From an uncultured Lachnospiraceae bacterium (GTDB lineage Bacteria; Bacillota; Clostridia; Lachnospirales; Lachnospiraceae): a stretch of DNA of 39,085 nucleotides. The stretch is from contig CAJOME010000003.1 in NCBI GenBank assembly GCA_905235585.1, positions 1 to 39,085 of the forward strand. Reading direction: 5' to 3'. The stretch's first letter is position 1, and each line of letters opens with the position of its first letter. The notes below the pieces were generated by a model, which was given only the letters and a program-made list of their open reading frames with translations, did not search any database and was not told the DNA's origin. The translations under genes were made by a program, and so were the position numbers. This document shows positions 1 through 39,085 of the stretch, piece by piece.

Positions 1-200
1 GCCTTATCTGCGCCGCGGCTCAAGGCCTCTATGCCTATGGCACCCGTCCCGGCAAACACATCAATAAAATACGCTCCGGGTACGTAGGTCTGTATGGTAT
101 TGAAGAGAGTCTCCTTATATCTGTCCAGTGTCGGTCTGGTATCTGTCCCCGGCAGACTCTTGAGCTCTATCCTTCTTGCGCTGCCTGCGATGACCCTCAT
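1..200 (-). CDS. rsmD: 16S rRNA (guanine966-N2)-methyltransferase RsmD, N-terminal part (runs off window edge)
   Basis: Reverse complement from ATG at 200 reads MRVIAGSARRIELKSLPGTDTRPTLDRYKETLFNTIQTYVPGAYFIDVFAGTGAIGIEALSRGADKA, typical RsmD N-terminus with SAM-binding DxFAGTGAxGxEALSRG. Confidence 0.88.
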   Translation of the reverse strand, partial: MRVIAGSARRIELKSLPGTDTRPTLDRYKETLFNTIQTYVPGAYFIDVFAGTGAIGIEALSRGADK

Positions 201-203
201 ATT

Positions 204-2462
204 TTACAGTCTCACTTTCGTGCCTTTGCCGTCTCTCTTTGAGAGCTTGACATGTGTCAGTGCCATTTCACGTCCCTTATATTCTATGACTCTTTCGTCA
301 GCGAAATTCATAAAATATACTTCCTCGACCCTGTCAGTATCAGCCAGCTTCATACCTCTTACGCCTACAGCTCCTTTTTTCTTTTCCGGTATCTCTGACA
401 TAGAGAAACGTATGAAGAAGCCTCCCTCGGTCTGGAGCATCACCTGCCTGTCAGTCTCCTCGTCATATTTTCTTATCCGGCAGAGCTCATCGTCTTTACC
501 CAAAGAGGTAGCGGCTACAGTACGCTTCGTCATGACATCGAATTCCGAACCGTCCACAAGCTTCAGCATCGCTTTACGGGTAATAAATACAAGCCTGGCT
601 TTTGTGATCGCATCAAGATCATCAAGGAATACAAAGGTTTCCCTGGATGAGTCAAATTTGCTGAGATTGTCTATAGGTATGCCCTTGTCACGCAGCTTGG
701 TAAGCGGCAGATCGAGCACCCTGATGATATGGAGCATACCGGTGTTTGTGAAAATACCGACTCGTCCTGTGTTTTTGGTAAGAAAAGCATATCTGAACGC
801 AGCTTCATCGCTTTCGATAGCTTCTCTGTTTCTTTCATACGTCGTCGTATCAATGGTCCGGGCATATCCAAACCTGTCCATCACAAAATAGACATCGGTC
901 TCTTCTATCGGCTTTTCGGTAAAGGCCTCGGTGACAGCATCGGTGATCTCTGTCCTGCGATCCCTGCCGTATTTTGTTGAGATATCATCAAGATCCTTTA
1001 TTAAGCGTTTTTTCATCGAAGCAGGCTTTTCGAGCAGATCCTTATATTCCGCTATAGCCTTAAGCGTAGCGTCATGCTCTCTTAACAGGGCATTGAGCTC
1101 CAGACCTATCAGCTTGGCGAGTCTCATATCGAGTATCGCGTTGGCCTGATTCTCGGTGAAATGAAAGCTCTTCGCCTCCTTTTCGGATACTCTGGATTTG
1201 AAGCTGATACCTGTAGTGTCGCCTGTAGTCAGACATCTCATCGCGGCAGGCCTGTCCTTTGATCCTCTCAGAGTCTCGACGATAAGATCAATAAGATCGG
1301 TCGCCTTGATGAGCCCCTCCTGTATCTCTTTTCGCCCCTCTTCCTTTTCAAGCAGGTTTGTGTATTTGCGTGTATTGAGATCATACAGAAATGCCGTATG
1401 CGCGGAGAAGACCGACTTAAGGCTCATGGTCTCCGGTCTGCCGTCATGGACCGCCAGCATATTCACGCCAAAGGTATCCTCCAGCTTTGTTTTCGTATAG
1501 AGGAGGTTCTTCAGATTGTCTGTATCGGTATCACGCTTGCATTCGATGACTATACGGATGCCCTCTTTGGAGGACTGGTTTGAGATATCGACGATGTCCG
1601 TTGTTTTTTTGGTCTCGACCAGATCTATGACATCAGACATAAACTTGCCTATGCCCGCACCGATCATGGTATAGGGTATCTCCGTGATGACCAGAAGCTT
1701 ATGGCCGTTTTTGCCCTTTTCTTCCGTTACACGCCCTCTTACCTTTATCTTTCCCGTACCGGACTCATATATGGACAAAAGCTCGGAAGCATTGGTAATG
1801 ATGCCGCCTGTCGGAAAATCAGGACCCTTCACATAGAGCATCAGCTCCTCTGTGGACATTTCGGGATTATTCAGGTACGCCTTTTCAGCCTCTATCACTT
1901 CCTTCATGTTGTGGGTCGGGGTCGATGTGGCCATACCGACCGCTATACCCTCAGAACCGTTTATCAGAAAGTTCGGTATCTTTACGGGCAGTACCTCGGG
2001 CTCCTTCTCGGTCTCATCAAAGTTTGGCAGGAAATCAACGGTATTCTTATCAAGATCCTTTAAGAATGCCTCTTCCGTAATGGGTTCAAGCCTTGCCTCC
2101 GTATATCTCATCGCAGCGGCTCCGTCTCCTTCTATGGAGCCGAAATTGCCGTGTCCGTCAACAAGTATACGTCCCTTTTTAAAGTCCTGTGCCATCACTA
2201 CAAGTGAATCATATATCGAGGAGTCCCCGTGCGGATGATATTTACCCATTGTATCACCGACTATACGGGCGCATTTCCTGTACGGTCTGTCTGAACGCAG
2301 TCCAAGCTCTCCCATATCATACAGAGTCCTTCTCTGTACCGGCTTAAGTCCGTCCCTTACATCCGGTATAGCTCTTGATATTATGACAGACATGGCATAG
2401 TCGATATACGACTTTTGCATGATATCAGAATATTCGCTGTCGATTATATTCTTCGAATCCAT
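204..2462 (-). CDS. parC: DNA topoisomerase IV subunit A (ParC/GyrA family)
   Basis: 752 aa; IISRAIPDVRDGLKPVQRRTLYDM and YHPHGDSSIYDSLVVMAQDF motifs; directly downstream of the B subunit. Assigned to topo IV rather than gyrase from the parE-parC arrangement and length. Confidence 0.85.
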   Translation of the reverse strand: MDSKNIIDSEYSDIMQKSYIDYAMSVIISRAIPDVRDGLKPVQRRTLYDMGELGLRSDRPYRKCARIVGDTMGKYHPHGDSSIYDSLVVMAQDFKKGRILVDGHGNFGSIEGDGAAAMRYTEARLEPITEEAFLKDLDKNTVDFLPNFDETEKEPEVLPVKIPNFLINGSEGIAVGMATSTPTHNMKEVIEAEKAYLNNPEMSTEELMLYVKGPDFPTGGIITNASELLSIYESGTGKIKVRGRVTEEKGKNGHKLLVITEIPYTMIGAGIGKFMSDVIDLVETKKTTDIVDISNQSSKEGIRIVIECKRDTDTDNLKNLLYTKTKLEDTFGVNMLAVHDGRPETMSLKSVFSAHTAFLYDLNTRKYTNLLEKEEGRKEIQEGLIKATDLIDLIVETLRGSKDRPAAMRCLTTGDTTGISFKSRVSEKEAKSFHFTENQANAILDMRLAKLIGLELNALLREHDATLKAIAEYKDLLEKPASMKKRLIKDLDDISTKYGRDRRTEITDAVTEAFTEKPIEETDVYFVMDRFGYARTIDTTTYERNREAIESDEAAFRYAFLTKNTGRVGIFTNTGMLHIIRVLDLPLTKLRDKGIPIDNLSKFDSSRETFVFLDDLDAITKARLVFITRKAMLKLVDGSEFDVMTKRTVAATSLGKDDELCRIRKYDEETDRQVMLQTEGGFFIRFSMSEIPEKKKGAVGVRGMKLADTDRVEEVYFMNFADERVIEYKGREMALTHVKLSKRDGKGTKVRL

Positions 2463-2484
2463 TTCCTGATCCTTTCCGTATTAT

Positions 2485-4410
2485 CTATACATCCAGCAGT
2501 GCTTCCCTGGCATGCTCGTATATAAAGTCGCGTCTCGGCGATACATCATTTCCCATCAAAAGCTCTGTCGTAGACGAAGCCATACGTGCATCATCTATGG
2601 AGACTCTGCGCATGCGCCGTCTTTCGGGATCGAGAGTAGTCTCCCAAAGCTGCTCTGCGTCCATCTCTCCGAGTCCCTTATATCTCTGCAGTATAAAGTC
2701 GCCCTTATGTGTTTTGCGATACTGAGCCAAAGCCCTGTCATCATAAAGGTACTCCGGCTCGCCCTTTTTTGGCTGGGCGCGGTATAAGGGAGGCATCGCT
2801 ATATACACATGTCCCTCTGTGATAAGCTCCGGCATGAATCTGAAGAACAGTGTGAGCAGCAGCGTCGCGATATGCGCTCCGTCCACGTCGGCATCCGCCA
2901 TGATGATTATCTTGTCATACCTTAGCTTTGATATGTCAAAATCATTGCCGTATCCCTCGGAAAAACCGCAGCCAAAGGAATTGATCATTGTCTTGATCTC
3001 GGCATTCGCGAGCACCTTGTCTATTGAAGCCTTTTCGACATTCAGTATCTTACCCCTGATCGGAAGTATGGCCTGATACATCCTGTTTCTTGCTGTCTTG
3101 GCCGAGCCTCCGGCGGAATCCCCCTCGACTATAAAGATCTCGCACCGGGAGGCATCCCTTGACTCACAGTTCGCAAGCTTGCCGTTAGAATCAAAAGAAT
3201 ACTTCTGCTTCGTAAGAAGGTTTGTCTTGCTCTTCTCCTCGGCCTTTCTTATCTTTGCGGCCTTTTCCGCGCTTGCAAGTATAGCCTTTAGGGTATCAAG
3301 GTTTCTGTCGAAATAAAGCTGCACCTCATCATTAGTGACCTTGGACACCGCTCTTGATGCGTCCTGATTATCAAGCTTTGTCTTTGTCTGTCCCTCAAAT
3401 CTCGGATCGGGATGCTTGATGGATACCACAGCTGTCATACCGTTTCTTATATCGGTACCGTTAAAATTGGCATCCTTATCCTTCAGTATCCCCAGCTGTC
3501 TGGCATAGGTGTTCATTATCTGGGTAAACTGAGCCTTAAAACCTGTGATATGCGTACCGCCCTCAGAGTTGTATATACAGTTACAAAAGCCGAGCACTTC
3601 TTCATGAAATTCATTTACATACTGAAACGCTACCTCGATGGATATATCCTCGGATGTTCCTTTAAAGTATACGATATCGCTTATGGTCTCATTATTGCGG
3701 TTCATATCCTTTACAAAGCCGATCAGTCCATCAGGCTCGTGATATGTGACCTCATCCGGCTCGCTGCCCCTCAGATCCTTATAAATGATCGTAAGTTCGG
3801 GATTGAGATAGGCAGTCTCATGCAGCCTTGACTTTATCTCGTCCGCCTTAAATCTTACGGTATCGAAAATATCCGGATCGGGAGTGAAATTGATACGGGT
3901 ACCGGTCCTGTTGGTCCTTCCTACCACGGGTAGCAGCCCGCCCACAAGCTCTACAGTAGGCACCCCTCTTTCATAATGATCGTGGGAGATCACTCCGTCC
4001 CGCTTTATCGTGATATCGAAGGAGCTTGAGAGTGCATTTACCGCGGATGATCCGACACCGTGCAGGCCGCCGGATGTCTTATAGGAGGCACCGTCAAATT
4101 TGCCTCCGGCATGCAGAGTGGTCAGCACTACTCTTTCGGCGGACACGCCCTTTTCGTGCATGCCGACGGGGATGCCTCTTCCGTTGTCCTCGACAGTAGC
4201 CGAACCGTCAGCTTCAAGCGTGACTTTTATGGTATCGCAGTAACCGGCCAGATGCTCGTCAACGGAATTGTCCATGATCTCATACAGGCAGTGATTCAGA
4301 CCCTTAACTCCGGTAGAGCCTATATACATCCCGGGGCGCAGCCTGACAGGCTCCAGCCCCTCCAGGACTGTTATACTTTGTGCGCCGTAATTATCTTTTT
4401 CAGAAGCCAT
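2485..4410 (-). CDS. parE: DNA topoisomerase IV subunit B (ParE/GyrB family)
   Basis: 641 aa; VRLRPGMYIGSTG, GGLHGVGSSAVNALS, EGDSAGGSAK and IIIMADADVDGAHI motifs. Confidence 0.87.
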   Translation of the reverse strand: MASEKDNYGAQSITVLEGLEPVRLRPGMYIGSTGVKGLNHCLYEIMDNSVDEHLAGYCDTIKVTLEADGSATVEDNGRGIPVGMHEKGVSAERVVLTTLHAGGKFDGASYKTSGGLHGVGSSAVNALSSSFDITIKRDGVISHDHYERGVPTVELVGGLLPVVGRTNRTGTRINFTPDPDIFDTVRFKADEIKSRLHETAYLNPELTIIYKDLRGSEPDEVTYHEPDGLIGFVKDMNRNNETISDIVYFKGTSEDISIEVAFQYVNEFHEEVLGFCNCIYNSEGGTHITGFKAQFTQIMNTYARQLGILKDKDANFNGTDIRNGMTAVVSIKHPDPRFEGQTKTKLDNQDASRAVSKVTNDEVQLYFDRNLDTLKAILASAEKAAKIRKAEEKSKTNLLTKQKYSFDSNGKLANCESRDASRCEIFIVEGDSAGGSAKTARNRMYQAILPIRGKILNVEKASIDKVLANAEIKTMINSFGCGFSEGYGNDFDISKLRYDKIIIMADADVDGAHIATLLLTLFFRFMPELITEGHVYIAMPPLYRAQPKKGEPEYLYDDRALAQYRKTHKGDFILQRYKGLGEMDAEQLWETTLDPERRRMRRVSIDDARMASSTTELLMGNDVSPRRDFIYEHAREALLDV

Positions 4411-4565
4411 TATAAAACCTCATATTTCCGTAATGATCAATGATAGCTGCTATATATTGAAACAATTTCCATATTTTAACACAAGATTTTGGATTTGACA
4501 ATATGTAAACCGAATAAATGTTCGATGTTTGTATTATCCGATCTCTAATGTATAATTATCTAATC

Positions 4566-6113
4566 ATGAAAAAGATCATTACCTGTTTATTTACAGCTAA
4601 CATATTCGCAATGCTTGTGCTTCTGCTGTTCTTTAAGGAGTCTGTTGACTATTATCTTAAAAGAGACTTCATGATGAGTGATATTAAGCTGCTGTTTGTC
4701 GCGCTGATCATATTTCTGTTTATCGCAATCATTATATATCATTATAAAACCGGATTGTCTCTGTTTCTGGAAAGAGCCTCAAAATGGCTTTTTCCGGTCA
4801 CTCTTATCCTGTTGTTTATTTTTGAAGCAGTCTTTGCCGTAAGCGGTTTTTTTTATTCGGATTGGGATCCCGCCGGAGTTCTCAGCGCCGTCTTCAGCCT
4901 GTTTGACGGAAAACCTGAAGATGTGAGCTATTATTATTTCTCCGCGCATCCCAACAACCTGATGCTTGTTCTGATATACTACAGGCTCTTAAAGAGCATC
5001 TCCTTTTTCATACACGGGACATCCGTATATCCTGTACTTTTGTTTCAATGTCTGCTGTTTACGCTGTCAGGAGCTCTTGTTTATTCTATAGCGAAACGCT
5101 TGTCTGATTCAGTGCTTGCGGCATGGATTGCTTTTGTCTTATATGTTTTGGTTATAGGATCTTCACCATGGCTCATCATCACATACTCGGATGAGGTTGG
5201 ATTGATATTTCCGCTTTTAATCCTTCGTTTGTGGCTTTTGGCATATGATAATCATCAGGAAAGGATCACTTGCTTCTTACTTTTCTTTGCCATTGGATCA
5301 CTGTCCTCATTCGGCTACTCCATAAAGCCTCAGATCGTCATTGTAACCATAGCCATATTGATCATATCTTTTATAAATACGTTTCCTTTTAATAAGCAAT
5401 CATTAAGATCATTACTCTACAGTGTTTTTCCATGCGTTTTTGGTATGGCTGTCATGAGCTGTCTGATATCATACATTCTCATACCGTCTATGGAGATTGA
5501 ATACGATAAAACGCGGGCATTTCCCATGACACACTATTTTATGATGGGACTTAACGATGCTACAGACGGTGTATATAACGACGCTGATGGTGATCTGACC
5601 AATTCCATTGAGGATCCGCGTGACAGGAGGCTCGCAAACATGGAAATATCAAAACAGCGCCTGACGGAATACGGAATAAGCGGTTTTATTAAGCACTTGG
5701 CAAAAAAGAGTCTGGTCAATTACGGAGACGGTACTTTTTCTTACGGCATTGACGGCAATTTTTTTGCCGGAAAAGAATTGGGTGACTTTCCCCCTGTCAA
5801 ACCAAATAAGCTTTCTCCCGTCTTAAATGAGATCATTCTGCCTCAGGGCAGGTATTATGAGTTATTTTCCGCGATCCGTCATTCCTTATGGCTTTTTATT
5901 CTTGTCCTCTGCTTAGCTGCGGGCACCCTTTCTTTGATAAGTCATAATGCAAACAATACCTGCTTCTGTGTAATCTTTCTGTCTGTAATAGGTATAACTC
6001 TGTTTGAACTCCTGTTTGAGGCAAAGGCAAGATATCTCTTTGTTTATGTTCCCTTCTTCCTGCTTTCCGCTGTTGGATGCGTCTCTTTTTTCAATAAGTC
6101 TCATCATTCTTAA
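4566..6113 (+). CDS. Polytopic membrane protein, probable GT39/PMT-like glycosyltransferase
   Basis: About 515 aa from MKKIITCLF with many hydrophobic segments and an early extracytoplasmic acidic motif (SDWDPAGVLSAV...YYYFSAHPNNLMLVLIYYRLL). The ORF track opens at 4518, but the MKK start at 4566 is more plausible. Confidence 0.6.
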   Translation: MKKIITCLFTANIFAMLVLLLFFKESVDYYLKRDFMMSDIKLLFVALIIFLFIAIIIYHYKTGLSLFLERASKWLFPVTLILLFIFEAVFAVSGFFYSDWDPAGVLSAVFSLFDGKPEDVSYYYFSAHPNNLMLVLIYYRLLKSISFFIHGTSVYPVLLFQCLLFTLSGALVYSIAKRLSDSVLAAWIAFVLYVLVIGSSPWLIITYSDEVGLIFPLLILRLWLLAYDNHQERITCFLLFFAIGSLSSFGYSIKPQIVIVTIAILIISFINTFPFNKQSLRSLLYSVFPCVFGMAVMSCLISYILIPSMEIEYDKTRAFPMTHYFMMGLNDATDGVYNDADGDLTNSIEDPRDRRLANMEISKQRLTEYGISGFIKHLAKKSLVNYGDGTFSYGIDGNFFAGKELGDFPPVKPNKLSPVLNEIILPQGRYYELFSAIRHSLWLFILVLCLAAGTLSLISHNANNTCFCVIFLSVIGITLFELLFEAKARYLFVYVPFFLLSAVGCVSFFNKSHHS

Positions 6114-6121
6114 TACGTAAA

Positions 6122-6149
6122 ACAGCCGGACTGATTTCAGTCCGGCTGT
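6122..6149 (-). terminator. Intrinsic terminator of eno
   Basis: 12-bp perfect stem acagccggactg / cagtccggctgt with 4-nt loop; on the minus strand followed by TTTT. Lies between convergent genes. Confidence 0.82.
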
Positions 6150-6176
6150 ACATGATCGCTGTGATTGTCGATAGAA

Positions 6177-7499
<1,323 letters not shown>

Positions 7500-7546
7500 T
7501 TAAATCCCCGAAATATCTCATCAGGGTTATTTTTTACGTATTTTTA

Positions 7547-7575
7547 ATCTTATCACAAATGGATTTTATAGTAAA
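7547..7575 (-). promoter_or_regulatory. Predicted sigma-A promoter of eno
   Basis: Minus strand TTTACT - 17 nt - TAAGAT with TG extended -10 (TGATAAGAT), about 70 nt upstream of the eno ATG. Confidence 0.6.
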
Positions 7576-7590
7576 TGGACATATGATCGT

Positions 7591-8268
7591 TCATTCCTTC
7601 AACTTGGAGACTATCCTGTCCTGAGCCTTAAATATACTGTCCGGAGGAATGACTCCGCGCACACAGGATACCGGATAAATATTTGTGTTTCTGCCTACGA
7701 CTGTACCGGGATTTAAGACGGTATTGCAGCCTACCTCCACATGGTCTCCGAGCATGGCACCGAACTTTTTCAAACCGGTCTCCACACTCTCGCCGGATAA
7801 GAAATCCTTTACCACCACAAGCTGCTTGTCGGACTTTACGTTTGAAGTGATGGAGCCGGCTCCCATATGTGAATAAAAACCAAGTATCGAATCCCCCACA
7901 TAGTTGTAATGCGGCACCTGGACATGATTAAAGAGTATCACGTTTTTTAATTCCGTGGAGTTTCCGACTACACAGTCATCACCTACAAGCGCATTCCCTC
8001 TGATAAAAGCGCATTGCCTTACCTCAGTCCGCTCTCCTATGATACAGGGTCCCGTGACCGATACTGTCGGCCATACTCTCGCGCTTCGCGCGATCCATAT
8101 GTTTTCTCCCTTCTTCTCATATATGTCGGGATCGAGATGAGGTCCGATTTTTTTAATGAAATAACTTATCTCCTTTAATGCTTCCCACGGGTATTCAAAC
8201 CCCTCGAGCAGCTCACCGGCTTTAGTCTCGCTAAGCGTATACAGATTCTTTATCTTCGCATTATCCAT
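7591..8268 (-). CDS. Left-handed beta-helix (hexapeptide repeat) nucleotidyl/acyltransferase-like protein
   Basis: 225 aa; hexapeptide-type repeats (WIARSARVWPTVSVTGPCIIGERTEVRQCAFIRGNALVGDDCVVGNSTELKNVILF) as in GlmU-like C-terminal domains; no N-terminal pyrophosphorylase domain. Confidence 0.75.
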   Translation of the reverse strand: MDNAKIKNLYTLSETKAGELLEGFEYPWEALKEISYFIKKIGPHLDPDIYEKKGENIWIARSARVWPTVSVTGPCIIGERTEVRQCAFIRGNALVGDDCVVGNSTELKNVILFNHVQVPHYNYVGDSILGFYSHMGAGSITSNVKSDKQLVVVKDFLSGESVETGLKKFGAMLGDHVEVGCNTVLNPGTVVGRNTNIYPVSCVRGVIPPDSIFKAQDRIVSKLKE

Positions 8269-8336
8269 AATAAACCTTTACCTGACGGAGGCGTTTATAT
8301 CGCTCTGCCCCTTATACTTTTGCAAATCACTGAATT

Positions 8337-8383
8337 CACTCTTTGGTATGCCCTCGGCAGCAAGTGCCTCGGACTGTTCTGAA
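8337..8383 (-). repeat. Copy A of a diverged ~46-bp dispersed repeat in the leader of the LbH gene
   Basis: 39 of 46 positions match 26925-26970 by hand alignment (cactctttggtatgccctcggcagcaagtgcctcggactgttctga vs cactctttggtacgtcctcagcagcaagtgcttcgtgctgtactga); same orientation relative to the downstream gene. Confidence 0.7.
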
Positions 8384-8443
8384 CAGCTGGATCACATCAT
8401 AAAAGATTATAACAACATACTGTTTATAAATAAAGCGATACTG

Positions 8444-10519
8444 TCACTTTGATTTTGAAGACGTCCTTTTTGAGGCGGATACATTGACTCTGCTCACATA
8501 AGAAAGCCTTTCCGATATCTCGCGGTTCAGATCCTTTGATTTGACCATATCCACATACCTGGACACATAACTGTCAAGCTTCTGTCTGAATTCTTCAGGA
8601 GGTATCTCCCCATGTTCGAGCTGTGACAGCCCCTTTTCCCAGCTTGCCGTCATTTTGGGTTCGAGCATGGAAGGAAGGGTCATGAGCACGATCTCGTATA
8701 TCATCTCGCCAAGAGCCGTGGGGGTAAGCACCTGGGTTTTTTTATTCAGCTTAAGATAAGCGTTTTTTATCAGCTTTTCAATGATACCCGCTCTGGTTGC
8801 TGAGGTGCCTATGCCGGCACCCTTTATCTGTGCCCTGAGCTCCTCGTCCTCGATGAGCTGACCGGCATTTTCCATAGCAAGTATCATAGAGCCTGAGGTA
8901 TATCTCTTTGGCGGACTTGTCTTGCCCTCTCTGATGTTATAACCTTTGATATCAACGATATCCCCTTTGCGAAGCCCGCTTAAAAGCCGCATGAGCTCTT
9001 CGCTCTGTGACTCATCCTCATCTGTACCGTCATCCGCATCCGACCTGCTTTCGGATGCATCCGATCCGGTATCCGTGCTGTCCCCCTTACTCTGAGAGTC
9101 TTTTGGCTTGTCCTGTCCCGTGATCTCATAAAACCCGGGTTCTTTTAATACCTTGACGTTGGTGAAAAATTTTTCCTTGCCCACGGCAGCGGTCAGCTGT
9201 ACCTTCTCAAATACGGCAGGGGGATAAAATACGGAAAGAAAGCGCCTTACTATCATGTCATAGACAGACTTCTGCAGATCAGACATGGAAGCAAGCCTTG
9301 ATATGTCTCCGGTAGGTATTATCGCATAATGATCAGTCACCTTGGAGTCATCGACATACTGCGTCTTCGCAAGCCCCTCATACAGCTTTTCATCTCTGAT
9401 GCGAAGCACAAAATCCTTTACCGGAGTATACCGGTACAGACCACTGAGGTTTTTGGTGACCTCTTTCGTGACTGCCTCGGTAAGTACTCTCGCATCTGTC
9501 CGGGGATATGTGGTAAGCTTTGCCTCATAGAGAGTCTGCGCAATATCGAGCGTCTGGTCGGGACTTATCTTAAACCGCTTACTGCAGGCAGCCTGAAGCT
9601 CCGCAAGATTAAACAGTAATGGGGGCTTTTTGCTTTCATCTTTTCTGTCGACCTTGAATATAAGACCGCTGTGAAACTCGGACAGACCATTTATAAGTGC
9701 TTCTGCATCTTTTTTTTCCTTAAAGCCTTTTTCCGAATACAATAGGGGTGACTCGAAGTATTCAGATCCCTTTACCGCCTTCCATTCACCGTTAAAACCG
9801 GTACCGTCCTTATTCAAGACCGCCTGTATCCTGTAAAAGGGCGTTTCGGTAAAGTCTCTTATCTCACGCTCGCGGCGTACCACCATGCCGAGTACACAGC
9901 TCATCACACGCCCCACGGCAATGGCGGTATACTTCTTTGTACCTGCGGCATCGTTCATCATCCTGCCGTATTTTACCGAAAGAGCCCGTGAGAAGTTGAT
10001 ACCCATGGCATAGTCCTCTATTCCGCGCATTATACCGGCGTTCGCGAGATTCCGGTAGGCTTCGTAGGGCTTCGCCTCATTCATGCCGCGGCGTATCTCT
10101 TCTTCGGTGGTCGAGTCGATCCATACCCTGCGTTCGATCATGCCCTCTCGCACACCGCCCTGCATACGGATAAGCTCCTCTATGACCTGACCCTCCCGTC
10201 CCGAGTCACCGGCCCAGAGCACCTCGGAGATATCCTCTCTGTGAAGGCATTTCGTTACTGTTTTGTATTGTTTGCTGGAATTTTTTATAACCGAGTATTT
10301 ATACTCTGTCGGCAGAAAAGGAAGATCCTTAAGATTCCACTTCTTGTATTTTTCATCATAGGCATCGGGATAGAGCATCTCCACGAGATGCCCCACACAC
10401 CATGTTATCACATACGATTCATTCTCGATGAGCCCGTCACCGCGCCCCTTGACACCAAGTATGGTCGCGTATTCTCTTGCGACCGAAGGCTTCTCGGTAA
10501 TGATGAGGATCTTGCCCAC
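8444..10519 (-). CDS. topB: DNA topoisomerase III (type IA), GTG start
   Basis: 691 aa; KILIITEKPSVAREYA, WAGDSGREGQVIEELI, AKLTTYPRTDARVL, GIGTSATRAGIIEKL. Confidence 0.92.
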   Translation of the reverse strand: MGKILIITEKPSVAREYATILGVKGRGDGLIENESYVITWCVGHLVEMLYPDAYDEKYKKWNLKDLPFLPTEYKYSVIKNSSKQYKTVTKCLHREDISEVLWAGDSGREGQVIEELIRMQGGVREGMIERRVWIDSTTEEEIRRGMNEAKPYEAYRNLANAGIMRGIEDYAMGINFSRALSVKYGRMMNDAAGTKKYTAIAVGRVMSCVLGMVVRREREIRDFTETPFYRIQAVLNKDGTGFNGEWKAVKGSEYFESPLLYSEKGFKEKKDAEALINGLSEFHSGLIFKVDRKDESKKPPLLFNLAELQAACSKRFKISPDQTLDIAQTLYEAKLTTYPRTDARVLTEAVTKEVTKNLSGLYRYTPVKDFVLRIRDEKLYEGLAKTQYVDDSKVTDHYAIIPTGDISRLASMSDLQKSVYDMIVRRFLSVFYPPAVFEKVQLTAAVGKEKFFTNVKVLKEPGFYEITGQDKPKDSQSKGDSTDTGSDASESRSDADDGTDEDESQSEELMRLLSGLRKGDIVDIKGYNIREGKTSPPKRYTSGSMILAMENAGQLIEDEELRAQIKGAGIGTSATRAGIIEKLIKNAYLKLNKKTQVLTPTALGEMIYEIVLMTLPSMLEPKMTASWEKGLSQLEHGEIPPEEFRQKLDSYVSRYVDMVKSKDLNREISERLSYVSRVNVSASKRTSSKSK

Positions 10520-12220
10520 TTATTGTTCTCCGATCGGTTTGAAAGGTTCTTCTTTAATAGTCCTTGTGGTATGTTCAAAATCAGACGGTCTGCTGTAATA
10601 GTAGCCCTGTGCCGTGGTACAGCCGAGCCTCAAGAGCCTCATGCCGTCCTCGGCGGTCTCCACACCCTCGGCGACTATCTCCATATCAAGCTTTTTGGCG
10701 ATAGTGATGATACTCTCAGCGAGAACCTCGGTCTTGGAGCCCTCCTTTATGTTTGTCACGAAGCTTTTATCTATCTTAAGTACATCCGCATTGATATTGT
10801 GAATAAGTGACAATGACGAATACCCCGTCCCGAAGTCATCTATCGCAATACGGAAGCCCATGTCCTTAATGGTCTTTGTAAAAGACATGATCCTCTCGTA
10901 TTCGGACTCCGAAGCGGTCTCCGTGATCTCGATCTCTATGTCCCGCGGCTCGATATCGTATGACCTTACCAGATCCAGGATATTATTCTCTATATTGGGT
11001 ATGAAGATGTCCTTTCTTGAAAAGTTTACCGAAAGCACAGGGGGCTTGAGTCCCATCTCCCTCCATTTCTTTATGGATTCGCAGGTAAGTCGCAGTATTT
11101 CCATGTCAAGCTCATGTATAAGCCCCTGCCTGTCTATGACCGGTATGAACTTGTCTGGGAAAATGAACTCACCGTCATGTATCCATCTGCAGAGAGTCTC
11201 AAACCCTACCAGCCTGCCCGATGTCATATCTACCTTGGCCTGAAAATACGCATGAAATTCGTGCCTTGAGAGAGCAGGCATAAAGAGGGATGCTATACGT
11301 CTGTTGGTATCGAGCATCTCAGTAAACTTAGTCGAGTAATATACAACAGTCTGCTTCAGTCTGTACTTTCCAAACATATTTGCTATGGAAGCATGCTCTA
11401 TCCTTGTCGTTATATCCTCATCCTGATCATCGGCAGATACTCCGATCCATGCTGACAGAGTAAACTTTTTACCCGGAGCGGTCTGCAGCTCATCTATTTC
11501 AAAAAGCTCAAGCTTATGGATGATCTTATCGACATTTTCGCTCCTTACATAAAGCACAAAATTGTCTCCGCCGAGCCTGCCCACTCCCTCATCGGCCTCA
11601 ACCTGGGTTGTAAGTCTTCTGGCATATTGTATGATCGTCTCATCTCCGGTTCTTGCGCTTGTTCTTTCATTGATATATTTGAAGTTCTGGATATTGATGT
11701 ACATCACGACATACTTCGTGCCCGGATTTGCCGCCAGCGTCTCCCTGTAGCTCGCACGTATGCCTACACCGTTTAATATACCGGACTGGGCATCATGATT
11801 TCTCGCGAAATCAAGCATATGCCTCATGTTTGTGATATTCTGAAGAAGAAATAATCTGTCGGCAATATTTCTGATAAAGCTTTTGTCTTCCGCATCAAAG
11901 GTCAGCCCCGATCTCATGTACCAGACAATCATAAGATAGCTTTCACCGGGTCTGGTATAGTCGAATTCAAAGCGCTCTCCGCTCTCAAGCCCGTTTTCAA
12001 ATAAGACTATAGAGCCGTCCTCTTCTTTCTCGGACTGCATGACAAATTCAGGTCCGAGACTTCTTGTCATCGGATCACTGTCGTATTCGATGATCATACA
12101 TGCCTTTACCACACCGAGGAGCTCGTAAATCTCAGCATAGTCAGCTCTGTGTACCTGGGAATGTATGAATTTATCAATGATATGTTCAGTCTTTGACTCT
12201 ATTTTAGACTTATCAAGCAT
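10520..12220 (-). CDS. GGDEF-EAL domain protein (degenerate GGDNF, EAL domain apparently intact); probable c-di-GMP phosphodiesterase
   Basis: GRLGGDNFVLYV in place of GGDEF; GFETLCRW, SVNFSRKDIF, EITETASE, IDDFGTGYSSLSLI, KIDKSFV, AEGVET in the EAL domain. Confidence 0.88.
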   Translation of the reverse strand: MLDKSKIESKTEHIIDKFIHSQVHRADYAEIYELLGVVKACMIIEYDSDPMTRSLGPEFVMQSEKEEDGSIVLFENGLESGERFEFDYTRPGESYLMIVWYMRSGLTFDAEDKSFIRNIADRLFLLQNITNMRHMLDFARNHDAQSGILNGVGIRASYRETLAANPGTKYVVMYINIQNFKYINERTSARTGDETIIQYARRLTTQVEADEGVGRLGGDNFVLYVRSENVDKIIHKLELFEIDELQTAPGKKFTLSAWIGVSADDQDEDITTRIEHASIANMFGKYRLKQTVVYYSTKFTEMLDTNRRIASLFMPALSRHEFHAYFQAKVDMTSGRLVGFETLCRWIHDGEFIFPDKFIPVIDRQGLIHELDMEILRLTCESIKKWREMGLKPPVLSVNFSRKDIFIPNIENNILDLVRSYDIEPRDIEIEITETASESEYERIMSFTKTIKDMGFRIAIDDFGTGYSSLSLIHNINADVLKIDKSFVTNIKEGSKTEVLAESIITIAKKLDMEIVAEGVETAEDGMRLLRLGCTTAQGYYYSRPSDFEHTTRTIKEEPFKPIGEQ

Positions 12221-12245
12221 ATTGTAATGGCCTCTGTGTACAGTT

Positions 12246-12338
12246 TATGATGCCTACGCATATCCGGGCGGATCACAGGTTCCAAATCCTATTTATGCAG
12301 GTACGATCGGATTTGTACCTTTTGACCATGGCATCATA
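12246..12338 (-). ncRNA. Candidate structured leader RNA upstream of the GGDEF-EAL gene (unrecognised class)
   Basis: 9-bp perfect closing stem (12246-12254 with 12330-12338), inner hairpin aggtac/gtacct (12299-12304 with 12315-12320) whose loop can pair with 12284-12289 (aaatcc/ggattt), plus atcc/ggat hairpin. Starts immediately after the asd stop codon. Confidence 0.4.
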
Positions 12339-13427
12339 TTATTTTTCGTTTATATATCCCTTCGCCCTAAGCAGCTCGGCTCCGAGTACTGCTCCGCCTG
12401 CCGCGCCTCTTATGGTGTTGTGGGCAAGTCCTACGAATTTATAATCAAACATAGTATCTTCTCTCAGTCGTCCGATCGAAATGCCGAAGCCTCTTTCAAA
12501 ATCGACATCAAGCGTCACCTGCGGTCTGTTGTCATCACTCAGGTACTGTATGAACTGTTTGGGAGCAGAGGGAAGCTCGAGCTTCTGCGGTTCTCCTTTA
12601 TAAGACACAAGCTCATCTATGAGCTGTTCCTTTGATGTCCTGTTCTCAAAGTCTATAAATACTGAGGCCGTATGTCCGTTCAGTACGGGTACTCTTATGC
12701 ACTGGGAAGTGATAAGGGGTCCCTCGGCAGCTACGATCTCACCCTTCGCCGCATCAATGTGTCCGTAGATCTTGAGCGGCTCCTTTTCACTCTTTTCTTC
12801 TTCACCGCTTATAAAGGGAATAACGTTCCCTTCCATCTCAGGCCAGTCCTTAAATGTCTTGCCCGCGCCTGATATAGCCTGATAGGTAGATACTGCGACC
12901 CTCACCGGCTTATGCTCTCTCCATATGTAAAGAGCAGGAGCATATGACTGTATCGAACAGTTGGGCTTTACGGCTATAAAGCCACGTCCGGTTCCCAATC
13001 TTTTACGCTGATATTCAATGATATCGGTGTGCTCCGGGTTTATCTCCGGTATCAGCATGGGTACATCGGGAGTCCATCTGTGTGCCGAGTTGTTTGATAC
13101 TACAGGTGTCTCCGCCTTTGCGTAGCTTTCCTCCACAGCCCTTATCTCATCCTTGGACATATCGACTGCCGAGAAGCAAAAGTCCACCTCTGAGGCTACA
13201 TTCTCTACATCGGATACGTCCTTTACCACAATATTCTTTACGGCATCAGGCATGGGCTTTTCAAGCTTCCATCTGTCACCGACTGCTTCGGCATACGTTT
13301 TACCCGCAGATCTGGGGCTTGCTGCTATAGTATGTACCTCAAACCAGGGATGATCCTCCAATAATGATATAAATCTTTGTCCGACCATTCCGGTCCCGCC
13401 AAGTATTGCTGCCTTTAGTTTTCTCAT
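12339..13427 (-). CDS. asd: Aspartate-semialdehyde dehydrogenase (archaeal/fungal-type)
   Basis: 362 aa; KAAILGGTGMVGQRFISLLEDHPWFEV, VKPNCSIQSYAPALY, YQAISGAGKTF. Confidence 0.93.
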   Translation of the reverse strand: MRKLKAAILGGTGMVGQRFISLLEDHPWFEVHTIAASPRSAGKTYAEAVGDRWKLEKPMPDAVKNIVVKDVSDVENVASEVDFCFSAVDMSKDEIRAVEESYAKAETPVVSNNSAHRWTPDVPMLIPEINPEHTDIIEYQRKRLGTGRGFIAVKPNCSIQSYAPALYIWREHKPVRVAVSTYQAISGAGKTFKDWPEMEGNVIPFISGEEEKSEKEPLKIYGHIDAAKGEIVAAEGPLITSQCIRVPVLNGHTASVFIDFENRTSKEQLIDELVSYKGEPQKLELPSAPKQFIQYLSDDNRPQVTLDVDFERGFGISIGRLREDTMFDYKFVGLAHNTIRGAAGGAVLGAELLRAKGYINEK

Positions 13428-13462
13428 GATATTTCTCCTGCCGGTTTAATGTCTGTTTAGAC

Positions 13463-14851
13463 TTATTTACTCATATCTTCCAGATATACTCTGTAATATC
13501 TTATCGCTTCAAGCATCCTCTCTTCGCCGGGAGCTCCCTTTGTAAGCCTTTTTTCCACGCAGGTCTTCATCGATATCGCCCCGTAGATATCCTCCTCAAA
13601 GACCTCGCTTTCAGCCTTGAAATCAGTAAGACTGAGATCATCCAGTGCCTTGTCCTCCGCTACGCATTTAAGCACCAGCCGGCCTACTATGGAATGTGCA
13701 TCCCTGAAAGCCACACCCTTTTTTACAAGATAATCCGCGGCATCTGTGGCATTTGTAAAGCCCTTTCTGGCACTCTCTTCCATTACCTCATTCCGAAAGC
13801 TTATGGTACTCATCATGCCGGTAAACTCTCTGAGACAGTCTTTTACCGTATCCATGGCATCAAATGCCATCTCCTTGTCTTCCTGCATATCCTTGTTGTA
13901 TGCCAGCGGGATGCCCTTCATCGTGGTAAGAATGGACATCAGCGCACCGTATACCCTGCCTGTCTTGCCACGCACCAGCTCTGCTATGTCGGGATTCTTC
14001 TTCTGCGGCATAATCGAAGACCCTGTACTGTATCTGTCATCTATCTCCACAAATCTGTACTCATTGGAGTTCCAGAGTATTATCTCCTCCGAAAACCTCG
14101 ACAGATGCATCATTATGATGGAAAGTGCCGACATAAACTCTATGATATGATCCCTGTCGGATACCGAATCCATAGAGTTCCTTGTGGGTCCTCCCTCAAA
14201 TCCGAGTAAAGATGCGGTATATTCCCTGTCAAGATCATATGTGGTCCCTGCCAGCGCCCCCGCGCCTAAAGGGCAGGTATTCATCCTCTCGTATATATCG
14301 GCCAGTCTCTGTCTGTCCCTTATGAACATCTCAAAGTATGCCCCTATATGATGAGCGAGTGTCACCGGCTGAGCCTTTTGCAGATGTGTAAAGCCGGGCA
14401 TATAGGTAGCGGTATTTGCTTCCATTATCGTAAGCAGCACTCTTTGCAGATCATCTATCAGCCTGTCGGTCTCAGAGATCCTGCTCCTTGTATACAGTTT
14501 GATATCAAGTGCGACCTGATCGTTTCGTGATCTCCCCGTATGAAGCTTCTTGCCGGCATCTCCTATACGGTCTGTGAGCACTGACTCTATAAAGCTGTGG
14601 ATATCCTCGGCATCATCGGAAATGATCAGCCTTCCCGCATCTATGTCATCTTTTATCTCTTTCAGTCCGCTGACTATCTTTTCCTTATCAGCTTTGGAGA
14701 TGATGCCTTGTCTGCCAAGCATTTCCGCATGAGCAACTGAACCGCTTATATCCTCGGCGTACATTTTTCTGTCAAAGGATATGGACTGGTTGAATCTGTA
14801 TGCAGAAGCATCCGTCGCTTCCGTAAATCTGCCTCCCCAAAGATTCGCCAT
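13463..14851 (-). CDS. argH: Argininosuccinate lyase
   Basis: 462 aa; [45 protein letters not shown]. Confidence 0.97.
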
Positions 14852-14852
14852 G

Positions 14853-15257
14853 CTATTCTCCCCGTATGATGAGCGAGGCTCCGGTAAGTATAGCCGTCCC
14901 CAGAGCGACCGCAGGCAGCAGATCGACTATGGCTCCTACTGTAAGGAGCAGTGAACATATCAGCATCACTACAAATCCGGGTGCGTTTGATAGCAGTACA
15001 CCCATGACAACACATATCACAAGTACGATGATATAGACAGGTATACTCATCTCGAGCTCCCTTACTCCGAATATAAGCGCGATAATGAATAAAACAACGA
15101 TCGAGATAAGTCCCAGTATAGACTTTGGGATCGCACCGAAGACGAGATCATCATCTCTTCTTCTGCTGTGTGTGGCTACCCTGCCTCTTGCCTCGGATGA
15201 ACCTGACGCATGGGTGATTATATCTGTTCTTTCGGGAGCTACCCTCTTAATCTCCAA
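14853..15257 (-). CDS. Small hydrophobic membrane protein of unknown function
   Basis: 134 aa with several hydrophobic helices; TTG start preceded by GCGGAGG; one base upstream of argH. Confidence 0.65.
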
Positions 15258-15322
15258 TTCAATACCTCCGCAAACAACTGCATATTTTTAAAAGAATATC
15301 GCATTTCAAAACATAAATCAAT

Positions 15323-15353
15323 AAAAGACCCACAGCTGGACTGCAGGTCTTTT
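15323..15353 (-). terminator. Intrinsic terminator downstream of tRNA-Thr
   Basis: Minus strand AAAAGACC...GGTCTTTT stem followed by AT-rich tract, ten nt past the tRNA 3' end. Confidence 0.7.
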
Positions 15354-15362
15354 GTTGTAATA

Positions 15363-15436
<74 letters not shown>

Positions 15437-15446
15437 ATGACGGCTT

Positions 15447-15476
15447 ATATTATCATTTTTTGCGCATCCTCGTCAA
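15447..15476 (-). promoter_or_regulatory. Predicted promoter of tRNA-Thr
   Basis: Minus strand TTGACG - 18 nt - TAATAT with extended TG (TGATAATAT), about 10 nt upstream of the tRNA 5' end. Confidence 0.65.
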
Positions 15477-15497
15477 GAAGCGGATACGTCAGACGTA

Positions 15498-16436
15498 TCA
15501 TGCATCCTGCTTTATATTGATATCTACCTGTTTGAACGGTATCTCTATGCCGGCCTTATCAAATTCCGCTTTAGCGGCTTCTGTCAGTCTCCAGCCTGTC
15601 ATCACAAATTCCCTGTAGGCATCATTTGAAAAGAATGCCCTGAGGACCAGAGTCACACAGCTTTCATCCAAAGACTTGACATAGACGATGGGTGCGGGCT
15701 TTCCCTCTTTTATCAGCGTGGGTTCTTTATATACAAGCTCCAATAGGATCTGTCTGGCTTTTTCAATATCGGATCCGTAAGAAATGCCAAACTCCTGTAT
15801 GATCTGTCTGGTTTTATGTCTTGAATAATTGATTATGGAATTGTTTGACAGATTGCCGTTAGGCAGCATGGCCTCGAATCCGTTGTCAGTAATGATCTTT
15901 GTATAGAATATCTGTACCTCTTCCACGGTTCCGGATACATCTGTATTTACATCCCTTATATAATCTCCGGCGGAAAAAGGCTTCATGATAAGCAGCAGTA
16001 CACCTCCGGCAAAGTTTGACAGACTTCCCTGCAGGGCCAGACCTATCGTCACACCTATCGATCCGATGAGGGCGACCATGGTGGAAGCGTCAAGGCCGAG
16101 ATTGACCGCGAGTACAAGGATAAGTATTATATAAAGCGTATTTTTTACTACAGAATCAAGGAATTTAATGACATTGTCATTAGCTCCGTAGTGCACAAGG
16201 GCTCTCTTTAATACTTTTCTAAAAAAACGTATCAGTTTGCTCCCGATAATGAATATCACTACGATGAGCAATATCCTGATACCCAGCGACAGAGCCTTTT
16301 GAGGCAGCTCCTCCAGATATCGGGATATCATCCCCGGATCCTTCCGAATGGTCTGGAGCGTCTCCTGCACGACCTCCAGATTTTCGCCTATATGCTCTGC
16401 ACCGTTTACGGAAACACCGAGATTACTTACGTCCAA
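15498..16436 (-). CDS. mscS: Small-conductance mechanosensitive channel, MscS family
   Basis: 312 aa; GSIGVTIGLALQGSLSNFAGGVLLLIMKPFSAGDYI and VEEVQIFYTKI(I)TDNG...PNGNLSNNSIINYS typical of MscS. Confidence 0.9.
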   Translation of the reverse strand: MDVSNLGVSVNGAEHIGENLEVVQETLQTIRKDPGMISRYLEELPQKALSLGIRILLIVVIFIIGSKLIRFFRKVLKRALVHYGANDNVIKFLDSVVKNTLYIILILVLAVNLGLDASTMVALIGSIGVTIGLALQGSLSNFAGGVLLLIMKPFSAGDYIRDVNTDVSGTVEEVQIFYTKIITDNGFEAMLPNGNLSNNSIINYSRHKTRQIIQEFGISYGSDIEKARQILLELVYKEPTLIKEGKPAPIVYVKSLDESCVTLVLRAFFSNDAYREFVMTGWRLTEAAKAEFDKAGIEIPFKQVDINIKQDA

Positions 16437-18510
16437 CCTTCTGCTCCTTTACGGCATTGTATCTGAATACGGTAATACCGTAAGGCGCAACTCTGACCCT
16501 TATCGAATCTTCTCTCCCGTCACATTCATCCTTCACGGAAAGTACGGCATCCTTATTCATAAACCCGAATCCGTCATATTTTTCACTGTCGGAATTAAAG
16601 ACTTCCGTATATTTTCCGGGCTTTGGTACTCCTATTTTATATTTCTTCCTCGGTATATTTAAGAAATTTGCAACGATCACAAACAGATCGTCCTTCTTTG
16701 CCCCTCTTCTTGCAAACACAAGGATATTCTCTCTTGCGGAAATGTTGTTTATCCACTCAAAGCCCTCCTGTTCAAGATCCTTTGAATGAAGAACCTCGTT
16801 TCTTAAATAAAACGACATCGCATCCGTAAGCAGCTCCGCGACATGCTTCTGTTCCGCGGACTTCCCATCCGGATCGCCCACGGATATCATTTTCTTGCCG
16901 GGATGCACGAAAAAGTACGCTATCAGACATTTCAGATTGTTGAACTTCTCATCCTGATCTCCGGGCATAGCATTCCATATATCCGCTATATCGGATAAAG
17001 GAAGGATAAACCGTTCGTTGTACTGATATATCATTGGGAAACAGATCTCGTTATAGTGGTTTGATCTGGCAAGAGGCTCCTGTCTGAAATAACCCGTAAT
17101 ATCTCTGAACCATCCGTGATCAAGCTTGTAATCAAAGCCAAGTCCTTCCTCGGATACACTGTCTGTAATACCTGAATATGATGTGTCGTCATCCGATATC
17201 ACAAGTACATCGGAGGAAAGCTTGTGAACCGCCGATGTCAGCTGTCTTAAGAAATCAATGGCATCCAGATTCTCATTGCCTCCATACATATTGGGAGTCC
17301 AGCCTCCCCCTGACTTGCCATAGTCAAGATACAGCATCTTTGCCACATCTTTAACCATCAGCGCGTCAAAATGAAACAGATCCAGCAGGAACACGGCATT
17401 TGCCACCACATAATCTCTCACCTCACCTCTTCCGAGATTGAAGTACTTTCTGTCTTCTCCCGGTACATATGACCTGTTTCCGTCGGGATCTTCATATATA
17501 CAGGTACCGTCATAGGCAGTCAGTCCCGAGCCCGTACTGTCAAAAGAAGCCGGGTTCCATGAGAAAATGACTGCGATATGCGCTCTGTGCAGCTGCTCAA
17601 CAAATGAGGCAAGCTCCTCGGGCTTTCTTACCGGCATATAAAGACTGTCGCTCGGAGAAGATATCAGCACATGTGTAAACCCGTATTTCTTAGCCTTATC
17701 TATTATACCTTTTGCCGATCTTTTATCCGGCTCTGTGTTCGTGCAGTCAAAAATACATATTGCGGCATCATCGCGCTGATACCTGCTCCTCTGCTCCAGC
17801 CAGGCATCATCGGATACACTTATCTTGGCTGTGTTATAGACGATACTTGCACCGTCTTCCTTGTCCTCTGCAAGAAACGCGTACGGGTCGCGTCTCATAA
17901 ATGTCAGACCGCTTTGAAGCTTGAGTTCGAATTTGTATTTCTCACCCTCCGAAAGTCCAGGGATAAACAGCTCGAATATGCCTGAATCAAAGAGTCTCTC
18001 CATCTGGTACATTCTTCCGTCCCAGTTATTAAAATCACCTACTACCGATACACGGATGGCATTCGGAGCCCAGACTGCAAATCTTACACCTTCAGTTCCG
18101 TTTATCTTCATTACCTGAGCTCCGAGCAGCTCATAGACTCTGTAGTGTATGCCTGATACAAACTTCTGTATATCCCTTTTAGTAATACTGTCGGGGAAGG
18201 AATACGGATCTGCCTCTGTTTTGGTGTTTCCGTCTTTATCCTTTACTATGAGTTCATATTCAAAAGGCTCCTTATTCTTAACAAGAGCGGCAAAATAGCC
18301 ATCCTCATCGGCAAGCTCCATGTTTACCGCACTTTTTGTGCCCTTCACCTTTACTGATACTTCTGCGGCATCGGGTCTGTATGCAGTCACCAGAGTCTGA
18401 CCGCCACGCACAGGGTGTGCTCCGAGCACAGCCTTGGGATGATCCTCTTCAGCATACGTGACAGCCTCTATCTCGGCCCAGTCCATCAGATTGTAGAGTT
18501 TTTTTGTCAT
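16423..18510 (-). CDS. Glycogen branching enzyme (GlgB, GH13) homologue, predicted catalytically inactive
   Basis: About 695 aa. GlgB-like CBM48/N-terminal region (VWAPNAIRVSVVGDFNNWDGRMYQMERLFDSGIFELFIPG) and GH13 framework (KMLYLDYGKSGGGWTPNMYGGNENLDAIDFLRQL; MPGDQDEKFNNLKCLIAYFFVHPGKKM), but catalytic motifs substituted. Track start 18537 is a TTG; ATG at 18510 follows AAAGGAGAGC. Confidence 0.85.
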   Translation of the reverse strand: MTKKLYNLMDWAEIEAVTYAEEDHPKAVLGAHPVRGGQTLVTAYRPDAAEVSVKVKGTKSAVNMELADEDGYFAALVKNKEPFEYELIVKDKDGNTKTEADPYSFPDSITKRDIQKFVSGIHYRVYELLGAQVMKINGTEGVRFAVWAPNAIRVSVVGDFNNWDGRMYQMERLFDSGIFELFIPGLSEGEKYKFELKLQSGLTFMRRDPYAFLAEDKEDGASIVYNTAKISVSDDAWLEQRSRYQRDDAAICIFDCTNTEPDKRSAKGIIDKAKKYGFTHVLISSPSDSLYMPVRKPEELASFVEQLHRAHIAVIFSWNPASFDSTGSGLTAYDGTCIYEDPDGNRSYVPGEDRKYFNLGRGEVRDYVVANAVFLLDLFHFDALMVKDVAKMLYLDYGKSGGGWTPNMYGGNENLDAIDFLRQLTSAVHKLSSDVLVISDDDTSYSGITDSVSEEGLGFDYKLDHGWFRDITGYFRQEPLARSNHYNEICFPMIYQYNERFILPLSDIADIWNAMPGDQDEKFNNLKCLIAYFFVHPGKKMISVGDPDGKSAEQKHVAELLTDAMSFYLRNEVLHSKDLEQEGFEWINNISARENILVFARRGAKKDDLFVIVANFLNIPRKKYKIGVPKPGKYTEVFNSDSEKYDGFGFMNKDAVLSVKDECDGREDSIRVRVAPYGITVFRYNAVKEQKVGRK

Positions 18511-18618
18511 GGTCTTCCGCTCTCCTTTATTTGACAAAGTTTTTCATTAAACGTATTTCAGTTTCGCTTGAAAATACTTCATAAACATATAACTGGCATT
18601 ATGAAATATTATCTTTTG

Positions 18619-19815
18619 CTAAAATCTGTGTATAAACAGTCCCGAGCGAAGCTTCGGCTCAAACCACGTCGACTTCGGCGGCATGAGCCGTCCTGCATCC
18701 GCCACAGCAAAAAGCTCCTGTATCGAAGTGGGATACATTGCAAATGCGACCTCGTATTTCCCGGAATCAACAAGCCTCACAAGCTCTTCAAGACCTCTTA
18801 TCCCTCCGACAAAGCTGATCCTGTCATCAGTCTTCGGGTCTTCGATATTTAGTATCGGAGAAAGCACCTCATCCTGCAGTATCGAAACGTCCAGTCCCTG
18901 TACTGGATCATCCACGACAAACTCCTCCTTTACGGTAAGTCTGTACCATGTGCCGCCGATATACATGGTGATATCACCTTTCTTTTCGGGACGTACCGGA
19001 GCAGCACCGCACTGCCTGATTATAAATTTCTTTCTCAGCCTGTCAAAGAACCTGCTCTCGGACAGTCCGTTCAGATCCTTAACTACACGGTTGTAATCAA
19101 GTATTTTAAGCTCCGCGTCGGGAAAGAGCACCGACATGAAATAGCCCTCCGGCGATACCTTTACGGCAGAAGCGCATCTGTGATGTCCGTCTGCGATGTA
19201 TATGGCATCGATCCTTGCAAAGCAGTCTCTTATCGCAGCGGTATCCTTAGCATCATCTATTATCCAGACTCTGTGCGCGATACCGTCAGCAGCGGTGAAA
19301 TCATATTCGGGCTGCTTTTTTTTATATTCCGCCACTATGCCGTCTATCACGCTATTCCTTCGGTAGGAAAGAAAGATCGGCCCAGTCTGTGCGGAAAGAG
19401 CCGTGATATGTCTGATCCTGTCCTGCTCCTTTGCGGCAAGAGTATTCTCATGCTTTTTTATAACGGAGTTTCTGTAATCCAGAGACGAGCATACAGCTAC
19501 GATCCCGGTCTGCGATCTGCCCTCCATGATGAGCTCATAGATGTAATAATAGCTGTCTTTGTCCTCTATGAGATCACCTGATGAGATCATTCCCTCAAAG
19601 ATTTCCTTAGCCTTATCATAGACCTCGGGAGCATACATATCATACCCCTTGGGAAATGAAGTCTCCGGACGATCCACACGCAGGAAAGAAAGAGGCTCAC
19701 GCGCTATCTCTTCTCTCGCTTCCTCCGTATTCATCACATCATACGGCAGTGCTGCTATATGCTCTGCCTTATCTCTTGCAGGTCTTAGAGCCTTAAAAGG
19801 TCTGACATCAGCCAA
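18619..19815 (-). CDS. DUF1015 family protein
   Basis: 398 aa; ADVRPFKALRPARDKAEHIAALPYDVMNTEEAREE and AIYIADGHHRCASAV, hallmarks of DUF1015; directly after serA. Confidence 0.88.
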   Translation of the reverse strand: MADVRPFKALRPARDKAEHIAALPYDVMNTEEAREEIAREPLSFLRVDRPETSFPKGYDMYAPEVYDKAKEIFEGMISSGDLIEDKDSYYYIYELIMEGRSQTGIVAVCSSLDYRNSVIKKHENTLAAKEQDRIRHITALSAQTGPIFLSYRRNSVIDGIVAEYKKKQPEYDFTAADGIAHRVWIIDDAKDTAAIRDCFARIDAIYIADGHHRCASAVKVSPEGYFMSVLFPDAELKILDYNRVVKDLNGLSESRFFDRLRKKFIIRQCGAAPVRPEKKGDITMYIGGTWYRLTVKEEFVVDDPVQGLDVSILQDEVLSPILNIEDPKTDDRISFVGGIRGLEELVRLVDSGKYEVAFAMYPTSIQELFAVADAGRLMPPKSTWFEPKLRSGLFIHRF

Positions 19816-19855
19816 TTTAAATCCTCCATTTCTAAAGAGAAGCCTGAGACAAAGA

Positions 19856-21025
19856 CTACGCCCCTGCTACCACTCTTACCCTGAATACACCCTCTATCTT
19901 TGAAAGCTTATCTATTATCTCATCCGAAGCCGGAGCATCTATGTCGAACATTGAGACGGCATTGTCTCCGCGGCTCTTGTTGTTCATTTCCGATATATTT
20001 ATACCGGCATCTCCGAAGCACGCGGAAAACTTGGTGATCATATTTGCGATATTGCGATGGAAAACCATTACCCTGCCTGCTTTATCACATACTCCCATAT
20101 TTATCGCCGGGAAGTTGACCGAATTCCTAATATTGCCGTTTTCCATATAGTCGGTAAGCTCCTGCACAGCCATTACAGCGCAGTTATCCTCTGACTCCTC
20201 TGTTGAAGCACCTAAATGAGGTATCACTATGACTCCTTCCTGTCCGACAGCAGTGGGATTCGGGAAGTCAGACACATACTTTGCTATCTTTCCGATCCTG
20301 AGTGCGGATATGACTGCCTCCTCATCCACCAGCAGATCCCTTGCGAGATTTATGAGGATCGCATCATTCTTCATAAGCTTTATCGCGTCCGCGTTTATCA
20401 TCTTCTTTGTGGAATCAAGAAGCGGTACGTGAACTGTAATGATATCGCAGTTTGCGTATATCTCCTCGGCAGTCTTCACATGCCTGACCGATCTTGAGAG
20501 ATTCCATGCGGCATCCACAGATATATACGGATCATAGCCGTATACCTCCATGCCGAGATTTACGGCGGTATTTGCCACCTTTATGCCTATGGCGCCGAGA
20601 CCAATGACTCCGAGCTTTTTCCCGGATATCTCATGTCCGGCGTACTGCTTCTTCTGCTTCTCCGCATCCTTCGCGATATTTTCGTTGCCTGTCTGTGTAG
20701 CCACCCAGTTTATGCCGCCTACGATATCTCTTGAAGCAAGCAGCATGGCAGCGATCACCAGCTCCTTTACACCGTTTGCGTTTGCTCCGGGAGTGTTAAA
20801 TACAACTATTCCTCTTTCAGCGCACTTATCAAGCGGTATATTGTTTACACCTGCACCGGCTCTCGCTATCGCCAGAAGACCCTCAGGCAGCTCCATGTCA
20901 TGCATGGCAGCCGAACGGACGAGAGCGCAGTCGGCATCCTTAAGATCATCTACCGCGACAAAGCTTGAATCGAACCTGTCGAGTCCTACCTTCGCAATAT
21001 TGTTGAGACAGTTGTACTTAAACAT
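19856..21025 (-). CDS. serA: D-3-phosphoglycerate dehydrogenase (with C-terminal ACT-like region)
   Basis: KLGVIGLGAIGIKVANTAVNLGMEVYGYDPYI, LINLARDLLVDEEAV; ATG at 21025 preceded by AGGAGGGAAAG; track start 21064 lacks such a site. Confidence 0.93.
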   Translation of the reverse strand: MFKYNCLNNIAKVGLDRFDSSFVAVDDLKDADCALVRSAAMHDMELPEGLLAIARAGAGVNNIPLDKCAERGIVVFNTPGANANGVKELVIAAMLLASRDIVGGINWVATQTGNENIAKDAEKQKKQYAGHEISGKKLGVIGLGAIGIKVANTAVNLGMEVYGYDPYISVDAAWNLSRSVRHVKTAEEIYANCDIITVHVPLLDSTKKMINADAIKLMKNDAILINLARDLLVDEEAVISALRIGKIAKYVSDFPNPTAVGQEGVIVIPHLGASTEESEDNCAVMAVQELTDYMENGNIRNSVNFPAINMGVCDKAGRVMVFHRNIANMITKFSACFGDAGINISEMNNKSRGDNAVSMFDIDAPASDEIIDKLSKIEGVFRVRVVAGA

Positions 21026-21060
21026 CTTTCCCTCCTGTGTGTGTAATATCATTAGTGTAA

Positions 21061-21250
21061 GCATGTGTGTCAGATATATTTTCCGGCACCCGGCATGCCT
21101 CTTACGAACTAATCGTCACGCATTACTAAGCTCAATGAAAATGTCGATAAATCTCCATTTTCATCTCACCAAGTAATTGCGGACGCTGGATTTCGTTCGA
21201 GGCATAAACGCCTCAAAATGTGCCGTGAAAATATATCTTTCCACACACGC
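21061..21250. repeat. ~190-bp imperfect palindrome (MITE-like) in serC-serA intergenic region
   Basis: Left arm gcatgtgtgtcagatatattttccggcac...atgcctcttacgaac...cgtcacgcattact mirrors the reverse complement of the right arm gcgtgtgtggaaagatatattttcacggcac...atgcctcgaacgaa...cgtccgcaattact; central hairpin atgaaaatg/cattttcat. Confidence 0.75.
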
Positions 21251-21264
21251 AAACCCATTAATTG

Positions 21265-22344
21265 TCAGTTATTCTTCTCAAAGGTATCCATGAACTCGAC
21301 AAGCTTCTTCACGCCCTCTACAGGCATGGCATTGTATATGGATGCTCTCATACCGCCCACTGTCCTGTGACCCTTCAGGTTTACGAAGCCGGCTTTACCT
21401 GCTTCATCAATGAACTTCTTGTTCAGATCGTCGGAATCAGTAACAAACGGCACGTTCATAAGAGAACGGTACTCCGGCACCACCGTGCCCTTAAACATCT
21501 TGGAGGAATCAAGGAAATCATAAAGAACCTTTGCCTTTTCCTCATTTATTTTCTTCATTTCCGTGAGCCCGCCCAGTTTTTTGAGCCATTTGAACACCAG
21601 CCCGCAGACATAGATATTGTAAGCAGGAGGTGTATTGTAAAGTGAGTCATTGTCTGCATGTGTCTTGTATTTAAGCATCGTAGGTGTACCGGGCAATACG
21701 TCCTCCGTGATAAGGTCTTCTCTTATTACCACTATGGTCACACCGGCAGGACCTACATTCTTCTGTACGCCTCCGTATACTATGCCGTATCTGGTCACAT
21801 CCACAGGCTCCGAAAGAAACATGGAGGATACATCGGAAACAAGAGTCTTTCCCTTAGTATTGGGGAGCTCCTTATAACGTGTACCATATATCGTATTGTT
21901 CTGGCAGATGTATACATAGTCAGCGTTGTCGCTTATCGGAAGATCCGATACATCCGGGATATAGGTAAAGGTCTTGTCCTCGGAGGAAGCTATCTTATTG
22001 GCAGTACCGTAATTACCGGCCTCCTGCCATGCTTTTTTCGCCCACTGTCCGGTGACTATATAGTCAGCGACCTTATTCTTCATCAGGTTCATTGGGATCA
22101 TTGCAAACTGCGTGGATGCACCGCCCTGAAGAAACAGTACCTTATAGTTGTCAGGCACCCCTGCGAGCTCTCTGAAATCAGCCTCTGCCGTCTTGATGAT
22201 CTCATCATAGACCTTGGATCTGTGTGACATCTCCATGACAGACTGACCTGATCCGTTGTAATCAAGCATCTGGTCTCGTGCCTCTTCAAGTACCTCTACA
22301 GGCAGCATACTTGGTCCGGCTGAAAAATTGTAAACTCTGCTCAT
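21265..22344 (-). CDS. serC: Phosphoserine aminotransferase
   Basis: 359 aa; RVYNFSAGPSMLPVEVLEEA, FLQGGASTQFAMIPMNL, YGGVQKNVGPAGVT. Confidence 0.96.
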   Translation of the reverse strand: MSRVYNFSAGPSMLPVEVLEEARDQMLDYNGSGQSVMEMSHRSKVYDEIIKTAEADFRELAGVPDNYKVLFLQGGASTQFAMIPMNLMKNKVADYIVTGQWAKKAWQEAGNYGTANKIASSEDKTFTYIPDVSDLPISDNADYVYICQNNTIYGTRYKELPNTKGKTLVSDVSSMFLSEPVDVTRYGIVYGGVQKNVGPAGVTIVVIREDLITEDVLPGTPTMLKYKTHADNDSLYNTPPAYNIYVCGLVFKWLKKLGGLTEMKKINEEKAKVLYDFLDSSKMFKGTVVPEYRSLMNVPFVTDSDDLNKKFIDEAGKAGFVNLKGHRTVGGMRASIYNAMPVEGVKKLVEFMDTFEKNN

Positions 22345-22373
22345 CTTATCCCTCCTGATGAAATATATTTCGT

Positions 22374-24062
22374 TTAATTATTATTATTCAGATCAGCTTC
22401 ATCAAAGGCATCGGCTATGGCTCCGCCGGGAGCTACCATAGGGAACACCTTATCATCCTCATTTATCACTGCATCTATGACCACAGGCTTATCGGAAGCA
22501 AGAGCCTTCTTGATCACCTCGTCGACTTCGTCCCTGTCGGTAATGCGGTAAGCCGTGCAGCCCATGGCTTCTGCAGTCTTACAGTAATCCGTCTCATCCT
22601 CGAGTACAGTATTGGAGTATCTCTTGCCGTAGAAAAGAGTCTGCCACTGACGTACCATACCGAGTACCCGGTTGTCTATTATGACTTCAATGATCGGAAG
22701 ACCGTTTCTTGAAGCGGTCATGAGCTCATTCATATTCATGCGGAAGCAGCCGTCTCCGGCTATATTCACACATACCCGGTCAGGATTGCCCACCTTGGCT
22801 CCTATGCAGGCTCCAAGCCCGTATCCCATAGTACCGAGTCCGCCTGAGGTAAGAAGCTGTCTGGGATTTCTGAACTTATAAAACTGTGCAGTCCACATCT
22901 GATGCTGACCGACATCGGTCGATACTATCGCATTTGAAGCTGTCAGTGCATCAAGCCTTTCGATCAGATACTGGCAGGTAAGCTTGTCCTTCGGATAAGT
23001 AAGAGGGAAATCCTTTTTATAGCTGTCTATATGCTCCATCCACTTACTGTGTGAAGCCTTATCAAGCATGGGAAGCAGCTCGGTAAGCACATCCTTCATG
23101 TCACCTACGATATGAGCGTCAGTAGGGATATTCTTATTGATCTCTGCATCATCTATGTCTATATGTACTATATTTGCTCTGCTGGCAAATGCTTTTGCGT
23201 TCCCTACGACTCTGTCCGAGAACCTTGCTCCGAGCGCAAGAAGCATATCGCACTCAGACACACCCTTATCCGATGCCTTGGTGCCGTGCATACCTATCAT
23301 CCCTGTATAGTGGGGGTCGTCCGCAGATACCGCCCCTTTACCCATCAGCGAATCACATACCGGAGAGTCGATCTTATCGACAAGCTGTCTCACCTCCTCG
23401 GAAGCATCAGATATAACTGCTCCTCCACCCACATATATGAACGGTTTTTTGCAGGAATTGATCATGTCGGCTACAGCCTTAAGATCATCTGTGGTGTAAT
23501 GATCATACGTTTTTCTTTCGGGCATCTCCGGTTTCTTTGAAGTGAACTCACACTTGTCTGCCGTTGCGTTCTTTGTGATATCCACTACCACGGGTCCGGG
23601 CCTGCCTGAGCGGGCTATCTTAAACGCGCGTCTTAAGGTATCAGCCAGATCCTTCACATCCTTTACGATGAAACCGTGCTTTGTGATCGGCATGGTAATG
23701 CCTACTATATCTACCTCCTGGAAGGTATCCTTGCCGAGCAGACTTAAACCTACGTTTGCGGTGATGGCTACCATTGGTACCGAGTCCATGTATGCAGTGG
23801 CGATACCCGTGACAAGATTTGTAGCTCCGGGACCGGATGTTGCCATACATACACCCACTTTGCCGGTACTTCTGGCATATCCGTCAGCAGCATGGCTGGC
23901 ACCCTGCTCGTGTGAGGTAAGGATATGATGTATCTCATCCTGATGCTTGTACAGCTCATCATATATGTTGAGTATCGCTCCGCCGGGATATCCGAAGACG
24001 GTATCCACCCCTTCTTCCTTTAATACCTCTATTACAATTTCCGAACCGTTTAACTCCATCAT
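22374..24062 (-). CDS. ilvB: Acetolactate synthase large subunit
   Basis: 562 aa; VFGYPGGAILNIYDELY, SHEQGASHAADGYARSTGKVGVCMATSGPGATN, TPP-binding GDGCFRMNMNEL. Confidence 0.95.
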   Translation of the reverse strand: MMELNGSEIVIEVLKEEGVDTVFGYPGGAILNIYDELYKHQDEIHHILTSHEQGASHAADGYARSTGKVGVCMATSGPGATNLVTGIATAYMDSVPMVAITANVGLSLLGKDTFQEVDIVGITMPITKHGFIVKDVKDLADTLRRAFKIARSGRPGPVVVDITKNATADKCEFTSKKPEMPERKTYDHYTTDDLKAVADMINSCKKPFIYVGGGAVISDASEEVRQLVDKIDSPVCDSLMGKGAVSADDPHYTGMIGMHGTKASDKGVSECDMLLALGARFSDRVVGNAKAFASRANIVHIDIDDAEINKNIPTDAHIVGDMKDVLTELLPMLDKASHSKWMEHIDSYKKDFPLTYPKDKLTCQYLIERLDALTASNAIVSTDVGQHQMWTAQFYKFRNPRQLLTSGGLGTMGYGLGACIGAKVGNPDRVCVNIAGDGCFRMNMNELMTASRNGLPIIEVIIDNRVLGMVRQWQTLFYGKRYSNTVLEDETDYCKTAEAMGCTAYRITDRDEVDEVIKKALASDKPVVIDAVINEDDKVFPMVAPGGAIADAFDEADLNNNN

Positions 24063-24117
24063 CGTTTCCTCTCGTCAATTCTGTCACAGAGTCATCTACA
24101 GACCCTTTAGGATCAGA

Positions 24118-25782
24118 TCAGCTGATCTCAAGTACAGCACCGCGGTTTCCGCTCGTGACCATCTTCTCATAACGCGCAAGATATCCGTCCTTCACCCTGG
24201 GCTCTCTCGGCTTCCAGTTCTTTCTGCGCTCCTCAAGCACTTCGTCGGATACATTAACATTAAGTGAGTTATTCGGTATATCTATCTTTATGATATCACC
24301 CTCTTCTATCAGTGCGATCGGACCACCCACTGCGGCTTCAGGCGATACATGACCTATGGAAGCTCCTCTTGACGCTCCCGAGAATCTTCCGTCCGTGATA
24401 AGCGCTACCGAGCTTCCGAGACCCATTCCGGCGATAGCTGATGTAGGATTTAGCATTTCCCTCATACCGGGACCTCCCTTGGGCCCCTCGTATCTGATGA
24501 CTACCACATCACCCTCATGTATCTCTCCGCCATAGATAGCACCTATTGCATCCTCTTCACAGTCAAATACTCTGGCAGGTCCTTCATGTACCATCATCTC
24601 GGGTACGACAGCCGAACGCTTTACGACTCCGGTATCGGGCGCAATATTCCCCTTAAGTACGGCAATACCTCCCTCCGCCATGAACGGATCATCTATAGGC
24701 CTTATTACCTCAGTATTGATATTCTTTACGGAAGCTATATTCTCTCCTACCGTATGTCCGGTCACCGTCATACAGTCAAGGTTGAGCAGACCCTTCTTTG
24801 ACAGCTCGTTCATTACGGCATAGACACCGCCGGCTTCATTCAGATCCTCCATATAGGTATGCCCCGCCGGAGCAAGATGGCAGAGATTGGGTGTCCTGTC
24901 AGACACCTCATTGGCGATTTCCATATTAAGCTCGATCCCGGCTTCATGAGCGATTGCCGGAAGATGAAGCATGGTATTTGTAGAACAGCCGAGAGCCATA
25001 TCCACCGTTAAAGCATTCATGAATGCCTCCTTTGTCATGATATCTCTCGGTCTGATATTCTTCTTAAGCATATCCATGACCGCGTATCCGGCCATCTTGG
25101 CAAGTCTCAGTCTTGCGGAATACACAGCCGGTATAGTGCCGTTGCCGCGCAGTCCCATTCCTATTGCTTCAGTAAGGCAGTTCATGGAATTTGCCGTATA
25201 CATTCCAGAGCATGATCCGCAGGTAGGACAGGTATGCTCATCATAGTATCTGAGCTCTTCCTCATCTATCGTGCCTGCTTTTTTTGCTCCTACAGCTTCA
25301 AACATCGAAGACAGCGACGTCTTCTTGCCGTGTACATGTCCTGCGAGCATGGGACCTCCCGATACAAAGACCGTGGGGATATTAACCCTTGCCGCAGCCA
25401 TAAGAAGACCCGGTACATTCTTATCACAGTTGGGCACCATGACAAGCGCATCAAACTGATGCGCACGAGCCATACACTCGGTGGAATCAGCTATAAGATC
25501 CCTGGTGACAAGTGAATACTTCATGCCTATATGACCCATGGCAATACCGTCACATACAGCTATCGCCGGAAATACGACAGGCATACCGCCTGCCTCAGCC
25601 ACGCCGAGCTTTACCGCTTCGACTATCTTATCTATATTCATATGACCGGGAACGATCTCATTGTATGAGCTTACGATGCCGACCATTGGCTTCTTCATCT
25701 CATCACCCGTGAAGCCTAACGCATTAAAAAGACTCCGGTGCGGTGCGTGCTCATCACCTGTTTTTACATTATCACTAAGCAT
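24118..25782 (-). CDS. ilvD: Dihydroxy-acid dehydratase
   Basis: 554 aa; [65 protein letters not shown]. Confidence 0.97.
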
Positions 25783-25800
25783 TGCTCTTCTCCTCCCTAA

Positions 25801-26883
25801 TTACAAGCGCTGTGTTACAGCATCACCCATTCCGCTGGTGGATACGCATTCGCATCCGTCTGACATTATATCTCCCGTGCGTATGCCGTCTGCCAGTGTA
25901 CGTTTCACGGCATTCTCCACTGCATCCGCGGCATTATCCTGCTCCAGACTGTAACGAAGCATCATAGCGGCAGAAAGGATAGTTGCAAGAGGGTTTGCTA
26001 TATTCTTCCCGGCTATATCCGGCGCAGATCCGCCTGATGGTTCATACAGCCCGAATTTCGTATCGTTGAGGGAAGCACTGGGAAGCATCCCTATTGAACC
26101 CGTGATCATGGCTGCTTCGTCGGAAAGGATGTCTCCGAACATATTCTCGGTCAGGACGACATCAAACTGAGAGGGCTCCTTAACAAGCTGCATGGCGCAG
26201 TTGTCCACGAGCATGGTGTCAAACGTGATATCAGGATAGTCATTAGCAACCTCTGATGTAACGCTTCGCCACAGTCTTGAAGAATCAAGCACGTTCGCCT
26301 TATCTACAAGAGTAACTTTCTTCCTCCTTTTTCCTGCGATATCAAATGCCTTTACTGCGGCTCTTCTTATCTCATCCTCATTATAAGAAAGGGTATCCAC
26401 AGCAGTCATCACTCCGTTTAGAGGCTTGGTATATCTTTCACCGAAATAAAGACCGCCGGTCAGTTCTCTGACCATCATGATATCAAAGCCCTTCTCCGCA
26501 GCGGTCTCTGAAAGCGGACATGCAGCCTTAAGCTCAGGGTAAAGTACGGACGGTCTGAGGTTTGCAAACAGATTCAGAGCCTTTCTGATCCCCAAAAGAC
26601 CGGCCTCGGGTCGCTTCGAGGGCTCCAGCCTGTACCATGGAGATGTCTTCGCGTCACCGCCTATAGAGCCCATAAGCACCGCATCGGACGCCACGGCGTC
26701 AGCTACAGCCTCATCAGTGAGCGGCACACCGTGTTTATCTATGGAGCATCCGCCCATATCTATGTCGGTATAGTGTAAGACAAATCCATATCTTCCCGAT
26801 ACGGCATCAAGGATCTTTACCGCTTCATTTACGATCTCCGGTCCTATCCCGTCTCCTCTTATGACTCCGATCTTATAGTCCAT
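25801..26883 (-). CDS. leuB: 3-isopropylmalate dehydrogenase
   Basis: MDYKIGVIRGDGIGPEIVNEAVKIL, MMVRELTGGLYFGERY, EPSGGSAPDIAGKNIANPLATILSAAMMLRYS; ATG at 26883 after GGAGGAAATGC. Confidence 0.95.
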   Translation of the reverse strand: MDYKIGVIRGDGIGPEIVNEAVKILDAVSGRYGFVLHYTDIDMGGCSIDKHGVPLTDEAVADAVASDAVLMGSIGGDAKTSPWYRLEPSKRPEAGLLGIRKALNLFANLRPSVLYPELKAACPLSETAAEKGFDIMMVRELTGGLYFGERYTKPLNGVMTAVDTLSYNEDEIRRAAVKAFDIAGKRRKKVTLVDKANVLDSSRLWRSVTSEVANDYPDITFDTMLVDNCAMQLVKEPSQFDVVLTENMFGDILSDEAAMITGSIGMLPSASLNDTKFGLYEPSGGSAPDIAGKNIANPLATILSAAMMLRYSLEQDNAADAVENAVKRTLADGIRTGDIMSDGCECVSTSGMGDAVTQRL

Positions 26884-26924
26884 GCATTTCCTCCGTGCCA
26901 CAAAACAAAAAACACTGCCTGCTA

Positions 26925-26970
26925 CACTCTTTGGTACGTCCTCAGCAGCAAGTGCTTCGTGCTGTACTGA
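26925..26970 (-). repeat. Copy B of the diverged ~46-bp dispersed repeat, in the leuB leader
   Basis: 39/46 identity to 8337-8383 by hand alignment; same orientation, upstream of leuB. Confidence 0.7.
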
Positions 26971-27036
26971 ATAATTTCAGTTACTGTTCAGACAGCTCTG
27001 CACACTAGCTGCGCTGAGCGTGAAAAAGATTACAGA

Positions 27037-27378
27037 TCACTTCCGTGCATCTTTTTCAGTAGTCTCTTCAGGCTTTTCCACCTGCGCTATAGCCTCTTTT
27101 TTCATGACTATACGGCAGTTTTTGTTATTTCCGAACTCAACGATCACGGTAGTCTCGTCAGGGATATCTATCACCATTCCGTAAAATCCGCTTGTGGTAC
27201 ATACCGTATCTCCCACCTCAAGAGATGAGAGCATGTCCTTGACTCTGCCCTGCTCCTTTCTCTGGGGTCTGATCATTATAAAATAAAGAAAGGCAATGAT
27301 CGCCGCGATATAAACGACCGTAATGACTATACTGCTTGTACCGCCTGACACAGCTTCGTTAGTAAGTAAAATGCCCAT
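27037..27378 (-). CDS. yajC: Preprotein translocase subunit YajC
   Basis: 113 aa; single TM then FYFIMIRPQRKEQ-like motif (LYFIMIRPQRKEQGRVKDMLSSLEVGDTVCTTSGFYG). Confidence 0.93.
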   Translation of the reverse strand: MGILLTNEAVSGGTSSIVITVVYIAAIIAFLYFIMIRPQRKEQGRVKDMLSSLEVGDTVCTTSGFYGMVIDIPDETTVIVEFGNNKNCRIVMKKEAIAQVEKPEETTEKDARK

Positions 27379-27427
27379 GTTTCTATACTTTCCTCCTTAA
27401 TAATACCTATGAAACAGATGCTTTTCT

Positions 27428-27456
27428 ATAATACACACAAGGCGCGATTTTAGCAA
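27428..27456 (-). promoter_or_regulatory. Predicted promoter upstream of yajC
   Basis: Minus strand TTGCTA - 17 nt - TATTAT, about 50 nt upstream of the yajC ATG. Confidence 0.55.
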
Positions 27457-27484
27457 GATACCCCCGTCCGACAAAGGCAATCGC

Positions 27485-28621
27485 TTATAATCCGCTTTCG
27501 TAATCTGAGATGAACTTATCATGAAATGATGTGAATATTCCCGCATCTATTGCGTCCCTTATCTCTTTCATCAGACGGTTGTAGAAATACAGGTTGTGCA
27601 ATACGCAGAGTCTGAGACCGAGCATTTCGCCTGCCTTTATCAGATGTCTTATATATGCCCTGCTGTAAGTCCTGCATGCCGGACAATCGCAGCCTTCCTC
27701 TATAGGACGCATATCCTCGGCATACACAGCGTTTTTTATATTAAACTTACCGTGATGGGTATAGAGCTGTCCATGTCTTGCATTCCTTGAAGGATATACA
27801 CAATCAAAGAAATCCACACCGCGGTATACTGCCTCGACTATATTTACCGGAGTACCCACTCCCATAAGATAGACGGGCTTATCCTGCGGCAGATGAGGCA
27901 CTGTAACATCAAGAATATGGTACATCTCTTCATGGGTCTCTCCGACGGCAAGACCTCCTATGGCATATCCGTCCAGATCCATTTCACTGATAAGGTCGGC
28001 ATTATCCGTACGTATATCCTCAAAGACAGCACCCTGATTAATGCCAAAGAGCATCTGATTTTTATTTATAGTGTCGGGAAGCGTATTAAGCCGGTCGAGC
28101 TCTCTTTTGCATCTTTCGAGCCATCTCTCGGTACGATGTACGGATTCCTCGACATATGACCTTTCGGATCGTGCATCCGGACATTCATCAAATGCCATGG
28201 CGATAGTAGAGCCGAGATTGGACTGGATGCGCATACTCTCTTCCGGACCCATAAATATCCTGTGTCCGTCAATATGTGATGCAAAGGTCACACCCTCTTC
28301 CTTTATCTTTCTCAGTCCGGCAAGAGAAAAGACCTGAAAGCCTCCCGAGTCGGTAAGTATAGGTCTGTCCCACACCATAAACTCATGCAGTCCGCCGAGT
28401 CTCTTTATTACCTCGTCTCCTGTCCTGACGTGCAGATGATAGGTATTTGACAGCTCTATCTGACAGCCTATTTCTTTCAGGTCTAAAGCAGATACTGCAC
28501 CTTTTATCGCACCTACCGTCCCCACATTCATAAAAACGGGCGTCTCTACAGTACCATGTACCGTATTAAGACGCCCCCGCCTTGCTCTTCCGTCCCTCTT
28601 TATAAGAGTGTAGCTATTCAT
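27485..28621 (-). CDS. tgt: Queuine/7-deazaguanine tRNA-ribosyltransferase
   Basis: 378 aa; VETPVFMNVGTVGAIKG, LTDSGGFQVFSLAGLRKIKEEGVTF, GINQGAVFEDIR, zinc motif CDCPAC... Confidence 0.97.
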   Translation of the reverse strand: MNSYTLIKRDGRARRGRLNTVHGTVETPVFMNVGTVGAIKGAVSALDLKEIGCQIELSNTYHLHVRTGDEVIKRLGGLHEFMVWDRPILTDSGGFQVFSLAGLRKIKEEGVTFASHIDGHRIFMGPEESMRIQSNLGSTIAMAFDECPDARSERSYVEESVHRTERWLERCKRELDRLNTLPDTINKNQMLFGINQGAVFEDIRTDNADLISEMDLDGYAIGGLAVGETHEEMYHILDVTVPHLPQDKPVYLMGVGTPVNIVEAVYRGVDFFDCVYPSRNARHGQLYTHHGKFNIKNAVYAEDMRPIEEGCDCPACRTYSRAYIRHLIKAGEMLGLRLCVLHNLYFYNRLMKEIRDAIDAGIFTSFHDKFISDYESGL

Positions 28622-29573
28622 CAGAATCTACCAGACCTATCATTTCATCGTATTCCTCCAGAGTGAGTCCGAGCTGAGTCATCTCTTTGGCAGCCTCCAC
28701 TCCCACATATCTGTAATGCCAGGGCTCAAACTCAATGCCCGTGATATCCTCCTTGCCCCTGGGATAGCGAAGTATAAACCCATATTCAGGTGCATTCTCA
28801 GCGAGCCATCTGCCGCCCTCGGTATTGGCAAAGCCTGCATCCAGATCACGATATCCCGAGGATATTATATCCACCGCAAGTCCCACCTGATGCTCGGAGG
28901 TACCCGGGATCGCAACTGTCTCACTGGCAAGATCATATGCTTTATCATAATCGTATCCCTGATCAATATATGACCTGACCTTACGGTTAAATACATATGT
29001 CTGCCTCTCCATATCCCTGTATGGTGAAGCCACATAGAGACCGACTCCCTGTGTCCTTGCATCCTTAATCATATCAACAAGATGCTCCGCCACTCTGACA
29101 TCCACCTTTACCGAGCCTGATATGGTAGCAAGCTCAAAGGTGTAATCATACGGTATAAGATGATCCTTGTTAATAAGCATCAGCGACCAGTCATCTTCAA
29201 ATCCGGGTACCTTTTTGTCTCCGTTCTTATCAATGATAGTGACATCATGAGAGGTATCTCCGGTCTCATTATTACGTTTATTGAAATCATCTGCCGCTTT
29301 CTTCGACTCTGCCGCTATCTTGTCAAGCTCTTCGTCGGCCAGATCATATGCGGCATTTTCAATACCGTCCATTGATACCTCATTTCTTATGATATCGGAC
29401 TTATCTACGGCAATCCTGCTTCCGGAATCATTTACGAAAATCACATCGGTATCCATGACAGTAGCAGTTGCGGTACGCGAAAAACTGGCAGATGAAGTAA
29501 ATGCCAGTACGGTAAGGAATATTGCTATGAATTTCCTGAAGAAATGTCTTTTTTTATTATTCCTTTTTTTCAT
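28614..29573 (-). CDS. D-Ala-D-Ala carboxypeptidase, VanY/M15B family, with signal peptide/anchor
   Basis: 319 aa; SPYRDMERQTYVFNRKV, GTSEHQVGLAVDI, GRWLAENAPEYGFILRYPRGKEDITGIEFEPWHYRYVG. Confidence 0.92.
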   Translation of the reverse strand: MKKRNNKKRHFFRKFIAIFLTVLAFTSSASFSRTATATVMDTDVIFVNDSGSRIAVDKSDIIRNEVSMDGIENAAYDLADEELDKIAAESKKAADDFNKRNNETGDTSHDVTIIDKNGDKKVPGFEDDWSLMLINKDHLIPYDYTFELATISGSVKVDVRVAEHLVDMIKDARTQGVGLYVASPYRDMERQTYVFNRKVRSYIDQGYDYDKAYDLASETVAIPGTSEHQVGLAVDIISSGYRDLDAGFANTEGGRWLAENAPEYGFILRYPRGKEDITGIEFEPWHYRYVGVEAAKEMTQLGLTLEEYDEMIGLVDSDE

Positions 29574-29619
29574 AGGGTAGTGTTAAAAAAATATCATAGC
29601 CGGATTTAATATTCAAGAG

Positions 29620-30039
29620 TTACGGCTCAATTTTCAGGTTTTTCGTTCCAAAGGAATACGGAAGCAGTTCACTGAATCTATATGTTGTATAGCTGAGATC
29701 TGCATGCACAATTATCACTTCAAAGCTGTCCTTGTCGACAAATTCATTCATAAACTGTCTGCATACGCCACATGGAAAGGCATCATCCGGAGCCTCACCG
29801 ACAGGACCTCCCGATATGGCTATGGCGCTGAATTCTCTTTCACCATCGCTTACCGCCTTGCAGAAAGCAGTACGTTCGGCGCATATCCCTGCTGGATATG
29901 AAGCGTTTTCAATATTGCATCCTGTATATACCCTTCCGTCCTTTGTAAGCAGTGCAGCACCTACTGCGAAGTGCGAATAGATGCAGTACGACTGCTTACG
30001 TGCTTCATCTGCCGTTTTGCAAAGCTCTGTATATTCCAT
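29620..30039 (-). CDS. cdd: Cytidine deaminase
   Basis: MEYTELCKTADEARKQSYCIYSHFAVGAALLTKDGRVYTGCNIENASYPAGICAERTAF, PCGVCRQFMNEF; ATG at 30039 after GGAGGGAGATA. Confidence 0.95.
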   Translation of the reverse strand: MEYTELCKTADEARKQSYCIYSHFAVGAALLTKDGRVYTGCNIENASYPAGICAERTAFCKAVSDGEREFSAIAISGGPVGEAPDDAFPCGVCRQFMNEFVDKDSFEVIIVHADLSYTTYRFSELLPYSFGTKNLKIEP

Positions 30040-30130
30040 TATCTCCCTCCGTTCAGATCGTCCAATGCCCCCATTCGGCTCGTACATACACGACAGCCTG
30101 CTGTCATTGACGACACTTTCATACAGTAAA

Positions 30131-30164
30131 ACAGGCTCCGGTCAAGAAAATGACCGGAGCCTGT
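30131..30164 (-). terminator. Intrinsic terminator of the GHL10 gene/pheA-ppk operon end
   Basis: 14-bp perfect stem acaggctccggtca / tgaccggagcctgt with 6-nt loop; minus strand followed by TTTT. Confidence 0.85.
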
Positions 30165-30179
30165 ACGATAGACCGCAAG

Positions 30180-31175
30180 TTATCTGAGTGCCGCAAGCTC
30201 CTGTGCCTGATATGTATTCGGAGCCATGAGCGAAGCCGTGTTGTAGAGTATATACCCGGTATAACCCAGACTCTGTGCAAATTCGCTCTGCTTAGCAAGG
30301 TTATTTGTGTATTTCGCCCAACCCGGATCTGATGTGGAAGGACTGCCGGATCTGTACAAGGCCATGCCGACATACATCTGGATACCTGCCTTGTTCAGTG
30401 ACTTCCATGCAGAAAGCCGTGTGCTCGACATAGTAGTATTACCTGCAGCACCATAGTAATCGGTCCAGTAGATCTGAGGAGCGATATAGTCCACATATCC
30501 CGGAGTCGAAAGCCATGTGGCTACATCGGCACCTGCCGCAATACAGTTCTGTATGTTGCCCTGAGGTGCTATACCGAATACCTTGCCGTGAGACGCGCAG
30601 GTCTGATGAACCCTTGAAACCATTGAATTGATGTTCGCCGCTCCGATGGGAGGGAAATAATCATCAAAATGAATACCGTCCACCGCATACTTATCAAGTA
30701 TCTCATTAACACCGGCTACTATATTATCATTTGTAGCAAGTGCCGGATTGCCGCAAATGGTACCATTCCTATAGCCGTACGGATTGATCCATGCGTGGAT
30801 CTGCAGACCGGACTCATGAGCTATCTTTACCATATCGTCAAGAGGATCAAAGCCGGGATTAACTCCCAAAAGCATCTGTGAGCTCCACGGATATATGCTT
30901 GAAGGATAGATAGCATCATTGTGGCTTCTTACATGTACGAAGATAGCATTTAAGCCTCTGGATGCGGCCGTCTGACATATGGATCTGAAGGTCGCGTCAT
31001 AATCCGCCTGTCCCTTGCCTCTTAAGAACTGCTGCTGATCTATAAATGAGAGCCACACTCCCCTCATGTTGTTGGCAGCCTGTGCTTTACCGGTGCTCGC
31101 GCCGAAATTGCCGGTAGTGACAAGCAGTACCGCAACCAGCATGAAAACAACCAGTTTCCTTAAAGTCTTTTTCAT
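30180..31175 (-). CDS. Secreted glycosyl-hydrolase-like GHL10 (DUF187) family protein
   Basis: Signal peptide MKKTLRKLVVFMLVAVLLVTTGNF; MRGVWLSFI, GLNAIFVHVRSHNDAIYPSSIYPWSS, GLQIHAWINPYGYR, DGIHFDDYFPP. Confidence 0.85.
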   Translation of the reverse strand: MKKTLRKLVVFMLVAVLLVTTGNFGASTGKAQAANNMRGVWLSFIDQQQFLRGKGQADYDATFRSICQTAASRGLNAIFVHVRSHNDAIYPSSIYPWSSQMLLGVNPGFDPLDDMVKIAHESGLQIHAWINPYGYRNGTICGNPALATNDNIVAGVNEILDKYAVDGIHFDDYFPPIGAANINSMVSRVHQTCASHGKVFGIAPQGNIQNCIAAGADVATWLSTPGYVDYIAPQIYWTDYYGAAGNTTMSSTRLSAWKSLNKAGIQMYVGMALYRSGSPSTSDPGWAKYTNNLAKQSEFAQSLGYTGYILYNTASLMAPNTYQAQELAALR

Positions 31176-31188
31176 TGTTCTCCTCCGT

Positions 31189-32688
31189 TTATATTGCATC
31201 AGTAAATCTTGAGAATGCCTCAAGACCCTCATCGGTCTGCTTGAATACACCGGCATCCTCCAATACACGTGAAAAAACATATCCTATCTCATCACGTATT
31301 ATGTCATCTATATTTTGCCTGTTTATATTATCATAATTTTTTGTAAAGTCAATAACCCACTTTGCATGCTTGGCTATAGACTCCTCTGCACTCACATCTT
31401 TTCCCTCGAGTATATATTCCTTCAAAAGGGCTATCTCATTTTTCAGTCTTGAAGGAAGGATAGCAAGCCCCATTACCTCGATCAGCCCGATATTTTCTTT
31501 TTTAATATGATGCAGATCGCTGTGCGGATGATATAGTCCGAGCGGGCATTCCTCTGTAGTGATGTTATTCCTCAAAGCAAGATCGATCTCATAGAGGTCT
31601 CCCCTTTTTCTTGCGATAGGAGTTATCGTATTGTGCGGCTCTCCGTCCGTTTCGGCATAAACATAAGCCGCCTCATCGGTATATCCTCTCCACTTATCAA
31701 GTATAATGGAAGCGAGCTCGATGATACGTTTACTGTCAGCACATCTCAGTCTTATCACGGAAAGCGGCCATTTAAGTATGCCGGCTTCCACATCTGGGAA
31801 ATCATGTACCGTAAATTTCTTTACATACCCGGCCTTTGCCATCGGGAATTCATAATGTCCGCCCTGAAAGTGGTCATGAGAAAGTATGGAGCCTCCCACA
31901 ATCGGAAGATCCGCATTCGATCCCACCGTATAATGCGGAAACAAACCTATGAAATCAAAAAGCTTCTCGAAGCAGGCCCGGTCTATCTTCATCGGCGTAT
32001 GCTCCTTATTAAAAACTATGCAATGCTCGTTGTAGTATACATACGGTGAATACTGTAAAAAGAAATCCTCTCCCGCAAGTCTTACAGGAATTATCCGGTG
32101 ATTTTCCCTCGCAGGATGATTCATACGCCCTCTGTAGCCTTCATTCTCGGCACACAGCTGACATTTGGGATAAGCCGACTGCGGTGCATTCTTCGCGGCA
32201 GCTATAGCCTTGGGATCCTTCTCGGGCTTTGAAAGATTGATCGTGATATCAAGCTCACCGTAAGGAGTCCGGGTCTTCCATTTCAAGTCTTTTTTTATCC
32301 TGTACCGTCTGATATAGTCCGTATCGCACGAAAACTTATAGTACCAGTCGGTAGCATCCTCCGGTGAAGCTTCATAAAGCTTTTCAAATCTTCTCCTTAC
32401 ATAGGAGGGTCTCGGGGTGATACAGTTCATGAGCTTTGTATCAAACAGATCCTTTGATACCTGATCATCATTTATCACTCCTCTTGATACCGCATCAGCT
32501 ATAAGGGCTGACAGGATATCCTCCAGCTCATCTCCTATATCATCGTAATCCTTATGCTCCTGCTGCCCCTCTGCTTCCTCATATGCATCGAGATCCATCA
32601 CGTCGAGGATCAGATTCGTGGAATAAATCCTTTCCGCCTCATCTATGAGCCCTGTCCTGATCCCGTAATCTACCAGTCTTTTGATCAT
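31189..32688 (-). CDS. galT: UDP-glucose--hexose-1-phosphate uridylyltransferase (class II GalT)
   Basis: 499 aa; YPKCQLCAENEGYRGRMNHPARENHRIIP, VGGSILSHDHFQGG, DLALRNNITTEECPLGLYHPH. Confidence 0.93.
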   Translation of the reverse strand: MIKRLVDYGIRTGLIDEAERIYSTNLILDVMDLDAYEEAEGQQEHKDYDDIGDELEDILSALIADAVSRGVINDDQVSKDLFDTKLMNCITPRPSYVRRRFEKLYEASPEDATDWYYKFSCDTDYIRRYRIKKDLKWKTRTPYGELDITINLSKPEKDPKAIAAAKNAPQSAYPKCQLCAENEGYRGRMNHPARENHRIIPVRLAGEDFFLQYSPYVYYNEHCIVFNKEHTPMKIDRACFEKLFDFIGLFPHYTVGSNADLPIVGGSILSHDHFQGGHYEFPMAKAGYVKKFTVHDFPDVEAGILKWPLSVIRLRCADSKRIIELASIILDKWRGYTDEAAYVYAETDGEPHNTITPIARKRGDLYEIDLALRNNITTEECPLGLYHPHSDLHHIKKENIGLIEVMGLAILPSRLKNEIALLKEYILEGKDVSAEESIAKHAKWVIDFTKNYDNINRQNIDDIIRDEIGYVFSRVLEDAGVFKQTDEGLEAFSRFTDAI

Positions 32689-34817
32689 TTCTTCTCCTCC
32701 GCCACAAATATCCTTTCGTTTACAATGCTTTCGCGTTCGGCCGCCATGCTTTTTGCTTCCCTCATAAATGTATCCTGTGCTCCGCAGGGTTCATTTCTTC
32801 CGGGTGTCAGTCTCATATAGCTTCCGTCCTGCTTCATTACCCTCGCCTTTGTATTATCGTCCAGCTGCACTTTGAGAATATGCTTGAGATCCGCCACCAG
32901 CTCCGGTGTCTCTATAGGAAACAGTATCTCTACTCTTCTTTCCAGATTTCTGGGCATCCAGTCTGCGGAGGAGCAGTATATCTCTTCCTTGCCTTCATTT
33001 AAGAACCAGAAGATCCTCGCATGCTCGAGAAAAGTGCCTACGATCGATCTGACTGTGATATTTTCCGACACACCGGGTATACCGGCTCTTAGTGAGCATA
33101 TGCCTCTTACGATAAGCTCGATCTTCACACCGGCACAGGAAGCTCTGTAAAGTGCCTCGATGATATCCATATCGCACAGAGAGTTCACCTTTGCTATAAT
33201 ATGTGCCTCTCTTCCGTTGGAGGCATTTTCGGTCTCTCTGTTTATAAGATACAGAAATCTGTCCTTAAGCCATAAAGGCGCTATCGACAGCTTGTTCCAG
33301 ATAGCCGGCTCCGAATATCCCGACAGCATGTTAAACACCGCCGTCGCATCCTCGCCATATGGTTCGGCACAGGTAAGAAAGCCTATGTCCGTATACAGCT
33401 TTGCAGTCGAATCATTATAGTTGCCTGTTCCGAGATGCACATATCTGCGCAGACCGTCCTCCTCACGGCGCACCACCAGGGTGATCTTCGAGTGGGTCTT
33501 GAGTCCCTTCAGTCCGTATATTACATGGCATCCGGCCTTCTCGAGCATCTTGGCCCATATGATATTGTTTTCCTCGTCAAATCTCGCCTTCAGCTCTACC
33601 AGCACAGTGACCTGTTTGCCATTCTCGGCGGCAGTAGCCAGAGCCTTGATGATCGGAGAATTACCCGATACCCGGTACAGGGTCTGCTTTATGGCAAGTG
33701 TGTCCGGATCCTGAGCCGCCTCCTGTATGAACCTGACTACCGGCGTGAAGGATTCATAGGGATGCCACAGCAATATGTCGTGATCCCTTATCTTATCAAA
33801 AATACTCGTATCCGTCTGTATATATTTGGGAAATACAGGCTCGTATTTCTTATACTTCAGATGATCGAAGCCCTGTACGGAATACATCTTCATCAGAAAT
33901 GTCAGATCAAGAGGACCGTGTATGAAATATACATCACTTTCATCCAATTCGAGCTCTTCCTGCAGGATCGTAAGCAGCCTTTTGTCCATGCCGGATTCAC
34001 ATTCAAGCCTTATCGCATCCCCTCTCTGTCTTTGCTTTAACTGTTTTTCGATCTCGGTAAGCAGATCGTCCGCATCATCTTCATCTATGGTAAAATCAGC
34101 ATTTCTCATGACCCGGAAAGGATGTGCGCAGATAACATTGTAAGACAGGAACAGTCCGCCGATATTTCTCTCTATTATCTCTTCAAGAAGGATCACCGAC
34201 CTTGTGCCGTTCTCTTCCTGAGGCAGCTCTACTATACGTGAAAGTACAGAGGGCACCTGCACCATCGCGAATTCTATATCGTTTTCTTCGGTACGCACAA
34301 GGGCGCCTATATTAAGCGTCTTATTTCGCACCAGCGGAAAAGGTCTGGAAGAGTCCACCGCCATCGGTGTCAGAACCGGATATACATTTTCTCTGAAATA
34401 GTCATCCACATATTCCCTCTCGGCATCGTTCAGATCCTCATGATGCTTCACGACTCTAAAGCCTGCATCATGCAGTCTCGGCAGCAGCATCCTCGTTAAG
34501 GTGGAGTACTGCTCCGACACAAAATCGTGAGTGATCCGTGACAGTCTGTCGAGCTGCATAGCCGGTGTAAGACCGGATATATCTGCCTTGTTATATCCCG
34601 CGCTCTGCATATCTTTAAGCGAAGCTATCCTTATCATGAAGAACTCATCCAGATTGGATGCCGTAATGGAAAGAAACTTCAGGCGTTCAAATAAAGGCAG
34701 CTCCGGATCCCGCGCCTCTTCAAGTATCCTCTCGTCAAACTGCATCCAGGAAAGCTCCCTGTTCATATAGTATTCCGGATTTTTCAGATCTATGATGCTC
34801 TTTTTTTTCTTTTTCAT
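32685..34817 (-). CDS. ppk1: Polyphosphate kinase 1
   Basis: 710 aa; NRELSWMQFDERILEEA, AIKQTLYRVSGNSPIIKALATAAENGKQVTVLVELKARFDEENNI, GLKTHSKITLVVRREEDGLRRYVHLGTGNYN. Confidence 0.97.
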   Translation of the reverse strand: MKKKKKSIIDLKNPEYYMNRELSWMQFDERILEEARDPELPLFERLKFLSITASNLDEFFMIRIASLKDMQSAGYNKADISGLTPAMQLDRLSRITHDFVSEQYSTLTRMLLPRLHDAGFRVVKHHEDLNDAEREYVDDYFRENVYPVLTPMAVDSSRPFPLVRNKTLNIGALVRTEENDIEFAMVQVPSVLSRIVELPQEENGTRSVILLEEIIERNIGGLFLSYNVICAHPFRVMRNADFTIDEDDADDLLTEIEKQLKQRQRGDAIRLECESGMDKRLLTILQEELELDESDVYFIHGPLDLTFLMKMYSVQGFDHLKYKKYEPVFPKYIQTDTSIFDKIRDHDILLWHPYESFTPVVRFIQEAAQDPDTLAIKQTLYRVSGNSPIIKALATAAENGKQVTVLVELKARFDEENNIIWAKMLEKAGCHVIYGLKGLKTHSKITLVVRREEDGLRRYVHLGTGNYNDSTAKLYTDIGFLTCAEPYGEDATAVFNMLSGYSEPAIWNKLSIAPLWLKDRFLYLINRETENASNGREAHIIAKVNSLCDMDIIEALYRASCAGVKIELIVRGICSLRAGIPGVSENITVRSIVGTFLEHARIFWFLNEGKEEIYCSSADWMPRNLERRVEILFPIETPELVADLKHILKVQLDDNTKARVMKQDGSYMRLTPGRNEPCGAQDTFMREAKSMAAERESIVNERIFVAEEKK

Positions 34818-36349
34818 TTTGCACCTGCCTTTATGACCTTCAGTACCGGCGTGATCCCGAAAGCTTCTTCAAATGTATCTGTCCTCTCTCTGAAAAGCCC
34901 CTTTTCAAGGAGCATCTTGTCCTTTGAACTCACCTTTATCACAAGCTCCTTATCCTTGAGCTGCACAGAAATGTTGTCTATACTCTTGCGCGTATTTCTC
35001 GCCAGTCCGGTAGCTACTCTGAGTATGGCTGTCAGCTTGGTGGTCATTATCTGATCATTTGCATCAAGCTTAAGCTGATCAAAGGTTTCATAGCTTATAT
35101 TGTTCGGATATGAATTACGGACTATAGTAGCCACCATCTTTCTTTCCTTATGTGATATGCCTATGATCTCGGAATCCATGATCATGGAGTAGGACATCTC
35201 AGCGGGCACACTTAAAGAGACGTACTTTCCGACATTTCTTAATATCGCAGATATGTGAAGCAAAAGCCGCTCTCTTGCACTCATACCGTGAAGCTTCTTT
35301 GTAGCGTCAAATACAGCCAGCGCGATATAAGAAAGCTTGGATGATACAGACTCGAAGGCACCGTATCTGGCTGCGATATTGCCTGCAGAGCTTATGATAT
35401 CATCGTTGAAGTTGTGTGCAGAGTGTACATATCCGTTATTGTCAGCATAATCATATGCTATCCCGTCTGACAGAGACACTCCGGGGAGATACAGATCCTT
35501 TGCTCCGGTGATATCTATCAATCTTTCTACAATAACGATGGATGGAAGAAGTAAAGAAGCGTTATCCTCCGGTATGCCGAGCTTTTCAGCGATCTGGTAC
35601 GGAGCCAGGACAAGAGCCGCTCTCATTATGTCCCGATATTCCCTGACTGTTATATGCCCGTCGCTTCTTCCTCCCACGTGAGCCATTATGACCGGCATAT
35701 AATCATCTATTATGATTATATTTTCGATATTAATATCACCGATATAGAGTGTTTTAAAATAGTCAAGCTCATTGCTTACCATTTCACCGATGATAGTCTC
35801 ATATTCGGAATATACCGGCTCTATATCCTTAAGCTTTGCCCTGATGCGAAGTGTGCCAAGGTGCAGATTTACCGTAGTGGCAAGCCTTCCTGCTTCAAAA
35901 AGGGTGATCTGTGTAGAGCCCCCGCCTATATCCACGAAAGCAGTACCATGCTCGATATGACTTTCAAATCCGCCTGTTAGAGCCGCGCCTTTATACTCCA
36001 GAAACCTTTGTTCGGAGTTGCTTAAAACCGATACTCTTATACCTGTCCTGCGCTCTATCTGATCCAGTACCACGTTAGTATTTACAGTTTCTCTTATGGC
36101 GGATGTGCCGTAGGCAAGATATTCCCTGATCCTGTAGCCGTCCATTATCTTACGGAAGCCCTTCAGGATTTCACATAGCTCATCCATCTTACTGCCGCTG
36201 ATCATACCGGTATGGAAAGTATCGTTTCCTATGTCTATACGATGGCGGACACAATCAATCTCCTTTATGCCGGTCTTGCCGCCCATCTCAAATACCTTCA
36301 TGGAGAGCTCATACGAGCCTACATCAATTGCGGAAAAAAGTTTTTTCAT
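34814..36349 (-). CDS. ppx: Exopolyphosphatase / Ppx-GppA family with C-terminal HD-like region
   Basis: 511 aa; AIDVGSYELSMKVFEM, YGTSAIRE, AFVDIGGGSTQITLFE. Confidence 0.92.
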   Translation of the reverse strand: MKKLFSAIDVGSYELSMKVFEMGGKTGIKEIDCVRHRIDIGNDTFHTGMISGSKMDELCEILKGFRKIMDGYRIREYLAYGTSAIRETVNTNVVLDQIERRTGIRVSVLSNSEQRFLEYKGAALTGGFESHIEHGTAFVDIGGGSTQITLFEAGRLATTVNLHLGTLRIRAKLKDIEPVYSEYETIIGEMVSNELDYFKTLYIGDINIENIIIIDDYMPVIMAHVGGRSDGHITVREYRDIMRAALVLAPYQIAEKLGIPEDNASLLLPSIVIVERLIDITGAKDLYLPGVSLSDGIAYDYADNNGYVHSAHNFNDDIISSAGNIAARYGAFESVSSKLSYIALAVFDATKKLHGMSARERLLLHISAILRNVGKYVSLSVPAEMSYSMIMDSEIIGISHKERKMVATIVRNSYPNNISYETFDQLKLDANDQIMTTKLTAILRVATGLARNTRKSIDNISVQLKDKELVIKVSSKDKMLLEKGLFRERTDTFEEAFGITPVLKVIKAGAK

Positions 36350-36381
36350 GTCTGATACCTGACCCCTGTATCCCCGATGCT

Positions 36382-37674
36382 TTACTCTGTTGACATTACA
36401 TGATCGATAAACTGTCTGGCGGTACGTCCGGACAGACCGCCATGCTCAATCTCCCACCTGTTTGCTTTAAGCAAAAGCTCCTCATCATCCATGTCCACGG
36501 CGTATCTCTCTGCAAGAGTCTTCACGATATTCTTAAATTCCTTCGGTGTAGGCTTACCATAGTATATGGTCATACCGAAACGATGATACAGCGACAGCTT
36601 CTCTTCTACTGTATCGCTCTCATGGATATCGTCGTTTTCTCCACGATCCAGCTTATCCTTAAAGCCCTCATGTATGAGGTGCCTGCGATTTGAGGTAGCA
36701 TAGATCAGCACATTGTCCGGCTTCTTTTCAAGTCCGCCTTCTATTATGGCTTTCAGATATTTATATTCAGTCTCCTGATCCTCAAAAGACAGATCATCCA
36801 TATAAATGATAAAACGGTAATTTCGTTCCTTAAGAATGGCCATAATATCATTAAGGAAACGAAACTGATGCTTATAAAGCTCGATCAGCCTGAGTCCTCT
36901 TTCGTAATACCGGTTCATGATACCCTTTATGGAGGAAGACTTGCCTGTGCCGGAATCCCCGTACAGCAGACAGTTGTTGGCCGGAAGACCGCTCAGAAAA
37001 GCCTCTGTATTAGCCATCAGCTTCTCCTTTTGAGCCTGATACCCAACCAGATCCTCGAGCCCTATATGTGCCACCCTCTTTATCGGAACGATATCGAAGC
37101 TGTTATCCTGCAATCTTTCATGTATCTTAAAGGCCTTGTGGAGACCGAAAAGACCCACTCCGAAGTCTCCGTAAAATCTTTCAAGCAGCACCTTCATTTC
37201 CTCGGGATTTGCCGAAAGTGACAGACTGTCCGAGAGCTCACATATCCTGTCGCGGATACGCTTGTTAAACATTTTTCCCTCGTCAGGCATCTCGAAATCA
37301 GTCAGCATACCAAAACAGTCGGTATCATACTTTCGGTCTATATCCTCTATATCATAAAAGAACATCTGATAAAATACGCCCATATCATGCAAGGCGATAT
37401 CATTTATCGAGCCCTCGGCATGTCCTCTTATCTCGCAGGCCTTGGAAAACACATTTTCGTTGTTGGCAAGCAGGTATGTCAGGAAGATATGCCACAGATT
37501 GCCTCTGAACCCTCTTTCCACTGAAAGAGAGACCAGTCTTCCCGAAGCAGAGTAGGCAAGCGAAGCATTGCCGTCTCCCTCAAAAAGAGTGATCATGTCA
37601 TGCAGCACATCTTCAGCCTTAAAATCCCTGTAAAGTATCAGTTCATCCGTTATCATGGTCTTAATAATTTCCAA
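36382..37674 (-). CDS. DUF815 family P-loop ATPase
   Basis: 430 aa; NCLLYGDSGTGKSSSIKGIMNRY (Walker A), RFIIYMDDLSFE (Walker B), YATSNRRHLI sensor motif. Confidence 0.88.
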   Translation of the reverse strand: MEIIKTMITDELILYRDFKAEDVLHDMITLFEGDGNASLAYSASGRLVSLSVERGFRGNLWHIFLTYLLANNENVFSKACEIRGHAEGSINDIALHDMGVFYQMFFYDIEDIDRKYDTDCFGMLTDFEMPDEGKMFNKRIRDRICELSDSLSLSANPEEMKVLLERFYGDFGVGLFGLHKAFKIHERLQDNSFDIVPIKRVAHIGLEDLVGYQAQKEKLMANTEAFLSGLPANNCLLYGDSGTGKSSSIKGIMNRYYERGLRLIELYKHQFRFLNDIMAILKERNYRFIIYMDDLSFEDQETEYKYLKAIIEGGLEKKPDNVLIYATSNRRHLIHEGFKDKLDRGENDDIHESDTVEEKLSLYHRFGMTIYYGKPTPKEFKNIVKTLAERYAVDMDDEELLLKANRWEIEHGGLSGRTARQFIDHVMSTE

Positions 37675-38788
37675 GTATCTTCATATTAACGGTTTCTTCT
37701 CTTAGTCCGTGGAGCGCGTTACGCACCGAGCTCTCGGCAAGATTGCCTTCAAAATCAACAAAAAATCTGTATTCTCCCGGATGCTCCGATATAGGTCTGC
37801 TCTCAATATGTGACATATTCACGTCATTGTAATAAAACAGGCTCAGGACATGATAAAGAGAACCAGTCGTATCAGGTATCTCAAAGCATATTGATACAGT
37901 TTTGGCATTCTTAAGGAATATCTTCTGGTTTGTAACTATTATAAATTTTGTTGAATTCCTGGATGAATAGTTTATTCCTCTCTCAAGTATATCCAGTCCG
38001 TTAAGCTCCGCACAACGCTCCGAGCATATCGCTGCTTTTGAACGCTCTGCCTCACCTGCCACCATGACTGCGGCCACAGCCGTATTTTTGCAGCTGTGGA
38101 CATGCATATTACGATGCTTATCAAGGTAATCCCGGCACTGCATTATAGCCTGCTCATGAGAGTATACATCCCTAATCTCTTCAACCTTTGCTCCGGGTAC
38201 AGCAGCAAGACAGTGTCTGATGCTGATCACCTGGGTGCCCACAATATAATTTTCAAATCTGGTAAGCAGATCATAGTTTTCACTGACTATACCTGCAGAG
38301 GAATTCTCTATGGGGAGCACTGCAAAATCAGCAAGTCCCTCATCTATGAGACTCATCGCATCCTTAAACGTAGCCACATGCAGCCTGTTGCAGTCCTTGC
38401 CGAAATACTCTGTCGCTGCTTCCTCCGAATAAGCTCCCTCCAGTCCCTGATAAACGATCCTCGCCCCATCGGTATCGAGCTTTTCCTTCATCATAAACGA
38501 AAGGCGTCCCTTTACACCCCTTTCCTCCATGATATCATACTGTCTCTTACGGGAAATGGACATGATATGATTGTAGAGTTCTTCTATACCCTTTGAATTG
38601 AACTCTGTATGAGTAAGAGCCTTTACTGCATCAAGCTTTGATCTTTCCCTGTTTATATCCAGAACATTCAGACCGTTTTGTATCTTATAATCGGCCACCT
38701 GTTCGGAAACAGCCATTCTTTCTTCGTAAAGCCTTACTATCTCACTGTCGATCTTATCGAGCTTTTCTCTGGATTCATTCAAATTCAT
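37661..38788 (-). CDS. pheA: Bifunctional chorismate mutase / prephenate dehydratase
   Basis: MNLNESREKLDKIDSEIVRLYEERMAVSEQVADYK (CM II); YQGLEGAYSEEAATEYFG, LPIENSSAGIVSENYDLL, ESRPISEHPGEYRFFVDFEG (PDT + ACT). Track start 38857 is upstream of the homologous start. Confidence 0.93.
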   Translation of the reverse strand: MNLNESREKLDKIDSEIVRLYEERMAVSEQVADYKIQNGLNVLDINRERSKLDAVKALTHTEFNSKGIEELYNHIMSISRKRQYDIMEERGVKGRLSFMMKEKLDTDGARIVYQGLEGAYSEEAATEYFGKDCNRLHVATFKDAMSLIDEGLADFAVLPIENSSAGIVSENYDLLTRFENYIVGTQVISIRHCLAAVPGAKVEEIRDVYSHEQAIMQCRDYLDKHRNMHVHSCKNTAVAAVMVAGEAERSKAAICSERCAELNGLDILERGINYSSRNSTKFIIVTNQKIFLKNAKTVSICFEIPDTTGSLYHVLSLFYYNDVNMSHIESRPISEHPGEYRFFVDFEGNLAESSVRNALHGLREETVNMKILGNY

Positions 38789-38795
38789 AGAGGGT

Positions 38796-38801
38796 ATTAT
38801 A
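38796..38801 (-). promoter_or_regulatory. -10 element of pheA promoter, extended -10 TGGTATAAT
   Basis: TATAAT with TGn upstream; only 7 nt from the pheA ATG. Confidence 0.55.
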
Positions 38802-38908
38802 CCATAAACACTGATAGGCATACCACTTTTATGTTTTTTACACGGTTGGGCAGCCAAAGGTACTCACTCATTTTTGCTAAAGCGCAGATTGTGCCCACTA
38901 TCACGAAA

Positions 38909-38939
38909 AGGAGACCGGACGAAAACTGTCCGGTCTCCT
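38909..38939 (-). terminator. Intrinsic terminator of the gene entering from the right edge
   Basis: 12-bp stem aggagaccggac / gtccggtctcct, 7-nt loop; minus strand followed by TTTT. Confidence 0.85.
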
Positions 38940-38980
38940 GTGCTGTAGATATTAAGCTGTAAATTCAGAACAATGCCATA

Positions 38981-39085
38981 TCAGAACAATGCAAGATAAG
39001 CATCGATCTGCTTCCTAAGCTCTGCTCTCTGAGCCTTGATCTGAGCTTCCTTCTCGAGCTGTTCCTTCTGGAAAGCAATTACAGG
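38981..39085 (-). CDS. C-terminal end of an unidentified protein with coiled-coil-like tail (partial)
   Basis: Reverse complement reads PVIAFQKEQLEKEAQIKAQRAELRKQIDAYLALF*; followed by the terminator at 38909-38939. Confidence 0.6.
   Translation of the reverse strand, partial: PVIAFQKEQLEKEAQIKAQRAELRKQIDAYLALF

Follow-up and report, generated by a model that had tools for sequence, protein, structure and literature searches.

A giant hairpin between serC and serA as a probable member of a dispersed, non-coding repeat family of Lachnospiraceae

The palindrome between serC and serA in the window (the whole 39,085-nucleotide stretch of DNA analysed here) probably represents one copy in a family of giant non-coding hairpins, about 190-280 nt long, that are dispersed, restricted to Lachnospiraceae and not reported before, and that are to be read together as REP/MITE-like non-autonomous mobile palindromes. 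Both the status of these hairpins as a family and their mobility are well supported. The family shares a core with conserved loops, and its outer arms vary between copies while remaining complementary within each one.

The hairpin between serC and serA

Both genes lie on the minus strand, and a 239-nt gap separates the serC stop (21265) from the serA start (21025). The first-pass annotation had described this gap as holding a long palindrome that encodes no obvious protein and has no U-tract. The sequence and the folds confirm reverse-complement arms with small indels at 21061-21250 around a central 9-bp stem, and no credible ORF or U-tract was found in the palindrome sequence. Weak pairing extends slightly beyond the main stem, to about 21048-21262. 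The features of the locus are as follows, with R1 and R2 denoting the covariance models described below.

21265..22344, minus strand: serC, aminotransferase class V (Pfam); the hairpin starts a few nt past its stop codon
19856..21025, minus strand: serA, D-isomer 2-hydroxyacid dehydrogenase (Pfam); ATG at 21025-21023, GGAGG just upstream
21048..21262, no strand assigned: whole hairpin element including the weakly paired foot (fold, z -12; missing from the serC-serA loci of relatives)
21061-21250, no strand assigned: main stem of the hairpin (fold)
21090..21216, plus strand: family core, 'core-plus' orientation (R1 134 bits, R2 95 bits)
21061..21089, no strand assigned: left outer arm, private to the window copy (sequence comparison with other copies)
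21217..21250, no strand assigned: right outer arm, complement of the left arm (sequence and fold)
21144..21155, plus strand: conserved apical loop TCGATAAATCTC (minus strand GAGATTTATCGA), near invariant in alignment A1
21109..21113, plus strand: conserved internal-loop strand CTAAT, opposite CTGGAT; invariant or near invariant across genera
21186..21191, plus strand: conserved internal-loop strand CTGGAT, opposite CTAAT; conserved in the alignments

The minus-strand RNA folds at -101 kcal/mol, where shuffled sequences average -52 (z -12), a stability reached by 0 of 200 shuffles, and the DNA fold of 21041-21270 gives -43.8 kcal/mol (z -7.8). In the window, core-minus is the sense strand of serC-serA. 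Judging from this position, a role of the hairpin in RNA processing or stability is plausible; when co-transcribed, it would probably act as a processing or mRNA-stability element that separates serC from serA.

In the nearest relative by SerA (L035, 97% identical), the serC stop is separated from the serA start by 17 nt and the hairpin is absent, as it is from 30 of the 30 related serC-serA loci listed; the window copy is therefore a derived, recent insertion. A scan of 80 serA loci with R2 likewise returned no copy at the window's serC-serA site. The pair L040/L122 provides a second comparison of an unoccupied with an occupied site. Neither exact ends nor a target-site duplication could be read at the comparable sites, whose flanks are too diverged. 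Inverted target duplication was considered as the source of the private arms and rejected, neither arm being present at the unoccupied L035 or L040 sites.

Distribution and anatomy of the family

The first-pass annotation had held that a single-copy palindrome, conserved only as ordinary intergenic sequence, would speak against a mobile or transcribed element. The palindrome is indeed single-copy in its own genome (89% complete), but the description as ordinary intergenic sequence fails. BLAST found dispersed copies in sister species, about 11 each in G021 and G023 and about 9 in G025. Of 48 genomes of the genus, 13 match R1, a covariance model built from 16 cores, which also finds the hairpin in another genus. 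With the broader R2 (20 sequences, three genera), matches were obtained in 29 of 397 sampled Lachnospiraceae genomes, covering 26 genera, and among 391 Clostridia no genome outside Lachnospiraceae matched. Copy numbers from these scans are lower bounds, because no more than 8 candidates were scored per genome. No Rfam 15 family reaches its gathering score, the sub-threshold matches being to plant and animal miRNA models only, and literature searches on Lachnospiraceae and Butyrivibrio yielded nothing specific to this repeat. Carriage of the hairpin by a phage or plasmid was rejected, as no match was found.

Certain unpaired features of the core are conserved in every copy: CTAA opposite TGGAT, and a UC/UC internal loop that reads GA/GA on the opposite strand. 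The apical TCGATAAATCTC is conserved in the window's genus. The outer arms comprise about 20-55 paired bases, with a GGACG foot conserved before the arm in most genera. The GTGTGT-like ends pointed out in the first-pass annotation are present in the window copy but are not a family trait, the outer arms of other copies being different. Central hairpins are exchangeable modules, and three core types recur in genus g126.

Several variants were also observed. A shorter, high-copy relative with core type C and short AAGCT...AGCTT feet coexists with the giant hairpins in G172 and G463 (e.g. the left flank of L232), with >35 matches in the two together. One arm is swapped for three or four other hairpins joined into a composite at L121, L123 and L124 (G023), L217 (G024), L220 (G005) and L221 (G021); these composite arms contain GAACGTCCAGTGGACGTT, GGTGCG..CACC and CAGACACGCATGGCGTGTCT and constitute a second dispersed mosaic repeat. 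At L127 and L131 (G025), two or three tandem 5' arm segments (CTCGGGATGCAATAT...) precede the hairpin and resemble slippage or incomplete copying. The single hairpin of L195 in G172 corresponds to three tandem hairpins in G463 (L196/L222/L223), about 280-295 bp apart.

Placement is intergenic for 71 of the 71 copies tabulated in the first set. Flanking gene pairs are mostly co-directional and divergent pairs are rarest; a strong 3'-UTR orientation bias, present in this first set, was dropped because it is weak in the larger set (++ 32, -- 22). The same operon gaps are hit repeatedly in different species: leuB-ilvD carries hairpins of opposite orientation in G021 and G023, the gap that separates the DUF1015 gene from glgB is occupied in G018 and G023, and the gap matching window 2463-2484 is occupied in G021 and G022 and empty in the window. 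Another operon gap of the window, 25783-25852, is empty here and holds a family hairpin in a sister species. Most hairpin sites of g126 are common to two species, and recent movement there is therefore rare. The G463 site of L227 was considered as an empty site and rejected as such, since it is a collapsed hairpin; deletion, therefore, also removes copies.

Arm co-evolution, strand bias and competing readings

Across 16 aligned cores, 60 double changes and 0 one-sided changes were counted. The covariation score was reached by 0 of 500 shuffles, and sliding the partner abolishes the covariation. Arm changes at common sites are likewise compensated, in 6 of 7 changed pairs for L237/L239 and 9 of 11 for L225/L236. 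At sites common to two species of one genus, the same arms may carry different cores (L199/L201, L231/L238, L198/L229), and in G025 (C153/C136) the core is inverted relative to shared flanks. In the window copy, the strand carrying the end motif is the opposite of the usual one, which corresponds to an inverted core and rests on a modest 9/12 motif match. At L198, L228, L229 and L234, the G172 and G463 flanks are joined differently with breakpoints at the hairpins, which suggests recombination between hairpin copies; L228, at a chromosomal rearrangement, resembles a chimera of two copies.

Template switching is known to make the arms of inverted repeats alike and to invert their spacers (PMC8604942). 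It is also known to yield compensatory hairpin changes, and has been proposed to maintain RNA hairpins (PMC8794818). Those cases, described for rRNA genes and yeast coding repeats, share with the present one compensatory changes of several bases, homogenised arms and inverted spacers, whereas here the hairpin is a dispersed bacterial element. Inversion or swapping of the core within fixed arms fits template switching between inverted repeats, as expected. Template switching between the arms during replication would keep them alike and occasionally invert the core, and ectopic exchange between copies may swap cores.

An A.C mismatch on one strand is a G.T (or G.U) on the other. On the core-plus strand, in-stem A.C:G.T mismatches stand at 107:24 in the raw count and 70:19 (about 3.6 to 1) after removing repeated local contexts, and at 21:6 in 22 copies from the family-wide scan; the sampled copies are not independent, so no exact p-value is attached to the bias. 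The A.C excess holds in both orientations of the neighbouring genes, and transcription-linked mutation is therefore no explanation. As A.C on core-plus is G.T/G.U on core-minus, core-minus is the strand tolerated for folding, and its folding appears to be selected. The bias points to selection on one folded strand whatever the direction of the neighbouring gene, so the hairpin is not just a 3'-UTR device that works by read-through. Selection on core-minus may act on single-stranded DNA in transposition, bound by a putative mobilising enzyme, or on an RNA of the element, either form being compatible with it.

A bolder reading, less likely than not, would place the hairpins in a new class of their own among mobile structured nucleic acids. 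This would be a family-wide element in which a single folded strand (RNA or ssDNA) is functional and a conserved looped core sits within a locus-private 'barcode' stem, whose two arms are rewritten simultaneously through template switching.

It is conceivable, if doubtful, that the hairpins instead make up a family of structured non-coding RNAs that have a function of their own and are produced from the core-minus strand, with dispersal as a by-product and pairing kept by RNA selection. The conserved internal and apical loops, the GA/GA tandem mismatches on the minus strand, the excess of G.U wobbles there and the strong covariation all favour such an RNA. However, the independence of the bias from transcription direction would require an own promoter in most contexts, and none was seen; in addition, the central hairpins are exchangeable, two remnants (L138 and the G463 counterpart of L227) have no centre at all, and the arms are free to change completely.

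A pure DNA-level quasipalindrome, in which folding is unselected and template switching alone keeps the arms alike, is improbable and already disfavoured. It would account for the lack of one-sided changes in core stems, the compensated arm changes at common sites and the core inversion, but template switching alone should remove the conserved asymmetric loops as well, and it predicts A.C and G.T mismatches in equal numbers rather than at about 3.6 to 1.

We also consider it unlikely that the hairpins are REP/REPIN-type elements mobilised by a Y1 (RAYT/IS200) transposase that acts on a single folded strand of DNA. The GGACG foot in most genera, the palindrome of free sequence, strand-specific folding and intergenic placement fit such elements; the size (190-280 nt against 20-40) and a foot other than GTAG do not. 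Nor does the distribution of Y1, the only transposase searched by family: Y1_Tnp genes are absent from three multi-copy carriers (G021, G128, G434) and present in several non-carriers. A hairpin lies near 1 of 30 Y1 loci (L274, G097:C89, about 1.3 kb from an IS200-type Y1 gene). On the grounds of carriers without Y1 and this single neighbouring locus, Y1 transposase was rejected as an obligatory partner. The recurrent neighbours of the hairpins are ordinary genes, with no transposase or partner-like gene among them.

An ordinary intrinsic terminator or a chance palindrome has a negligible probability: the hairpin does lie directly past a stop codon, but it sits inside an operon, folds with a z of -12 and does not show the short GC stem plus U-tract of a terminator, and dispersed homologues across genera exclude both.

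Relation to known repeats and significance

Copies of bacterial MITEs (ERIC, NEMIS/Correia, RUP, YPAL, Bcr1) have terminal repeats of 15-30 bp in common. The family resembles them in its length (70-300 bp for MITEs), its lack of coding capacity and, as is often so for MITEs, probable co-transcription with neighbours; it is short, non-coding and dispersed in several copies (in relatives), and has unoccupied sites in relatives. The MITE-type reading of the first-pass annotation therefore stands as a non-autonomous dispersed element, but strict MITE status is unsupported: the terminal arms differ by copy, no target duplication is readable in the diverged flanks, and no autonomous partner was found among the recurrent neighbours or the Y1 transposases. 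Because the terminal repeats are not common to the copies, the hairpin is not an ordinary MITE.

REPs are defined by a foot and a variable palindrome (PMC3686654). The GTAG- or CGTC-tagged REP/REPIN/BIME elements (PMC3733652, PMC3686654) are, like the hairpins, dispersed intergenic palindromes with a conserved foot and a free stem, often located after stop codons. At 190-280 nt, the hairpins are about 7 times longer than REPs (20-40) and depart from the GTAG-type foot with a 20-40 bp palindrome; unlike REP/REPIN, they have a conserved interrupted core, locus-private arms, Lachnospiraceae hosts and no required Y1 partner. CGTC REPs carry CGTC 5' and CCA 3', while the family has GGACG (reverse complement CGTCC) at the core-plus 5' foot. 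The family thus works like REP/MITE elements yet lacks defining features of both.

RNA structure is conventionally proved by compensatory change. The hairpins provide a large natural set, rich in double changes and free of one-sided ones in the aligned core stems, in which the wobble bias separates strand-level selection from DNA-level template switching. As a test case, they bear on how hairpin repeats of bacteria spread and keep their symmetry. For the Lachnospiraceae, an important gut and rumen family, they add an abundant repeat family that affects operon structure (serC-serA, leuB-ilvD, two topoisomerase subunit genes) as well as assembly breaks and rearrangements.
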